A stretch of 64,000 bases of DNA from NCBI GenBank assembly GCA_030583865.1, contig CP129479.1, positions 1,376,744 through 1,440,743 of the forward strand. Direction: 5' to 3'. Made by a program: the position numbers and the translations under genes. A model generated the notes under the pieces. The model made no database searches. It was not told the origin of the DNA and saw only the letters and a list, made by a program, of their open reading frames with translations. Position 1 is the first letter of the stretch. Each line of letters opens with the position of its first letter. Origin of the DNA: Thermodesulfobacteriota bacterium (GTDB taxonomy: Bacteria > Desulfobacterota > GWC2-55-46). Positions 1 through 64,000 of this stretch are shown here, in pieces.

Positions 1-2
1 CG

Positions 3-334
3 TACACACGGTGCCGCGGCATCCTGATGAACGGGATTGAGACCGAGGCAACGATATTCCTAAATCAATTAGCGCGGCATAGCAACGATATGGACGTAAA
101 GAGGAGCGTCGCGGCCACCCGCAGGATTGAGCAGCAGCAGCAAAAGGCGCTGAACTGGATGATACCGGCGTCGCGTACGAGCAGGTGGCGGTGGAGCTTA
201 CGGCCTGGCTGTGCCAGAACGAGCCGGACCCTTATCGGAAACCGAGTTCGTGCCGAGAGGCGAGCTTAAGAAGGATTCACGCTTATCTCCTGAAAGGAGA
301 GCATCCTGTAGACCGCCTCAGGGAAGCTGCCTGA
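3..334 (+). pseudogene. Frame-broken 3' end of an unidentified plus-strand gene
   Basis: No stop-free frame spans this stretch, but two partial frames join up. One is open from the window edge to about position 160 and includes a Gln-rich stretch. The other is open from 131 and ends at a TGA at 332-334, reading as a plausible protein tail (…LLKGEHPVDRLREAA). The switch is near a GCA repeat followed by four A's (131-145). A strong terminator lies 25 bp past the TGA, which is the main reason to believe a real gene ended here. I do not recognise the family. It could be a decayed gene, a recently frameshifted one, or a chance reading. Confidence 0.3.
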
Positions 335-358
335 GAAATATCAGTCAGCCACAAAAAA

Positions 359-390
359 GGGCTATGGCGCATGCCGTAGCCCTTTTTTTT
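359..390 (+). terminator. Rho-independent terminator
   Basis: GGGCTA, a T/G wobble and GGC pair with GCC and TAGCCC around a GCAT loop (359-382), followed by eight T's (383-390). Six A's precede the stem, so the hairpin could also act on the minus strand, for transcripts coming from xerD. Confidence 0.85.
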
Positions 391-435
391 CGTGGTATTC
401 AGCCATTAAAAGCCCGTCACCGCCACATGGCGTTT

Positions 436-463
436 ATGTCGCATAATGGATATTATGTCAAAT
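436..463. other. dif: Candidate dif site (XerC/XerD chromosome-dimer resolution site)
   Basis: This 28-bp stretch has the dif layout of two 11-bp arms around a 6-bp centre. The arms carry CGCATAA on the left and TTATGTCAAAT on the right, and the centre is TGGATA. Against the E. coli dif sequence as I remember it, 22 of 28 positions agree, with mismatches mainly in the outer XerC arm and one each in the centre and right arm. It lies in a gene-free gap 159 bp beyond the stop of xerD. dif is normally unique and sits in the replication terminus. An alternative is a dif-like site left by an element that integrates using Xer. Confidence 0.75.
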
Positions 464-621
464 CAAGGATGGTTCGGCTGGAGAGTGACAGATAAGCGGG
501 CCCCCTTCCGTGAAGTCCATCCTCATCTTTGAATTTGTTTGTTATCTCAATATGTTGACAGAGGTTGTTGAGAAAGAGTCTTATATTTTTAGCAACGGCC
601 TTCCTAAGTTACACGCGCCTT

Positions 622-1515
622 CTATCCCCTCGGGTGCTTTCCCTTATGCAGGTTCTTGAGTCGTTCGTTCGTTATGTGGGTATATATCTGGGTGGTGGAT
701 ATGTCCGCGTGCCCCAGCATGGCCTGGACTATCCTCAGGTCGGCTCCCCTTTCAAGGAGGTGTGTGGCGAACGAGTGGCGTATTATGTGGGGCTTGCACC
801 TGGCCCTGCCTATCCCTGCCAGAAGTGCGTACTTCTTTATCAGCGCCCAGAAGTTCTGGCGGGTCATACAGGCGCCTCTTGCGGTAAGAAAGAGCGCCCC
901 TGTCTTCCTGTTGCCGGGGAACGAGGGCCTGGATTCGTCGATATACCTCTTGAGCCAATGCATCGCCGCGTCCCCGAGCGGGACCATCCTTTCCCTTGAG
1001 CCCTTGCCAAAGGCAGTGAGATAGCCGCCCTGGAGGCTTATGTTGTTTGTATGGAGGTTCGTAAGCTCTGACACTCGTAGGCCGGTGGCGTAGAGCGTCT
1101 CAAGCATGGCCTTGTCGCGCAGCCCCAGCGCGTTATCCAGCGAAGGGGCAGAAAGAAGCCTCTCAACCTCGTCTATAGAAAGGAACTCGGGGAGCTTCTG
1201 GCGGACCTTGGGCATGTCCACCCTGGAGCATGGAGACTCGTTTACGGCCCCCCTTCCGGCAAGGAACTTATAAAACCCCCTCAGGGTCACAAGGGCCCTG
1301 GCGTACGACCGCGCTGAAAGGCCCCTTTCGCTCGAATGTTTCAGAAAGGACGATATGTCACCGGGGGTCGCCTGAAGCAGGTCCTTTCCGGCCATGTACT
1401 CGCTGAAATTAGAGAGGTCTTTCTTATAGCTCAGGCGGGTATTCAGGGAGAGGCCCTTTTCCACCACGATGTGGTCGAGGAAGGCCTGTACAGGGTCCCT
1501 CCCCAGGCAGCTCAT
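622..1515 (-). CDS. xerD: Tyrosine recombinase XerD
   Basis: Site-specific recombinase that, with XerC, resolves chromosome dimers at dif before cell division. The 297-residue length is normal for XerC/D. The N-terminal core-binding domain covers about residues 8-95. The catalytic domain shows all the expected residues: Arg147 (ATGLRVSEL), Lys171 (GKGSRER), His243 and Arg246 (PHIIRHSFATHLL), His269 (LGHADI) and the nucleophile Tyr278 (QIYTH). The GADLRIVQ…STTQIYTH segment favours XerD over XerC. Its ATG overlaps the glnD stop as ATGA, so the two genes are translationally coupled. Nothing downstream of it on this strand is coding; the candidate dif site lies there instead. Confidence 0.93.
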   Translation of the reverse strand: MSCLGRDPVQAFLDHIVVEKGLSLNTRLSYKKDLSNFSEYMAGKDLLQATPGDISSFLKHSSERGLSARSYARALVTLRGFYKFLAGRGAVNESPCSRVDMPKVRQKLPEFLSIDEVERLLSAPSLDNALGLRDKAMLETLYATGLRVSELTNLHTNNISLQGGYLTAFGKGSRERMVPLGDAAMHWLKRYIDESRPSFPGNRKTGALFLTARGACMTRQNFWALIKKYALLAGIGRARCKPHIIRHSFATHLLERGADLRIVQAMLGHADISTTQIYTHITNERLKNLHKGKHPRG

Positions 1516-4166
1516 TTCGCCTCCGGCTCAGAAGGCTCGGTAAGTACCTTATACAGCTTATCGGCTATGTCGTTCAGGCGGTCCTTGAAAAATACCTTCT
1601 GCCCGAATATGTCCTTTACGTAGAAGATGTCCGCGGCCTGGTCGCCTTTTGTCGATATCTTGGCGACGAATATATAAAGGCCGAGCTTCGAGAGAGTGCT
1701 CGTGATGTCGTAGAGAAGCCCGATCCTGTTCTGTGTATGTATGTCCAGCACGGTGTAGGCCTCCGAGACCTCGTTGTCTATCTCGACGGTCGTCTTGACC
1801 CTGGGCCTGGCCTTGCTGTCGAGTATCGACGGCTTCCGCTTCCTTACAAGCGTTTCGACCTTTACGCGGCCCGAGAGCACCCCGGCAAGGTCTCCCTCGA
1901 TCTTCTCAAGCCTTGTCTCGTCGGTTATGAAGCCTCCCAGGGGGCCTGTAACCTGGAGTATGTCGAGCGCGATGCCGTTCCGGAGCGTATTAATCTGCGC
2001 CCCGAGTATGTTCACCCCATTAGCGGCCATGACGCCGGTTATCATCGAGAAGAGCCCGTGGACGTCATGGGTGCAGATGACAAGCTCGGTATATTCCCTG
2101 AAGGTGTCCTGCCTGACCTTCATCGCGTAGGTCTTGTTCCCGAAATCGCTCAGAATCTTCAGGTGCTCGGCGATGAAGTCGGGGCTGGTCGAGAGGAAGT
2201 AATTCGCCGGAAGGAGCTGAAAAAAATCCTCGACCGCAGCGCTCCCGAGCCCCTCGGGCGCAAGGAGCGCTGCCACCCTCTCCCTCACCTTCCTGAGCTT
2301 TGCCTCTGATTCCTCGGGCTCGAACGTGCCTCGCTCAAGTACCGTAAGCGCCTTGAAGTAAAGTTCCTGGAAGAGGGCGCCCTTCCACTGGCTCCAGACA
2401 TCCGGCCCCACGGCGCGCACGTCGGCGAATGTAAGGAGATATAGCAGGTTCATCCTCTCGATGTCGCCTACTTTCCTGGCGAACTCGATTATAAGCTTCT
2501 CGTCGTGAAGGTCCCTGTACTGGGCCGTGTTCGCGAGCAGGAGGTGGTGGTTTACCAGGAACCTCACGAGGTTCGCGTCCTCCTCGGCGAGGTTCAGGCG
2601 CCTGCATATCTCGGGCATCATGGCCGCGCCCTTTTCGGCATGCCCCTTTCCGTGCGCCTTACCGATGTCGTGGAAGAGGACCGCGAGGTAAAGGACCTCG
2701 GGGTTCGGTATCTCCTCGAAAAGGTTCGAAAGGAGCGGGAAATCGGATTTATACTGTCCCCGGAGCCTCTCTATTTCCCTCACGGCGAATAGCGTATGGG
2801 CGTCGACGGTGTAGACGTGATAGAGGTCGTGCTGCACCCTGCAGCTTATTTCCTCGAACTCGGGGATGTACCTGTCGAGGAGCTTAAGGCGGTGCATCTC
2901 GCTCAGCGTCTTATGGACGCTTTTTCCCCTGAGTATCTTGAAAAATGACGCCGCGGCTTCCTTCGAGGTGCGGAAGTCGTCGCCGGCGGTCACCAGCCCC
3001 TCGAGGACCTGGTCCTTCGCCGACTGGTCGAGTTCCACGTCGAACGCCTGCGCGTATTCAAAGGCCTTGAGCGCCATCGCAGGCTCGCGCTGGATGGTGT
3101 CATCTGTCCTGGTGAAGAGATGGCCGCCCGAGATGTAGAAGTTCCTGTCTATCCGGACCTTCTTTCTCGGCCATTTTAACGTTTTCTTTTCCCTGTGCAG
3201 CGCCCTGGAGAGCATGAGCCCCGAATAGTGGCTTATGTCGGACGCGTGGCGGTAATAGCGCTGCATGAACGCCTCTACCGCGAGGCATTTGTCGGTGCTT
3301 TCAAACCCGATGAGCTTTGCTATCCGTTCCTGGTGGTCGAACGTGAGCTGGTCGGTCTTCCTCCCGGTCGTGAAATGGAGCTCGTTTCTTACCCAGAGGA
3401 CGAAATCGAGCGAGACCTCGAGCGCCTTCCTGTCGCGCTCGCTCAGGAGCCCGAGAGAAAACGGCTCGACCGGGCTCGCGTGCCTGGCCTTCAAGGCCCA
3501 GACGGCCGTATGGAGGTCCCGGAGCCCGCCCTCCCCCTCCTTGACGTTGGGTTCGAGTATGTAGACCGAGCCGCCGTACCTGGCGTGGCGCTGCCTGGTT
3601 TCTTCGAGCTTTTCGTTTATGAACGAGGCGGACCTGGCCCGGTTGAAAAGGTTCTTCCGTACGCTTTTTCTGAGGGATTCGAAGAGGTCCGCGTCGCCTG
3701 TAAGGAACCGGAGGTCGAGGAGAGCGGTCATGGTCTTCAGGTCGTCCTTCGCAAGCGTAATGCACTCCGGCACCGAGCGGATCGCGAACCCCAGGTCAAG
3801 GCCCGTGTCCCAGAGGACATAGAGCATCTCCTGCGTGAGCTCCTCGACGGGCTTAGTGAGCCGTCCCTTATGGACGAGCATGAGGTCTATATCGGAGCGG
3901 ATATTGAGCTCGCCCCTGCCGTAGCCTCCTATTGCGACGAGGGCGGCCTTATCGGATGGGCCGAGGCGGATTGAGTTCCGGGCGAAGAGGGCTTTAAGCA
4001 AGCCGTCGACCACGGACGTGTACGCGCGGCATACCTCGCGGCCCGTGGCTCCGGAGAGGTGCGATTTCCGGATCTCCGCTTCGTGCTTCGAGAGGTATTC
4101 CTTTGCGACCGGAGCGAGCGGCCCGTCTGCCTTGATGAGCGTATCCGGCATGAGTACGCGCGGCAT
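1512..4166 (-). CDS. glnD: Bifunctional uridylyltransferase/uridylyl-removing enzyme GlnD
   Basis: Nitrogen sensor that uridylylates PII when glutamine is low and de-uridylylates it when glutamine is high. At 884 residues it has the complete GlnD architecture. The nucleotidyltransferase domain carries GGYGRGE (residues 80-86) and the metal-binding DID (92-94). A central HD hydrolase domain carries FHDIGKAHGKGH near residues 490-505. Two C-terminal ACT domains that bind glutamine start at about 695 (ELVICTHDVHGLFSMITGVM) and 805 (LDIHTQNRIGLLYDITSTL). No catalytic motif is missing. It starts 4 bp after the amidase stop and overlaps xerD at its 3' end. No PII gene lies in the window. Confidence 0.95.
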   Translation of the reverse strand: MPRVLMPDTLIKADGPLAPVAKEYLSKHEAEIRKSHLSGATGREVCRAYTSVVDGLLKALFARNSIRLGPSDKAALVAIGGYGRGELNIRSDIDLMLVHKGRLTKPVEELTQEMLYVLWDTGLDLGFAIRSVPECITLAKDDLKTMTALLDLRFLTGDADLFESLRKSVRKNLFNRARSASFINEKLEETRQRHARYGGSVYILEPNVKEGEGGLRDLHTAVWALKARHASPVEPFSLGLLSERDRKALEVSLDFVLWVRNELHFTTGRKTDQLTFDHQERIAKLIGFESTDKCLAVEAFMQRYYRHASDISHYSGLMLSRALHREKKTLKWPRKKVRIDRNFYISGGHLFTRTDDTIQREPAMALKAFEYAQAFDVELDQSAKDQVLEGLVTAGDDFRTSKEAAASFFKILRGKSVHKTLSEMHRLKLLDRYIPEFEEISCRVQHDLYHVYTVDAHTLFAVREIERLRGQYKSDFPLLSNLFEEIPNPEVLYLAVLFHDIGKAHGKGHAEKGAAMMPEICRRLNLAEEDANLVRFLVNHHLLLANTAQYRDLHDEKLIIEFARKVGDIERMNLLYLLTFADVRAVGPDVWSQWKGALFQELYFKALTVLERGTFEPEESEAKLRKVRERVAALLAPEGLGSAAVEDFFQLLPANYFLSTSPDFIAEHLKILSDFGNKTYAMKVRQDTFREYTELVICTHDVHGLFSMITGVMAANGVNILGAQINTLRNGIALDILQVTGPLGGFITDETRLEKIEGDLAGVLSGRVKVETLVRKRKPSILDSKARPRVKTTVEIDNEVSEAYTVLDIHTQNRIGLLYDITSTLSKLGLYIFVAKISTKGDQAADIFYVKDIFGQKVFFKDRLNDIADKLYKVLTEPSEPEAK

Positions 4167-4170
4167 AAGT

Positions 4171-5406
4171 TCAGGCCTCGCCAGGGCCGTTCATATAGCT
4201 CAATACCCCGTCCGCAATGCCGTCCACGGCCTCTTTCAGGTATCTCGGGTCTTTAAGGCGTTCCTCCTCCAGGGGGTTGCTGATAAACGAGACCTCCACG
4301 AGCACCGCGGGCATCTTCGTGCCTATGAGGACATAGAACGGCGCGCCCTTGACCCCGTTGCTCCTGACGTTCCTGTAGCTCGCGCGGAGTTTCGAGACGA
4401 GGCTGTCCTGCACGACCCCGGCGAACCGCGCCGAGTCGTTAGTCTTCGCTGTCTTTATGAGGTCGTTCAGTATGAACTCAAGGTCGCTCACCGACCTCGT
4501 CGAGGTCGCGTTCTCCCGCGCGGCCACCCTCTTGGCCTCCTCGTCGTTCGAAATGCCGAGGATGTACGTCTCGATGCCGGAGGCCGTCCTCCTCGGGGCG
4601 GCGTTCACGTGGATGGATATGAAGAGGTCGGCTTCCTCCCTGTTGGCTATGGCCGTCCTTTCCTCGAGTGGCACGAACACGTCCCTGTCCCTGGTCATGA
4701 CGACCTTCGCGCCGGCCTCGCGCTCGAGCTTTTCCCTGAGCATGAGCCCGAGCTTGAGGTTTATGTCCTTCTCCTTGAGGCCTGTCCTGCCGACGGCCCC
4801 TGGGTCCTTGCCGCCGTGGCCCGGGTCGATGACTATCTTCCTGACCTTCAATCCGAGCTGCTGCGTGAGGCTGGGGTCTGAAAGCGGCAGGCCCCTCGGG
4901 TCCTGCCGTATCTCGGGAAGCGCCTTCCCGGTCCGGTCCCTTGCCTGCCTTATGACCTCGTCCTTTCCGGCAGGCTTCTCGCCGGTCACGTCGATCACTA
5001 TCCTGTACGGGTCGGTAAGGTAGAATATCTTGAAGTCCTGGATGGACTCTATGTCGAGGACCACGCGGACAGTATCGGTATCGTACTGCCCGGCCCTTGC
5101 GGCTTTCAGGAGCCCGTCATTTATGGGTATGGAGCGCGCGAGCTCCGGCGAAAGCATGGCGCCCGATATGTCTACGTAGAGCCGCCTCCATTCGACGCTT
5201 ATGGAGGGGTCCTTGCGTAGGAGCCGGTGCGTGAACGAGGCCTTGTCGCTTACGTTTATGACGACCCTGGTGTACGTGGGGTTGGACCAGTGGCGGATGT
5301 CGGTAACGGCGGCCTTTGGCGCGGCAGGAGACTTCCCGGCCGATATGAGGAGCAGGGCCAGCGCGAGCAAAAAGAAAAGGGCCGGCCTGGCTGCGGGGCT
5401 TTTCAA
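4171..5406 (-). CDS. amiC: Periplasmic N-acetylmuramoyl-L-alanine amidase (AMIN plus Amidase_3)
   Basis: Cleaves the amide bond between N-acetylmuramic acid and the stem peptide, usually at the division septum. A signal peptide (hydrophobic stretch about residues 9-22) exports it. An AMIN domain (about 33-140) targets it to the septum or the envelope. The zinc amidase domain (about 189-405) shows His197 (DPGHGG), Glu212 (GLKEKDINL), His266 (SIHVNA) and the late catalytic Glu in VEVSFISN. The only possible start is TTG at 5406, because an in-frame stop precedes it directly. That TTG overlaps the mutS stop as TTGA and has an AAGGAG site about 8 nt upstream. The AmiC assignment rests on domain order. 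Confidence 0.92.
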   Translation of the reverse strand: MKSPAARPALFFLLALALLLISAGKSPAAPKAAVTDIRHWSNPTYTRVVINVSDKASFTHRLLRKDPSISVEWRRLYVDISGAMLSPELARSIPINDGLLKAARAGQYDTDTVRVVLDIESIQDFKIFYLTDPYRIVIDVTGEKPAGKDEVIRQARDRTGKALPEIRQDPRGLPLSDPSLTQQLGLKVRKIVIDPGHGGKDPGAVGRTGLKEKDINLKLGLMLREKLEREAGAKVVMTRDRDVFVPLEERTAIANREEADLFISIHVNAAPRRTASGIETYILGISNDEEAKRVAARENATSTRSVSDLEFILNDLIKTAKTNDSARFAGVVQDSLVSKLRASYRNVRSNGVKGAPFYVLIGTKMPAVLVEVSFISNPLEEERLKDPRYLKEAVDGIADGVLSYMNGPGEA

Positions 5407-7982
5407 TCAAGCATCTCCTTCAATTTATGAAGAGCGGTAATGGCCTCGATGGGGGTCATCGTCTCGACGTCGATGCGCCGGAGCCCTTCCCTGAGCTCGT
5501 CCCTGCCTCCCAGGAGGCTCATCTGCCCCCGCTCGCCTGGCCTGTCCCCGCGGGCCGCGATCCGTGGCATGCCCGATTCGGTAAGCTCTCCGGTCTCCAG
5601 GTTCCTGAGTATCTCCCTGGCCCTTGATATGACCTCGTCAGGGACTCCGGCGAGCCTGGCCACCTGTATGCCGTAGCTCCGGTTAGCTCCGCCGGGAAGC
5701 ACCTTCCTGAGAAAGATTATCTTTTCGTTCCACTCCTTGACCGCCATATTATAATTTTTGACCCTTTCCTTTGTCAAGGAAAGCTCGGTCAGCTCGTGGT
5801 AGTGCGTTGCGAAGAGAGTTTTTGCGCCGAGGGAAGGATTGTCGTGAATGTGCTCGACCACGGCCCACGCTATGGAGAGCCCGTCGAACGTTGAGGTCCC
5901 GCGCCCTATCTCGTCAAGCACTATAAAGCTCCTCGGGGTCGCGTTGTTGAGTATGTTCGCGGTCTCGCTCATCTCGACCATGAAGGTCGAATGGCCCCGC
6001 GAGAGGTCGTCGGACGCCCCGACCCGCGTGAATATCCTGTCGACGACCCCGATGGAGGCCTGTGCAGCCGGGACAAAGGAACCTGCCTGGGCCATCAGGA
6101 TAATAAGGGCGTTCTGCCTCAGGTAGGTCGACTTGCCTGCCATGTTCGGGCCGGTCAGGATAAGGATTCTCTCGTCCTCATTCAGCATCAGGTCGTTCGA
6201 GACGAAATCGTCGGCGCCTGCCTCCACGACCGGGTGCCTGCCGCCCTCTATTTGGATCGCGTAGCCCTCGTTCATCTCGGGCCTCGAATACCCGTGCCGC
6301 TCGGAGACCTCGGCCAGGGAAGAAAGGCAGTCGAGTGTGGCTACCGATTGAGCGGTCGCAAGCACCCTTTCGATATGATCCTTGAGCTCTTCGGCGAGCG
6401 AGGCGAAGAGGGCCGATTCGAGCTTAAGCGCCCTCTCCTCCGCCGTAAGGATCTTTTCCTCCCATTCCTTCAATTCCGGGGTTATGAACCGCTCGGCGTT
6501 CACGAGCGTCTGCTTCCGGATGTAGTCAACAGGGACGCTCGAAAGGTTGGTCCTCGTTACCTCTATATAATAGCCGAATACCCTGTTGTAGCCTATCTTG
6601 AGGGAGCTTATCCCGGTCCTCGCCCTCTCCTTTGTTTCGAGCGACGCGATCCAGTCCTTGCCGCCGGAGCCGATTCTGCGGAGCTCGTCGAGTTCAGGCG
6701 AGTATCCCTCGCGGATTACCCCGCCGTCTTTGATGGAGTGCGGAGGGTTTTCGGAAATTGCCCGCCCTATCGACTCAGCGGCTTCGGCTACCTCGTCGAG
6801 GGAGAGTCCCTTAAGGAGTGATGAGGAGAAAGGCCTGAGCGAATCGTTGATTTCAGGTATCGTTCTCAGGGATTCCCTTAAGGATGCGAGATCCCGCGGC
6901 CCAGCGGCCCCGAGGGAGAGCCGCGCCGTAAGCCTCTCAAGGTCGTGAACGCGGGAAAGGGACTCCTGGAGGGACGTCCGGATGCCGCGGTTCCGGATAA
7001 GTTCCTCGACCGCATCCAGCCGCTCCATTATCGCGCCCGCATCCTTCAGCGGGTGGAGGAGCCAGCTCTTGAGCCTCCTCCCTCCCATTGCGGTCCTGGT
7101 CCTGTCGAGCACTGAAAGAAGCGTGTTCTCGCGGCCCCCGTTTTTCATGTTCCTGGTTATCTCAAGGTTCCGCCTGGTGGACGAATCGAGGACGAGGAAG
7201 TCGCCGGTAAAATAGGGCTCCGGCTTTCTCGCGTGCCTTAGCTCCGCCTTCTGGTTCGAGCGTATGTATTCGAGGAGCGCCCCGGCGGCAGCGACCGCCT
7301 GTGGCATGTTCGCGCAGCCGAAGCCGTCGAGGGTGGCGGTCCCGAAGTGGGCGTTAAGGCGTGCCTCTGCGTCAGTGAGGGAAAACCTCCTGGCCTCGAT
7401 TGCGGTCAGCTTCTTTACAGGCGAATCAGGGAAGGCGAAGGCGTCCTGGGAGCCATCGGGGATGACGAGCTCAAGCGGCCTTAAGCGACGTATCTCCTCT
7501 ATGAGCGGATGCGCTCCGGTTAGGCTTGTGAGCCTGAACTCGCCCGTGGATACGTCCATGTACGCGAACCCCGAGGCCTTGCCGTCCGCGTACGCCGCGG
7601 CTATGAAGTTATTGGCCTTGGGGTCGAGGAGCTCGTCGTCGAGCGCTATCCCGGGCGTTATCACGCGGGTAACGGCCCTTTCGACGATGCCTTTCGATTC
7701 CGCGGGGTCGGTCGTCTGCTCGCATATGGCGACCTTGTGTCCCTCACGTACGAGCTTCGCTATATAGCCAGCGGCCGCGTGGTAGGGGACCCCGCACATG
7801 GGTATCTCGCGGTCGCGGTCGCGTGATGTAAGGGCTATCCCGAGGACTGACGAGGCGAGCTTAGCGTCCTCGAAAAACATCTCGTAGAAGTCTCCCATCC
7901 TGAAGAAGAGGACGGAGTCGGGGTGCGCTGCCTTTATTTCCAGGTACTGGCGCATGGCCGGTGTAGTTGCGCTTTTGGTCAT
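5403..7982 (-). CDS. mutS: DNA mismatch repair protein MutS
   Basis: Recognises base-base mismatches and small loops and starts mismatch repair in an ATP-dependent way. The 859-residue protein has the mismatch-reading Phe-x-Glu motif (GDFYEMF, about residue 28). Its C-terminal ATPase has Walker A (GPNMAGKST, about 612-620) and the Walker B/signature region (LDEIGRGTSTFDG), followed by the ATHYHELT switch. This is the MutS1 type. The partner mutL is not in the window. It is the first gene of the mutS-amidase-glnD-xerD overlap chain, an order I associate with Desulfuromonadales-type deltaproteobacteria. Confidence 0.98.
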   Translation of the reverse strand: MTKSATTPAMRQYLEIKAAHPDSVLFFRMGDFYEMFFEDAKLASSVLGIALTSRDRDREIPMCGVPYHAAAGYIAKLVREGHKVAICEQTTDPAESKGIVERAVTRVITPGIALDDELLDPKANNFIAAAYADGKASGFAYMDVSTGEFRLTSLTGAHPLIEEIRRLRPLELVIPDGSQDAFAFPDSPVKKLTAIEARRFSLTDAEARLNAHFGTATLDGFGCANMPQAVAAAGALLEYIRSNQKAELRHARKPEPYFTGDFLVLDSSTRRNLEITRNMKNGGRENTLLSVLDRTRTAMGGRRLKSWLLHPLKDAGAIMERLDAVEELIRNRGIRTSLQESLSRVHDLERLTARLSLGAAGPRDLASLRESLRTIPEINDSLRPFSSSLLKGLSLDEVAEAAESIGRAISENPPHSIKDGGVIREGYSPELDELRRIGSGGKDWIASLETKERARTGISSLKIGYNRVFGYYIEVTRTNLSSVPVDYIRKQTLVNAERFITPELKEWEEKILTAEERALKLESALFASLAEELKDHIERVLATAQSVATLDCLSSLAEVSERHGYSRPEMNEGYAIQIEGGRHPVVEAGADDFVSNDLMLNEDERILILTGPNMAGKSTYLRQNALIILMAQAGSFVPAAQASIGVVDRIFTRVGASDDLSRGHSTFMVEMSETANILNNATPRSFIVLDEIGRGTSTFDGLSIAWAVVEHIHDNPSLGAKTLFATHYHELTELSLTKERVKNYNMAVKEWNEKIIFLRKVLPGGANRSYGIQVARLAGVPDEVISRAREILRNLETGELTESGMPRIAARGDRPGERGQMSLLGGRDELREGLRRIDVETMTPIEAITALHKLKEMLD

Positions 7983-8034
7983 GGGTCGGTCCGCGTCGAT
8001 TTGAGCTTGAAAATGTATACTCAGCCTGCGTGCG

Positions 8035-10251
8035 TCATACTATCCAGTCCTGCTGCTCGAAGTCCTCCGGCGGCACGGTGAATATGAGATAACCCTTTAC
8101 GGGCCAGCGCTCCACGCCCCTCTCGTGGGCGTTTATGTTGATATAGAGCTTGATCTCGTCGCCTTTCCCTGCGTCGAGAAGCGAGAGCGGTATCTCGACT
8201 TCGGCGACGGCGTCCGCGGCCACGCGAAGAGTGGTCTCGTCTCCCCACTTGTCGCCGTACCTGACGGATATTGTCCCGTCCGCGTTTTTTCCCTCTATTT
8301 TTGCGGCTGCCTTCACCTGCCTGGGCTGCATGAAGGTGACCGTGAAACTCCACGGCCCCTCGAAGCGCCCAAGCTCCTCGATGTAGTCGAAACGGAAAAA
8401 AAGCGACTCCCTTGAGAAGCCGTAGGATATGGAGTCGACGAGCCCGCCCTGGAGTTCCTTGTGCATCGCGCTCCCGAAGTAGGTCCGCTCGAGCTTGCCG
8501 CATGAGAGCCACTCGAAGTAGTCGGAGATTATGCCGTCCACATTTGGAGAGATGAGGGCCCTCGGCTCGGAAGGGGGCCTGTAGCCCTTTATCTCAGAGG
8601 ATATGGGCATCTCCAGGTAGTCCGGCGGTGGATTCCCGATAAGCTGGTAGATCCTCTTTATGCGCCGCCTGAAAAGGGCGTCGAAATCCTCGTCGCTCAT
8701 CGAGGAATGCTCCTCGCCGTACCACCAGAACCAGTCGCTCCCCTCCGCGGCGTAGACCTCCTCCCATGCCTCGCGCACGTTTTCCTTAATTCGCCTCTCC
8801 TCAGGGGTGCCGCCGAGGGCCTCCTCGTATTTCACGAGCGCGTCCCGCGCCTCTGATATGTAGTCCCAGGCCGTGTTGTCCTCGACGTGGCCTATCCATA
8901 TCTTGAAGTTGTGGTTTATCCACGAGCCGGGAAAGAGCCAGTCGAGCCGTTCCCTTTTAGTCTTCATGTCCAGGAACTCGCTTATCGTAACGCACCTCAA
9001 GGCCGGGTGGCTGGAAAGCTTCGAATAGAGGGCCCTCAGGAAATCCCTGCCGTCGTTCCTGAAGTGCTCCCACGCGTTCTCGCCGTCGAGTATTATGGGG
9101 ACGACGTGCTCGCCTGGATTTTCGAGCATGCCGTGTATGCGCGCAAGCCTTGATACCATGTCAGAGGCAGCGTGCTCGGCGTCCATTTTGGAGTAGTCGA
9201 AACCGATAAGGTCCGAGAGGACATGGTCCCTGAAAAAGAGTACGGTCTTACCGCCTTCCGAGTCGATTTCATAGGGCTTGTAGAGGAAAGTATCGTAGCA
9301 GTTGCCCATGTGGTCGCGCCTTATCGGACGCCTGAGCGTATTGGAGAGTATCTCCTCGTCGGTCGCGAGCCACTCCACACCCTCGGATGCAACGATGGGC
9401 AGGACGTCCATGCTTACCGAGCCCTCGGAGGGCCACATGCCCCTGGGCATCGCGCCGAAGGTGTCCTTGTAAAGCTCAAGGCCCCTCCTTACCTGCTCCC
9501 TCGCGTCCTCGGGGTGCCTGAAACGGGCCTTGGGGAGGGTCGCCCAGGGCATGGCTTCCCTTGCAGCGTCGCTGTCGCAAAGTAGCGGCAGTATGGGGTG
9601 GTAATACGGGGAAGTGGAGACCTCGATTATGCCCTTCGCCCTGAGCTCCGCGTACTTGGGTATGACCGTGCCAGCTATATCAGTCTGCTTCCTTAGAAGC
9701 GCCGCCTTCTCCTCTTCGGTATAGCCCCCACCCTTTGAGTAAAGGGCGCTTAGGAACCGGTCCTTTTCCCTTATCGAAGGGTCTATCCAGACGAGGTTAT
9801 AGAGCACCTGGAGGTCGAGGAAGTCCTGGTCGTTGAAATACCTCAGCGAATGGAGGACCTCGTCCCTGTCGTTCGATATGCCCCTTTTCCTGAGGAGATC
9901 CCAGAACCTCGGGAGCGGCCGTATCATGTGCTCCCAGTTCGCCTGGAAAAAGAACTGGAGCATGAAGACCTTTTCCTCGGCCCCGAGCTCCTCCGCCCTT
10001 TTTCCGCTCAGCCGCCTGTACTTGTCCCTTGCCTTCCCGGAGGCGTACTCGTTTATCTGCTCTATGAGGCATGGCACCAGGTTGAAGGTCTGGTGCACGT
10101 CCGGGAACTCTTCCAGTATCGCCGCCATGTCGTAATAGTCTTTCGTGGCGTGGAAGAGGACCCACGGGAGCGTGTACTCGCCGGTCAGCGGGTCTTTGTA
10201 TAAAGGCTGGTGCATGTGCCAGACGAAGGCAATGTTGAGTTTATTGTCCAT
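8035..10251 (-). CDS. Glycoside hydrolase family 57 protein (alpha-glucan acting)
   Basis: GH57 enzymes hydrolyse or transfer alpha-glucans such as glycogen and starch. The conserved GH57 regions are visible in order: WHMHQP (11-16), a region-2 like segment EVSTSPYYHPILPLL (210-224), GMWPSEGS with the probable nucleophile Glu276, and FFRDHVLSD with the probable acid/base Asp342. The last 200 residues look like a beta-sandwich accessory domain. There is no signal peptide, so it probably acts on internal glycogen. Exact substrate (amylase, 4-alpha-glucanotransferase or branching enzyme) cannot be read from the sequence. It lies 7 bp after the propeller lipoprotein stop and 52 bp before mutS. 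Confidence 0.9.
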   Translation of the reverse strand: MDNKLNIAFVWHMHQPLYKDPLTGEYTLPWVLFHATKDYYDMAAILEEFPDVHQTFNLVPCLIEQINEYASGKARDKYRRLSGKRAEELGAEEKVFMLQFFFQANWEHMIRPLPRFWDLLRKRGISNDRDEVLHSLRYFNDQDFLDLQVLYNLVWIDPSIREKDRFLSALYSKGGGYTEEEKAALLRKQTDIAGTVIPKYAELRAKGIIEVSTSPYYHPILPLLCDSDAAREAMPWATLPKARFRHPEDAREQVRRGLELYKDTFGAMPRGMWPSEGSVSMDVLPIVASEGVEWLATDEEILSNTLRRPIRRDHMGNCYDTFLYKPYEIDSEGGKTVLFFRDHVLSDLIGFDYSKMDAEHAASDMVSRLARIHGMLENPGEHVVPIILDGENAWEHFRNDGRDFLRALYSKLSSHPALRCVTISEFLDMKTKRERLDWLFPGSWINHNFKIWIGHVEDNTAWDYISEARDALVKYEEALGGTPEERRIKENVREAWEEVYAAEGSDWFWWYGEEHSSMSDEDFDALFRRRIKRIYQLIGNPPPDYLEMPISSEIKGYRPPSEPRALISPNVDGIISDYFEWLSCGKLERTYFGSAMHKELQGGLVDSISYGFSRESLFFRFDYIEELGRFEGPWSFTVTFMQPRQVKAAAKIEGKNADGTISVRYGDKWGDETTLRVAADAVAEVEIPLSLLDAGKGDEIKLYININAHERGVERWPVKGYLIFTVPPEDFEQQDWIV

Positions 10252-10258
10252 TCCATCC

Positions 10259-11488
10259 CTACTTGGGTTCGAATACGGTAAGCTTTCCCTTGTTTGTAAG
10301 GATGGCGACCCTTGAGTAGGCGGAAGAGGCGTTTGCGGAAATATCCGAACCGAGCGTGGCAGTCCAGGTGGTCGAGCCGTCCCCGAGGCTTATGGCCTCT
10401 ATATGCCCCTTGTCCCTGGAAAGGAAGCCGAGCCCAAGGAAGGCCTTCTTGAAGCTCGAAAGCACGAACAGCTCCCCTCCGGAAGCGAAAACGCTCGATG
10501 CTGCGCCAATCGAAAGCTTCTTTTTCCATAATATCGCCCCGGAAAGCCTGTCGAGGGCCACGATGTCGGTCTCCCCGACAAGGACGATGCTTTTCCTGTC
10601 CGGCACGATGAAATCACGCGCCTTGACGATGCCGTATACCCCCTTCACCTCGCCGGTGGCGGCATCCAGTGCCTGCACGGCCTCGTTCCCGTCTATTACG
10701 AATACCGTACCGTCCTGGTAAAGCGGCGACCTCCGCCATTTTCCGGCCTTGTCGAAGCCGCTGATTACCTGCCTTGACCAGGCCTCATCGCCAGTCTCGG
10801 CGTTGAGCGAGACTATATGACCATCCGAGAAAAGGAAGAAGAGCGCGCCGTCGCCTGAGTACGCGGGAGAGCCGTATATCCTGGGGCTCACTACGGTATA
10901 AGTAGCCCTGCTGTAAGTCCATTCGCGCACGCCTGTCCCGGCGTTGAGCGCGTGCACGCGGTCGTCCTGCGAATTGAAAAAGAGCCTCCCGCCGCTTACG
11001 ACCGGAGAAGAGAGTATCTCGGAGCGGGCCTGGTACTCCCACAGGACCTTGCCGGAGTGGTCGAGGCAGCGCATCACTCCGTCAGCCGAGCCGAAGCAGA
11101 CCATCTCGCCCGTCACGGCCGGCGATGCCTCGATCGGCTGCCTTGCGTGATAACGCCATTTCACCTTGCCGGTAGAGAGGTCCACGGCGTAGAACCTGTC
11201 GTTGGTGGAGCCGACGTAAAGAAGGCCGCCGTGTAGCGCAGGAGTCGAGAGCTGCTCCTTTGGAAATGGCCGAAGGAGCCTGAAATCGGAAATGTCCTTC
11301 TCCCAGGAGACCGCGAGCGGGAGGCTTACCTCGGCGGAAGAAAGGTTTGTCCGCGATTCGCCGGAAAGATGGGTGCTCCAGGGCGCGGTGTCAGCGAGCG
11401 GCTTTGCCGCGCACCCGCCGAGGATGAAGGCGGCAGCGAGGCACGCTCCCGCTTCAGCCCAGCTTCTTTTTGACGAGTTCCAGCGCAT
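10259..11488 (-). CDS. Lipoprotein with PQQ-like (BamB-type) beta-propeller repeats
   Basis: The protein has a lipoprotein signal (hydrophobic ACLAAAFILGG then Cys). It is followed by propeller blades with repeated signatures such as LYVGSTNDRFYAVDLSTGKVKWRY, VCFGSADGVMRCLD, and LFFNSQDDRVHALNAGTG. This resembles BamB, the outer-membrane assembly lipoprotein, but PQQ-like propellers serve many roles and no other bam gene is nearby. An upstream in-frame start at 11557 exists. The ATG at 11488 is preferred because it places a normal signal peptide at the N-terminus and has an AGGAG-like site before it. With this start it overlaps the PHP gene by 35 bp. Confidence 0.8.
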   Translation of the reverse strand: MRWNSSKRSWAEAGACLAAAFILGGCAAKPLADTAPWSTHLSGESRTNLSSAEVSLPLAVSWEKDISDFRLLRPFPKEQLSTPALHGGLLYVGSTNDRFYAVDLSTGKVKWRYHARQPIEASPAVTGEMVCFGSADGVMRCLDHSGKVLWEYQARSEILSSPVVSGGRLFFNSQDDRVHALNAGTGVREWTYSRATYTVVSPRIYGSPAYSGDGALFFLFSDGHIVSLNAETGDEAWSRQVISGFDKAGKWRRSPLYQDGTVFVIDGNEAVQALDAATGEVKGVYGIVKARDFIVPDRKSIVLVGETDIVALDRLSGAILWKKKLSIGAASSVFASGGELFVLSSFKKAFLGLGFLSRDKGHIEAISLGDGSTTWTATLGSDISANASSAYSRVAILTNKGKLTVFEPK

Positions 11489-12104
11489 TGTCCTGTATTC
11501 TCCTGAAGTCATTAAGGCCGAGCCCGGCCCCGAGCGCGACCTTCCCGGCCCTTTCATCGCTGACGAGGTCGCCGGGCGCGTGGGCGTCGGTGTTTATCAG
11601 CATCCTGGCCCCTGTCTTTTTTGCGAGAGCAGCAACATGCCCGTTCGAGATGCTGTGCCCTGCCCTGCAGGTTATCTCAATGTGCACGTTTTTTTTGGCG
11701 GCGGCGATGCATTCTTCTTCCGTTAGGAGCCCGGGATGGGCCAGTACGTCCACCCCTGCCTTGATGTAGGCCATGTTCGTGCCTGGCTCTACGGGCTCGG
11801 CAAGCGTTTCGCCGTGGCCGACTACGATGAGCGCCCCGAGCGACCGCGCCTTCCTTACGAGCGCGGGTATGTGCGCCGGAGGTATGTGGGTAAGCTCCAC
11901 CCCGGCAAGGAGCCTGAAGCCGCTCCCTGAATCGAACCTGCGGGCCACCCTCGCGATCTGCTTTACGACCGCTTCGATGTTGGAGTCGTCCACATGGTCG
12001 GTTATTGCCATCGCGGTATAACCGGCGACCCTCGCCCTCCTGACCAGCTCGGAAGGGATTAGGGCACCGTCGCTCAACATGCTGTGCGTGTGGAAGTCTA
12101 TCAT
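11454..12104 (-). CDS. PHP-domain phosphoesterase, histidinol-phosphatase-like
   Basis: Metal-dependent phosphoesterase of the PHP family, 216 residues. Metal-binding motifs are present in the right order: HTHSMLSDG at the N-terminus, ITDHVDDS, GVELTHIP, VGHGET, LAHPGLL, and the final NTDAHAPGD. The family includes histidinol phosphatase HisK and related enzymes of unknown substrate. The short length and single domain suit a small-molecule phosphatase or esterase. A histidine-pathway role is not supported by neighbours, although hisC lies about 21 kb away. It overlaps the lipoprotein gene, so the two are probably co-translated. Confidence 0.88.
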   Translation of the reverse strand: MIDFHTHSMLSDGALIPSELVRRARVAGYTAMAITDHVDDSNIEAVVKQIARVARRFDSGSGFRLLAGVELTHIPPAHIPALVRKARSLGALIVVGHGETLAEPVEPGTNMAYIKAGVDVLAHPGLLTEEECIAAAKKNVHIEITCRAGHSISNGHVAALAKKTGARMLINTDAHAPGDLVSDERAGKVALGAGLGLNDFRRIQDNALELVKKKLG

Positions 12105-12152
12105 CGGGCAGTCCTTTCCTTGTCCGGTTATGTTGCCCTGTACCGCGGCCTT

Positions 12153-13658
12153 TTACACCGCCTTTGCTTCGCTTAAAAGGCTTCCAAAAAGAGAATGGAA
12201 GGCCCTGGCAGCCGTTTCCTCCCCGTCCTTGCCGAGCCTGTAAAGCGGCTCGGCGTCCGAAAGCCCGAGGCCTTTCCTGCATGCGGCGTCGTCAAGGACG
12301 CCCATTACGACGTGCACCGAAGGCGCCCGTTTCTTGAGCAGTATGTCTCGCTTCGCGTCGAGCAGCTCCTTCAATTGAGAAGCCCCCTCCTCGCAGACGA
12401 GGAGGACAATTCCAACGAGGTTCCCGGAGAAGGCCCTCCAGAGCGGGCCGGTACTCTTGACGGTCGGCACGGAAAAAAGCGACAGGTCGATGCCGCCGCT
12501 CAGCCTGAACGAGCCTACCTCGCCGAGCGGGTTGACCATCGAAAGCTCCGGGAAGGCCGACTTCGTGTTCAGGCTGAAGCCCGGCAGGTCCCGGCAGTGC
12601 CTTATGAACTCAGCGACCACTGTCGCGGACGTGGAAAGGAGGAGTATCTTCCCGTGCCCCGCGCCTCCCGACACGTTCGCGATCTTTTCGCGGATGCTCA
12701 ACACCTCGTCGGCGCTGAGGAACTCCCTCCTGGCCTCCGCCCCCTCGCCCTTTACCTCAGCCAGGATCCCCTTTGCCGCGAGGGCGGCAATCGTCTGGTA
12801 TACCTCGTAATCCGGGAAGGCCGAGCGCTCGACTACGTCCCTGACCCTGGCGTTCGCCTTTACGAGCTGTACTACATCGTAGACTATGGGCTGCAGGCCC
12901 TTGGGCACGGACTCCGCGGCCGGGCTGAGCTTGAGAGCTGAATCGGGCGACGGGAGCTGGTTTTTTTTGCTGCGGTACTCGTCTACCTGCCTCATGCCCT
13001 CCATTAGGAGGTTGCCCGCGGAGGCCTTTATCCTCTTTGGAGCGGCCACCGCCTTGGGGATGAACTCGAACCTGCCCTCGGTCCAGTGGAACATCCTGAA
13101 GAGCGCCTTTTCGCGCTCGGCATTGTCGAGCGACGCGTTCAGTATGTCCCCCTCCTTTATGAACACGCTCCCGGTCCTTCCGTCTGAGGTGACCTTGAGC
13201 TCCCCTTCCTTCCTGTTGAGGTGCAGGAATTGCAGGAGGTCCGCGAGGGACATGTGGCTCAATGTGCCCTCTATCTCCTTCGACGCCTCGTCCCCGGCGG
13301 CAAGGAGCGACTGCCGCATCCTTGCGTACGTCTCCTCGAAGTTGAGCGGGCGCTTGAGGAAGATGTCCACCCCGGCCCTGAAGCCCCTTATCTCGGCCGC
13401 GGCATCGGACACGATTAGGAAAGGCACCCGCGAGGTGTGCGGGTTTTTCCTCAGCGTATGGAAGAGCCGCTCGCCGCCTATGACCGGGAGCGCGGTGTCG
13501 ACGGCAATGAACGAGGGGCCCTCCTCTATGGCGAGCTCAAGGGCGCGCGCGCCGTCCGGCGCGACGACGGTCTCCATGCCCATGCCGGAGAGAAATGACG
13601 AAAGCGCGCCTGCCTCCTCCTTGTCCCTGAGGCCGATAAGGACCTTTGTCCTATTCAC
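12153..13658 (-). CDS. Response regulator with PATAN (DUF4388) domain and degenerate GTPase-like C-terminus
   Basis: A receiver domain occupies about residues 1-122, with the acceptor Asp in FIAVDTALPVIGG and a conserved Lys in FLKRPLN. A PATAN/DUF4388 domain follows at about 130-205 (EGTLSHMSLADLLQFLHLNRKEG), a protein-interaction module common in deltaproteobacterial signalling. A winged-helix-like segment comes next (VVERSAFPDYEVYQTIAALAAKGIL, about 275-300). The C-terminal 170 residues resemble the MglA-like small GTPase often fused to DUF4388, but the expected P-loop GxxGxGKT is replaced by GHGKILLLSTSA. GTP binding is therefore doubtful. It starts with GTG directly after the neighbour's TAA. 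No DNA-binding output domain is seen. Confidence 0.85.
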   Translation of the reverse strand: MNRTKVLIGLRDKEEAGALSSFLSGMGMETVVAPDGARALELAIEEGPSFIAVDTALPVIGGERLFHTLRKNPHTSRVPFLIVSDAAAEIRGFRAGVDIFLKRPLNFEETYARMRQSLLAAGDEASKEIEGTLSHMSLADLLQFLHLNRKEGELKVTSDGRTGSVFIKEGDILNASLDNAEREKALFRMFHWTEGRFEFIPKAVAAPKRIKASAGNLLMEGMRQVDEYRSKKNQLPSPDSALKLSPAAESVPKGLQPIVYDVVQLVKANARVRDVVERSAFPDYEVYQTIAALAAKGILAEVKGEGAEARREFLSADEVLSIREKIANVSGGAGHGKILLLSTSATVVAEFIRHCRDLPGFSLNTKSAFPELSMVNPLGEVGSFRLSGGIDLSLFSVPTVKSTGPLWRAFSGNLVGIVLLVCEEGASQLKELLDAKRDILLKKRAPSVHVVMGVLDDAACRKGLGLSDAEPLYRLGKDGEETAARAFHSLFGSLLSEAKAV

Positions 13659-14627
13659 TTACCCGAGCTGCTCCTGTAGAGAGTATTCCTGCTGGAACTT
13701 GGTAATGAGCCCTTCCACCAGCCCGAAGTCGGAGGTATGGAAACAGGAGAAGGTCGCCCCCCAGTTCTCCTTGCAGACTATTGCGTATGCCGTCTCCTCG
13801 TTGAGGAAGAAGGTGAAGAAGGTCTCCCTTAGCCTCGGGTCGTCCAGGAGCAGCGGGAGCGCGTTCCTCACTTCCCAGATGCTGCCCTCTCCCTCGCCGA
13901 CCAGGAAGACCCTGGTAGCGACCTGCCCGGCTGAGCCGAGGTTCTTGACTACAGGGAGCGACGCGGATAGGCTCTTCGCGGCGTAATACATTATGCCGCG
14001 CCTCGCGGGCTCCCTGGCGATCTCCCTGATTATGAGCTCGTTCACCTGGTCGAGGAAGAACTCCGAAAGGTCCTGGCCCGCGCCCGCATCGAAGCTCGAA
14101 TACTCGTAATCCTTGAAGTTCCTGGAGGTAAGCTCCCCGAGTATCTCCCAGAAGAGCTTATTGCCGAAACCTTCCTTCTCCCAGACGGAGGCCCTTCTCT
14201 CCTCGGCCTTCCTGATAGCCGCGAGTGCAAGCTCGCCGAAAGCCCTTCCGTCCTTGGGAAATGTGGCCTGCGTTATTACGGCGTTCCGGCAATTAGCAAG
14301 CCCGTCAAGGGCCTTCAGAAGCTTCCTTGCCGTTACGGCCGCGCCGAAGTAGTCGGTCTCGGGCAGTATTATCATCACCCGGCCGCCGTCGTAGAGGCCG
14401 GCCACGTCGCAGTCCCTCGTTGCCGCAACAACGCGGGAGGCCAGCCCTTCGAGGAGGCCTGCGTCGGATTTGCCTTCGCCGAGGTCTATCAAGACGGCCG
14501 AGAACTGTGCGTTATACCTCTTGGCGCGCGCGGCCTCCAGGCGGCCGTATTCGCCGAGGAAGAAGCTGTCGTAAAACCGCTCTACATTCAGCCCCTTTGC
14601 AAGGGCTGGCCCGCTTTCCGTATTCAA
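13659..14627 (-). CDS. Degenerate GGDEF-like signalling protein
   Basis: The first 110 residues follow the pattern of a diguanylate cyclase domain: FYDSFFLGEYGRLEAARAKRYN, then FSAVLIDL, then DVAGLYDGGRVMIILPETD where GGDEF should be. The catalytic GGDEF residues are lost, so c-di-GMP synthesis is unlikely. The remaining 200 residues are not a family I recognise; they are largely helical followed by a mixed alpha/beta part. The start is TTG at 14627 with a GGAG six bases upstream. It directly precedes the PATAN response regulator with no spacing, which suggests that the two products work as a pair. Confidence 0.6.
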   Translation of the reverse strand: MNTESGPALAKGLNVERFYDSFFLGEYGRLEAARAKRYNAQFSAVLIDLGEGKSDAGLLEGLASRVVAATRDCDVAGLYDGGRVMIILPETDYFGAAVTARKLLKALDGLANCRNAVITQATFPKDGRAFGELALAAIRKAEERRASVWEKEGFGNKLFWEILGELTSRNFKDYEYSSFDAGAGQDLSEFFLDQVNELIIREIAREPARRGIMYYAAKSLSASLPVVKNLGSAGQVATRVFLVGEGEGSIWEVRNALPLLLDDPRLRETFFTFFLNEETAYAIVCKENWGATFSCFHTSDFGLVEGLITKFQQEYSLQEQLG

Positions 14628-14659
14628 AAGAGACTCCAGGGGGTAGGATTAAGGAACCG

Positions 14660-15148
14660 CTACATCTTGTATTTCCCGAAATCTCCCATCGGGATGTCCT
14701 CGAGCGATGCGGACGCGTCCTTCGCCTTTTCCTTGCCCTCGCCCTTGAGCTCCATGCTCCTGGACTTGTCGAGCACACCCGATTCGACGAAGATAGGGGC
14801 GTTTGTCCGGAGGGCCAGGGCTATCGCGTCGCTCGGCCTCGAATCGATGGTGAACTCCCCTGCCCTGCCGGTCATGTGTATGGTCGCGTAGTAGACGTTG
14901 TCCTTCAAGTCCGTCACCTCGACCTTCTCGACTGTCGCGCCCACCTGCTTCAGGACGTCCCTCAAGAGGTCGTGCGTCATGGGCCTCGTGAACTGCACCT
15001 TCTCGAGCTCGGAGGCGATGGCGCTCGCCTCCAGCACGCCTATCCAGACCGGGAGCGCGTTCTTCTCCTCGTCGTCCTTGAGTATCACTATGGGCACGTT
15101 GGTGAAGGGATCTATCGTAAGTCCGAAGACCTTCATCTTCAAGAACAT
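14660..15148 (-). CDS. Bifunctional nuclease family protein (DUF151)
   Basis: A 162-residue protein of the BFN/DUF151 family, some members of which show DNase and RNase activity. The recognisable core is VPIVILKDDEEKNALPVWIGVLEASAI (about 19-45), followed by PMTHDLL and the RPSDAIALALRTNAPIFV segment (about 104-121). The C-terminal tail after about 125 is charged and low in complexity. The ATG is preceded by AAGGAAGGAG at six bases. It lies 78 bp downstream of miaB. The miaB-DUF151 pairing recurs in deltaproteobacteria, though its meaning is unknown. Confidence 0.92.
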   Translation of the reverse strand: MFLKMKVFGLTIDPFTNVPIVILKDDEEKNALPVWIGVLEASAIASELEKVQFTRPMTHDLLRDVLKQVGATVEKVEVTDLKDNVYYATIHMTGRAGEFTIDSRPSDAIALALRTNAPIFVESGVLDKSRSMELKGEGKEKAKDASASLEDIPMGDFGKYKM

Positions 15149-15226
15149 GGCATACTCCTTCCTTGCTTGGGAGGCTGCGCGGGACCTTTTGCAGCCCGGT
15201 TGTGGCCCTTAAGGCCCTGGGACCTG

Positions 15227-16582
15227 TCAGCAGCCAGCCGCCCGGACCTCCCCCCGGAGCGAGTTCTGGTATGCTTCAGTTATGGTAACCTCGATAAGAC
15301 TGCCTGGGTTGGCCTTAAGCCCCGCAGGCGCCGGGAAGTTCACTATCCTGTTGCACGAGGTCCTTCCGGAAAGCTCAGAGGCGTCTATTTTGCTCTCGCC
15401 CTCGACGAGCACATCCAACGTCCTTCCGAGCAGCGCCTTCATGCGTTCGCTCGTTAGATCCTTTTGTTCCTCCTGAAGGCGCTGAAGCCTTTCCGACCTC
15501 GCCTCCAGCGGTATCTGGTCCGGCAGGCCCGCCGCAGTCGTTCCGGGCCTCGGCGAGTACATGAAGGAGAATATGTTGTCGAACCGTACGGTCCGGAGAA
15601 GGCTCATCGTAGCCTCGTAGTCGGCCTCGCTCTCTCCCGGGAAGCCTACTATGATATCGGTCGTTATTGCCATCTCGGGATACAGCCTTTTCAATAACGA
15701 TACCTTCGAGAGATACTCTTCGACCGAATAGCCCCGGCCCATTGCCGCGAGGACGCCGTCCGATCCGGACTGCACCGGAAGGTGCACATGGCGGCAGAGC
15801 TTGGGCTCTTCCCCGAAGAGATGGATAAGCTCGTCCGATATGTCCTTCGGGTGGGAGGTGATGAAGCGGACCCGTGAAAGCCCCTCAACCCGGCAGACCT
15901 TCCTGAGGAGCTCCGGGAAAGATATGTCGCCACCTCCGCCGGTCCCGTAGGAGTTGACGTTCTGGCCGAGTAGCGTTACCTCCTTTACGCCCTTTTCTAC
16001 GAGCCCCTCTATTTCCCTCAATATGTCGGCGCTAAGCCTGCTTACCTCCCTGCCCCTCGTATAAGGGACTATGCAGTACGAGCAGAAATTGTTGCACCCC
16101 CGCATGATGCTTACGAAGGCCTTCTCCTCGAGCTCGACAGGCTCGATCCCGTATTCCTCCGGATTTATCTCCCCGGTCTGCTCGGTAAGGACCACCTTTC
16201 TGCCGGTGTCCGCCTGAAGGAGTAGTTCCCTCAATTTATGGACATTATGCGGGCCGAAGACTATATCGAGGTGGGGCGCCCTCTTCAAGAGCCTCTCCCC
16301 TTCCTGCTGGGCAACGCAGCCCGCGACCCCTATGACGAGCCCCGGGCGTTCCTTTTTAAGGGATTTGAACCTCCCGAGGATGGAGTAGACCTTCTGTTCG
16401 GCCTTATCCCTTATGGAACAGGTATTTATAAGGATAAGGTCCGCTTCCGAGGGGTCCTTTGTACGGGTGTAGCTCAAGCCCTTCAGGAGCCCCAGCATGC
16501 GCTCGGAGTCGTTCTCGTTCATCTGGCACCCGAAGGTCTCCAGGAAGACGAGCTTTTCACTGCCATGAAGCCCTTCAGCCAT
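15227..16582 (-). CDS. miaB: tRNA-2-methylthio-N6-dimethylallyladenosine synthase MiaB
   Basis: Radical-SAM methylthiotransferase that modifies adenosine 37 of tRNAs reading codons starting with U. The 451 residues have the three-part structure of the family. The N-terminal UPF0004 domain binds the auxiliary iron-sulfur cluster through Cys19 (TFGCQMN), Cys55 (NTCSIR) and Cys89 (AGCVAQ). The radical-SAM domain has Cys163-x3-Cys167-x2-Cys170 (GCNNFCSYC). A C-terminal TRAM domain follows, with the SCNRIVNF segment. The QMNENDSERM context favours MiaB over RimO or MtaB. A gap of 271 bp separates it from the SPOR gene. Confidence 0.97.
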   Translation of the reverse strand: MAEGLHGSEKLVFLETFGCQMNENDSERMLGLLKGLSYTRTKDPSEADLILINTCSIRDKAEQKVYSILGRFKSLKKERPGLVIGVAGCVAQQEGERLLKRAPHLDIVFGPHNVHKLRELLLQADTGRKVVLTEQTGEINPEEYGIEPVELEEKAFVSIMRGCNNFCSYCIVPYTRGREVSRLSADILREIEGLVEKGVKEVTLLGQNVNSYGTGGGGDISFPELLRKVCRVEGLSRVRFITSHPKDISDELIHLFGEEPKLCRHVHLPVQSGSDGVLAAMGRGYSVEEYLSKVSLLKRLYPEMAITTDIIVGFPGESEADYEATMSLLRTVRFDNIFSFMYSPRPGTTAAGLPDQIPLEARSERLQRLQEEQKDLTSERMKALLGRTLDVLVEGESKIDASELSGRTSCNRIVNFPAPAGLKANPGSLIEVTITEAYQNSLRGEVRAAGC

Positions 16583-16774
16583 ACTGTTTTCAAGCCTCGC
16601 GAGTGTAGATAAAGCCCAGAAACATTTTAAGTTTTTGAGAGGCCGCAGTCAAGTCGCAACTTTGGGCGCCCGGCTGCATGGAAGACCCGCAAACGCCGCA
16701 TTTTTAACGCTTTAGGAGCATATACCGCAAGCTTATCGCCTTGATTGTTTTTTCGCGGCCTGCGCACATGGGGG

Positions 16775-16819
16775 GATATAAAATATAAAAAAGGAATACC
16801 CCGCTTGCGCGGGGTATTC
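16775..16819 (-). terminator. Rho-independent terminator of the SPOR gene
   Basis: An 11-bp perfect stem (GAATACCCCGC and GCGGGGTATTC) around a TTGC loop at 16794-16819, followed on the minus strand by CC, six T's and an AT-rich tail. It lies 35 bp past the SPOR-protein stop. The rest of the 16620-16793 gap shows no gene, and no clear promoter for miaB was found. Confidence 0.88.
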
Positions 16820-16853
16820 GAATCGAACATTTTGTCGGGAGGTGTCTTATTTA

Positions 16854-17555
16854 TCAGAGGTGAGACTTGATCTCGTCGCTCTCTGGCTTCACTATCCAGG
16901 GCGTATCCACGCGGAACCTGGATTGTATGTCCCTGCCGGCCTTTTCTGCCTCAGCCCTTGTGCTGAAGAAACCCACCCTCACCCTGTGCCATTGGACCGA
17001 ATCCCTGGTGAAGTCGGCCACGTACGATTTGTACCCAGCTTTCCTCAAGGATATTGCAAGGTTTTGGGCCTCTGGGAGGCTTGCGAAAGAAGCCACGTTT
17101 ATCGCCCACGGCTGTGCCTCGGGCTTCTTGGGCTGTGCGGCTTTTGCGGTCTTGGCCGGTTTCCGCTCCTTTTCAACTGCCTTCTTGACCGGGGCCGCCT
17201 GAACGGGCTCTTTCCTGGCCTGGACCGTCTCCTTCTTTTCAACCTGGGGGGTAGGAGCAGCTTGCTTAACTGCCGTCGAAGGCGCTGCCGTGGTCTCCTT
17301 GAGAGAGGCGGCAGGTACAACAGGCGCTGCAGGGGCCGGCTCTATCGGCGCAGCCGTTGCCTCGACCGGAGCATCCTGTGCAACTATTGCCTCTGCCGGT
17401 GTCTCCTCTACTGTTTCCTCGGTCAGCTTGGCCCTTTTTGAGATGACCTCGTGCCCGCTCTCGTTTTCCTGGCCGGATGGCATGAAGATGAATACGAGCG
17501 CGATAACTATTACCGCCGAAACCGCTCCGATTATGACTACTTTTTTGTCCTTCAA
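16854..17555 (-). CDS. SPOR-domain membrane protein
   Basis: Probable cell-division or envelope protein. A single N-terminal membrane segment (VVIIGAVSAVIVIALVFIFM, about 6-25) is followed by a long Ala/Pro/Val/Lys-rich linker (about 50-150). The C-terminal SPOR domain (about 152-228: WAINVASFASLPEAQNLAISL, YVADF, WHRVRVGFFSTRAEAE) binds septal peptidoglycan lacking stem peptides. This FtsN/DamX-like layout is common; the linker is too variable to name a specific orthologue. The start is TTG at 17555 with a strong AAGGAGG seven bases upstream. It has its own promoter-like sequence and terminator, so it is probably monocistronic. Confidence 0.87.
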   Translation of the reverse strand: MKDKKVVIIGAVSAVIVIALVFIFMPSGQENESGHEVISKRAKLTEETVEETPAEAIVAQDAPVEATAAPIEPAPAAPVVPAASLKETTAAPSTAVKQAAPTPQVEKKETVQARKEPVQAAPVKKAVEKERKPAKTAKAAQPKKPEAQPWAINVASFASLPEAQNLAISLRKAGYKSYVADFTRDSVQWHRVRVGFFSTRAEAEKAGRDIQSRFRVDTPWIVKPESDEIKSHL

Positions 17556-17597
17556 TCCGATACCTCCTTTTGAGCCGGGGGCCTTTTCACGGTGAAG

Positions 17598-17625
17598 TAT
17601 ATAACACGAGCCATGCGCATATCAA
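17598..17625 (-). promoter_or_regulatory. Candidate sigma-70 promoter of the SPOR gene
   Basis: TTGATA (17620-17625) and TATATA (17598-17603) with a 16-bp spacer, read on the minus strand, about 43 bp before the TTG start. Confidence 0.45.
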
Positions 17626-17670
17626 CAGGCATTTGCCACGCCCTGGCAGGCTGCTAAATTTTCAGGAGGT

Positions 17671-17703
17671 AAAATAGAAAAGGGCCCGGCAGCTGCCGGG
17701 CCC
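17671..17703 (-). terminator. Rho-independent terminator after aclA
   Basis: A perfect 22-bp palindrome (GGGCCCGGCA with TGCCGGGCCC, 17682-17703) followed on the minus strand by TTTTCTATTTT. It starts 32 bp past the aclA stop and closes the icd-aclB-aclA operon. Confidence 0.88.
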
Positions 17704-17734
17704 TTTCATCATGAGGCATGACTCGATTTCCATG

Positions 17735-20455
17735 TTACCCGACAAAGGAGCACTTGGAGGCCGCCGTCCTGGTGTCCATGTTGCGGCCCCTGTTCAGGTG
17801 GTCGTCTATCTCGGCTGCGGAGCCTATCATCCTGCCGAAGAGGAAGGTCGTGAAGGCCGCGCTCTCGACCTCTTTGTCCGGCATCTTCCCGGAGCTGTAG
17901 GCCTCCCACATTATCTTGAGAAGAATAACGGCTATGACCGCGTCTATGTTGACGCAGTAGACGTTCTTGCTGACCTTCCAGTCGAAGAGGGACTTTACGA
18001 GGTTATGGTAGAAGTCGAGGAAGACGTTATATACGCCCTTCTCCTCGAAAAGAGCGGCCACGAACCTCTCTCTCGGGTCGTAGTTCACGTCCTTGCCCTT
18101 GAATACCGGGTGGTTTACGCAGGGTATCTTGAGGTACTCGATATTCCCGAGCGCCTTCTGGTCCGCCTTGTACTTTGCGTAGCCCTTCGAGTATTCGTCG
18201 GCAATGGCCCTCAGGTCGAGCCCGTGCTTCCTGCTCGATGGGTCCTTAAGGCCCTTTCCGGAGAACCTCTCGATGAGGAACGCTATTGCCTCGTAGCCGT
18301 TCCCGCCGTGCGCGAACCCGGTGTGGGTGAGGAAGCCCACGAAGCCCTTGTTAAGCTGCACCCTGGCCGGGTCCTCGGGGCCGTCCGCGCTCACCGCGCC
18401 CTTCGCGCCCTGTGCGGAGATGGTGCCGGGGCCGTTCGAGATGATGAGGCCTAAGAGCATCGAGAACTCGAACCTCTCGGTCTCAATGGGCTTCCTGCCT
18501 ATGAGGGCCAGGAAGGCCGCGTCCGTAAAGGACCACTTCTCCACGAGCTCGTCGTTCTTTACGCCGCAGAAGCTGTCCTTCGTGTGCCTGGCCGCGTCAA
18601 CGCTGCACCCGACGAACGAGGAGAATATCCTCGAGTACCAGGGAAGCGCCGCGATTGTGACCTTCGAGATGCTCCTCTTTATGAGGGGCTCCCACCCGAG
18701 CGTCATCCATATGGCCGCGACGAGGGCGTCGGTAGAGGGCTTGCCCTTGGACGCCTCCTTCACGAACTCTATGAACACCGAGCTGCCGCCCGCGTTCTCG
18801 ACCCTCTTTAGGACGGCCTTTGCCGACTTGTCGTCCTTGCCGGCCGTGAGCGCGGCCTTGTCGTCCGCCGGGAGAGCCTTGAGGATGGCGGAGCAGTCGA
18901 ACTTCCCATAACCCGACTGGAGCCCCGATGCCTGGAAGGCCTCGAGGAGTATGCTTGATGCGCGGAGCGCCCCCTTCACCCTGCCCTTGCCGATGATGGA
19001 TATGGCGGACGAAAGGACGCTGTTCGGGGAGCTCTCGGCCTCGCGGGCAGCCTGGGCCGCCGCGAGCGCCCCGTCCCCGTCATGGTTGAGGTGCGCGTTG
19101 AAGGCGGCGTTAGCAAGCTCGACGCCGTACGCGTCCGGGTATCTCTTTATGAGCGAAAAGACCAGGTTCTCCTCGAGCAAGCGCTTCGAGGAATCGAGTA
19201 TGGAGACGTTGTGGACCTTGGTCACCTGGGTGTTCGGGTCCATCATCGAAGCCCCGGAGGCGTCCTTCATGGCCTGCCTCGGGAACTGCGCCCCTATCTG
19301 CCTGTTGATGTGCTCTATCTGCTCGTCATACGGCGAAACTGCCTTGACGGCCTGCATGTCGAGCTCCCTGGGCACCTGGACCGAGGCGTTGCTCCCGAAC
19401 CAGCACTTGAGCGAAAGGTCGCCCTTGGGCTCGAAATCCGACTTTATCCCGTTCTTCTCCATTACCTTGGAGAGCGCCTCCGGTATGTGGGCGATGTTCG
19501 TAACGACCGCGCCCTTCTTTGAGAAATGCGGGGTCTGGGGGGTGTATATGCCGTCCACCCCGAAGTACTCCATGAACCATTTCTCCTTGGCCATCGCGTC
19601 GTCGCCGGAGCCGGCGAGGCTTCCGGCATGTCCGCAGGCCTTGGTGAGCCTCGCCTTCCAGCGGCCCACGACGCACGCCACCGTGGGTTTCTTTATGTCC
19701 AGGCCGTGCTCGTAATATCCGCCCGGCTCCGTGTAGATGACCGCGCCCCTGGACCTGTCGTCGTTATGCAGGGCGTGGAAGAACTCCCGCGGCGAGTAAT
19801 GGATGTAGACGTCCTTTCCGCTCGATATGGAAGTGGTCGTGCCCCAGCCCTTGGTAAGGAGGTAGACCGCGATGGTGGTCGTGAAGTTGCCGGAGTTGGA
19901 GAAGATCGCTATGGAGCCCTTTACAAGGGATTCGTCCGGCTTGTTGCCGCCGAGCGCGCCGCCTATCCTCACCTGGTTCCATGAGTCGGCAACGCCCAGG
20001 CAGTTGCCGCCGAATACGTCCACGCCGTTCGCCTGGCAGATGGCCCTTATGACCCTGGCGTCCGCGACCGAGACCTTCTCGGTCAGTATGATTACCTTCT
20101 TGAGGTCCGGGTTGTGCTTTACCGCCTCGGCTACGCCGTCCTTGACGCCCGAGGGCGGGAGGTAGATGACCGCGGTGTTGAACTTGTGCCCGGCCTTGAG
20201 CCCTTCCTTTATGGAGTTATATACCGGGATGTTGCCGAGCTTTGTCTCGAGCGACTGCCCGGTCCTGCCGGGCATGGTCCCGAAGACGACGTTCCCGCCG
20301 GAGTATATGTGGCTTACAGGCGTTACCGTCCGGCTTTCATTTCCGAGTATGTTCAGCACGCACACGCGGTCCTCTCGCGTGGCTATCTCTCCAAGCGATT
20401 TAATACCGACATAGTACGGGAAGTCCTTTACGCCTTGCTTGTGCATGTCGCTCAC
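17735..20455 (-). CDS. aclA: ATP-citrate lyase, large (citrate-cleaving) subunit, long form
   Basis: With AclB it cleaves citrate plus CoA and ATP to oxaloacetate and acetyl-CoA, the key step of the reductive TCA cycle. The N-terminal 400 residues are like the succinyl-CoA synthetase alpha chain: a CoA-binding fold, then the phosphohistidine loop GHAGSLAGSG with active-site His276. The C-terminal part is citrate-synthase-like (FVGFLTHTGFAHGGNGYEAIAFL, then DPRERFVAALFE). At 906 residues it is far longer than the Chlorobium-type AclA (about 610). It fits the second ACL form that I recall from Nitrospira, Leptospirillum and Magnetococcus. The start may be GTG at 20455 (AAGGA upstream) or ATG three codons later. 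A 143-bp repeat element separates it from aclB. Confidence 0.88.
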   Translation of the reverse strand: MSDMHKQGVKDFPYYVGIKSLGEIATREDRVCVLNILGNESRTVTPVSHIYSGGNVVFGTMPGRTGQSLETKLGNIPVYNSIKEGLKAGHKFNTAVIYLPPSGVKDGVAEAVKHNPDLKKVIILTEKVSVADARVIRAICQANGVDVFGGNCLGVADSWNQVRIGGALGGNKPDESLVKGSIAIFSNSGNFTTTIAVYLLTKGWGTTTSISSGKDVYIHYSPREFFHALHNDDRSRGAVIYTEPGGYYEHGLDIKKPTVACVVGRWKARLTKACGHAGSLAGSGDDAMAKEKWFMEYFGVDGIYTPQTPHFSKKGAVVTNIAHIPEALSKVMEKNGIKSDFEPKGDLSLKCWFGSNASVQVPRELDMQAVKAVSPYDEQIEHINRQIGAQFPRQAMKDASGASMMDPNTQVTKVHNVSILDSSKRLLEENLVFSLIKRYPDAYGVELANAAFNAHLNHDGDGALAAAQAAREAESSPNSVLSSAISIIGKGRVKGALRASSILLEAFQASGLQSGYGKFDCSAILKALPADDKAALTAGKDDKSAKAVLKRVENAGGSSVFIEFVKEASKGKPSTDALVAAIWMTLGWEPLIKRSISKVTIAALPWYSRIFSSFVGCSVDAARHTKDSFCGVKNDELVEKWSFTDAAFLALIGRKPIETERFEFSMLLGLIISNGPGTISAQGAKGAVSADGPEDPARVQLNKGFVGFLTHTGFAHGGNGYEAIAFLIERFSGKGLKDPSSRKHGLDLRAIADEYSKGYAKYKADQKALGNIEYLKIPCVNHPVFKGKDVNYDPRERFVAALFEEKGVYNVFLDFYHNLVKSLFDWKVSKNVYCVNIDAVIAVILLKIMWEAYSSGKMPDKEVESAAFTTFLFGRMIGSAAEIDDHLNRGRNMDTRTAASKCSFVG

Positions 20456-20469
20456 CTTGTCCTTTTTTT

Positions 20470-20612
20470 GGCACCCTCTAGAAATTGATCTTTTCCCCGG
20501 ACTCTGTGTAGTTACGGGGAATGAAAATGCTCACATATTACTCGAATATGCTCCGCTTTTCATTCCCGGCTCCCTTGATTGCGGGAAAAATCTCCACTTT
20601 TTAGAGGCTGCC
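20470..20612. repeat. Structured intergenic repeat, family 2, copy A
   Basis: A 143-bp element between aclB and aclA with inverted ends (GGCACCCTCTAGAAA left; the right end read inversely is GGCAGCCTCTAAAAA). A long inner hairpin has GGGAATGAAAA pairing with TTTTCATTCCC, and CATATT with AATATG. Related copies lie at 51093-51226 (same orientation) and 52525-52662 (inverted). There is no coding capacity, so it is a MITE- or REP-like element or a structured RNA. Confidence 0.75.
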
Positions 20613-20630
20613 TTTTAAAAATCGCTCTTT

Positions 20631-21944
20631 TTACCTGGCCGCGGCTGCCGTCTTCGGTGCTCCGGCCTTCGCCGTCTCCAGCCCGAGGGCCCCGGCGACC
20701 AGCGCCCTGCCCTCTTTCTCCATCCATTTGTCGACGTTGAGGGCGTAGTTTACGACCTCGCTCATGGCGCTGTCGTGGCCGAATATCCTGTATGGGAGCT
20801 TAAGGTTCTCAAGGGTGTCCCTCATGTACGCCATGCCGCGGATGAGGTTCGGGCCTCCCCTGCCTATGACGACGTAAAGCGGCGTGGGGCCCTTGGTGAC
20901 GAAATAGTCCCTCAAGGCGTCGGCCATGGCCCTGAAGGTCTCGTATATGTCCGTGTTGTTGGCCTTGCCGCCGATGATGAAGAGGACGTTGGACTGCTTG
21001 AGCCAGTACTTGAAGACTATCCTCGATATCTGGAACATCTTTTCATACGGCGGGTTGCCGCCGAAGTCAGAGGATATGGTGGCCCTTTCGCCCAGGAGCT
21101 CGGTTACGAGCGCGTTCGCGCCGCCGCCGAAGGTCGGAGCGGTTATCGTGCCCTTGGGGTTCATGACGAAGACGTCGCTCTGCCCCTGGTAGGTCCGGAG
21201 CTGGTTTATTTCCTGCTCGAACTCGGAGTAGTCCGAGGCGAAGAGATGGGCCGGGAGGTCGAGCCTCTTCCAGGAGGGATTGTCGATGTCGAAGGAGCAC
21301 TTGAAGTCGCAGGCGACCGGCGTTAGCCTCCCCTTGCTGTCCGGCGACATGCGTATGGGGTTCAATTCCAGGGTGCTCAGCCCGTAGTTGTTGTATAGCG
21401 TCCAGAGCTTCGGGAGGTTCTGCACGAGCGGGCTTATTATTTCGCCAGGCGCACCGAGCTCTGTAAGGGCGTTCGATATGTGGAAGCTCTTCAAGCCCGT
21501 AAGCGGGTCGAAGGGTATCTCCCGTATCTTGTCCTTGGGGAGCTCCTCTATGTCCATGCCGCCGTGGTGCGTTATGGTCATCATCGGGGCGCGGTAGAGG
21601 GTCGAGTCGGTTATCGAGAAATAGACCTCGTGCTCCGCGGACACCCCTCCCTCGAAGGTGACCCCGTCGGCCTTGACCGAGTTGGTCCCAAAGGTGTGCT
21701 CGATGAAATAGAGCCTCTCCTTCTCCTTCAGGGCGGTAGCTATGTCCTTGGCCCTGCCGATGAGGCCCGCCTTCCCCTTCTTGCCGACCCCGCCCTTGAA
21801 TATGGGCTTTATGAAGACCTGCCCGCACTTCTTGATGAGGTCCTTTATCTCGTCCACGCTCGCTTCAGGCCCGAGGACCTCGGCGTGAGGGTACTCGACC
21901 CTTTTAAGGAGCTTGTGCCCCCAGTAAAGGCCTGTAAGCTGCAT
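20631..21944 (-). CDS. aclB: ATP-citrate lyase, ATP-grasp (succinyl-CoA synthetase beta-like) subunit
   Basis: Provides the ATP-grasp half of ATP-citrate lyase, 437 residues. Visible features are an ATP-grasp region (QVFIKPIFKGGVGKKGKAGLI, then LYFIEHTFGT), a metal-binding segment (STLELNPIRM), and a C-terminal flavodoxin-like part with TFGGGANALVTELLGERA. The ATG at 21944 is chosen over the 15-codon extension because a perfect GGAGGT sits four bases upstream and because the family starts near LTGLYWGHKLL. It lies 87 bp after icd and 175 bp before aclA. The last residues (TAAAAR) form an Ala-rich tail. Without AclA it should have no activity. Confidence 0.9.
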   Translation of the reverse strand: MQLTGLYWGHKLLKRVEYPHAEVLGPEASVDEIKDLIKKCGQVFIKPIFKGGVGKKGKAGLIGRAKDIATALKEKERLYFIEHTFGTNSVKADGVTFEGGVSAEHEVYFSITDSTLYRAPMMTITHHGGMDIEELPKDKIREIPFDPLTGLKSFHISNALTELGAPGEIISPLVQNLPKLWTLYNNYGLSTLELNPIRMSPDSKGRLTPVACDFKCSFDIDNPSWKRLDLPAHLFASDYSEFEQEINQLRTYQGQSDVFVMNPKGTITAPTFGGGANALVTELLGERATISSDFGGNPPYEKMFQISRIVFKYWLKQSNVLFIIGGKANNTDIYETFRAMADALRDYFVTKGPTPLYVVIGRGGPNLIRGMAYMRDTLENLKLPYRIFGHDSAMSEVVNYALNVDKWMEKEGRALVAGALGLETAKAGAPKTAAAAR

Positions 21945-22031
21945 AACTACCTCCGTTCTTTGCCGATAGGGTTGATGGCCGCCCCGCAATAAAATCCCGG
22001 GGGCGGCCCGGTATCTATATCGACCAGGTAT

Positions 22032-24332
<2,301 letters not shown>

Positions 24333-24414
24333 CTATCGCAAGCGGTTGTCAAAGAGTTTGCTTCCGGGCTGCGCCTATCCGGACTCGGCCCTGCCCCCCG
24401 GGGCGGCACGGCAT

Positions 24415-24474
24415 AAAAAAACCGCCAAGGCAAAAGATGCGGGTCTTCAAAACCCGAGTCAATTGCCCAGACGG
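24415..24474 (-). terminator. Expression-platform terminator of the ZTP riboswitch
   Basis: The twelve bases CCGTCTGGGCAA (24463-24474, minus strand), which form the 3' end of the aptamer, pair with TTGCCTTGGCGG (24422-24433) with one U-U mismatch. Seven U's follow directly (24415-24421). An inner hairpin (CGGGT and ACCCG, 24440-24456) fills the loop. Ligand binding should hold the 5' strand in the aptamer and prevent termination, giving an ON switch. Confidence 0.87.
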
Positions 24475-24540
24475 TCGGCCTTCATATTCGGAAACCCCGC
24501 TCCCCGGTGGTGCCCACCTTGATTCCGTCAGTTACGGGAT
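24464..24540 (-). promoter_or_regulatory. ZTP/ZMP riboswitch aptamer (pfl motif)
   Basis: Read on the minus strand, the conserved pfl-motif blocks appear in order: ACTGACGG, AAGGTGGGCACCACC, GGGGAGCGGGGT, a short variable linker, then CCGTCTGGGCA. P1 forms between ATCCCGT (24534-24540) and GCGGGGT, including the U-G closing pair. The usual GGCG/CGCC pairing is replaced by GACGG/CCGTC, a compensatory change that supports a functional fold. The class senses the purine intermediates ZMP/ZTP that signal low 10-formyl-tetrahydrofolate, and is usually found before purH, folD, fhs or glyA. Here the next gene is icd, 215 bp downstream. The rest of the 24249-24713 gap holds the promoter, this switch, an unexplained 166-nt leader and a CCTGGCAGGCTGCT repeat remnant (24546-24559). 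Confidence 0.92.
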
Positions 24541-24644
24541 TTTGACCTGGCAGGCTGCTGGTATATTTTGAGAGAACCTTTTTTCTAAAATGGTTCTCCC
24601 AAAGTTATTAGCAATCTGTTAAGGCCTATCTATAAGGCTTGAGA

Positions 24645-24673
24645 AGTGTAGGACAAGAAGGGGTTTTTGTCAA
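24645..24673 (-). promoter_or_regulatory. Promoter of the riboswitch-icd-aclB-aclA transcript
   Basis: Consensus -35 TTGACA (24668-24673), 17-bp spacer and -10 TACACT (24645-24650) on the minus strand. Transcription from about 24638 would read through a GAGAACC/GGTTCTC hairpin and then the ZTP aptamer. It lies just after the stop of the HIT gene. Confidence 0.72.
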
Positions 24674-24713
24674 GCCTTTTTTGCCGGTCTTTTCCGGCGT
24701 ATTGCCGGTCTTT

Positions 24714-25196
24714 TCAGTCTATGGATTCGTAGCGCGGGAGGAGCCTTGAGAGGGTGTCCGCGAGGTGTTCGGGCATGACCTTTACGTCGGCGATGGCAGG
24801 CATGAAGTTGGCGTCGCCCGGCCACCTTGGCACGACGTGCAAGTGCAGGTGGTCGTCTATTCCCGCGCCTGCAGCCTTCCCTATGTTCATGCCTATGTTG
24901 AAGCCGCCGGGGGACATTGATTCCGTGAGCACCCTCGTGGAATGTGCCGTGAGGCGGAAGATATCCGCCGACTCTTCCACGGTAAGCGACTCGATATCCG
25001 GGACGTGGCGGAGGGGCGCTATCATCAGGTGGCCGTTATTGTAGGGGTATTTGTTCAGTACGACGAGGGAATGCCTTCCCCTGTACAGGAGAAGCCCATC
25101 TCCGGGCCTGCCGGTCCCGGCCTTGCAGAATACGCAGCCCTTCTCCTTCCCTGACTTGATGTACTCGAGGCGCCAGGGCGCCCACAGGCGTTTCAT
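24714..25196 (-). CDS. HIT-family nucleotide hydrolase (Ap4A hydrolase-like)
   Basis: A 160-residue histidine-triad protein. The active-site triad is His116-x-His118-x-His120 (DDHLHLHVVPRW). The N-terminal CVFCKA (Cys21, Cys24) is typical of zinc-containing branch members that act on diadenosine polyphosphates or other nucleotidyl conjugates. The LNKYPYNNGHLMIAP segment (47-61) is the family hallmark. Its ATG overlaps the IHF/HU stop by one base (TGATG), so it is the last gene of the rpsA-sppA-ihf series. A 14-bp sequence (TTGCCGGTCTTTTC) is repeated with a 21-bp period over its 3' end (24681-24715). Confidence 0.92.
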   Translation of the reverse strand: MKRLWAPWRLEYIKSGKEKGCVFCKAGTGRPGDGLLLYRGRHSLVVLNKYPYNNGHLMIAPLRHVPDIESLTVEESADIFRLTAHSTRVLTESMSPGGFNIGMNIGKAAGAGIDDHLHLHVVPRWPGDANFMPAIADVKVMPEHLADTLSRLLPRYESID

Positions 25197-25480
25197 CAGT
25201 TCCCGTCGTTTATCCTTTCCCGTATCTCCTTGCCGGCCTTGAAGAAGGGCACCTTCTTGGCGTCTATGAAGATGTTCTCGCCTGATTTGGGGTTACGGCC
25301 CTGCCGTCCGTCGCGTTCCTTGATCTTGAAGCTGCCGAACCCGCGTATCTCCACCTTGTCGCCCTTGGACAGGCTCTGGGCCATTGACTCGAACAGGGTG
25401 TCGACGATTATCTCCACGTCCCTCCTCGAGAAATTGGTGATCTTTGCGGCTACGGCCTCGATCAGCTCACTCTTGGTCAT
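25196..25480 (-). CDS. ihfB: HU/IHF-family DNA-binding protein (IHF beta-like)
   Basis: Small DNA-bending nucleoid protein of 94 residues. It shows the family signature GFGSFKIKERDGRQGRNPKSGE (about 47-68), with the intercalating Pro in RNPKSG on the DNA-binding arm. The N-terminus MTKSELIEAVAAK is typical of IHF-beta, and the position right after rpsA-sppA matches ihfB in deltaproteobacteria and in E. coli (rpsA-ihfB). HU cannot be excluded without a phylogeny. It starts 18 bp after the sppA stop. Confidence 0.93.
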   Translation of the reverse strand: MTKSELIEAVAAKITNFSRRDVEIIVDTLFESMAQSLSKGDKVEIRGFGSFKIKERDGRQGRNPKSGENIFIDAKKVPFFKAGKEIRERINDGN

Positions 25481-25498
25481 GTTGCTTTCTGCCTCCTT

Positions 25499-26386
25499 TT
25501 ACCTGGCTGGATTTGGCATCAGATACATCAACCTAAGGCCCGAGAGGAGCTCGGTGAGTTTGTCCACCGAGGCGTCCCCCATCAACGCCTTCCAGAAGCC
25601 TACGTTCTTCTTCCTCGGATATATCACCTCGGGCTCGCCTTCGATCCCCGCAAGGCGTGCGCCGAGTTCAATAGCGTCATGGAGGCCCCCGAGCTCGTCA
25701 ACCAGCCCCTCTGCCTTGGCCTGCGCGCCCGAGAATATCCTGCCGTCGGCAAGCCTCTTTACGGCCTCCGGCGGAAGCCCCCTGCCTTCGGCAACGGCCT
25801 CTACGAACTGGCTGTTCACGTCGTCTATGACCGACTGGAGGAGCTCTCTTTCCTCCTCGTCCATCTCGCGGAGCGGCGAGCCTACGTCCTTGAACCTGCC
25901 GCTCTTGACCACATACCCCTTGAGACCGAGCTTCCCAAGGAGCTCCTGCACGTTGAAAAATTCTATTATGACGCCTATCGAGCCCGTTATGGTGCCGGGG
26001 TTGGCCACGATTTTATGCGCCGCCACCGCCGCGTAGTACCCGCCCGAGGCGGCGATCGTCCCCATCGAGGCGACTACCGTCTTCTTTTCCCTTAGCCGCT
26101 CTATTTCCCTGTGTATCTCCTGCGAGGGCCCCACCGCGCCGCCAGGCGAATCTATGCGGAGCACCACGGCCTTTATGTCCGCCCTCTCCCCGAGCTCGCG
26201 TAGCTCGCGGGTGAAATCGTTCGGCTCTGCGATTATCCCCTCGAGCTCCACTACCGCCACCTTGTCAGCGCCGATGCCGCGTCCGGCGATGACGCCCACG
26301 GCTATGGAGACGAGTATTATGGCTATGAAAACGGCCCCGAAGGCCGCAAGGAGGTTCCTCAGGAACTCCCCTCTGCGCCCGTGCAT
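25499..26386 (-). CDS. sppA: Signal peptide peptidase SppA (36K type)
   Basis: Membrane-anchored serine protease that degrades cleaved signal peptides. An N-terminal membrane anchor (about 12-35) is followed by a Clp-like protease domain. The nucleophile is probably Ser114 (GTIAASGGYYAA) and the general base Lys166 (VKSGRFKDVGS). The 52-residue spacing equals that of the Bacillus enzyme as I recall it. The RIDSPGGAVGPSQEI oxyanion-hole segment is at about 78-91. At 295 residues it is the short, single-domain form. Its ATG overlaps the rpsA stop by one base, a coupling seen in related genomes. Confidence 0.94.
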   Translation of the reverse strand: MHGRRGEFLRNLLAAFGAVFIAIILVSIAVGVIAGRGIGADKVAVVELEGIIAEPNDFTRELRELGERADIKAVVLRIDSPGGAVGPSQEIHREIERLREKKTVVASMGTIAASGGYYAAVAAHKIVANPGTITGSIGVIIEFFNVQELLGKLGLKGYVVKSGRFKDVGSPLREMDEEERELLQSVIDDVNSQFVEAVAEGRGLPPEAVKRLADGRIFSGAQAKAEGLVDELGGLHDAIELGARLAGIEGEPEVIYPRKKNVGFWKALMGDASVDKLTELLSGLRLMYLMPNPAR

Positions 26387-28011
26387 CAGGGGTTACCGTC
26401 ACCCGCAGGCTCGGCCTGGCTTTTTACCTCCCTGACGGAGAGGCCGATCTTGTTGTCCTCGGGGTCCACGTTAAGGACCTCGACCTCGACGATGTCGCCC
26501 TCCTTTATGTCCGCGCCGCGCTTTTTGCCGCGGCTCAATTCCGATACGTGCACCAGCCCTTCGAGCCCGGCCTCGAGCTCGACGAAGGCGCCGAAGTCGG
26601 CCACACTCGTCACTTTGCCGTCCACGATCATGCCAGGCTTGTAGCGCTCCTCAACGCCCTGCCAGGGGTTTTTCTCAAGCAGCTTGGTCGAGAGGGAGAA
26701 CCTTCTGTTGGCGGCGTCTATGTTGAGCACCACTGCCTCGACCTCCTGCCCCTTCCTGAATAGCTCCGAGGGGTGCTTCACCTTTTTCCAGGAGAGGTCC
26801 GATATATGGACGAGGCCGTCGATGCCCTCCTCTATGCCGATGAAAACGCCGAAGTCGGTTATGTTCTTGACGACACCCGAGACCCTGGAGCCCTTGGGAT
26901 AGCGCCCCTCGGCCTCTATCCACGGGTTGGACTCGGTCTGCTTCATTCCGAGGGATATCCGTTTGCTCGCGGGGTCCAGGTCGATCACTTCCACCTCGAC
27001 CCTGTCCCCTACCTTGACCTTCTGGGAGGGGTGCTTGAGCTTGGTCCATGACATCTCGGAGATGTGCACCAGGCCCTCGAGCCCCGGCTCGAGCTCTACG
27101 AAGGCGCCGTAGTCGGTGATGTTGACGACGGTCCCGGTGGTCCGGGTGCCGGGCGTGAACTTCTCCCCCGCCTTTATCCAGGGATCCTCGACCGTCTGCT
27201 TCATGCCGAGGGATATCTTGTTCTCCTCCCTGTTGAACTTCAAGACCATCACCTTAACGGTGTCGCCGATCTTCAGGAGCTGCGAAGGGTGGGTGACCTT
27301 GCCCCAGGACAGGTCCGTAAGGTGCACGAGCCCGTCTATGCCTCCGAGGTCGATGAATGCGCCGTAATCGGTAATGTTCTTTACGGTCCCCTCCACGGTC
27401 GCGCCCTCGGCAAGGGTCTCTAGGGTGGTCTTCCGGAGGACCTCCCTCTCCTCTTCCAGGAGCACCCTCCTTGAGACGATGACGTTGTTTTTGCGCCTGT
27501 TATATTTGAGTATCCTGAACTTGAACCTCTGGCCTATGAGCTTGTCCGGGTTCCTTACAGGCTTAAGGTCTACCTGTGAGCCCGGCAGAAACGCCGTAAC
27601 CCCTTCTATGTCCGCGTAAAAGCCGCCTTTTATCCGCTGGGAGATGGTGCCTTCCATGGGCTCGCTCTTTTCGCAGGCCTCGACTATCCTGTCCCAGACC
27701 TTGAAATGATCGGCTTTTGCCTTGGAGAGGCGGACGATGCCGTTCTCGTCCTCGCGCCTTTCGATAAGCACGGCGACCTCGTCCCCGACCTTGATGGTGG
27801 GCTGCCCGTCCTTGTCAAGGAACTCCCGCAGCGGCACCTGCCCCTCGGACTTGTACCCGATGTCTATCATGACCGAGTCCTGGGTTATCTGGACGACCCT
27901 GCCCTTGGCGATGTCACCTTCCTGGAGCTCCTTGAGCCGGCTTTCGAAAAGCTCCTCGAAATCCGACCTGGAAGTATCACCCGCGCGGGATTTTTCCTCT
28001 CTCCCTATCAT
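26386..28011 (-). CDS. rpsA: 30S ribosomal protein S1
   Basis: Brings mRNA to the 30S subunit. The 541-residue protein has six S1 (OB-fold) repeats; repeats three to six are very regular and each contains a G(L)VHISDLSW-like segment (DGLVHLTDLSWGKVTHPSQ, EGLVHISEMSWTKLKHPSQ, DGLVHISDLSWKKVKHPSE, EGLVHVSELSRGKK). The first two repeats are more divergent, as expected, because they dock on the ribosome. It follows ispH. A separate promoter candidate sits in the 71-bp gap, which would allow higher expression than the aromatic genes upstream. Confidence 0.97.
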   Translation of the reverse strand: MIGREEKSRAGDTSRSDFEELFESRLKELQEGDIAKGRVVQITQDSVMIDIGYKSEGQVPLREFLDKDGQPTIKVGDEVAVLIERREDENGIVRLSKAKADHFKVWDRIVEACEKSEPMEGTISQRIKGGFYADIEGVTAFLPGSQVDLKPVRNPDKLIGQRFKFRILKYNRRKNNVIVSRRVLLEEEREVLRKTTLETLAEGATVEGTVKNITDYGAFIDLGGIDGLVHLTDLSWGKVTHPSQLLKIGDTVKVMVLKFNREENKISLGMKQTVEDPWIKAGEKFTPGTRTTGTVVNITDYGAFVELEPGLEGLVHISEMSWTKLKHPSQKVKVGDRVEVEVIDLDPASKRISLGMKQTESNPWIEAEGRYPKGSRVSGVVKNITDFGVFIGIEEGIDGLVHISDLSWKKVKHPSELFRKGQEVEAVVLNIDAANRRFSLSTKLLEKNPWQGVEERYKPGMIVDGKVTSVADFGAFVELEAGLEGLVHVSELSRGKKRGADIKEGDIVEVEVLNVDPEDNKIGLSVREVKSQAEPAGDGNP

Positions 28012-28052
28012 TTAGATGCCGATCCTCCCCCGTTCTTATTCTTTGAATAAAA

Positions 28053-28081
28053 ACCATATCATACAGCGTTTCAAAGTGCAA
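28053..28081 (-). promoter_or_regulatory. Candidate internal promoter of rpsA
   Basis: TTGCAC (28076-28081), 17-bp spacer and TATGGT (28053-28058) on the minus strand in the ispH-rpsA gap. A GGGGGAGG lies 12 bases before the rpsA ATG. Confidence 0.45.
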
Positions 28082-28082
28082 A

Positions 28083-28931
28083 TCATTTCGAAGAAATCTC
28101 CTTCATGCGCAAAACCACCGCCTCTATCAGCCACTCGGGGGTCGAGGCCCCGGAAGTGACCCCTGCGCGCCGTTTTCCATCGAACCATTCGGGGCACAAT
28201 TCGGAAGCCGTCTCGATATGATAGGTCTCGGGCCGTATGGCCCTGCAGACCTCGGCAAGCCTCCTCGTATTGGCGCTGTTCTTTCCGCCCACGACCACCA
28301 TGACGTCTACCTCCCTGGCGAGCGCGGCGCTTTCGGTCTGCCTGGTCGAGGTGGCGTTACATATGGTGTTGAACACCTTCAGTTCCGAAGCCTTGTGTAA
28401 ACAAAAACTGACAATCTCTTCAAGCTTTTCCATCCGGAGCGTCGTCTGCGCGACTATGCCGAGCTTTGAAACCCTCGGCATTTCCACGAGCTCGGCTATG
28501 CCGCTTACGACCCGCACCTTGTTGTCGCCGTAGCTCATGAGCCCCTTGACCTCAGGATGGTCCTTTTCACCGGCCACGATGACCTGATAGCCTTCTTCGG
28601 TAAGGCGGGAGACCAGCTCCTGGGCGGTCTTGACAAAGGGGCAGGTTGCGTCAACGATATCGAGCCCCTTTTCCCTCGCCTCCCTGTATTCCTCGAAGGT
28701 CACGCCGTGGGACCTTATGATGACAGTCCCCGAGCCTATCTCCGAAAGGTCGTTTTTCGCATAGACCCTGGACTCTTCCAGCATCTTTACGACCTGGGGG
28801 TTGTGGATTATCGGGCCCAGCGTATGTATGCCGTCCCCCTTTTTCTCGTCAGAGGCGCATTTGCCGGCCATGTTTATGGCCCTCTTTACGCCGAAGCAGA
28901 AACCCGACGATTTAGCTACGAGTATCTCCAA
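28083..28931 (-). CDS. ispH: 4-hydroxy-3-methylbut-2-enyl diphosphate reductase IspH (LytB)
   Basis: Last enzyme of the methylerythritol-phosphate isoprenoid route, making IPP and DMAPP. The three cysteines that bind the iron-sulfur cluster are Cys12 (GFCFGVKRAI), Cys97 (DATCPFV) and Cys191 (NTICNATSTRQ). Other conserved pieces are LGPIIHNPQVV and IIRSHGV. The 282 residues are normal. It overlaps cmk by 20 bp, which suggests coupled translation. The cmk-ispH-rpsA order is widespread in deltaproteobacteria and clostridia. Confidence 0.97.
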   Translation of the reverse strand: MEILVAKSSGFCFGVKRAINMAGKCASDEKKGDGIHTLGPIIHNPQVVKMLEESRVYAKNDLSEIGSGTVIIRSHGVTFEEYREAREKGLDIVDATCPFVKTAQELVSRLTEEGYQVIVAGEKDHPEVKGLMSYGDNKVRVVSGIAELVEMPRVSKLGIVAQTTLRMEKLEEIVSFCLHKASELKVFNTICNATSTRQTESAALAREVDVMVVVGGKNSANTRRLAEVCRAIRPETYHIETASELCPEWFDGKRRAGVTSGASTPEWLIEAVVLRMKEISSK

Positions 28932-29595
28932 CCTTCAACCTTTCATTTATTATGCTTACGACCTGTTTCACGACCTCTTCAATGCCCATTGCGCCGGTAT
29001 CGACCATTACGGCATCGTCAGCCATCTTGAGGGGCGAGACCGCACGTTCGGTGTCGCGCCTGTCCCTCTCCTCGAGTTCCCTTCCGACTTCCCCTGTTGC
29101 TTTAGCGCCTTTTTCGACGAGTTCGAGGCGGCGCCTCTCTGCCCGTATCTCAGGGGAGGCGTCGAGGAATATCTTTACGTCCGCGTCCGGGAATACGGCG
29201 GTGCCGATGTCCCTTCCTTCCATTACGACCCGGCCAGCCTCGCCGACGCCCCTCTGAAAGGCCACAAGGAATTCGCGCACCGACTTTTTCACTGACACCC
29301 TGGAGGCCAGCTCCCCAGCCTCCTGCGTCCAGAGCCTCTCTGTATAATCGACCCCGTCGACCGCCACCCTGCCGCTCCCGGCATCGTACCTGAAATCGAT
29401 GCCGGTGCAGAATTCCTTCAAGACCGCGTCGCTCGAAAGGTCGACCCACGACTCCTTTGCCGCGAGCGCGAACGCCCGGTACATGGCGCCGGTATTGACG
29501 TAAGTAAAGCCGAGCTTCTCGGCGACCTTCTTCGATACAGTCGTCTTCCCGACCCCGCCCGGGCCGTCTATGGCTATGACCGGCCCCCTCTTCAT
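28912..29595 (-). CDS. cmk: Cytidylate kinase
   Basis: Phosphorylates CMP and dCMP with ATP. It has an N-terminal P-loop GPGGVGKTT (11-19), the CMP-binding YVNTGAMYRA (32-41), GRDIGTAVFPDADVKIFLDA (about 127-146) and a lid region with ERDRRDTERAVSPLK. The protein is complete at 227 residues. Its ATG overlaps the aroA stop as ATGA. Confidence 0.97.
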   Translation of the reverse strand: MKRGPVIAIDGPGGVGKTTVSKKVAEKLGFTYVNTGAMYRAFALAAKESWVDLSSDAVLKEFCTGIDFRYDAGSGRVAVDGVDYTERLWTQEAGELASRVSVKKSVREFLVAFQRGVGEAGRVVMEGRDIGTAVFPDADVKIFLDASPEIRAERRRLELVEKGAKATGEVGRELEERDRRDTERAVSPLKMADDAVMVDTGAMGIEEVVKQVVSIINERLKVGDTRS

Positions 29596-30911
29596 CCGAC
29601 CCTCGTCTTTCCGAGGAGCCCGAAGAATCCCGGGAAGGAGACGTCCACGCTCCCGGCCCCCTCGATATTCACGCCCTCCTCCGTCATGAGGGCGGCTATA
29701 GCCATTGCCATCGCTATCCGGTGGTCCCCCCTGCTCTTTATCGAGCCTCCCCTGGCCCTCTTCCCGCCAGTGCCCTCGATTATCATGCCGTCTTCGGTCT
29801 CGGTATTACGGACGCCGATGGCCGAGAGGCACTCGGACATGGCGGCTATCCTGTCGCTCTCCTTGACCCTGAGCTCTGCCGCGCCGCTTATCCTTGTCGT
29901 GCCGTCCGCGAATGCCGCGGCAACGCACAATATCGGGAACTCGTCTATCGCGGGGAGGAGTTCAGGCCCGGTTATATCAACTCCTCGGAGGCGCGAGCCC
30001 CTGACAAGGATATTCCCCACCGGCTCGCCGGATGCAACGCTTCCGGCGTCCACCTCTATCGAGCCGCCCATCCTTCTGAGGATATCTATAATTCCGACCC
30101 TGGTGGGGTTTACGCCGACCTGGCGGATAAGGAGTTCCGATTCCGGCGCGAGAGTTGCTCCTGTCAGAAAGAATGCGGCTGACGAGATGTCCCCGGGTAC
30201 AATTATTTTACACCCCTTAAGGCGGTTTGTCGACTTGAGGGAAATAGCGTTGCCGGAGCTCCTTACGTCAGCGCCGAAGAGCTCGAGCATCCTCTCGGTA
30301 TGGTCGCGGCTCTTCTCCGGCTCTTCGATAACGGTCTCGCCGTCTGCGGAAAGCCCGGCCAGGAGGAGCGCCGACTTAAGCTGCGCGCTCGCGACTGGCG
30401 TCCTGTATTCTATGCCCTTAAGCCTCCTGCCTGATACGGCTACAGGAAGAAGGCCGCCGTCATTTCTGCCTGCAATCGACGCGCCCATTTTGCGGAGCGG
30501 GTCGACTACCCTCTTCATGGGCCGCTTCCTGAGCGACGCGTCGCCGGTTATGGCTGAAAAGAAGGGCCTGCCCGCAAGCAGCCCCAGGATGAGCCTCGTT
30601 GTGGTACCCGAGTTCCCGGCGTTTATGACGTCATCGGGCTCCGAGAGGCCGTCGAGCCCCCTGCCGGTAACGCTTACCCTTCCGCCGTCCCTCGCTATAT
30701 TGACGCCCATGAGCCGGAAGGCCTCGATGGTCGAGAGGTTGTCCTCGCCCTCGAGGAAACCCTCTATCTCGGTCAAGCCTTCGGCTATGGACCCGAGTAT
30801 GACGGCCCTGTGGGATATTGACTTGTCGCCTGGAACCGATATCTCGCCCCTCAGGCCGCTGCCCGGGAGCGCTCGCTCGGTCCCGGAGAATATGTCCTTT
30901 GCCTGTATCAC
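29592..30911 (-). CDS. aroA: 3-phosphoshikimate 1-carboxyvinyltransferase (EPSP synthase)
   Basis: Joins shikimate-3-phosphate and phosphoenolpyruvate in the chorismate pathway. Family motifs are GDKSISHRAVILG near residue 28, GNSGTTTRLILGLLAG with the PEP/glyphosate-site loop, SAQLKSALLLAGL, and ELRVKESDRIAAM near the C-terminus. The start is GTG at 30911, overlapping the tyrA stop as GTGA, with CAGGAG seven bases upstream; 439 residues result. The reading frame is open further upstream, but that part is the tyrA gene in another frame and looks like no EPSP synthase. The LAGR PFF context in place of the class I GNAGTAMRPL loop suggests class II. Confidence 0.95.
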   Translation of the reverse strand: MIQAKDIFSGTERALPGSGLRGEISVPGDKSISHRAVILGSIAEGLTEIEGFLEGEDNLSTIEAFRLMGVNIARDGGRVSVTGRGLDGLSEPDDVINAGNSGTTTRLILGLLAGRPFFSAITGDASLRKRPMKRVVDPLRKMGASIAGRNDGGLLPVAVSGRRLKGIEYRTPVASAQLKSALLLAGLSADGETVIEEPEKSRDHTERMLELFGADVRSSGNAISLKSTNRLKGCKIIVPGDISSAAFFLTGATLAPESELLIRQVGVNPTRVGIIDILRRMGGSIEVDAGSVASGEPVGNILVRGSRLRGVDITGPELLPAIDEFPILCVAAAFADGTTRISGAAELRVKESDRIAAMSECLSAIGVRNTETEDGMIIEGTGGKRARGGSIKSRGDHRIAMAMAIAALMTEEGVNIEGAGSVDVSFPGFFGLLGKTRVG

Positions 30912-31801
30912 TCCTTTTCTCCTGTCAAGGCGCCCTTTACGAGGGAGTCCCTGATCCCCTTGGCCCTCTCGAACTCGGCCCTGAGGTTCTTCTGGTCGCC
31001 CTTCTCGATGAGGGCACGCAGGGTCGCGAGCCTGCCGGTGAAGCCGTCTATGGCCTTCAGTATCTCCGCCCGGTTCATGGCGCATATGTCGCTCCACATC
31101 TCCGGGGAGCTCGATGCTATCCTGGTAAAGTCCTTGAACCCGCCCGCCGAGTAGCTTATTACGTCCGCGCCGGACGCTTCGTCCATGTCAGCGACCGCGT
31201 TCACGAGCGTGTAGGCTATCATGTGCGGGAGATGGCTTACGGCGGCGAATATCATGTCATGGACGAGCGCGTCCATGACGACTACCGTCGAGCCCGCCGC
31301 CTCCCACACGGCCTTTACTTTCTCGAGGGCTTCCCTGTCGGTCTCAGGCACGGGGGTTAGGATGCACCTCCTGTCGGCATACAGTTCCGGGAAGGCGGCC
31401 TCGACGCCGGAGTGCTCTGTCCCGGCTATGGGATGGCCTGGCACGAAATGCACGCCTTTCGGCATGAAGGGCGCGACCTCCCTGATTACGGCGCCCTTTA
31501 CGCTCCCCGCATCGGTGACTATGCAGCCGGCCTCGAGCCCCGGAGCCGCGTTCCTGACCGTCTCTGCTATCTTCAATACCGGGACCGCGACGAGCACGAG
31601 CCCGGCGCCCCTTACGCCTTCAACGGGGTCGGTAGTGAACGAGTCCACTACCCCGAGCCGTTTGGCCGCCTCGAGGTTCTTAAGGCCCCGCCCTATGCCG
31701 ACTATCTCGGAGGCTATGCCCTTTTGCCTCAAGACCATGGCAAGGGAGCCGCCGATGAGCCCGACGCCGATGACGGCAACCTTTTTAAAATGGAGAGCCA
31801 T
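30908..31801 (-). CDS. tyrA: Prephenate dehydrogenase
   Basis: Converts prephenate to 4-hydroxyphenylpyruvate for tyrosine. The NAD(P)-binding GVGLIGGSLA is at residues 12-21. The prephenate-site segments PGHPIAGTEHSG (about 121-132) and SHLPHMIAY (about 190-198) are intact. At 297 residues there is no chorismate mutase or ACT domain, so feedback control must come from elsewhere; the mutase activity is supplied by PheA in the same operon. Confidence 0.95.
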   Translation of the reverse strand: MALHFKKVAVIGVGLIGGSLAMVLRQKGIASEIVGIGRGLKNLEAAKRLGVVDSFTTDPVEGVRGAGLVLVAVPVLKIAETVRNAAPGLEAGCIVTDAGSVKGAVIREVAPFMPKGVHFVPGHPIAGTEHSGVEAAFPELYADRRCILTPVPETDREALEKVKAVWEAAGSTVVVMDALVHDMIFAAVSHLPHMIAYTLVNAVADMDEASGADVISYSAGGFKDFTRIASSSPEMWSDICAMNRAEILKAIDGFTGRLATLRALIEKGDQKNLRAEFERAKGIRDSLVKGALTGEKE

Positions 31802-31819
31802 GATTGAACCCCTGCAAAT

Positions 31820-31922
31820 CCAAAGAGCGCCCGGCGAAATCAGGCCTTTGCCTTCCGTGGCGCTCTTTGGCTTCTAAGATTTTTATAAGGAAGGAAGCTG
31901 GGGCGCCGGCCCCTTACGCTTC
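31820..31922 (-). other. Two hairpins between aroF and tyrA
   Basis: The first hairpin (31894-31922), four bases past the aroF stop, pairs GAAGC with GCTTC and GGGGC with GCCCC but lacks a U-tract. The second (31820-31870) has a perfect 12-bp stem, CCAAAGAGCGCC with GGCGCTCTTTGG, enclosing 27 bases with further internal pairing. It sits 18 bp before the tyrA ATG. They could stabilise mRNA ends or attenuate; no known riboswitch class was recognised. Confidence 0.6.
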
Positions 31923-31925
31923 AGC

Positions 31926-32939
31926 TTAGAGTGTCCTTCCCACCGCGACCGCTACTTTTCTCAGGTCGTCCATGAGGAGGGCGAACTTGCTGGGCTTAAG
32001 CGACTGGGCGCCGTCGCAGAGCGCGTTCTCGGGGTCGGTGTGGACCTCTATCATGAGGCCGTCGGCGCCGACGGCGACCGCCGCCTTGGCGAGCGGGGCC
32101 ACGAGCCCCCACCTGCCGGCCCCGTGGCTCGGGTCTATGAAGACCGGGAGGTGTGTTTCCTCCTTCAATACGGGAACGGCGCTCAAGTCCAGCGTGTTCC
32201 TTGTCGAGGTCTCGAAGGTCCTTATGCCGCGCTCGCAGAGTATTATCTGGGTGTTGCCCTGAGAGGCTATGTACTCGGCGGACATGAGGAACTCTTTTAT
32301 CGTAGCGGAAAGGCCCCTTTTGAGTAGCACGGGCTTCTTGGCCCTTCCCACCTCTGTGAGGAGCCGGAAGTTCTGCATGTTCCGCGCGCCTATCTGCACT
32401 ATGTCCACGTATTCGCAGAGCAGCTCTGTGTCCCTCGGGTCCATGAGCTCGCTTATTATGGGAAGCCCGGTCTTCTTCTTGGCCTCGGCCAGGAGCTTCA
32501 AGCCGTCCGCGCCCAGTCCCTGGAAGTCGTACGGCGACGTCCTGGGCTTGAAGGCGCCGCCCCTGAGTATCCTGGCGCCCGCGGCCTGGACCGCGGTTGC
32601 GCAGTTCACTATGGAGTCTATGCTCTCGACGCTGCACGGTCCGGCAATGACCTGGAGCTCCGTATCGCCTATCTTCACGCCGCTTACGTCTATGACCGTG
32701 CCTTCCTTGCTGAACTCGCGGCTTACGAGCTTGTAGGGCTTCAATATCGGCATCACGCTCTCGACCCCGGGAAGGGCCTCGAGGGAGATGCCGGCAAGGA
32801 GCGCCTCGTCGCCTATGGCGCCTATAATGGTCCTCTCCTTGCCCTTTGATATGTGGACCGAGAGGCCGGCCCCCTTTATCTTCTCGACCACGTGCTCGAC
32901 GGTGTCCTCTGCAGCGTCTTTCTTAAGAACGATTATCAT
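31926..32939 (-). CDS. aroF: 3-deoxy-7-phosphoheptulonate (DAHP) synthase, Thermotoga-like type
   Basis: First step of the shikimate pathway: phosphoenolpyruvate plus erythrose-4-phosphate. A ferredoxin-like regulatory domain (about 1-70, [20 protein letters not shown] and [16 protein letters not shown]) precedes the barrel, which shows [46 protein letters not shown] and DPSHGAGRW. The N-terminal domain usually carries tyrosine or phenylalanine feedback inhibition. The ATG at 32939 is preferred over one five codons upstream because it matches the family start and has GGGGGA at a suitable distance. The gene lies 27 bp after hisC. Confidence 0.94.
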
Positions 32940-32966
32940 AGCGAATTCCCCCATGCATTTATGCGC

Positions 32967-34064
32967 CTAACGGCGGACTGCTTCCCTGAACGCACCAAGA
33001 AATCTCATGTTCTCCTCGGGAAGGCCCACTGTTATCCGTATGTATTCAGGCATGCCGTAGCTTGCCATCGGCCTCACGATGACGCCCTTCCTTAAAAGCG
33101 ACTCATAGACGCCCTTCCCGTCGCCGACCTTAACGAGGAAGAAGTTAGCCTCGGTGTCAACGCATTCGTAGCCCATGCCCCGGAGCTCGCCCATGAGGAG
33201 CCGGAGCCCCAGCGCGTTATTCTCCCTCGTTTTTTCGAGGTGCTCGCGGTCGTCGAGCGCGGCGATGGCGGCGACCTGCGCCAGCGTGTTTACGTTGAAG
33301 GGCTGGCGCACCCTGTCCATGAATCCGATCAGCTCCGGGTGCGCGACCCCGTAGCCAATCCTGAGGCCCGCAAGGCCGTATATCTTGGAGAAGGTGCGGA
33401 GCATCACGACGGCGCGCCCTTCGTTTATGTATGAGAGCGTGTCAGGGAAGTCCTTGCCCATCACGAACTCGTAATAGGCCTCGTCGACGCAGACGATTAC
33501 GCCATCGGGCACTTTCCCCATGAACTCGGCGAACTCTGCGCCGGTGACCATCGTCCCTGTGGGGTTATTCGGGTTCGCGATGAAGACGAGCCTCGTTTTA
33601 TTCGTTATGGCGGCGGCCATCGCCTTGAGGTCGTGCCTCATCTCCTTAAGCGGCACAGGCCTTGCCACTCCCCCCGCGGCTTTTATGGCTATGGGGTAGA
33701 CCGCGAAAGAGGGCTCTCCCATGACGGCCTCGTCGCCGGGCCTCAGGAAAGCGCGGATAAGAAGCTCGATTATCTCGTTCGAGCCGTTCCCGAAGGTCAT
33801 CATCTCGCCGGATACGCCGAGCATGGACGAGAGTTTTTCCTTGAGGTAATAGCAGGAGCCGTCCGGGTACCTGTGGAGCCCGGCAAGCGCCCCGGCAGCC
33901 GCCTCGATCGCCTTTTTTGAAGGGCCGAGCGGGTTCTCGTTAGAGGCGAGCTTTATCGAGCCCTTTATGCCCAGTTCGCGCTCGAGCTCCTCAATGGGCT
34001 TGCCCGGAGGATACGGGACGAGCGAGCTTATGTTCCGAGGGACCTGTAAGTTGAGTTTCCGCAT
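32967..34064 (-). CDS. hisC: Histidinol-phosphate aminotransferase (or aromatic aminotransferase)
   Basis: PLP enzyme of fold type I, 365 residues. Visible motifs are SNENPLGPS (40-48), the ANPNNPTGT segment, the DEAYYEFV segment, and the PLP lysine in RTFSKIYGLAGLRIGYG. HisC-like enzymes often also transaminate prephenate, phenylpyruvate or hydroxyphenylpyruvate. Because it sits between pheA and aroF, with no other his gene in the window, its main job here may be the last step of phenylalanine and tyrosine synthesis. Confidence 0.92.
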   Translation of the reverse strand: MRKLNLQVPRNISSLVPYPPGKPIEELERELGIKGSIKLASNENPLGPSKKAIEAAAGALAGLHRYPDGSCYYLKEKLSSMLGVSGEMMTFGNGSNEIIELLIRAFLRPGDEAVMGEPSFAVYPIAIKAAGGVARPVPLKEMRHDLKAMAAAITNKTRLVFIANPNNPTGTMVTGAEFAEFMGKVPDGVIVCVDEAYYEFVMGKDFPDTLSYINEGRAVVMLRTFSKIYGLAGLRIGYGVAHPELIGFMDRVRQPFNVNTLAQVAAIAALDDREHLEKTRENNALGLRLLMGELRGMGYECVDTEANFFLVKVGDGKGVYESLLRKGVIVRPMASYGMPEYIRITVGLPEENMRFLGAFREAVRR

Positions 34065-34110
34065 GTCGGTTAAAGAGCTCAGCAGTGGCCTCCGTTTTAT
34101 TTTCTGGCGT

Positions 34111-35193
34111 TCACGACAGCTGCGATTTCGGGTACGAGCCGAGCGTTTTAAGGAACGAGCACGACTTCTCGAGCTCGGCTATGGCGTCCCTCACCGGCTC
34201 GTCGGATATGTGGCCGTCGAGGTCCACGAAGAAGACGTATTCCCAGGCCTTTGTCTTGAGGGGCCGGGACTCGATCTTCGTGAGATTAATGCCTCTTGAC
34301 GCGAAAGGCTTTAGCATCGTGTAGAGGGCCCCTGGCGCGTCTTTTATGGCGAACATGATGGATGTCTTGTCCCGCCCGGTCTTCCTTGCGAAATTTTTGC
34401 CTATTACGAGGAAGCGGGTGAAGTTGTTCGGGCTGTCCTCGATGTTCTTTTCTATTACACGGAGGTCGTAGAGGCTTGCGGCGGCGATGGACGCCACTGC
34501 CGCGGTCGAAGGGTCCTCCGCGGCCATCTTGGCCGCAAGCGCGGTCGATGAGACGTCGAAGACCAGGGCGTTCGGGAGATTACCCTTGACCCAGTTCTTG
34601 CACTGCGCTATCGCGTGCGGGTGAGAGCATATCTTGGCTATGTCGGATATCTTCCCGGATTTATTGAGGAGCGCAAGGGAAATCTCGAGCATCACTTCCG
34701 CGTATATCTTGAGGTTGGAGCCCACGAACATGTCGAGGGTGTGGCTTACTACACCCTCGGTCGAGTTCTCGATGGGCACGACCCCGAAGACTGCCCTTCC
34801 CTTTTCCACGTCCTCGAAGACGTCGGCTATGTCCTTTTTCGGGATGAACTCGCCGGAGAGGCCGAAGTGCTGTATGCAGGCCTGGTGCGTGAAGGTGGCG
34901 ACAGGCCCGAGGAAGGCCACCCTGAGCGGCTTCTCAAGCGAGAGGGACGCGCTCATTATCTCCCTGAATACGTTCTTTATGGCCTGTTCTGGGAGAGGGC
35001 CGGTGTTCCTTTCCATGAGCTTTCTGAGGACTTCCTGCTCCCTTTCAGGCACGTAGAAGTCTTTGCCCTCGCGCTCCTTGAGCTTGCCGACCTCGATGAC
35101 AAAACCCGCTCTCCTGTTAAGAAGCGCGAGTATTTCGAGGTCTACGGCGTCTATTTCGTCCCTAAGTTCCTTTATGCTTTTGGTTACAGGCAT
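34111..35193 (-). CDS. pheA: Chorismate mutase / prephenate dehydratase (P-protein)
   Basis: Makes phenylpyruvate from chorismate. The N-terminal chorismate mutase (about 6-88) begins ELRDEIDAVDLEILALLNRR. The prephenate dehydratase domain (about 90-270) has VAFLGPVATFTHQA, PIENSTEGVVSHTLD and the catalytic NFTRFLVIG. The C-terminal ACT domain (about 283-355) has GALYTMLKPFASRGINLTKIESRP, the usual phenylalanine-binding site for feedback inhibition. It is the first gene of the aromatic operon. The 117-bp gap before it has a weak promoter match (TTGATT, 17 bp, TACGCT) and no leader peptide that I can see. Confidence 0.96.
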   Translation of the reverse strand: MPVTKSIKELRDEIDAVDLEILALLNRRAGFVIEVGKLKEREGKDFYVPEREQEVLRKLMERNTGPLPEQAIKNVFREIMSASLSLEKPLRVAFLGPVATFTHQACIQHFGLSGEFIPKKDIADVFEDVEKGRAVFGVVPIENSTEGVVSHTLDMFVGSNLKIYAEVMLEISLALLNKSGKISDIAKICSHPHAIAQCKNWVKGNLPNALVFDVSSTALAAKMAAEDPSTAAVASIAAASLYDLRVIEKNIEDSPNNFTRFLVIGKNFARKTGRDKTSIMFAIKDAPGALYTMLKPFASRGINLTKIESRPLKTKAWEYVFFVDLDGHISDEPVRDAIAELEKSCSFLKTLGSYPKSQLS

Positions 35194-35310
35194 ATATATT
35201 TGAAATTCCTGAATTTTAAGAGGATAGCGTAATGTATTCCCTGCAAAAAATCAAATATTATTTATTTTTCCACCGCGCTCTGATCGGCCCTGCCGCCGAC
35301 CAGCCAGCCG

Positions 35311-36276
35311 TCATTTTTTAGGCTCAGCGAAGAAGCCCATTGAGCGGAATTTCCGGTATCTCGCCTCCACGAGCGACCCCGCGTCCATCTCCTTAAGCTC
35401 CTTCAGCTGCGGCAATATGGCAGATTTGAGGCTTTTGAACGCGGCTGCCGGGTCCCTGTGCGCGCCTCCTACAGGCTCTTTCACGACCTTGTCGATGACT
35501 CCGAGCTTCAATAGCTCCCCGGCGTCGATCTTGAGGGCCTTTGCAGCCAGGTCCGCCTTTGCCCCGTCCTTCCAGAGTATGGCTGCGCAGCCCTCCGGGG
35601 ATATGACGGAATATGTCGCGAACTCCATCATGTTCACCCTGTCTGCCACCCCTATGGCGAGCGCGCCGCCGCTCCCGCCCTCGCCGATGACCGTCGCAAT
35701 GACAGGCACCTTGAGCCTGGACATGACCATCAGGTTCGTCGCTATCGCCTCGGACTGCCCCCTTTCCTCGGCGCCGATCCCGGGGTATGCGCCGGGAGTG
35801 TCGATGAAGGTGAATACCGGCAGATTGAACCTCTCGGCGAGCTCAAAAAGCCTTTTCGCCTTCCTGTAGCCCTCTGGGTTCGGCATGCCGAAGTTCCTGT
35901 GGACCTTTTCCTTTGTGTTCCGCCCCTTCTGCTGGCCCAGCACCACCACGGCCTCGCCATCGAGCCGCGCGAGGCCGCCGGCTATGGCCGGGTCGTCCCT
36001 GAAGGTCCTGTCGCCGTGGAGCTCGATGAAGTCCTCGAAGACGTTCTGGATGTAGTCGAGCGTATACGGCCTGTAAGGGTGCCTCGCCACCTGCGTTATC
36101 TGCTGCGGCGAGAGCTTGCCGTACAGCTCCTTTAACAGGGCCTTGGTCTTCTTTTCGAGCTTGGCTATGTCCTCGGACGAGCGGGCGTTGCCGGAAGCCT
36201 CGAAGGCCCTGAGCTCGTCTATCTTCTTTTCGAGCTCCTCAACGGGCTTTTCAAATTCAAGCCAGTGCCTGTACAT
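35311..36276 (-). CDS. accA: Acetyl-CoA carboxylase carboxyltransferase subunit alpha
   Basis: Transfers the carboxyl group from biotin to acetyl-CoA, with AccD. It is 321 residues, normal for AccA. Conserved pieces are [72 protein letters not shown] and [18 protein letters not shown], ending in the [12 protein letters not shown] segment. It lies 29 bp after dnaE, an arrangement also found in E. coli and many proteobacteria. Confidence 0.97.
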
Positions 36277-36305
36277 GGTCTTGGCCCAGTCTCCTTTCCG
36301 CGCTA

Positions 36306-39300
36306 CTATATTATTTTTACCTCGGCCCCGTCTATAAGTTCCTTTATCCTCGAAATGGCGGGGCCGAGCGGGCTCAGTTTCAACTGCTCGTTCACCCCGA
36401 TTATCACCTCTCCGTTGTCCGCGTACACGAGGTGGAGTATGACCTGCGAGGTGCCGGGGTTCTCCTGTATTATCTTCTTAAGCCCGTTGAGCTTCTCTCC
36501 GGACAAAACGTCCGCGGGCGCGTGTATGTGCGTGTTCCTGGCCTTCAATTTCTTCTCCATTGCCGTCGCGTCCTCGATGGAGGAGATATCCGAGGCTATG
36601 AGCTTCATCTCGTCCTCTTCCTTGTCGAGCCTGCCCGTCACGATGAGGGGTGAGCCGCCTGAGATGACCTCTTTCGATTTCCTGTAGAGGTCCGAGAATA
36701 TGACCGTCTCGACCGAGCCGGTAAGGTCCTCTATCCGGGCGAACGCCATGCGGTCGCCCTTCTTTGTCGTTATCTCCTTCATCTCGGCTATTATGCCGCC
36801 GACCGTGACCTCGTCCTCGTTGTTTTTCTCGGAAAGGGTCTCTATGGGCAGGGCGTAGAGGGCGAGCTCGCGCCTGTACCCGGCGAGCGGGTGCGACGAG
36901 AAGAAAAAGCCCAGGGTCTCCTTTTCGTAGGCAAGGAGCTCCTTGTTCCCCCACTCTTCCATGTTAGTCGAGCCTGGCGCCGCCCTTGCCGGAGAGGGCG
37001 CGCCGCCGCCCATCGCGTCGAAAAGTGACGACTGCCCCTGCTCCCTGTCGCGCTGCATCGACTGCGCCGCGTCCATCGCGGAGTCGAGCCCTGCCGCGAG
37101 AGCGGCCCTCTTCTCGCCGGTAAAGTCGAAGGCGCCGCATTTTATGAGGCTCTCGACCACTTTCTTGTTCACCTTCCTCGAATCGACCCTGGAGAGGAAA
37201 TCGATGAAAGACGTGAACTTCTCATCCTCCCTGACCCTCATTATCTCTTCAATCGCGGACGCGCCGACGTTCTTTATCGCCGCGAGGCCGAACCTTATCC
37301 TGCTGCCTGAGACCGTGAACTCCATCGAGCTCTCGTTCAGGTCGGGCGGGGCCACGGCTATACCGATTTCCTTGCACTCGTTTATGTATTTCACGACCTG
37401 GTCGGTATTGCCCATGTCAGAGCCCAGGAGCGCGGCCATGAACTCGACCGTGTAATGGGCCTTGAGATACGCCGTCTGGTAGGCTATGAGGGCGTAGGCC
37501 GCGCTGTGGCTCTTGTTGAAGCCGTAGCCCGCGAACTTGGCCATGAGGTCGAAAATCTTCTCGGCCTTCTTCTGGTCTATCTTCTTTTTGATCGAGCCGT
37601 CGAGGAACTTCTTCCTCTGGTCGAGCATCTCTTCCGGGAGCTTCTTGCCCATGGCTTTCCGGAGGACGTCCGCGTCCCCCGGCGTGTAGCCGGCGAGCAC
37701 CTTGGCTATCTCCATGACCTGCTCCTGGTAGACCATGACGCCGTAGGTGTTCTCGAGTATGCCCTTTAGTTCCGGCACCTCGTAGACGATTGCCGTCCTC
37801 TTGTGCTTCCTGTTGATGAAGTCGTCGACCATGCCGCTCTGAAGCGGGCCCGGCCTGTAGAGGGCGACCGCGGCGACCATGTCCTCGAAGGTCGTGGGCT
37901 TCAACTTCCTCAGAAGCTCCTTCATGCCGGAGCTTTCAAGCTGGAAGATGCCGTTGGAATTTCCGCTTGCCACGAGCTCGTAGGTCTTTGAATCGCCGAG
38001 GGGCAGGTTTTCGATGTCGATGTCCACGCCCCTGTTGGATTTCACGAGCTTTATGGTCTTGTCTATGACGGTAAGGGTCTTGAGGCCCAGGAAGTCGAAC
38101 TTAACCAGACCGACCTTCTCGACGTCCTTCATCGTGAACTGCGTCGTTACCGAGTCGTCCTTCTGCTGCTTGTAGAGGGGCATGTACTCGTCAAGCGGCC
38201 TGTTCGATATGACAACGCCCGCGGCGTGGGTCGAGGCGTGGCGCGGGAGGCCCTCAAGGGCGACGGCCGTATCAAGGAGGTCCTTTATCTTCGGGTCCTT
38301 CTCATATAGCTCCTTGAGCCGCGGCTCCTGCGATACCGCCTCCTGTATGGTGATGTTCAGGGTGTTCGGGACGAGCTTGGCGATCTTGTCCACGTCGCCG
38401 TAGGGCATGTCAAGTGCCCTTCCAACGTCCCTTATGCAGGCCTTGGCCTTCATCTGGCCGAAGGTTATTATCTGGGTGACCTTGTCCGCCCCGTACTTCT
38501 CGGTTACGTACTTTATGACCTCGTCCCTTCTTTCGAAGCAGAAGTCGATGTCGATATCGGGGAGAGATATCCTGTCCGGGTTGAGGAACCTCTCGAAGAG
38601 CAGGTTGTATTTTATGGGGTCGAGGTTGGTTATTCCGAGCGACCACGCGACAAGGCTCCCTGCCGCCGAGCCCCTGCCCGGGCCGACCGGTATGTCCCTG
38701 CTCTTCGCGTAGTCGATGAAGTCGGTGACTATGAGGAAGTAGCCCGGGAAGCCCATGCCCTTTATGACCTTTAGCTCCTTCTCAAGGCGGTCGTAATACT
38801 GCCATTTGACGGGCTCCACGTCGGCGCCCAGCTTCCGCATGGCGTCCAGCCTCTTTTCAAGCCCTGCCCTGGCCCTCGCGTCTATCATCGAATCGAGCGT
38901 CTCGCCCTCGGGCACCGGGAACTCGGGCAGGTGGTTCTTCCCGAGCGTGAGCTCGAAGTTGCACCGCTCGGCTATCTCGATAGTGTTCGCGATGGCCTCT
39001 GGCGTGTCCTTGAATGCCTCGTTCATCTCCTCCGGGGACTTCACATAGAACTCGTCGGTAGAGAAGCGCATCCGGTTCGGCGCGTTCACGGTGGTGCCGG
39101 TCTGTATGCATAGGAGGACGTCATGGACCCTGGAGTCCTCTTTCCTCAGGTAATGGCAGTCGTTCGTCGCGACGAGCGGTATCTCGAGCTTTTTACCGAG
39201 CGCAATAAGCTCGCGGTTCACCCTCTCCTGCTCGTCTATCCCGTTATGCTGTATCTCCAGGTAAAAGCGCCTGTCCGGGAACATGGCCTTGTATTCCGAG

Positions 39301-39782
39301 GCCGCCTTTTCAGCGGCCTCCTTCTGGCCTATGGAGATGTTATAGGCGACCTCGCCGTGCAGGCAGGCGCTCAGGGCTATGAGCCCCTCGCTATGCTCAC
39401 GGAGAAGCTCCTTGTCCACCCTCGGCTTGTAATAGAAACCTTCGATGTATGCCCTGGAGAGGAGCTTGCAGAGGTTCTGGTAGCCCTTGAGGTTCTTGAC
39501 CAGCAATACCAGATGGAAGGCATACTCGCCCTTTATGGCCGTCTTCTCAAGGCGGCTCCCGGGCGCGACATAGAGCTCGCAGCCGATTATGGGCTTTACG
39601 CCCTTCTGCATGGCCTTCTGGTAGAACTCGACGGCCCCGAAGAGGTTGCCGTGGTCCGTGACCGCGACCGCGGGCATCCTCTGCTCCTTTGCGAGCGCTA
39701 TGAGGGCCTCTGGCCTTATGGCTCCGTCAAGGAGACTGTACTGGGTATGAAGGTGGAGGTGTACGAAATTGGCGTGGTGCAT
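36306..39782 (-). CDS. dnaE: DNA polymerase III alpha subunit
   Basis: Replicative polymerase, 1158 residues, of the DnaE1 type. An N-terminal PHP domain ([24 protein letters not shown]) precedes the palm with catalytic LPDIDIDF. The fingers follow, with the YQEQVMEIA and [30 protein letters not shown] regions. A C-terminal OB fold ([31 protein letters not shown]) and a tau-binding tail end the protein. It is complete. The PHP metal ligands appear intact, so the domain may retain proofreading-type nuclease activity. Confidence 0.98.
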
Positions 39783-39953
39783 AGGGAGGAAAGATTACCA
39801 TATTTCAAGGGGTTTTGGTAGGGTTTTTAAAACCGTTCCCGCAGGCGCGGCCCTACACGGCCCGATTGCGCATGCGGCAAGTTCTGCTAACCTTTTCAAT
39901 ATAGACAAATATCATGCAAAGGACATGATTTCGAGATCCAAGGGTCATGCATA

Positions 39954-41006
39954 ATGAAAAAGAAACTCCTGGTTACAGGTTCGAGCGGCCTTATCGGGAG
40001 CGCGGTCGTCGAGCGCTTCTCCGAGGAGGGCTGGGACGTGGCCGGCATAGACAACAACATGAGGGCCGATTTTTTCGGCCCTGCCGGGGACACGCGCTGG
40101 AACCGGGCAAGGCTTGAGGAGCGATACCCGCGGTTCAGGCACATCGAGGCTGACATAAGGGACAGGCAAGCGATGATTAAGGCGATTGGCGACATCAGGC
40201 CCTCCGCCATAGTCCATGCCGCGGCCCAGCCGAGCCATGACCTGGCGGCGTCAAGGCCGTTTGACGACTTCGACGTGAACGCCGGAGGGACTCTCAACCT
40301 ACTCGAGGCGGCAAGGCTCGCCTGCCCCGAATCCCCTTTCGTACACCTCTCGACCAACAAGGTCTACGGTGACGCCCCCAATGAGCTGCCCCTTGTGGAG
40401 AAGGAAGCGAGATACGACTACGCGGACCCGGCGTTCGAAAACGGCATCCCGGAAGGCATGAGGATAGACCGGTCGAAGCACTCGCTATTCGGCGCGTCCA
40501 AGGCCGCCGCCGACCTGATGGTGCAGGAGTACGGCAGGTACTTCGGGATGCCGACGGCCTGTTTGAGGGGCGGGTGCCTTACCGGCCCAAACCACTCCGG
40601 TGTGGAGCTCCACGGGTTTCTGAGCTATCTCGTCAAGTGCAATCTGGAGAGAAAAAAATACAAGGTCTACGGGTATAAGGGGAAGCAGGTCCGCGACAAT
40701 ATCCACTCGGAGGACGTGGTCGGGTTCATCATGCGGTTCCTCGGGGCTCCGAGAGCAGCCGAGGTCTATAACCTGGGCGGCGGGAGGGGGAATTCCGTAT
40801 CCATACTCGAAGCCTTCAGCCTCGTGGAGTCGATTTCAGGTATACCGATGGAATGGGAATATTCCGAGGAGAACCGCTCAGGCGACCATATCTGCTACAT
40901 CTCGGACCTGTCGAAGGCAAAGGCGCACTACCCGGGCTGGGAGGTCACAAGGGAACTTAAGGCGATATTCATTGAAATAGCCGAAGCCTGGGCATGGCGG
41001 GCTTGA
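39954..41006 (+). CDS. NAD-dependent sugar-nucleotide epimerase/dehydratase
   Basis: Extended short-chain dehydrogenase of the CDP-paratose 2-epimerase-like branch, 350 residues. The NAD-binding GSSGLIGS is at residues 9-16, and AAQPSHD and [11 protein letters not shown] line the active site. The usual catalytic Tyr-x3-Lys reads Phe179-GAS-Lys183 (SLFGASK). I recall the same Phe in a subgroup of this family, so it is probably not a defect, but the chemistry may differ from standard epimerases. It is read divergently from dnaE and converges with the glycosyltransferase gene, 15 bp away. A role in surface-polysaccharide synthesis is an inference. Confidence 0.88.
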
Positions 41007-41021
41007 AAGAATACAGGACGG

Positions 41022-42665
41022 TCAGGAAATTCTTTTCAGCACGTATACCGCCTGGCCCTGGAAATCTTTGGCGGAATAGTCCACGTTCGTAAACCTGCTC
41101 CAGTAGTACTGCGGCCCGCCCCGCTTTATCTCGACTACACCCTCAAGGCTGTAGCCGCTGAGATCGAACCTTGAAAACCAGTCTGCTATTTTAGGCATAC
41201 TCTCATTGGTAATCCCCCAGGAGACCGGTATATTGACGTAGACGAGAAAGAGCGGCTTGCCTTCCGCGATGTCATTCCTTAACTCCATTTCCATCGTACT
41301 CGAATAAGCGTGACCCTCTACGATCGGATACATGTAGATATACCCTGTTGCTGAAAGCCTGTTCGAGAGGAAATATATCTGCGGCTCGGAGCCAAGGACT
41401 GCTACCCTGTCATCCGGACCCGAATTCTCTCTTATATATCTGGCTATCCCTACGGATTCCGGGAAAGGGTTTGCGCCGTAAATAATCCTCGATATCTCAT
41501 CGGGCGACGAAAAAAAGAGCAAGGTCCTCTCCTTGTACAGCGGATACGCCAGGACGAGGAGGAAAACGCACGCCAGGGCCCATCCGGCGCGCCTTAACCC
41601 GTATCTTTCCAGAACTCCCTTCACGCGCGAGACCGCCGCTCCGAAAAAGAGAGCGGCTGCCGGAAGTACGAGTATGAAATAATGCGACCTGAAATAAAGA
41701 CCCGGCAATATCGAGATGGCTGAAATAACGAGGAAGGACCAGAAAAAGATGCGCGCGGAGCGCGCGCTCTCTCCATGAGGCGGAAAGAACAGTCCCGCTC
41801 CGGCAATGGCCAGCAGTGGCAATGCGGAGTCCTTCATAAGAGAGAAGGCATCTCCCAGGTTCGAAAGGCCGTCGGAGAGGCTTATTAACGAAACGTACTT
41901 GGAAGCATATGAAAAAGTCCAGAAGAAGAACTTATCGAAAACCCCCCACAGCATGAAGACCAGGCAGGTCAGGCCGAATGGCAGGCCAGCTCCGGCGACG
42001 AAGAGAAATGTTCGGGATAATCTCTTGCCGAAGGGGTATGCGTGGGTACGCAGCAAAAAGGCTGACAGGTATACGACGGGCAGCCCCATGAAAAAGACCG
42101 CGTGCTGCTTCATCAGGAAAGCAACGCCGAAAAAAAGGCCGCAGAGGAAGAAAAAGAACGCCTTGCCGGCCTCCATGCTTTTGAAAAGGAAGAGCGCGCC
42201 GGCGACGATGAAGAGGACGGCGAAATGCTCGGCATTTGCGGAAAGGCCGAGAAAAGCGGAGTTCATGGAGAGTATCGAGAAAAAGGCGCTGGAAAAAGCG
42301 CTCGGGAGCGGCTCCAAAAACTTTCTGGCGAGGAGGAATACTAGCACGGACGTCAACGCGTTCAAAAGCGTAAGACCGAGATGGATGGCCTCGGTGCTCT
42401 GACCGAAAGCGAGCATGAAGATGGCGTATGCTCCGAAAACGCCAGGCAGCTTCATCGTGTGCATGTGCTCGTATGGGGGGATGCCGTTAAGCAGGAGCTG
42501 CGCAGCGTAAGCGTATTCGCCCTCGTCCCGCTCAAGCGGGACATCGAGAAGGTGTATCCTTATGGAGGCGCAGACGATAGAGACGGCTATGACTATCAAC
42601 CACGCCATGTACTGGCGCGCTCCGGCAGCCCCGTCTCCGGCAGGGTTATTTGTGGCTAAGCTCAT
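41022..42665 (-). CDS. Membrane glycosyltransferase, GT39/ArnT-like (PMT family)
   Basis: Polytopic protein of 547 residues that probably moves sugars from a polyprenyl carrier onto lipid or protein at the outer side of the inner membrane. The first loop has the family Asp/Glu motif (LERDEGEYAYAAQLLLNGIPPYEHMHTMKLPG, about 44-75). At least ten hydrophobic segments follow up to about residue 390. A soluble C-terminal domain completes it. The sequence around this gene is more AT-rich than the neighbouring housekeeping genes, which may indicate a variable surface-polysaccharide locus. Confidence 0.85.
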   Translation of the reverse strand: MSLATNNPAGDGAAGARQYMAWLIVIAVSIVCASIRIHLLDVPLERDEGEYAYAAQLLLNGIPPYEHMHTMKLPGVFGAYAIFMLAFGQSTEAIHLGLTLLNALTSVLVFLLARKFLEPLPSAFSSAFFSILSMNSAFLGLSANAEHFAVLFIVAGALFLFKSMEAGKAFFFFLCGLFFGVAFLMKQHAVFFMGLPVVYLSAFLLRTHAYPFGKRLSRTFLFVAGAGLPFGLTCLVFMLWGVFDKFFFWTFSYASKYVSLISLSDGLSNLGDAFSLMKDSALPLLAIAGAGLFFPPHGESARSARIFFWSFLVISAISILPGLYFRSHYFILVLPAAALFFGAAVSRVKGVLERYGLRRAGWALACVFLLVLAYPLYKERTLLFFSSPDEISRIIYGANPFPESVGIARYIRENSGPDDRVAVLGSEPQIYFLSNRLSATGYIYMYPIVEGHAYSSTMEMELRNDIAEGKPLFLVYVNIPVSWGITNESMPKIADWFSRFDLSGYSLEGVVEIKRGGPQYYWSRFTNVDYSAKDFQGQAVYVLKRIS

Positions 42666-42682
42666 CTCTTCAATCCGTAAAG

Positions 42683-43342
42683 CTACTCGAGCTTCCTTAC
42701 GTATATCTCCTTTATTATCTCCGGGTCGAGGGCAAGGGTCGTCTCGCCAAGCTGGATGACGAAGGCGGGCCTTTTCTGGTGCACCCTTATGGTGCTCCCC
42801 GGGACGATGCCGAGGGAACCGAGCTTGTCAAGCCTTACGTGCGAGTTGGAGGCGATGAATATGATCCTGCCGGTGTCGCCCACTTCAAGGACGTTAAGCT
42901 GCTGCACTATGGGCTTCAATTCGTCCTTCGTTTTTTTACAGCACGCGCCCCTGGGGATCGGGAGGCCGTGGGGGCAGGTCGGCGGGTGCCCCAGGAGGGT
43001 GCAGATGGAGTCCGTCACCTCGGGCGAGAGGGTGTGCTCGAATGAGCAGGCGTTCTGCTCGAGGTTCTCCTCATCCATTGCCAGCACTTCGGTAAGGAGC
43101 CTTTCAGCGAGCCTGTGGCGGCGTATGGCGGCCTCCGCGAGCCTCTCACCCGCAGGCGTAAGCGTGATGGTGTCTCCGGCAATGGTAACGAGCCCGTCCA
43201 TCATCATGCGTTCGATGGTGGCGGTGTCGGCCTCCTCGGCCACCTCCTTGATCCCCATGAGCTGCTCAACCGAGCTCGAGCCAAGCTCCCTCTGGGACCA
43301 TATGAACTCGAGGACCTCGTCGACTGCCTTGTCATTTGCCAT
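42683..43342 (-). CDS. DtxR/MntR-family metal-dependent regulator with FeoA domain
   Basis: Metal-sensing repressor of 219 residues. A winged-helix domain (about 1-70, IKEVAEEADTATIERMMMDGLV) is followed by the metal-binding/dimerisation domain with CSFEHTLSPEVTDSICTLLGHP (about 98-120) and a Cys/His-rich PTCPHGLPIPRGACCKK segment. A C-terminal SH3-like FeoA domain starts at about 145 (LNVLEVGDTGRIIFIAS). The ATG at 43342 is chosen because the longer frame reads into a repeat element; an AGGTGG lies upstream. It is downstream of feoB. An iron (IdeR-like) rather than manganese role is likely but not proven. Confidence 0.9.
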   Translation of the reverse strand: MANDKAVDEVLEFIWSQRELGSSSVEQLMGIKEVAEEADTATIERMMMDGLVTIAGDTITLTPAGERLAEAAIRRHRLAERLLTEVLAMDEENLEQNACSFEHTLSPEVTDSICTLLGHPPTCPHGLPIPRGACCKKTKDELKPIVQQLNVLEVGDTGRIIFIASNSHVRLDKLGSLGIVPGSTIRVHQKRPAFVIQLGETTLALDPEIIKEIYVRKLE

Positions 43343-43355
43343 GTTCTTCCACCTG

Positions 43356-43478
43356 GCAGGCTGCTGAAAAAACCCAATCTGCGTCGTCGTCTCAAAATTC
43401 GTCATTGCAGCGTACCTTAAAAGTACGCCTCATTCCTCATTTTGCGACTCCTTGCATCTTGAGCTTTGAGCAGCCTGC
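43356..43478. repeat. MITE-like palindromic intergenic repeat, family 1
   Basis: A 123-bp element with perfect 10-bp inverted ends (GCAGGCTGCT and AGCAGCCTGC) and a central hairpin, GCGTAC with GTACGC (410-428 of the 43 kb block). The flanking halves are also roughly complementary. It lies 14 bp upstream of the DtxR-type gene, between it and feoB. Similar palindromes with the TGAGCAGCCTG end are common between genes of deltaproteobacteria. It has no coding capacity. Confidence 0.8.
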
Positions 43479-43506
43479 ATATGATTTTGAGTTCTTCAAC
43501 GCCCTG

Positions 43507-45517
43507 CTAATCCAGCGTGGCCCCTGAGAGCCTCAGCCCGATGTTTACGACCGTCCCGACAAGTATTGCGAACGGGAAAATGAATACGGACATCCAGACG
43601 GCCGTCTTCAACCCACGCTCCTTGACTATCATAAGGAGGTTGGCTATGCAAGGGACGAAAAGGGTCATTGTCACGAGGCTTACGACGACCTGGACCGGGT
43701 CGAGCATCCCGTCCTTCTGCAGGGCGAGCAGGCCTGCAGCCCCGTAATCCCTCCTTAAAAAGCCTATGAGGAATGCCTCGGTCGCCTCGGCAGGCAGGCT
43801 CAGCAGTCCCGCGATGACCGGGGAGGCCGCGACTTGTATGGCATTCAGCGCATTGAGCCTGTCGAGGGCGAAGAGCACGAGCGTCCCGATCACGAAAAGC
43901 GGCACCGCCTCTTTCAAGTACCACTGTACGCGCACGAGCGTCTTAAGCACGATATTCGAGATGTGTGGCATCCTCATCGGCGGTATCTCGAGTATGAAGT
44001 CCGAGGGCTGCCCGGGAAGGACCCTCGCCGCAAGGAGGCCGACGATGAAAAGGACGAGCATCACTATCGCGGCCCAGAGGACCATGGCCGCGAATGAAAC
44101 CGCGCCGAGCATGCCGAGTATCACCCCGAGCTGCGCCGAGTATCACCCCGAGCTGCGCCGAGCACGGCACGCCGAGGGCGAGGAGGAGCGTCACTATGAC
44201 CCGTTCCTTCCGGGACTCGAGTATCCTGGTAGTCATGGTGGCCATGGTGTCGCACCCCAGGCCGAGGACCATCGGCAGGACAGCCTTTCCGTTAAGCCCC
44301 ATTCCCTTGAAGACCCTGTCCACCATTACCGCGAGCCTGGGCAGATACCCCGAGTCCTCGAGGAAGCTGAAGAACACGAAAAAGAAGCTGACGATGGGGA
44401 GCACAATGGCAATGGCGTAGGTAAAAGCCATGGTCACGACACCGAATTCACCGACCAGCAGGTCGTATATGAGGCTCCCGGGCGTGAGGACGCGGCCCAC
44501 CATGCGGCTGGTCCAGGGGTTTACGAACTCGCCGAAGACGACCTGCTCAAGGTAATCGACGCTTATTCCGGCGCCGAGGACGCCCACGAATTCGTACATG
44601 ATGAAGAGCACGGCCAGGAGGATGGGGATGCCCCACACAGGGTGCATGGTGACCGAGCCTATGAAGGCCGACGCCTTTCCCCTTCTCTTCGCCTCTGTTT
44701 TCACAACCTTCGAGACGAGCGAATCGACTTCCTTCAGCCTTGCGCGGTTGATGATATAGCCCACAGGGTCCTTGAACCGCGCCTGGACGGACGCACGTAT
44801 CTCCTCCACCCTCCTCATCTCGTCGGGGCCGAACGCGGCCTTCGAGAGCCAGGGCTTCAGCGTCCCGTCCCCGGAAAGGAGCATTATGGCTATCGACCGC
44901 GCCGATATGCTCGACCTGGGCAGAAGCGGCTCGATAGCCCTTATGCCCTCCTCTATGTGGCGCGGGTATTTAACCGGGGAAGCCGCCGGCTTCTCGCGGT
45001 TATGGAACGCCGCCTCGAGCTTGTCGAGGTTCCACCGCTGGGTGGCAATGGTGGGGATGACCTTCAAGCCGAGAGTGGAGGCAAGCGCGGCCGTGTCTAT
45101 GGTGATGCCCCGCTCCCCGGCCTCGTCGTACATGTTCAGGGCGAGCGTGACGGGAAGGCCCATCTCCATCAGCTGGAGAGTTACGAGTAGGCTCCTCCGG
45201 AGGTTCTTGGAGTCCATGACCTGGAGGGCGGACGACACCTCCCCGGTCATCAGAATGTCCCTTGTCACGAGCTCGTCCTCGGACATGGGTACGAGGCTGT
45301 TCACGCCGGGGCTGTCGATAATGGCGAGCTTTTTTGAGCCGAAGCGCGCAACCCCCCTGGATATCTCCACAGAGGTGCCCGGGTAGTTTGAGACCGTGGC
45401 GTACCTGCCGGTGAGCGCGCCGAAGATGACGCTCTTACCCACATTAGGGTTGCCGACGAGCACAAGCGACCCTCCGGCCTGGGCCTGGGCTATTCCCTTC
45501 TCGCTGCCATGACGCAT
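43507..45517 (-). pseudogene. feoB: Ferrous iron transporter FeoB, frameshifted by a 22-bp duplication
   Basis: FeoB is the inner-membrane ferrous-iron permease with a cytosolic G domain. The G domain is intact: GNPNVGKS (G1), NYPGTS (G2), DSPGV (G3) and NMYD (G4). The membrane gate regions follow, including LGLGCDTMATMTTRILESRKERV. After VPCSAQLGVILG the frame is lost because of the tandem duplication at 44113-44156, and the first open frame runs to 43943 with nonsense. The rest of the transporter continues in another frame (GTG at 44124 to 43507). Removing 22 bp restores 662 codons, a normal FeoB length. It is a pseudogene, a phase-variable gene, two coupled halves, or an assembly error. 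Confidence 0.9.
44113..44156. repeat. Perfect 22-bp tandem duplication inside feoB
   Basis: Two identical 22-bp units (44113-44134 and 44135-44156), each beginning GCCGAGTATCACC. The hexamer GCCGAG also occurs just before (44104) and just after (44157) the pair, giving short homology for slippage. Since 22 is not a multiple of 3 it shifts the feoB frame. Confidence 0.95.
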
Positions 45518-45622
45518 GGCTTAGATGATAATAATATCCAATTTCACATGCAAGCTAAATCTTGACGGCGGGCATAGCAGGGGGAAATCAGCGTGGCATG
45601 CGGCCCGTATATCAGAGGCCGT

Positions 45623-46054
45623 TCAGGCGCAGTCAGGGCAGTAGCCGTAGAGCTCAAGCTTGTGGTTTACGACGGTGAACCCGAGCTTCTTTGCGGTCTC
45701 GGCCTGCAGCTGCTCTATCTTCTGGTTGTGGAACTCGGCTATCCGGGAGCATTTGATGCAGATGATGTGGTCGTGGTGGCCGTCCTCGGGCAGGTTCTCG
45801 TATCTTGTCTGCCCGTCCCCGAACTGCCTTGATATGGCGAGGCCGCACTCGGTAAGGAGCTTCATGGTCCTGTACACGGTGGCATAGCCGATGTTCGGGG
45901 TCTTCCTTTTTACCTTCTTCAGCAGCTCGTCGAGGGAGATGTGGGTGTTGGTCCTGAAAAAGGTATCGGCGATGAAGTCCCTCTGGGACGTGGACTTGAG
46001 CCCCTTTGCCTCGATGTACGACTTGAGGATATCCATTTTGCTTTCAGGCTGCAT
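45623..46054 (-). CDS. fur: Ferric uptake regulator (Fur family)
   Basis: Iron-responsive repressor of 143 residues. The winged helix (about 15-85) has ISLDELLKKVKRKTPNIGYATVYRTMKLLTECGLA. The metal sites show HHDHIICIKC with one Cys pair, and CPDC at the C-terminus with the second. The longer reading frame to 46159 runs through the tRNA gene and is rejected; ATG at 46054 (or 46036, MDILKSY) fits the family start. It lies 45 bp after tRNA-Gly, behind a promoter overlapped by a near-perfect Fur box, so autoregulation is likely. Zur or PerR identities are less likely given feoB next door. Confidence 0.9.
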   Translation of the reverse strand: MQPESKMDILKSYIEAKGLKSTSQRDFIADTFFRTNTHISLDELLKKVKRKTPNIGYATVYRTMKLLTECGLAISRQFGDGQTRYENLPEDGHHDHIICIKCSRIAEFHNQKIEQLQAETAKKLGFTVVNHKLELYGYCPDCA

Positions 46055-46098
46055 AACCCACGCACCTTGGGAGGATCGATCGGGAGGTACAAATGAAA

Positions 46099-46174
46099 TG
46101 GAGCGGGAGACGGGTCTCGAACCCGCGACCTCAACCTTGGCAAGGTTGCGCTCTACCAACTGAGCTACTCCCGC
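46099..46174 (-). tRNA. tRNA-Gly (anticodon GCC)
   Basis: The 76-nt cloverleaf on the minus strand has acceptor stem GCGGGAG/CTCCCGC, D arm GCTCAGTTGGTAGAGC, anticodon loop TTGCCAA (anticodon at 46139-46141), T arm with GGTTCGAGACC, and an encoded CCA end. All four stems pair. It is followed by fur on the same strand, probably in one transcript. Confidence 0.97.
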
Positions 46175-46259
46175 GTGAAGAAAACGCCCTGCTTTTAATG
46201 TTTATTTCTATCGGTGGGACCGGAAAGGCATCAAAAATGCCGTACTGGTTCCGATGACA

Positions 46260-46274
46260 TGATTATAATTATCA
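46260..46274. promoter_or_regulatory. Fur box over the tRNA-Gly/fur promoter
   Basis: TGATTATAATTATCA matches the 7-1-7 Fur consensus TGATAATNATTATCA at all but one position. It covers the -10 region and likely start point of the promoter at 46265-46293. Outer bases extend the dyad (ATGAC on the left, GTCAT on the right). Confidence 0.75.
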
Positions 46275-46293
46275 TAGTCATTAAAATTGTCAA
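46265..46293 (-). promoter_or_regulatory. Promoter of tRNA-Gly and fur
   Basis: Consensus -35 TTGACA (46288-46293), 17-bp spacer and -10 AATTAT (46265-46270) on the minus strand. The -35 overlaps the end of cysQ. A leader of about 84 nt with a GGCAT/ATGCC hairpin precedes the tRNA. Confidence 0.65.
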
Positions 46294-47081
46294 GAGCTTA
46301 TTTGGGCAGGCTGATACGGTTTCACACGGAGGCCAGCGGAAGCTACTATGAACCCGGGGTTCTTGAGGCTCTCCTTGTTGTAAAGCAAGGGACTCCCGTC
46401 CGGCAGCGTAACCGCCGCCCCTGCCTCGGCAGCGACGGCGTGCCCCGCGGCGGTGTCCCATTCCCATGTCTCGCCGAACCTCGGATAGAGGTCTGCCCTG
46501 CCTTCGGCCACGATGCAGAATTTGAGAGAGCTCCCCGCCTCCACCCGGCTCGACACATCATAGCCCCTTAGGAACGCCTCCACATGGGCGTCCGGGTGCG
46601 ACCTGCTTACGACCGCGCGCACCCCGGCTCCCGGGAGCCCGGAGCGGATCCTTTCAGGCGGCCCGCCCGCCTTTTCCCTGAAAGCGCCTCCGCCCTTCTC
46701 GGCATAGTACAGAAGCCCGCAAGCCGGCGCGTATACCACTCCCATGACAGGCGCGCCGTCCTCGATAAGGGCTATGTTGACCGTGAACTCCCCGTTTCTT
46801 CTTATGAACTCCTTTGTGCCGTCGAGCGGGTCCACGAGCCAGAACCTCTCAAATCCGCGCCTTGCCTCGAACGGCACGCCCTCACCCTCCTCCGATATCA
46901 CGGGCACGCCCGGGGCGATCGCCGGAAGGCCGTCGGCTATTACACGGTGAGATGAGCTATCGGCCTCTGTCAGCGGAGACGAATCCTCCTTGTACTTCAC
47001 GGAAAAAGGACGGGAGTAGACGTCCATGACAGAACTCCCGGCCATTCTCGCAAGCCCGACGACCTCAGAGAGCATCCGCAT
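46290..47081 (-). CDS. cysQ: 3'(2'),5'-bisphosphate nucleotidase CysQ
   Basis: Magnesium-dependent phosphatase that removes 3'-phosphoadenosine 5'-phosphate left by sulfate assimilation or sulfotransfer. The 263-residue inositol-monophosphatase-fold protein has VISEEGE (metal Glu), WLVDPLDGTKEFIRRNGEFTVNIALIE (about 81-107) and WEWDTAAGHAVAAEAGA near the C-terminus. The GTKEFI segment is diagnostic for CysQ over SuhB. It starts immediately after the UPF0182 gene's TAG. Confidence 0.94.
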   Translation of the reverse strand: MRMLSEVVGLARMAGSSVMDVYSRPFSVKYKEDSSPLTEADSSSHRVIADGLPAIAPGVPVISEEGEGVPFEARRGFERFWLVDPLDGTKEFIRRNGEFTVNIALIEDGAPVMGVVYAPACGLLYYAEKGGGAFREKAGGPPERIRSGLPGAGVRAVVSRSHPDAHVEAFLRGYDVSSRVEAGSSLKFCIVAEGRADLYPRFGETWEWDTAAGHAVAAEAGAAVTLPDGSPLLYNKESLKNPGFIVASAGLRVKPYQPAQISS

Positions 47082-49769
47082 CTATCTCGCGATCCTCTTC
47101 AATATCTCTTCTAGTCTTTCAATCTCCTCGCCATACCCGGCCCAGTCGCCCCTCCGCTGCTTGTCGAGCGCCCGCTCGAAGGTGCGCATCGCCTCCCGGG
47201 CCAACTCCGTGGTCCCGGTCTCGTCCGGCTTGGCAGCTGGAGCGGCGGCCCCGGCGGCGCGCGTCCGGGCGGCTTTTCTGCCGCCAAAGAGGCGCTCGAG
47301 CGCAAGCTCCAGGTTCTCCTCCATCACGACCTCGTTCTCGTAGGCGACTATTACCCTCCGGAGCTCCGGAAGCCCGGCCTTGTCGACCGCAGCGAGATAA
47401 AGCGGCTGGACGTAGAGGAGCGAATTCTCAATAGGGATCACGAGGAGGCTCCCCCTTATGACCTGCGAGCCCCTCTGCCCCCAAAGCGTCAGCTGCTGGG
47501 ATATGTACGAATCCTGGTTTATCCTCGCGTCTATCTGCTTGGGCCCGTATATGAGCCTGTCCCTCGGGAAGGTATAGACAACGAGCTTCCCGTAGTTGGG
47601 CACGTCGCACCTGGCCGCGAGCCAGGCCGCGAGGTTGTCCCTCTTTGCGGGGGTGTACGGGAGGAGCAGTATGTATTCCTCCTTGTCCTCCCCGGGGAGC
47701 TTCATTATGGTGTAATAGGGCTCCATCGTCCTTTCGGAGAAGACCGGTATCTCCCAGAGGTTCTCCTTGTTGTAGAAGACCTGCGGGTCGGTCATGTGGT
47801 AAGAGGAATAGATATGCGCCTGCACGCTCAGGAGCCCCTGCGGATACCTTATGTGCCTCTCAAGGTCGTCGGGCATGGCTTCGAGCGGCTCGAATACGCC
47901 CTCGAATATCCCGGAGAAGACCCTGAGGACCGGGTCCGCGGGGTCGCTTACGTAGAACTTCACCGTGCCGTCGTACGCGTCGACCACTGTCTTTACCGAG
48001 TTCCTTATGTAGTTCGTCCTCCCGTCGACTGGCGTCGAATAAGGGAACCTCCTTGAAGTGGTGTACGCGTCGACCATCCACACGAGCCTGCCGGAATCGG
48101 AGATGACGAGGTACGGGTCCTTGTCGAATATGAGGAACGGCGCTATCGTCCGTACCCTTTCGAGCACGTTCCTGTAGTAGAGTATCCTGCTCTCCGGCTT
48201 TATGTCAGAGGAAAGGAGTATCTTCTCGGTCTTGAACCTGAGCGCGAAGAGCGCCCTCTTCAAGAGCGAATCGAGCCTTACGCCGCCCTCTCCCGCGTAG
48301 GACGTGTAGACGTTGCCTTCGGTAGTAGGGTAGCTGAACTCCTGGACCTTTGTATTGACGACAACGTAGTCGCTCGAGAGCTCCCCGTAATAGATCTCCG
48401 GCCTCGTAACGGCGAGATTGCCGTAGCTCACGGGCGGTATGTCCCGGACCATAAGCTCCGGGAGCCCCTCGCGCGTTATCCTGCTTACGGGCCCGAGGGC
48501 CAGGCCGTAGCCGTGCGTGAACGTGAGCTTCTCGTTTATCCAGGACCTGCTCGGGAGGTCAGCGTAGGAGAGCTCCCTCGGCGAGAGCATGACCTGCATA
48601 TAGTCGCCGTTTATCGTGTACCTGTCGTTGTCCACGTCCGCGAACTTGTAGTACGTCCTTATCTGCTGGAGCTGGCTGTAGGTCCGTAGGAGCGGCACGT
48701 GGTCCCACAGCCTGATGTTCTTGATGGTCGCGTCGTTCGCCTCGATATTCCCGGACGTCAGATTGTATCCGACGTCGAACGGTATCACCTCTATGCTGTC
48801 GAGGTCATAGCCCATGCGCGTGAACTTTATATTGTGCTCTAAATACGGGGTCTCGAGCACAAGCTCGTTCGGCTCTACCTTGAACTTCTGGACGAACCCG
48901 GGATAGAGCACGAGCCCGCCGAAATAGACTACGCCGACCACGCCCGCCGAGACCAGGGCCGCCTTCAAGGCGCCCCGGAGCATGGAAACTCCGAACACGA
49001 CCGCCGCTATGGGAGTGACCGCTATGAGTATCCTGTAGAAGAGTAGCCGCGTATTTACGTCGGTATAGCCGGCGCCGAAAACGGCGCCGTCCTTCGTAAG
49101 GAGGAGGTTGAAGGTATCAATGTAGAATCCGAAGGCGGCCAGCAGGAGGAAAAGGCCGCCGAGCACCCCGAAATGCGCCCTCACCTTCCTGTCTATATAA
49201 AAGCCCGCGTTGGAGAGGACGAGGCCGCCCCTCAGGAAGTAGTTCACCCCCACGATAAGGAAGGTCATGACGAGCGTGAACCCGGCAAACCCCTTGAGCG
49301 ACTCTATGAACGGGAGCCTGAAAAGGTAGAAGCCTATGTCCTTGCCGAGTATCGGGTCCGCCAGGTCCATATGGACGGAGTTCATGAAGATAAGGAACTC
49401 ATCCCATCTCAGCGCCCCCCACTGCGCCGCGAAAAAGGCGAAAACGGCCCCGGCGACCAGGGCAGCCGTCCTTACGATGCCCTCGAGTCCCTGCACCTGG
49501 AGCGCGAGGTTGTCGACCAGGTGTAGCTTCATGGGCCTGAAGCTTGCCCGGTTTGCTATTATAGTATTGACCGTCGCAAAGGCGAGGAAGAAAAGCCCGA
49601 AGGCCGCGCCCATGGCTATCTTCGCGGAGAGCGTTTTCGTGAATATCCCGGTGTACCCGGTCTCCTTGAAAAAGAGCCACTCGGTATAGATGTTAAGGAG
49701 CGAGAGCGACAGGATTAAAAGTAATCCGATGAGCCCGATAATTACAAACCTGGTCTTTTTTGCCTGCAT
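47082..49769 (-). CDS. UPF0182 family large membrane protein
   Basis: An 895-residue member of UPF0182 with no known function. The first 330 residues hold seven hydrophobic segments (for example FVIIGLIGLLLILSLSLLNIY and MGAAFGLFFLAFATVNTII). A large extracytoplasmic domain follows, with conserved pieces LETPYLEHNIKFTRMGYDLD, RYTINGDYMQVMLSPRELSY, FTHGYGLALGPV and QDSYISQQLTLWGQRGSQVIRGSLLVIPIENSLLYVQPLYL. The acidic, Ala-rich C-terminal 80 residues resemble those of other members. The only context is cysQ directly downstream. Confidence 0.92.
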   Translation of the reverse strand: MQAKKTRFVIIGLIGLLLILSLSLLNIYTEWLFFKETGYTGIFTKTLSAKIAMGAAFGLFFLAFATVNTIIANRASFRPMKLHLVDNLALQVQGLEGIVRTAALVAGAVFAFFAAQWGALRWDEFLIFMNSVHMDLADPILGKDIGFYLFRLPFIESLKGFAGFTLVMTFLIVGVNYFLRGGLVLSNAGFYIDRKVRAHFGVLGGLFLLLAAFGFYIDTFNLLLTKDGAVFGAGYTDVNTRLLFYRILIAVTPIAAVVFGVSMLRGALKAALVSAGVVGVVYFGGLVLYPGFVQKFKVEPNELVLETPYLEHNIKFTRMGYDLDSIEVIPFDVGYNLTSGNIEANDATIKNIRLWDHVPLLRTYSQLQQIRTYYKFADVDNDRYTINGDYMQVMLSPRELSYADLPSRSWINEKLTFTHGYGLALGPVSRITREGLPELMVRDIPPVSYGNLAVTRPEIYYGELSSDYVVVNTKVQEFSYPTTEGNVYTSYAGEGGVRLDSLLKRALFALRFKTEKILLSSDIKPESRILYYRNVLERVRTIAPFLIFDKDPYLVISDSGRLVWMVDAYTTSRRFPYSTPVDGRTNYIRNSVKTVVDAYDGTVKFYVSDPADPVLRVFSGIFEGVFEPLEAMPDDLERHIRYPQGLLSVQAHIYSSYHMTDPQVFYNKENLWEIPVFSERTMEPYYTIMKLPGEDKEEYILLLPYTPAKRDNLAAWLAARCDVPNYGKLVVYTFPRDRLIYGPKQIDARINQDSYISQQLTLWGQRGSQVIRGSLLVIPIENSLLYVQPLYLAAVDKAGLPELRRVIVAYENEVVMEENLELALERLFGGRKAARTRAAGAAAPAAKPDETGTTELAREAMRTFERALDKQRRGDWAGYGEEIERLEEILKRIAR

Positions 49770-49803
49770 CGTCCTTCCCTTCTATTGTTCTTTTCAGCAG
49801 TCT

Positions 49804-49832
49804 TTTATAGCATTATGAAGTAGCCGATACAA
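49804..49832 (-). promoter_or_regulatory. Candidate promoter of the UPF0182-cysQ operon
   Basis: TTGTAT (49827-49832), 17-bp spacer and TATAAA (49804-49809) on the minus strand, about 34 bp before the ATG. Confidence 0.5.
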
Positions 49833-50085
49833 TAGAAACCGGCAAGAAACGGGAAGATGTGAAAGGAATCATGTGAAGGGATACGATATGGCGGGAATGT
49901 CCGGACGGAGACACTACTTTACTAAAGGAAGCTTTGGTAATTGTACTGCAGACATTGCGTAGGTTTTAGCTCCGAAGCAATCTAAAAGTGACTATTACCT
50001 GAATACGAGATTTCTTTCCGCCACGCTTCGCCCTCGGCTCATGCGCTCGCAGTGTAAGGATACATGAATCAGTGAGAGTGCTTCC
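49833..50085. other. Gene-free stretch between yraN and UPF0182 gene
   Basis: No convincing gene, RNA or terminator. A 29-codon GTG-started frame at 49873-49962 (plus) with an AAGGA before it is the only coding-like trace and is too short to support. Confidence 0.6.
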
Positions 50086-50454
50086 CTACCCAATTTCTGC
50101 GGCCTCGAAAGCGTCTTTTATATGCTCGATTTCGAGCCTTTCGTCCCTCTTCTCAATGCAGACCACGTCGAAGCGGACCTCGGGGTCCGCAGCCCCGGCC
50201 TTTTCAAGATAGAGCTGGGCGGCTATGGTCATCTTCCGTTGTTTTTTTTCGTCAACGCTCGCGGCGGCAGGGCCGAAGGCGTCCCCGCCCCTCGTCTTTA
50301 CCTCGATGAAGACGAGGGTCCTTCCGTCCCTGGCGATTATGTCTATCTCGCCGTAGCGGCAGTGGAAGTTCCTCTCGATTATCCTGTAGCCGTTTTTCTC
50401 GAGAAAACGGACGGCCTCTTCCTCGCCCGCGTTGCCGAAAGCCTTTCTCCTCAT
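50086..50454 (-). CDS. yraN: UPF0102 family endonuclease-like protein YraN
   Basis: A 122-residue protein with an endonuclease-like fold. Conserved pieces are GNAGEEEAVRFLEKNGYRIIERNFHCRYGEIDIIARDG (7-44), LVFIEVKTRGG (46-57; the metal-binding Glu and Lys), and a YLEKAGAADPEVRFDVV segment. The E-ID-EVK pattern is the nuclease core. Function is not established. Its ATG overlaps the rnhB stop as ATGA, the common rnhB-yraN pairing. Confidence 0.94.
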   Translation of the reverse strand: MRRKAFGNAGEEEAVRFLEKNGYRIIERNFHCRYGEIDIIARDGRTLVFIEVKTRGGDAFGPAAASVDEKKQRKMTIAAQLYLEKAGAADPEVRFDVVCIEKRDERLEIEHIKDAFEAAEIG

Positions 50455-51074
50455 CCTGCACCCGCAGGCCCGGCAAAGAGGTCTTTGATCACGCCCCGGA
50501 AGGTCTTCCGGTGGATGGGGCTCGGGCCGTGCTCGTCGAGCAAAAGGAGGTGCTCCTTCGTGGGATAGCCCTTGTTTGAGATGAAATTATAAAGGGGGTA
50601 CTGCAGGTGGTAGGCGTCCATTATGGCGTCCCGCGTCGTCTTGGCCACGATAGAGGCGGCTGCGATCGAGACGCTAAGTGAGTCTCCCTTTACTATCGGC
50701 GTCTGCGGTATGTCGGTGTCGACCGGGACCCTGCCGTCTATAAGTAGAAGCTCAGGCCTTACTCCGAGGTCCCCTATGGCGATCTCCATCGCCTTTAGCG
50801 AAGCCTTGAGGATATTTATCCTGTCTATCTCTTCCGGCCATACTATGCCCACTCCCACGGCCCGCGCCGCCCTGTATATGCCGAAAAGGGACTCTGTCCG
50901 GGCCTGGTGCGTCATGGTCTTCGAGTCCTTGATGCCGAGGCCGAGAGGGGGCGGGAACGGGAATATGACGGCGGCGGCGACCACGGGGCCGGCGAGCGGG
51001 CCGCGCCCTGCCTCGTCTACCCCGGCTACGTTCGCAAGGCCCTTTGAACTGGCGTCTCTTTCGTATAAGTCCAT
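50451..51074 (-). CDS. rnhB: Ribonuclease HII
   Basis: Removes RNA from RNA-DNA hybrids, including single ribonucleotides. Acid residues of the active site sit in AGVDEAGRGPLAGPVVAAAV (Asp-Glu) and later in LLIDGR; the SIAAASIVAKTTRDAIMD segment is also typical. The 207-residue product from ATG 51074 is of normal size. A longer frame to 51245 exists but its extra 57 residues come from the repeat element 51093-51226 and have no family support. No strong ribosome site precedes the ATG, which may reflect insertion of that element. Confidence 0.94.
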   Translation of the reverse strand: MDLYERDASSKGLANVAGVDEAGRGPLAGPVVAAAVIFPFPPPLGLGIKDSKTMTHQARTESLFGIYRAARAVGVGIVWPEEIDRINILKASLKAMEIAIGDLGVRPELLLIDGRVPVDTDIPQTPIVKGDSLSVSIAAASIVAKTTRDAIMDAYHLQYPLYNFISNKGYPTKEHLLLLDEHGPSPIHRKTFRGVIKDLFAGPAGAG

Positions 51075-51092
51075 GAGGAGGCCGAATCGGAT

Positions 51093-51226
51093 TCTAAAAT
51101 TGATCTTTTCCCCGGACTCTGTGTCAGGCCGGGCATAAAAATGCTCACATATTCTTATATATGCTCCGCTTTTTATTCCCGGCTTTCCTTGATTTCGTGA
51201 AAAATCTCTAATTTTTAGAGGTTGCC
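51093..51226. repeat. Structured intergenic repeat, family 2, copy B
   Basis: About 134 bp, very similar to copy A at 20470-20612 and in the same orientation (shared TTGATCTTTTCCCCGGACTC, CTCCGCTTTT and TTTTTAGAGG). The inner stem here is GAATAAAAA with TTTTTATGC, where copy A has GAATGAAAA with TTTTCATTC. It ends 18 bp from the rnhB start. Confidence 0.75.
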
Positions 51227-51264
51227 TGGAGTAAAAACGTGCCACCCTGTATGCGGGACGCGCT

Positions 51265-51298
51265 TCAATAAAAAAGCCCGGCCTTTGCGGGCCGGGCT
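51265..51298 (-). terminator. Rho-independent terminator after rplS
   Basis: AGCCCGGCC and GGCCGGGCT form a 9-bp stem around six bases (51275-51298), followed on the minus strand by TTTTTATTG. It starts 16 bp past the rplS stop and separates the ffh-rplS operon from rnhB-yraN. Confidence 0.88.
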
Positions 51299-51314
51299 TT
51301 GTCGGATTTGCCGT

Positions 51315-51656
51315 TTACCTCTTTGTCTTGATCCTGGCGGCCTTGCCCTTGAGCTCGCGGAGGTAGTAGAGCTTCGCCCTCCTTACGACTCCCTTGGAAA
51401 GGACCTTGACCGATTCGAGCGCCGGGGAGTTGACCGGGAAGATCCTCTCGACGCCTACGCCGTAGGATATCTTCCTGAGAGTGAATGTCGCCCTTACGCC
51501 GCTGCCGCGCTTCTTTATTACGATGCCCTCGAAAGGCTGCACCCTCTCCTTGTCGCCTTCCTTGATCCTGACCTTGACGAGAAGGGTGTCGCCCGGGTTG
51601 AATTCCGGCATGTCCGTCCTGATATAGTCCTTCTCGATATCCTGCATGACTCCCAT
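51315..51656 (-). CDS. rplS: 50S ribosomal protein L19
   Basis: Ribosomal protein at the 30S-50S interface, 113 residues. Family motifs are [29 protein letters not shown] (19-47), [25 protein letters not shown] and [18 protein letters not shown]. The final gene of the rpsP-khpA-rimM-trmD-rplS set. Confidence 0.98.
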
Positions 51657-51739
51657 GGTATCCTCCGCGATTCCTCGACAGTTTCAAAATTTTTAAACGC
51701 TAATTATGCGCCAGAAAAACGGGAATTGCAACAAAAAAG

Positions 51740-52486
51740 TCAACTACAGCCCGGCCTGCCTCCCTTTTTGATAATTTCATCAAGAAAGGCCCTGTCGCCC
51801 TCGGGGACCTCCGCCTTCTCCAATAGGTCGGGCCTGCGGAGGCAGGTCCTTCTTATGCTCTCCTTCCGCCTCCATTTTTCAATCTCGGCGTGGTTCCCCG
51901 AAAGGAGCACCTCCGGGACCCTCATGCCCCTGAACTCCTCGGGGCGCGTGTACTGTGGATATTCGAGGAGGCCCCGGCTGAAGGAGTCCGACTTGGCCGA
52001 TTCCGGCTCTCCGAGCACGCCCGGCACGAGCCGCGAGACGGCGTCTATAATGACGAGGGCCGGTATCTCTCCGCCCGAGAGCACGTAATCGCCGATGGAT
52101 ATCTCGTAGTCTGCGAACTCCCGTATGCGCTCGTCATAGCCCTCGTACCTGCCGCATACGATTATAAGGCGGCCCATTGAGGCGAGCTCCTCCGCGATGG
52201 GTTGGGAAAAGAGCCTGCCCTGCGGGGTCGTGAGGACGACGCTCGCCGGCGCGCCGTGTCCCTTCAAGGCCTCTATGCCCTTTACGACAGGCTCGACCTT
52301 CATCACCATGCCGTGTCCGCCGCCGTACGGGTAGTCGTCGGTCGTCCGATGCCTGTCCTCCGTATAGTCCCTGAGGCTGCGGGCGTTGACCTCTATGAGC
52401 CCGCTTGCCGCGGCCCTGCCGACAACGCCGTGGCGCACCGTTGAGGAAAAGAACTCGGGGAAAAGGGTAAGTATGTCGAAGACCAT
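51740..52486 (-). CDS. trmD: tRNA (guanine-N1)-methyltransferase TrmD
   Basis: Makes m1G37 in tRNAs for Pro, Leu and Arg, preventing frameshifts. The 248 residues carry the knotted SPOUT core: [11 protein letters not shown] at the start, [31 protein letters not shown] and [25 protein letters not shown], with the catalytic Asp in the SDSF segment and the LEYPQYTRP motif. Complete. It lies 182 bp after rimM; the gap is filled by repeat copy C. Confidence 0.98.
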
Positions 52487-52524
52487 GAGGGTACCGGAAT
52501 GAGGTGTCGCACAATCGCTTTTCA

Positions 52525-52662
52525 GGCTGCCTCTGAAAATCAGGTATACCTTCTGAAGTAGAGGAATGGTGGAAATAAAAAGCGGAGCATATATGAGAAT
52601 ATGCGTGCGTTTTATTTACGTCCTGACGAAGAGGTCAGGGAAAATGGTTCTTACAGGCGGCC
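52525..52662. repeat. Structured intergenic repeat, family 2, copy C (inverted, diverged)
   Basis: About 138 bp in the rimM-trmD gap, inverted relative to copies A and B. The core AAAAAGCGGAGCATATATG is conserved, and the stem is now AAATAAAA with TTTTATTT. Ends are GGCTGCCTCTGAAAA and, inverted, GGCCGCCTGTAAGAA. Sequence outside the stem and the ends has drifted. Confidence 0.65.
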
Positions 52663-52668
52663 TTGTAA

Positions 52669-53187
52669 TCACACTTCAGGCAGGATGCCTTCTATCAGGC
52701 GGATGGTTATTTCATTCTTATCCGGGTCTACCCTGACTATCACCTGCTCTATGGCCGGGACGAGGACCTCGCCGTAGGCCCCGTCTACCACGAGGACGTC
52801 GTTGCTGCCCGTTTCCATGACGTCCGCGACCCTGCCGATGTGCTTCGAGTCCTCGGAATATACCTCCATGCCGACCAGCTCGAAGTAATAATACTCGTCC
52901 TCGGCGGTCTCGGGGAGGTCGGAGCGCCTTACCGAGATATCTAGGCCGGCGAGCGCCTCTGCCGCGTTCCTGTCGGCAACCCCGTCGAGCTCGAGTATGA
53001 AGACACCCTTGTGCCTACGCGCCCGGGTGACCCTGGCGGGCCTCGCTTCGCCGCCCTTGCCGGCGATGAAGACGGCTTCCCAGCCCATGTCGTCGAGGTC
53101 GCCGTAAGGCGCTGCCTTGACCTCGCCCTTTATCCCGTGGGCGCCCGTTATCCTCGCGATCGGTACGAGATCTTCTTCCCTACTCAA
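52669..53187 (-). CDS. rimM: Ribosome maturation factor RimM
   Basis: Assists 16S rRNA processing and binds S19 during 30S assembly. The N-terminal RimM domain (about 7-90: [22 protein letters not shown]) is followed by a PRC-barrel (about 98-170: [40 protein letters not shown]). It is 172 residues, complete, and overlaps khpA by 8 bp. Confidence 0.97.
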
Positions 53188-53410
53188 TTATCTCCAGAAC
53201 AGAGCGTTTTTTGAGTTTCGTCGAGGCCGCGGTCAGAATCGTCCTTATGGCCCTCGCGGTCCTGCCCTGCTTCCCTATGATCTTGCCAAGGTCCTCTTTG
53301 GCCACTGACAGCTCGATGACAGACGTCCTCTCACCTTCGATTTCATTTACCCTGACATCCTCCGGACGATCGACGAGAGCCTTTGCGATATACTCGATTA
53401 GGTCCTTCAT
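53180..53410 (-). CDS. khpA: KH-domain RNA-binding protein KhpA
   Basis: A 76-residue single type-II KH domain protein with the RNA-binding [18 protein letters not shown] (about 43-60). The ATG at 53410 has a perfect GGAGGT five bases upstream; the longer open frame to 53560 overlaps rpsP and is not used. KhpA, with KhpB, binds many RNAs in Gram-positive bacteria; here it sits in the standard rpsP-khpA-rimM order. Confidence 0.95.
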
Positions 53411-53487
53411 GCGATACCTCCGAGAAGTTCTGGCGTAGGTGACGGCTTTTATCGATCCAGCTGTCCGACCTGCTGCTTCTCCGGGTC

Positions 53488-53733
53488 TCAGGCCGCTTTT
53501 GCGGCCTTCTTGAGGAGCTGTCTCACGGTATCTGTCGGGACCGCGCCCTTGCTGAGCCAATATGTCACCCTGTCGCCCTTCAGGGCCACGCGGGCCGGCT
53601 CTGCCATCGGGTCGTAGGTGCCGACCACCTCGAGGAAATCACCGTCCCTCGGGGCCTCGGAGTCGGCCACTACTATCCTGTAAAAAGGCTTCTTCTTGGC
53701 TCCCTGTCTTGTCAACCTGATCTTTACCGCCAT
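53488..53733 (-). CDS. rpsP: 30S ribosomal protein S16
   Basis: An 81-residue protein with the family start [23 protein letters not shown] and the GTYDPMAEP segment, followed by [21 protein letters not shown]. Complete. It follows ffh by 43 bp and is followed by khpA. Confidence 0.98.
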
Positions 53734-53776
53734 GCCGCCGTATTACCTCCCGTCTTTGTGATTGGTTTGAGAAACG

Positions 53777-55108
53777 CTACATCATCCTGTTGAAAAGCCC
53801 CTTGAGCCCCCTGGGCCCGGCCTTCTTCAGCTTCTTCATCATCTTCCGCATGTCCGCGTACTGGTTTATGAGCTTGTTGACCTCCTGTACCCTGGTGCCG
53901 CTCCCTTTCGCTATCCTCTGCCGCCTGCTGGCGTTAAGGACGGAGGGGTCGGACCTTTCGCCCCTGGTCATGGAGTTTATTATCGCCTCTATCCGGACGA
54001 TTTCCTTCTCGTCTATGCTTATGTCCTTCGACTTCTTTATGGCGTCGAAGCCCGGGACCATAGAGAGTATGGAATCGAGCGAGCCGAGCTTCTTTATCTG
54101 CTGGAGCTGCTCCTTGAAGTCCTCGAGCGTGAACTCGTCTCTCTTGAGCTTCTTCTCGAGCTCCTTCGCCTGCTTCTCGTCGAAGGTGGCCTGGGCCTTC
54201 TCGATGAGCGTAAGCACGTCGCCCATGTCGAGGATCCTGCCCGCGAGCCTCGAGGGATGGAATACCTCCAGGGCGTCCGCCTTCTCGCCCGTGCCTATGA
54301 ACTTTATGGGACGGCCCGTGGTGACCCTCATGGAGAGGGCCGCGCCGCCCCTGGCGTCTCCGTCGAACTTCGTGAGCACCACTCCGGTTATGCCTATGGT
54401 CTCGTTGAAGCCCTTGGCAGTGTTGACCGCGTCCTGTCCGGTCATGGAGTCGGCCACGAAGAGCACCTCGCCCGGCGAAAGTATCTCCCTCATGGACTTG
54501 AGCTCCGCCATGAGTGCGTCGTCTATATGGAGCCTCCCGGCCGTGTCCACGAGAAGTATGTCATAGCCCTTGAGCCCCGCGACCCTGAGCGCCTCCCTGC
54601 ATATGTCGGAGGGAGACGAATAGGATTCGCTGTCGAAGCAGTCTATCTTTACCTCGGAGGCGAGCTTCTTAAGCTGCAAGACCGCCGCGAGCCTGAAGAG
54701 GTCGGCCGGGACTATGAAGGGGTTCCTGCCCTTTTTCTTCAGGTGAAGCGCGAGCTTCGCGGTCGTCGTGGTCTTGCCGGAGCCCTGAAGACCCACGAGC
54801 ATGATGACCGCGGGCCTGCCCTTCAATTCCAGTCCCGCGTCCTCCCCGCCGAGGAGGGCCGCAAGCTCGTCGTAGACTATCTTGGTGAACTGCTGGCCGG
54901 GGGAGAGGCTTTCGAGCACCTCCTTGCCCATGGCCTTTTCCTTCACGGCAGAGACGAAGTCCTTGACGATCGTGAAGTTTACGTCGGCTTCCAGGAGGGC
55001 GAGCCTGACCTCTTTAAGGACCGCCTGGACGTTCGATTCCGTCAGGGTGCCCTGGCCCCTTACATCCTTTAATATTTTCCTGAACTTGTCGGAAAGTGAC
55101 TCGAACAT
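53777..55108 (-). CDS. ffh: Signal recognition particle protein Ffh
   Basis: GTPase that binds signal sequences and 4.5S RNA for co-translational membrane targeting. The N domain (1-90) is followed by the G domain with GLQGSGKTTTTAKLA (106-120), DTAGRLHID and TKFDGDARGGAAL. The Met-rich M domain follows, with INSMTRGERSDPSVLNASRRQRIAKGSGT for RNA and signal binding. The 443 residues are normal. First gene of the ffh-rpsP-khpA-rimM-trmD-rplS operon. Two TATAAT boxes lie at 55165-55170 and 55179-55184, neither with a good -35. Confidence 0.98.
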   Translation of the reverse strand: MFESLSDKFRKILKDVRGQGTLTESNVQAVLKEVRLALLEADVNFTIVKDFVSAVKEKAMGKEVLESLSPGQQFTKIVYDELAALLGGEDAGLELKGRPAVIMLVGLQGSGKTTTTAKLALHLKKKGRNPFIVPADLFRLAAVLQLKKLASEVKIDCFDSESYSSPSDICREALRVAGLKGYDILLVDTAGRLHIDDALMAELKSMREILSPGEVLFVADSMTGQDAVNTAKGFNETIGITGVVLTKFDGDARGGAALSMRVTTGRPIKFIGTGEKADALEVFHPSRLAGRILDMGDVLTLIEKAQATFDEKQAKELEKKLKRDEFTLEDFKEQLQQIKKLGSLDSILSMVPGFDAIKKSKDISIDEKEIVRIEAIINSMTRGERSDPSVLNASRRQRIAKGSGTRVQEVNKLINQYADMRKMMKKLKKAGPRGLKGLFNRMM

Positions 55109-55398
55109 CCCCTATTTCCCGGAAAAGAACGGACGCCGGACAGCCCGGCAGTATCCATTGTTCAATTATACCTTAAATATTATAATCCGCTTCCGCTTGC
55201 CTGGAGAGCGATTAATACGCGCCTGGAAAGACGCAAATTATAACAATATACAGGTTTTGCGGCTCGCATGTCAATACATTTGCTGGAGAGCGGGCGGATT
55301 GTCATGGGTACGCGGCCCGGTCTTCAGGCAGAACGGAGTTGGAGGCCGCGAAAGTAGTACGTTGACACGCGGGAGATTATTCTGTTACCTTACTGAGG
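55109..55398. other. Divergent intergenic region between ffh and the plus-strand gene group
   Basis: On the minus strand two TATAAT boxes lie about 60-75 bp before ffh. On the plus strand TTGACA (about 55363) with TACCTT 18 bp later could serve the downstream genes but would leave almost no leader. The sequence CTGGAGAGCG occurs twice. No gene or RNA is recognised. Confidence 0.5.
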
Positions 55399-55656
55399 AT
55401 GACGACACTGGAACTAACGGCTTTACTGATGCTTTTGACCCTTGCCGCCCTGGTCCTTAACCTCCCTTTCGGCTATTTCAGGGTAAAGGCGAAAAAATTT
55501 TCGGTCAAGTGGTTCCTGTACATCCACCTGCCTATCCCGGTCATATTCCTCCTTCGGAACATGGCAGGCCTCGGCTACAAGTTCATCCCGCTAATGATAA
55601 TCGGCGCGGTGGCCGGACAGCTCATCGGCGGGAAGCTCAACCGAAAGGGACCATGA
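55399..55656 (+). CDS. Small membrane protein of unknown function
   Basis: An 85-residue protein with a hydrophobic N-terminus (LTALLMLLTLAALVLNLPFGYF, about 6-27) and two further hydrophobic stretches (WFLYIHLPIPVIFLL, 38-52; FIPLMIIGAVAGQLIGG, 62-78). It ends in Lys/Arg. I do not recognise the family. Coding is supported by the tight join to the next gene (one base between its TGA and the next ATG). The ATG has only a GAGG directly adjacent to it, so the true start could be the ATG at codon 11. Confidence 0.65.
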   Translation: MTTLELTALLMLLTLAALVLNLPFGYFRVKAKKFSVKWFLYIHLPIPVIFLLRNMAGLGYKFIPLMIIGAVAGQLIGGKLNRKGP

Positions 55657-55657
55657 A

Positions 55658-56140
55658 ATGTCCGGCAGGGGAAAGGAACGCCGGGGTTCCCGCAGCTCGC
55701 CAGTAACGATAAGCTCGGTCCTCGGCTCGACGCTGGGGCACCTGAACCTCGGGGCCAAGCTCCTGGAGTACAGGGCGAAAAAGCTCTGGCCCGGGTGCGT
55801 GGGAGAGGCCATCTCGCGCAGAACCTGCCCCGAGAGGCTCATAGGGACGGTCCTCTTCTGCTCCGTAGAAAGCTCGCCGTGGATGACCGAGCTCAATTAC
55901 CAGAAGGCCTCCATCGTCGCACGGCTTAACGGGGCCCTCGGCCCCGGCACAATCACCGACATAGTATTCAGGACCGGCGCGGTAAAAAGCCCAAGGCCTG
56001 GCAGCGCGCCGCCTCCCCCGCAAAGGCCACTCACACCTGAAGACGAATCCTTCATAGAAAAGACTGCCGGCCCAATAAAAGATGGGAAGCTGAGGGCCCT
56101 TGTAGAAAAGGTCATGAAAAAAGGGAGGGGGCGTGGATAG
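55658..56140 (+). CDS. dciA: DUF721/DciA-like protein (probable replicative helicase loader)
   Basis: A 160-residue protein with the DUF721 core (about 18-105): ISSVLGSTLGHLNLGAKLLEY, LWPGCVGEAISRRTCPERL, GTVLFCSVESSPWMTELNYQKASIVARLN and ITDIVFRTG. DciA is the widespread bacterial factor that loads the DnaB helicase where DnaC is absent. The N-terminus is basic and the C-terminal third is Pro-rich then Lys/Arg-rich. The match is to the general family; length and tail vary widely. It directly follows the small membrane protein gene. Confidence 0.82.
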   Translation: MSGRGKERRGSRSSPVTISSVLGSTLGHLNLGAKLLEYRAKKLWPGCVGEAISRRTCPERLIGTVLFCSVESSPWMTELNYQKASIVARLNGALGPGTITDIVFRTGAVKSPRPGSAPPPPQRPLTPEDESFIEKTAGPIKDGKLRALVEKVMKKGRGRG

Positions 56141-56191
56141 AAGTCATTACCGGCCAAACTGCTATGCTATGGGAATCTCCGCTGATTCTGT

Positions 56192-58219
56192 ATGGCTTCT
56201 ATGAAGACCCGCCTTAAAGAGAGCTTTATCAACCTTGGCTTGACCACGCATCTTGTGATGACAGTGGTCTCAGCCGGGATCATAGTCTCCTACCTCACAG
56301 CCCAAGCCGTGACCCCTTCTTGGAAGGCCCCTGGGCTGCCATCCTATATCGGATATCCCAAGAACGTCGAGAACGCGGCACTTGTCGCCTCGGTCCTGGC
56401 CGCGGCCATGTCCGCTTTCTTCCATGAGACGTTCAGGTCTTTTCTTCTAAGGTTCTCGAGCCTCATCCTTGTGCCTTTTGCGGCCCTCATTGCCTACAGG
56501 CACGCCAATCCGGCTGCCCCGGCCGGTTTCGCATTGCAGGCGGTGAACGTCATTATTTTATCGAGCTTCCTGTATTATTTTTTCAAGAAAGGGGCGAGCC
56601 CTCCGGAGAAGGCCAACCCGCTCGTAATCCTTGCCTCCGGGTCCGCCGGGTTCGCCGTCTTTTTCATGCTCTCGGTCGTATACTGGTTCGAGTACCCGCT
56701 CGACGTGCATCACTTCGGCGAGCAGTTCACATCAGCCGCCGACCTTGTCTCCGGCGGCAAGCCTTTCATTACATTCCATTGGCCGCACGGGCTGGAAGAC
56801 ACCGGCATTGCCGCGCTCTTCTTCCTTTTGTTCTCACGCGTCGACATGCCCACTATGCTGCTTTCCTTGGCTTTTGCCACCGGGCTCGGGGCAGTCGTCT
56901 TGCTGCTCCTCTGCAAGGGAATGCGCCTCGGCTATTACTCTATTCTCATACTGGCGTCTGTAGCTATCTTCAATTACGCCCTCGCGTTCACCTATTTAAC
57001 CAGCTTCCTCTTTGCGCTAGCCGCCCTCGTTGCGTTCTCAAGGGCTGAGCGCGGATTCCATTTTTTCGCCGCCGGGGCCCTGGCATTCGTAGCCCATGTA
57101 TACCGCATCGAATATGGAGTTTACGCGTTCGTGTCGATAATCGCGCTCTTCCTCTACCTTGCGGCAGGCTCCGCAATATACGACCGCAGGGCATTAATCG
57201 GCCTCGGGCGGGAAGTAATTCTCTTTCTCCTGGGCGTCTTTTCTACGGCGCTCTTCCTGTACCTTGTCCTGGGCTGGCCGGGCCGCGAATGGTACGTCAC
57301 GATATTCAGTATACTACCTAAATACCATGCCGATTCAGGAGGCCTGCCGTTCCCTCTTTTCCTCAAATCCATGGAACACCAGTACGCAAACGCTTCGTGG
57401 TCCGGAATAGCGTTCATAACGACCGCGCTGTCCATTGCGGCCATAACTGCGGGCTACCTTTTGAGGAACATCAGGCATGCGGGTAAGATAGAGCGCTTTC
57501 CGGTGCTGGCCCTTTTCTTTTCTGTCCTCATGCTCAAGACGGCTTTCGGAAGGAGCGACGACTCCCACATATATGCCGCCTTCCTTTTTCCAAACCTCGT
57601 GCTTGCGCTCATATTTTCAAGGGTCGTCGCGGCATCGGCCATCCGGCTTCCGCTGAAGGCGGCGCTGATAGCCCTGCTTTTCGCCTTTTTCAATTTTCAG
57701 ACTGCAAGATTTACGTTCGCCGAGAACCCCTTCATACCCCATTCGGTCCTCTTCAAGGGGTCGTATGAGATCCTTGCGGAATACGGCAGCCACGCGCCGA
57801 CCCAGTGCTCTGGGTCGCTATTTTCGCGAGATAACATCAGGAACCCCGAATACGCCCGCTTTGACAGGTCGGTCTGCGGGCTAAAGGAGCAGCTCGCGCG
57901 ATACGGAATAGGCGACAAGGAGCTGCTGGTGACGCACTCGGCCCCACTCATCTACCCGGCCCTCGGATATGGGCTCCCGACGAAATATTACAAGATCGGC
58001 CTCGCCATTACCGAAGGGATGCAGCAGGAGATGGTGGCCGAGCTTGAAAGGAACGGCGTGAAGGCGATATTGAGGTCCAATACCGGACTTCCGTGGTATG
58101 ATATACCGGACCGGGACAGGCTGCCTCTTTACTCCAGATGGGCCGAGGAGCGTTTTGACATGGAGAACCCGGTAAGGACAGAACTGGGAGAGCTGTACCT
58201 CTTAAGAGGCCATAAGTAA
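56192..58219 (+). CDS. Large polytopic membrane protein, GT-C glycosyltransferase-like
   Basis: A 675-residue protein with about twelve hydrophobic segments between residues 15 and 510 and a soluble C-terminal domain of about 160 residues. The loop after the fourth segment (YPLDVHHFGEQFTSAADLVSGGKPFITFHWPHG, about 170-203) is the sort of acidic/His loop found in GT-C enzymes that use polyprenyl-phosphate sugars. The exact family is not recognised. With the GT9 gene 43 bp downstream it probably acts in envelope polysaccharide or lipopolysaccharide synthesis. It is separated from the DciA-like gene by 51 bp. Confidence 0.7.
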   Translation: MASMKTRLKESFINLGLTTHLVMTVVSAGIIVSYLTAQAVTPSWKAPGLPSYIGYPKNVENAALVASVLAAAMSAFFHETFRSFLLRFSSLILVPFAALIAYRHANPAAPAGFALQAVNVIILSSFLYYFFKKGASPPEKANPLVILASGSAGFAVFFMLSVVYWFEYPLDVHHFGEQFTSAADLVSGGKPFITFHWPHGLEDTGIAALFFLLFSRVDMPTMLLSLAFATGLGAVVLLLLCKGMRLGYYSILILASVAIFNYALAFTYLTSFLFALAALVAFSRAERGFHFFAAGALAFVAHVYRIEYGVYAFVSIIALFLYLAAGSAIYDRRALIGLGREVILFLLGVFSTALFLYLVLGWPGREWYVTIFSILPKYHADSGGLPFPLFLKSMEHQYANASWSGIAFITTALSIAAITAGYLLRNIRHAGKIERFPVLALFFSVLMLKTAFGRSDDSHIYAAFLFPNLVLALIFSRVVAASAIRLPLKAALIALLFAFFNFQTARFTFAENPFIPHSVLFKGSYEILAEYGSHAPTQCSGSLFSRDNIRNPEYARFDRSVCGLKEQLARYGIGDKELLVTHSAPLIYPALGYGLPTKYYKIGLAITEGMQQEMVAELERNGVKAILRSNTGLPWYDIPDRDRLPLYSRWAEERFDMENPVRTELGELYLLRGHK

Positions 58220-58262
58220 GGAAACCGGAAAATTTTCGAGCTACGGAAAACAGGCTCAGTCC

Positions 58263-59459
58263 ATGCTTTCACTCAAACTTAAAAGGAAGATAGACCATTA
58301 CCTCGGCATCACGCTCGCGACCTTCTTCGAGGCGCTCGCGCTTTCGCTAGGATTCATAATGAGGCGGGACCACAGGAACGTGCCTGTTCACAGGGCGGTG
58401 GTCATGAAGTTCAGCGGCATAGGGTCGCTTGCCTGCGCCTATCCGGCGCTCGCGGCCCTCAAGGATACGCACCCCGGCTCTCAACTCGTCTTCTGGGGCA
58501 CAGGCCAGACGAACCTGCTCGCGAGGGAACTCGGGATATTCTCCGAGACACTCGAACTCGACGACAGAACGCTCGCGACCAGCCTCTATTCCCTGGCAAA
58601 AAACCTCATCCGAATTTGGCGGTTCCGCCCGAACTGGACCTTCGACCTTGAGACCTACTCGAAGCTCTCATCGGTCCTCTGTCTCCTTACGGCCGCGAGG
58701 AACCGGGCCGGTTTCGTATCCGACACCACCCGCTTCAGGAAACGCCTTCACACGCACCTCGTCTACTTCAACAGGTTCCGCTACGCTGGCGAGCTCTATT
58801 TCAGGATGTTTTCAGAGACAGTCGGCTTGCCTGAAAAAAGCTTCATCGAGGCGGGAAAGGGCAAGGGCCTTCCGGTTGAGGGCAGCAGGGACGCGGACGG
58901 CATGGTCCTGGTGAACATAAATACCGGAGAGCTTTTTGCGCCGAGGAGGTGGCCGGAAGGCAAGTTCAAGGCGCTCGTCGAGAAACTCCTCGACGCATAC
59001 CCGAACAGGGTAGGCATCACAGGCTCCCGTAGCGAGCGGCAGTTCGTCGAGGCCTTTATTAAGAAGCTTGAAAACCCGCGGAAGGACGCCGTGGTGAGCC
59101 TCGCCGGGAAGCTTACCCTCCGGGAGCTCATGGGGTATCTCAAGGGCGCCGCCCTTTTCATCACAAACGATTCCGGGCCGCTCCATCTCGCGGTCCTCAT
59201 GAAGACCCCGACGATAGCCCTTTTCGGGCCGACGCACCCCAGGCATTTCCTTCCGGCAGGCGGCAGCGCGGAACCCGTTTACAATGACTTTATCTGCTCG
59301 CCGTGCGTGCACGTGCTTGACGAAGAGCTTCTCCCGTGCGGCAAAAAGGCCCCGTGCATGGATTCCATAGGGGTTGAAGAGGTATTTTCAGCCGCATCGA
59401 GGATATTGGGCGCAAAAAATGCCGGGGTCCCCAAAGGGAGCTCGAAAACCCTATCATGA
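58263..59459 (+). CDS. Glycosyltransferase family 9 (heptosyltransferase-like)
   Basis: A 398-residue protein with two Rossmann domains. The N-terminal part has VVMKFSGIGSLACAYPALAALKDTHPG (about 44-70), where heptosyltransferases bind the acceptor. The C-terminal donor site has FITNDSGPLHLAVLMKTPTIALFGPTHPRHFLP (about 297-330). An extra cysteine-rich stretch near the end (ICSPCVHVLDEELLPCGKKAPCMDSI) is typical of the family. Donor and acceptor sugars cannot be told; ADP-heptose onto lipopolysaccharide core is the family default. Confidence 0.9.
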   Translation: MLSLKLKRKIDHYLGITLATFFEALALSLGFIMRRDHRNVPVHRAVVMKFSGIGSLACAYPALAALKDTHPGSQLVFWGTGQTNLLARELGIFSETLELDDRTLATSLYSLAKNLIRIWRFRPNWTFDLETYSKLSSVLCLLTAARNRAGFVSDTTRFRKRLHTHLVYFNRFRYAGELYFRMFSETVGLPEKSFIEAGKGKGLPVEGSRDADGMVLVNINTGELFAPRRWPEGKFKALVEKLLDAYPNRVGITGSRSERQFVEAFIKKLENPRKDAVVSLAGKLTLRELMGYLKGAALFITNDSGPLHLAVLMKTPTIALFGPTHPRHFLPAGGSAEPVYNDFICSPCVHVLDEELLPCGKKAPCMDSIGVEEVFSAASRILGAKNAGVPKGSSKTLS

Positions 59460-59737
59460 AGTTAAAAAATTCCTTCCTGGACTTTTTAACCACGGCTTGG
59501 CCGGAATGAATCCCTCCAAGCCTCACAAATTGCCCGGCTTGGATAGTCTTCGCAATTTGACAATCCATCCGTGGATTGCCTGGCAGGGTGTTTTTCAACC
59601 CCTGCTAAGGTATTCCGGGGAATGACTGTCGAGGTGTTCAGGAAGGCCTTGGTGAATAAACTAATGGATTATAACAGGCGGTGCTACGGTTATCCACATG
59701 AGGCCGTTACAAGCTGACGCGATGGGAGACGGATGTT
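59460..59737. other. Gene-free region with nested inverted repeats
   Basis: Between two converging genes. It holds CCAAGCC/GGCTTGG, AATCCA/TGGATT and CAGGG/CCCTG hairpins in 59515-59610, and begins one of them with CCTGGCAGG, the same start as family-1 repeats. It may be a decayed member of that family acting as a bidirectional terminator. No gene seen. Confidence 0.5.
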
Positions 59738-60421
59738 TCATCCGGCAGAGGACTCCTCAACCTCCATGCCGTCCTCCTTGCCCGCCTCGATCAGGAATAG
59801 CCTGGGGGCGCGCCCAGTTTTGCCGCCAAAGAACCTTATGCGCGAGGGCCTGAACCCAGCTTTGCCGAGCTCAATGAGCGCCTCGGTTATCCTTGCCGTG
59901 GGAAGCACGTAAAAGACCCGTCCCTTCCGTCCGGTGAGATAGGCTGAGATTGAGATGAGGTCCGAGAGGCCGCCGTGGAGCTCGGCCCTTGCAGCGGCCC
60001 TCTCGGTTTGCGGGCTTACCCTACCGGCTCCGGCCTTGCCGTAAGGGGGGTTGCTTACGACTGCAGTGAACGCGCCCTCAGGAAAATACTCCCTCAATTC
60101 CCTGAAGTCTCGGTTTATGATATCGACCCGTCCGGCAAGCCCGTTGGCCCCGACGTTCTTCATCGCTGTCATTGCAGCCTTTTCATCGATCTCTACCCCG
60201 GTTATCTTTCCGGCCCTGGATTTCCATGCAAGGAGAAGCGGGATGGCGCCCGTTCCGGTGCCGATGTCTATTATGCTGTCGTTTTCATCAAGGGTCGGGA
60301 TTGCGAATTCGGCCAACTCGACCGAATCGCCCGTAAGCTTCTGGCCCGCCTTCCTCTGAACGAAGAAGTACGGGCCGAGCTTTTCGAGCGTTTCGTCTTC
60401 TGAGATACGGGGTCTTTCCAA
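59738..60421 (-). CDS. TrmN6/YfiC-like N6-adenine methyltransferase
   Basis: A 227-residue SAM-dependent methyltransferase. The SAM motif DIGTGTGAIPLLLA is at 52-65, the acidic GVEIDE at 75-80, and the catalytic NPPY at 124-127. The N-terminus (ETLEKLGPYFFVQRKAGQKLTGDSVELAEF) matches the YfiC/TrmN6 branch, which methylates A37 of tRNA-Val in E. coli; HemK/PrmC enzymes lack it. The start is TTG at 60421, four bases after the DUF1015 stop, so translation is probably coupled. Confidence 0.88.
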   Translation of the reverse strand: MERPRISEDETLEKLGPYFFVQRKAGQKLTGDSVELAEFAIPTLDENDSIIDIGTGTGAIPLLLAWKSRAGKITGVEIDEKAAMTAMKNVGANGLAGRVDIINRDFRELREYFPEGAFTAVVSNPPYGKAGAGRVSPQTERAAARAELHGGLSDLISISAYLTGRKGRVFYVLPTARITEALIELGKAGFRPSRIRFFGGKTGRAPRLFLIEAGKEDGMEVEESSAG

Positions 60422-60425
60422 CGGC

Positions 60426-61781
60426 TCAGGCCTTGAGGGCGGCCTTTGTCCCGTGGAAATTTATGGTAAGGCCCGAGAGGAGCTTCGGGTAGAAGTAGGT
60501 CGATTTCTGGGGCATGACGAAGCCTGCCTCGGCCACGGCCTTCACCTGCTCTATCTTGGTGTTGTTGAGGAGGAAGACGAGCTGGTTCCTGTCGTTCGAG
60601 CAGGCCGCGATCACCTCTTCAAAGCTCTTTACGTAGACGAGGTTCTCCTGCCTCTCCTGTGCCTCCTGCGTCATGCCGAGTATCTTCGCGAATATGAGCG
60701 AATGGAGGACGGTGACGTCCAGGCGCTTGAAGACCTCTGGTATTGCGCCGCCGAAGACCTTGTCCATTGTGTTCGAAGACTTTATGGTAAGGAGGTAATA
60801 TATGTCCCTCGCCCTTATGTGCAGCCCGAGGGCGACGGCCGATTCCCCTGCCTTTTTAAGCTCCTTCAGGAAAGCCTCCCGCACCGCGGCCTCGTCCGGC
60901 TTGCCGTAGCGGAACTCCCTCAACTCGAAATACTCGGCGCACTTCGAGAGGAACCCGTCCGGGTTGAAATCAACGAGGCTGTGCACGACCCTGTGCGTGG
61001 GCCATATGGTCATGCCCTCGTCGTCCATGTTGCTGAAGTACATCATCACGTAATCATAGGGCTCGTTCCCGGTATGGTTCCCGGCCTTCTCCCTCATCAT
61101 GTTCCTGTAGTTTAGGGCCGTCTCATACCTGTGATGGCCGTCGGCTATGAAGAGGGACTTGTCCCTCATCGATTCGGTTATCACTTCGAGTACCTTCGGG
61201 TCGTCGACCCTCCAAACCCTGTTCACGGTGCCGTCGTCGTCGGTGACGTCTATGTCGGGCTTTCTTCCGGAAGCGGCCGCGTCGAGGAGCTTATTGGCCT
61301 TGAGCGTCGGGTCTGAATAGAGTGAGAATATGGAGCAGAAGTTAGCGTCTGATGCCTGCATGAGCTTGAGCCTGTCGGCCTTGGGGCCGGAAAGGGTCCT
61401 CTCGTGGGGATGGATCCCCTTGCCGAAGTCCATGAGCTTTGAGAGCGCAATGAACCCCTTCCTGGTCTTTCTGGACCCGTCCTTCTCCGAATACGTCTGG
61501 GTGTAATAGTACATGCAGGGCCTCTCGTCCTGGACGAGAACACCTTCGCCAAGCCACTTCTGAAAGTCGGATGACGCGCGGGAATACCTGTCGCTCCCTT
61601 CCCTGTCCTCAGGGAATACCTTCCCGAAGATGAGCCTTATGACGTTGTTCGGATGGCGCTCGTAAAGCTCATCCTGCTTGGCCGGCGGTATCACGTCATA
61701 GGGCGGGGCCATGACCTTGTTAAGATCCCCGACTTTTGCGGGGTTATAGAGTACGCCCCTGAACGGTATTATCTCTGCCAT
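60426..61781 (-). CDS. DUF1015 family protein
   Basis: A 451-residue member of DUF1015, of unknown function. It starts with the typical MAEIIPFRGVLYNPAKVGDLNKVMAPPYDVIPP and contains HPHERTLSGPKADRLKLMQA (near 130), the FIADGHHRYETALNYRNMM segment (about 220) and the TIWPTHRVVHSL motif. The ATG at 61781 has GGGAG six bases upstream. Family members are often annotated as HTH-containing proteins, but no DNA-binding domain is evident. Confidence 0.92.
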   Translation of the reverse strand: MAEIIPFRGVLYNPAKVGDLNKVMAPPYDVIPPAKQDELYERHPNNVIRLIFGKVFPEDREGSDRYSRASSDFQKWLGEGVLVQDERPCMYYYTQTYSEKDGSRKTRKGFIALSKLMDFGKGIHPHERTLSGPKADRLKLMQASDANFCSIFSLYSDPTLKANKLLDAAASGRKPDIDVTDDDGTVNRVWRVDDPKVLEVITESMRDKSLFIADGHHRYETALNYRNMMREKAGNHTGNEPYDYVMMYFSNMDDEGMTIWPTHRVVHSLVDFNPDGFLSKCAEYFELREFRYGKPDEAAVREAFLKELKKAGESAVALGLHIRARDIYYLLTIKSSNTMDKVFGGAIPEVFKRLDVTVLHSLIFAKILGMTQEAQERQENLVYVKSFEEVIAACSNDRNQLVFLLNNTKIEQVKAVAEAGFVMPQKSTYFYPKLLSGLTINFHGTKAALKA

Positions 61782-61846
61782 CACATGCTCCCGGATTATA
61801 GAATAGAGTAGTATCAGCCCTTTGAATAAAATATCAGGAATCTATA

Positions 61847-61876
61847 AGATTACTATCAGGGGAGCCCGGTTGTCAA
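61847..61876 (-). promoter_or_regulatory. Candidate promoter of the DUF1015-TrmN6 operon
   Basis: Consensus -35 TTGACA (61871-61876), 18-bp spacer and TAATCT (61847-61852) on the minus strand, about 66 bp before the DUF1015 start. Confidence 0.45.
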
Positions 61877-61975
61877 CGGGAAAAGGGGAGGATTCCGCAC
61901 CGGGAGCAGGCTAGAGGGAAGAATGGAAACCGCATGGTGGAGAAAAGATGGCCGCCATAAACTCATACCCTGTGA

Positions 61976-62011
61976 TTCAAAACAATGATTGTAAATCAAA
62001 CTGTTTTTGAA
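61976..62011. other. AT-rich inverted repeat downstream of recG
   Basis: TTCAAAACA and TGTTTTTGAA face each other around an inner GATT/AATC pair. It lacks a U-tract on either side, so it is not a standard terminator; an operator or mRNA 3' stabiliser is possible. Confidence 0.35.
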
Positions 62012-62052
62012 TAAAGTTAATGTCGCGCCTCAAGCAAGACGCAGGCCTTTAT

Positions 62053-64000
62053 CTACCCGATTTCCGCTAGCTCGAGCCTGTCCTGCCATCTGGCCTTAAG
62101 CACCCTTCTTATGACTTCTCCTTCGGGGCCTTTAAGGCCCGGGTTACTCCTCAAATAGTCGTTCGCCTCCTCCCTGGCGGTCTTCAATAGCTTAAGGTCT
62201 GAAAGCGCGCCGTCAGTCCTGAAATCAGGCAGCCCCGCCTGCCGCGTCCCGAGAAAATCACCGGGCCCTCTTATCTTGAGGTCCTCCTCGGCTATCCTGA
62301 AGCCGTCGTTCGTCTCCTCCATGACCTTGAGGCGCTTATATGTGTCCTCCGAGTTTGTCCAGCCCGCAATGAGAAGGCAGAAGGACTTCCTCTCTCCCCT
62401 CCCCACCCTTCCGCGTAGCTGATGGAGCTGGGCAAGGCCGAACCTCTCGGCGTGCTCTATGAGCATGACCGAGGCGTTTGGCACGTCGACGCCCACCTCT
62501 ATTACGGTGGTAGAGACGAGGATGTCTATCTTTCCGCTTTTGAAGTCCTTCATCACCGCCTCTTTTTCATCGGACTTCATCCTTCCGTGCAGGAGCCCGA
62601 CCCGGCAATCCCTGAAGACGTCCTTTTCGAGGTGAGCCCTCATGTTGGTCGCGTCCCTGAGGCTCAGCTCCTTCGATTCCTCGACGAGCGGGTACACGAT
62701 ATAGGCCTGGCCGCCCGAGGCAATCTCCCTTTTAACCGTCTCATACGCGGACTGCCTCTCCTTTTCGCGGAGCACCTTCGTATGCACCGGCTTTCTCCCG
62801 GGCGGCAGCTCGTCTATTATCGATACGTCGAGGTCCCCGAAGACCGTCATGGAGAGCGTCCTCGGGATGGGCGTGGCGGTCATTATGAGGATGTCGGGCG
62901 AAAGCCCTTCGCCTGCGCCGAAGCCTTTCTTCTTCAGAATCCCCCTCTGCACGACCCCGAACCTGTGCTGCTCGTCGATGACGGCCAACCCGAGCTTCTT
63001 GAACTCCACGTCTTTCTGTATGAGGGCGTGTGTGCCTATGACGAGGTCTGCCCCGCCATCGCTCACGGACCTGAGCAGCCTCTCCCTTTCCGATTTCCTG
63101 GCGCTCCCTGTAAGGAGGACGGGCTTAAGGCCAAGCGGTTCGGCATACTTCCTCGTAAAGAGATAGTGCTGCTCCGCGAGTATTTCGGTGGGGGCCATTA
63201 TCGCCGCCTGGAACCCGCACTCCACGGCCATGAGCGAGGCAAGGAGGCTTACGACGGTCTTTCCCGAGCCCACGTCGCCCTGGATGAGCCTGTTCATCGG
63301 GTGCGAGGCGGCCATGTCCTTCCGTATCTCCGAAAGCGTCCTCTCCTGAGCGCCGGTAAGCGTGAACGGGAGTATCTTGCGTAGGCCCCTCTCAAGCCTG
63401 CCACCTGCCCTGAACGATATGCCCCGCTCCTTTTTGATGCTTGCCCTTCTTAAAGCCAGCCCGGTCTCAAGTAGAAATAGCTCGTCAAAGGCTAGGCTCT
63501 TTTTCGCGAGAAGCGCAGTGCCGGCCCCGGACGGCAGATGGGCCTCCCTCATGGCCGGGCCCAGGCCCATGAGCCCGTGCCTCTCCGAGACGCCGGAGGG
63601 CACCCCGGCTACCGTCTTGCCGCCGTAGTCGTCGACAACCGACCGGACGATCTTCCTTATGGTCTTCTGGTGGAAGTTTTCCACCTGCGAATATACTGGG
63701 ACTATCCTGCCGAAGTCATCCGGACCAGCGGCTCCGGCCACTTCATTCTCTTCGACAAGCTCTATATCCGGGTGCACCATCTCCTTCCTGCCACCGAAGG
63801 CCGAGACCTGCCCGAAGACGATGAGCTTCTGCCCGTTCCTGAACCTCTTCTTAATGTGAGGCCCGAAGTTGAACCATTTGACCTTGAGTATGTCGCTGCC
63901 GTCACCCACGGCCATCTCGAGGACGCGCCTTCTTCCATAGCGCGCCTCTCCTATGGCGAGCACCTCTCCCGTGGTGCTCTCGCTAAGGCCCGGCGTAAGC
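62053..64000 (-). CDS. recG: ATP-dependent DNA helicase RecG (5' end outside the window)
   Basis: Branch-migration helicase that remodels stalled replication forks. The visible 649 codons start inside the N-terminal wedge (OB-fold) domain (LTPGLSESTTGEVLAIGEARYG). They continue with the helicase motifs: GAQERTLSEI (Q-like), QGDVGSGKTVVSLLA (Walker A), MAPTEILAEQH, GTHALIQ, DEQHRFG (DEQH box), TATPIPRTL and LRGRVGRG, then the C-terminal TRG motif region RGPGDFLGTRQAGLPDF. The frame is open to the window edge, so the gene is cut by the boundary and not truncated. Confidence 0.97.
   Translation of the reverse strand, partial: LTPGLSESTTGEVLAIGEARYGRRRVLEMAVGDGSDILKVKWFNFGPHIKKRFRNGQKLIVFGQVSAFGGRKEMVHPDIELVEENEVAGAAGPDDFGRIVPVYSQVENFHQKTIRKIVRSVVDDYGGKTVAGVPSGVSERHGLMGLGPAMREAHLPSGAGTALLAKKSLAFDELFLLETGLALRRASIKKERGISFRAGGRLERGLRKILPFTLTGAQERTLSEIRKDMAASHPMNRLIQGDVGSGKTVVSLLASLMAVECGFQAAIMAPTEILAEQHYLFTRKYAEPLGLKPVLLTGSARKSERERLLRSVSDGGADLVIGTHALIQKDVEFKKLGLAVIDEQHRFGVVQRGILKKKGFGAGEGLSPDILIMTATPIPRTLSMTVFGDLDVSIIDELPPGRKPVHTKVLREKERQSAYETVKREIASGGQAYIVYPLVEESKELSLRDATNMRAHLEKDVFRDCRVGLLHGRMKSDEKEAVMKDFKSGKIDILVSTTVIEVGVDVPNASVMLIEHAERFGLAQLHQLRGRVGRGERKSFCLLIAGWTNSEDTYKRLKVMEETNDGFRIAEEDLKIRGPGDFLGTRQAGLPDFRTDGALSDLKLLKTAREEANDYLRSNPGLKGPEGEVIRRVLKARWQDRLELAEIG

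Follow-up and report, generated by a model that had tools for sequence, protein, structure and literature searches.

ZTP riboswitches before TCA-cycle, Rnf and serine/purine operons in an uncultured class of Thermodesulfobacteriota

Why a ZTP riboswitch would stand before genes for isocitrate dehydrogenase (icd) and ATP-citrate lyase (aclB and aclA) is the question raised by the window, the whole stretch of 64,000 nucleotides analyzed here, in which a sequence-only reading had proposed this arrangement. ZTP has been proposed as an alarmone for 10-formyl-tetrahydrofolate (10-formyl-THF) deficiency, and its riboswitches have been linked with genes of purine and folate metabolism. PurH uses ZMP as its substrate, and ZMP accumulates when 10-formyl-THF is short. 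The ligand of the riboswitch was reportedly identified by Kim et al. in 2015. The genes reported under its control are purH, fhs, pfl, glyA, folD and further purine/folate genes (PMC2864571, PMC7266159).

The window was searched with the Rfam covariance models (cmscan, Rfam 15), and two matches in total exceeded their thresholds: one tRNA and RF01750 (ZMP-ZTP). The RF01750 match lies at 24545-24458 on the minus strand, which is the strand of icd, and scored 57.2 bits (E = 1.2e-6 for the whole window) against a gathering score of 39 bits, with an alignment spanning the full model, 1-86. The riboswitch proposed from the letters alone is thus borne out by the family search. The interval first given for it, 24464-24540, falls inside the match but is slightly short at both ends. 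The conserved blocks follow each other in the RNA as ACUGACGG ... AGGUGGGCACCACC ... AGCGGGGU ... GGCCGACCGUCUGGGC. The features of the locus are listed in Table 1.

Table 1. Features of the leader and the icd-aclB-aclA operon in the window
Feature	Position	Strand	Evidence or remark
Sigma-70-like promoter TTGACA-17-TACACT	24645..24673	minus	-35 at 24673-24668, -10 at 24650-24645
Extra perfect hairpin GAGAACCATTTTAGAAAAAAGGTTCTC	24572..24598	minus	Between promoter and aptamer; single copy in the window
ZMP-ZTP (pfl) riboswitch aptamer, RF01750	24458..24545	minus	57.2 bits vs 39; covariation in P1, P2, P3 and pseudoknot
Pseudoknot 5' strand GACGG	24525..24529	minus	Partner CCGTC at 24474-24470; covariation
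Pseudoknot 3' strand CCGTC	24470..24474	minus	Doubles as part of the terminator 5' arm
Intrinsic terminator (predicted)	24415..24475	minus	Fold; 5' arm ACCGUCUGGGCAA (24475-24463) inside the aptamer
Spacer from terminator to icd	24249..24414	minus	Only a weak candidate for a second promoter in this genome
icd, monomeric NADP-dependent isocitrate dehydrogenase, 738 aa	22032..24248	minus	TIGR00178 1372.6 bits, cut-off 950
aclB, ATP-citrate lyase ATP-grasp/citrate-binding subunit, 440 aa	20631..21953	minus	PF16114, PF08442; PDB matches
aclA, long ATP-citrate lyase subunit, 906 aa	17735..20455	minus	Domain resemblance

The structure was tested on an alignment of 53 aptamers from this genome and its relatives, including two sister-class RNAs. 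When P1, P2, P3 and the pseudoknot were taken together, 97.3% of cells were paired and two-sided changes were found at 10/19 pairs; none of 500 shuffled controls scored as high, and sliding the helix partners by 1-3 columns made the pairing collapse. The GACGG/CCGTC helix, which had been described as covarying, is the pseudoknot of the aptamer. It was paired in 98.9% of cells, and a compensatory change was seen in it, A18-U75 in the window's class against G-C in the two sister-class RNAs. Across the 53 aptamers, the core columns of the Rfam consensus did not vary. A chance match was rejected on the Rfam score and the covariation, and these measures mark the RNA as an ordinary member of the ZTP riboswitch family, in which the purine/one-carbon target set is usual and not defining for membership. 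Inserted hairpins or long inserts interrupted some aptamers of the class (loci L199, L186, L245, L209, L210 and L212); hairpins of the ACACC/GGTGT kind recurred in L186, L199 and L245, resembling an inserted repeat element.

The expression platform and the aptamer's 3' part are coupled through a strand of P3 and the pseudoknot. The 5' arm of the predicted terminator pairs with UUGCCUUGGCGGU (24433-24421), and a U7 run follows at 24421-24415. This arm is the aptamer's own P3 strand, so the terminator excludes the formation of P3 and the pseudoknot, and vice versa. In the lowest-energy fold of the leader, the terminator forms and P3 does not. RF01750 shares with this RNA the aptamer sequence, the helices, the pseudoknot and a terminator that reaches into the aptamer's 3' part; as read from the sequence, the layout is that of a standard ON-switch. 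Such terminators at ZTP aptamers have been described and ligand-induced expression was predicted (Weinberg 2010, PMC2864571), and two further papers describe readthrough favoured by ZMP/ZTP binding for ZTP riboswitches generally (PMC7266159, PMC7337938). Nearly every locus had a terminator invading P3, at a constant offset. In a shuffle test it gave at most 2/200 in 82 of 102 loci, this locus being at 2/200. The scan was limited to 60 nt and thus missed the leaders of sucCD, which have the same terminator arm with a longer loop.

The promoter upstream of the aptamer is strong, with 10/12 hexamer matches and a spacing of 17. A near-consensus promoter 5' of the aptamer beat shuffles in 26 of the 35 icd or acl leaders with enough sequence, and the distance from promoter to aptamer was mostly 42-63 nt in icd leaders of the class. 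This distance is about 70 nt longer in this genome and in genome G001 than in other relatives. The extra hairpin is possibly an insertion.

If another promoter after the terminator mainly drove icd-acl, the intact riboswitch would hardly matter for icd. TTGACA promoters do occur between the terminator and icd in several relatives, the spacer promoter being better than shuffles in 4 of 33 leaders, and in genome G061 (L245) a strong downstream promoter lies beside a degenerate aptamer of 40.6 bits. Control therefore need not be complete everywhere, since escape is possible in relatives with such sites. In this genome, however, the best site for a promoter of icd's own in 24249-24414, the stretch where the sequence-only reading had located it as an objection, had 8/12 hexamer matches and was equalled by 20/100 shuffles, and we found none convincing there, whereas the upstream promoter is the stronger one. 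The icd aptamer and terminator were also kept in 22/22 testable genomes of the window's family. We consider it improbable that a spacer promoter makes the riboswitch dispensable.

The genes downstream on the same strand follow in the order icd, aclB, aclA, as had been described. For aclB, PF16114 scored 71.7 bits against 26.8 and PF08442 was also matched; the structure-database matches were PDB 6hxq_B (citryl-CoA synthetase) and 6hxi (citrate lyase). The N-terminus of the aclA product is clearly succinyl-CoA-ligase-alpha-like. Its C-terminus gave a weak citryl-CoA-lyase match (E 6.6e-10, below cut-off), the Pfam citrate synthase family gave no report for this protein, and its predicted structure had a pLDDT of 35, too low for use. 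On these matches aclA is an unusually long and divergent ATP-citrate lyase subunit. Like the type II ATP-citrate lyase of rTCA autotrophs (PMC5459899), the enzyme is encoded by two genes, one for a citrate-binding ATP-grasp subunit and one for a CoA-ligase-like subunit that may also contain the citryl-CoA-lyase-like part found in type II, and it is probably of type II, with aclA here reaching 906 aa and the assignment made by domain resemblance and not by a tree. The shared strand, the upstream promoter, the overlapping terminator and the same arrangement in 34 class genomes support icd-aclB-aclA as the target operon of the putative switch.

The genes behind the riboswitch in relatives, whose listing the sequence-only reading had suggested, were surveyed in 63 genomes of the uncultured class, including this one. 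A ZTP match was present in 47/63 genomes. The 101 in-class sites were assigned by coordinates and gene calls (L121 was read separately), and the targets were named by family searches. The arrangement with monomeric icd recurred at 34 sites in 34/63 genomes, comprising 22/22 testable genomes of the window's family and 12/22 testable genomes of other families, and an assembly oddity was rejected on this recurrence. Ten class genomes had no intact aptamer at a testable icd start; in three of these a degenerate copy or a remnant was present. In genome G051, the riboswitch was followed by a eukaryote-type NADP-dependent isocitrate dehydrogenase (TIGR00127, 571 bits), which is non-homologous to monomeric icd, and then by aclBA (1 site); in G040 it stood directly before aclBA (1 site). 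Four sites preceded sucCD, with korABC next where the contig was long enough (G051 and G057). Other surroundings of icd were seen as well. In the icd leader of L238 (G032), which was without ZTP, a strong hairpin GTCAGTCTCTA...TAGAGACTGAC and a T run lay between promoter and icd and are perhaps a different attenuator, and in L243 (G050) and L244 (G053) the order was reversed, with icd directly after the end of an aclA-like gene and without leader or ZTP.

Known RF01750 targets are purine/folate genes, whereas in the window's class the targets were TCA-cycle enzymes (40 of the 101 sites), Rnf or transhydrogenase (34), ion transporters (6) and serine/purine operons. rnfCDGEAB accounted for 30 sites and pntAB for four, one of them through a pyrophosphatase gene; class V aminotransferase-serA-hisZ-purA accounted for 20, and Na+/H+ exchangers for five. 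One site ended at a contig end, and purH, fhs or glyA were targets at none of the 101. This genome has three sites, before icd-acl, before rnf and before aminotransferase-serA-hisZ-purA, so the usual purine/one-carbon target is represented in the same genome by the serA/purA operon and not by icd-aclBA. The finding is thus, as far as these assignments go, larger than first noted, extending to sucCD-kor, Rnf, transhydrogenase and serine/purine operons, and it suggests that the class places much of its CO2-fixing cycle and of its electron supply under the same sensor.

Individual sites of these kinds were also inspected. At L213:1-6588 (G000:C1:1522919-1529506) the riboswitch preceded a complete rnfCDGEAB operon, likewise in 29 relatives, and we found no paper on a ZTP riboswitch before an rnf operon. 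At L214:650-5880 it was followed by an operon of class V aminotransferase, serA, hisZ-like and purA genes, the aminotransferase being closest to BhcA, below cut-off. The sites before an Na+/H+ exchanger family protein (L128, L166, L175, L179 and L181) belonged to one genus (g10), and one site in G051 preceded the K+ transporter gene kup.

Outside the class, 7 genomes in an even sample of 297 genomes from the phylum had a ZTP match. The sister-class riboswitches (L216, L217, L218, L221 and L222) have the same aptamer core as those of the window's class but, unlike the one before icd-acl, precede glyA (G268 and G116), fhs (G155), serA (G151) or a class V aminotransferase (G253); G101 gave no clear target and G121 was left out of the reading. 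No icd or acl stood behind ZTP among the sister-class loci examined. Since the targets there are the usual ones, the unusual targets are a feature of the window's class. A model built for this analysis was run on 80 icd loci, those of the closest icd relatives; none from other phyla had ZTP before icd, and the only matches were L033 (intact) and L034 (relic) of the same class.

Targets so unlike the textbook set, together with the fixed A-U pair in place of G-C in the class pseudoknot, could indicate that the class aptamer senses another metabolite than ZMP/ZTP, such as a compound connected with the rTCA cycle. This is highly improbable: the consensus core did not vary in the alignment, the Rfam score exceeded the threshold by a wide margin, these genomes also carry this RNA in front of serA and purA, and the core is shared by sister-class aptamers whose targets are glyA, fhs and serA. 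We retain ZMP/ZTP as the likely ligand.

In a quick maximum-likelihood tree of Icd, the monomeric enzymes of the class formed two main clades separated by sequences from other phyla, ZTP leaders occurred in both clades, and the starred branches forced at least 3 changes of the label; the tree was a short search without bootstrap and is indicative. The two ZTP-bearing clades and the unrelated isocitrate dehydrogenase in G051 suggest that the link survived changes in the IDH gene or arose anew around them. Losses were seen as well. The icd leader of G054 has kept the promoter and AACTGACGGAATCAAGGTG, the 5' half of the aptamer, and has lost the 3' half and the terminator. The model found this relic weakly (19.2 bits); AACTGACGGAATCAAGGTG occurred only twice in 2.5 million bases on both strands, the other occurrence being an intact ZTP riboswitch. 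Together with the degenerate copy in G061 and a possible aptamer remnant in G045, this relic explains some of the ZTP absences as loss.

The metabolic content was checked family by family. In the 63 class genomes, purH was present in 59 and 2-oxoacid:ferredoxin oxidoreductase in all, and RuBisCO was found in none. This complete genome has no formate-THF ligase (fhs) and so lacks the formate route; the enzyme was over cut-off in 28 other class genomes, so that serine as the only one-carbon source fails for some. Citrate synthase is also encoded in this genome, and the cycle may therefore run oxidatively at times. The content fits an rTCA autotroph also able to run the cycle oxidatively; the reductive direction, which we infer, is likely in this genome.

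We consider it quite probable that the RNA is a transcriptional ON riboswitch of the ZTP class, by which a signal of one-carbon shortage induces icd-aclB-aclA and the operons of its supply line. The aptamer, the terminator overlap, the promoter, the operon order and the class-wide recurrence enter this mechanism from the sequence; we infer the direction of control and, from the family's known ligand, that 10-formyl-THF shortage controls acetyl-CoA flux. RNA polymerase would start at the promoter at 24673-24645 and transcribe the aptamer. If ZMP or ZTP is bound, P3 and the pseudoknot would hold ACCGUCUGGGC and transcription would read through into icd-aclB-aclA. If the ligand is absent, the ACCGUCUGGGC strand would pair with UUGCCUUGGCGGU and transcription would end at the U run. 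Because ZMP builds up when 10-formyl-THF is low, the same signal would switch on the cleavage of citrate and the reductive synthesis of isocitrate. Across this genome and its relatives it would also induce 2-oxoglutarate synthase with succinyl-CoA synthetase, the electron-carrier enzymes Rnf and transhydrogenase, and serine synthesis with purA. The physiological reason may be that these steps form one pathway, in which carbon and reductant from CO2 would lead to serine, one-carbon units and then purines. In the most likely reading, ZTP as a sign of too little 10-formyl-THF induces flux through the reductive TCA cycle, the supply of reducing power and the synthesis of serine.

The riboswitch could also work as described with over-reduction as the signal. 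If 10-formyl-THF is made by FolD only, from methylene-THF and NADP+, a high NADPH/NADP+ ratio would lower 10-formyl-THF and raise ZMP/ZTP, and the induced reductive IDH, KOR, Rnf, transhydrogenase, Na+/H+ exchange and K+ transport would dispose of or rebalance reductant. The Rnf, Pnt and ion-transport targets fit this at least as well as one-carbon demand, which explains those 34 and 6 of the 101 sites indirectly, and FolD is the expected route to 10-formyl-THF in this genome, since it has no fhs. However, many relatives with fhs keep the same switch, and serA and purA in the regulon fit one-carbon and purine demand better. Over-reduction is a live rival as the signal, though we regard it as rather unlikely, and one-carbon shortage remains our preferred reading.

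The RNA is known and its regulon appears to be undescribed in the literature searched: we found no papers linking a ZTP riboswitch with isocitrate dehydrogenase or Rnf (an earlier listing in Kim et al. 2015 is possible), and nothing relevant on a riboswitch or ZMP with the reductive TCA cycle or carbon fixation. The regulation of the reductive TCA cycle is, to our knowledge, little known. If our reading is true, the switch would be a metabolite-level controller of this cycle and a ready-made sensor for work with autotrophic hosts, and the unrelated IDH swapped in behind the same RNA would be a clean natural test of selection on the link. With the class-wide regulon, the reach of ZTP as an alarmone would come to include redox balance and central carbon fixation. 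More tentatively, at somewhat less than an even chance, ZTP may be a master inducer of autotrophic metabolism throughout the class, covering the rTCA cycle, Rnf/transhydrogenase and serine/purine synthesis, with 10-formyl-THF possibly reporting NADPH/NADP+ and not one-carbon supply alone.
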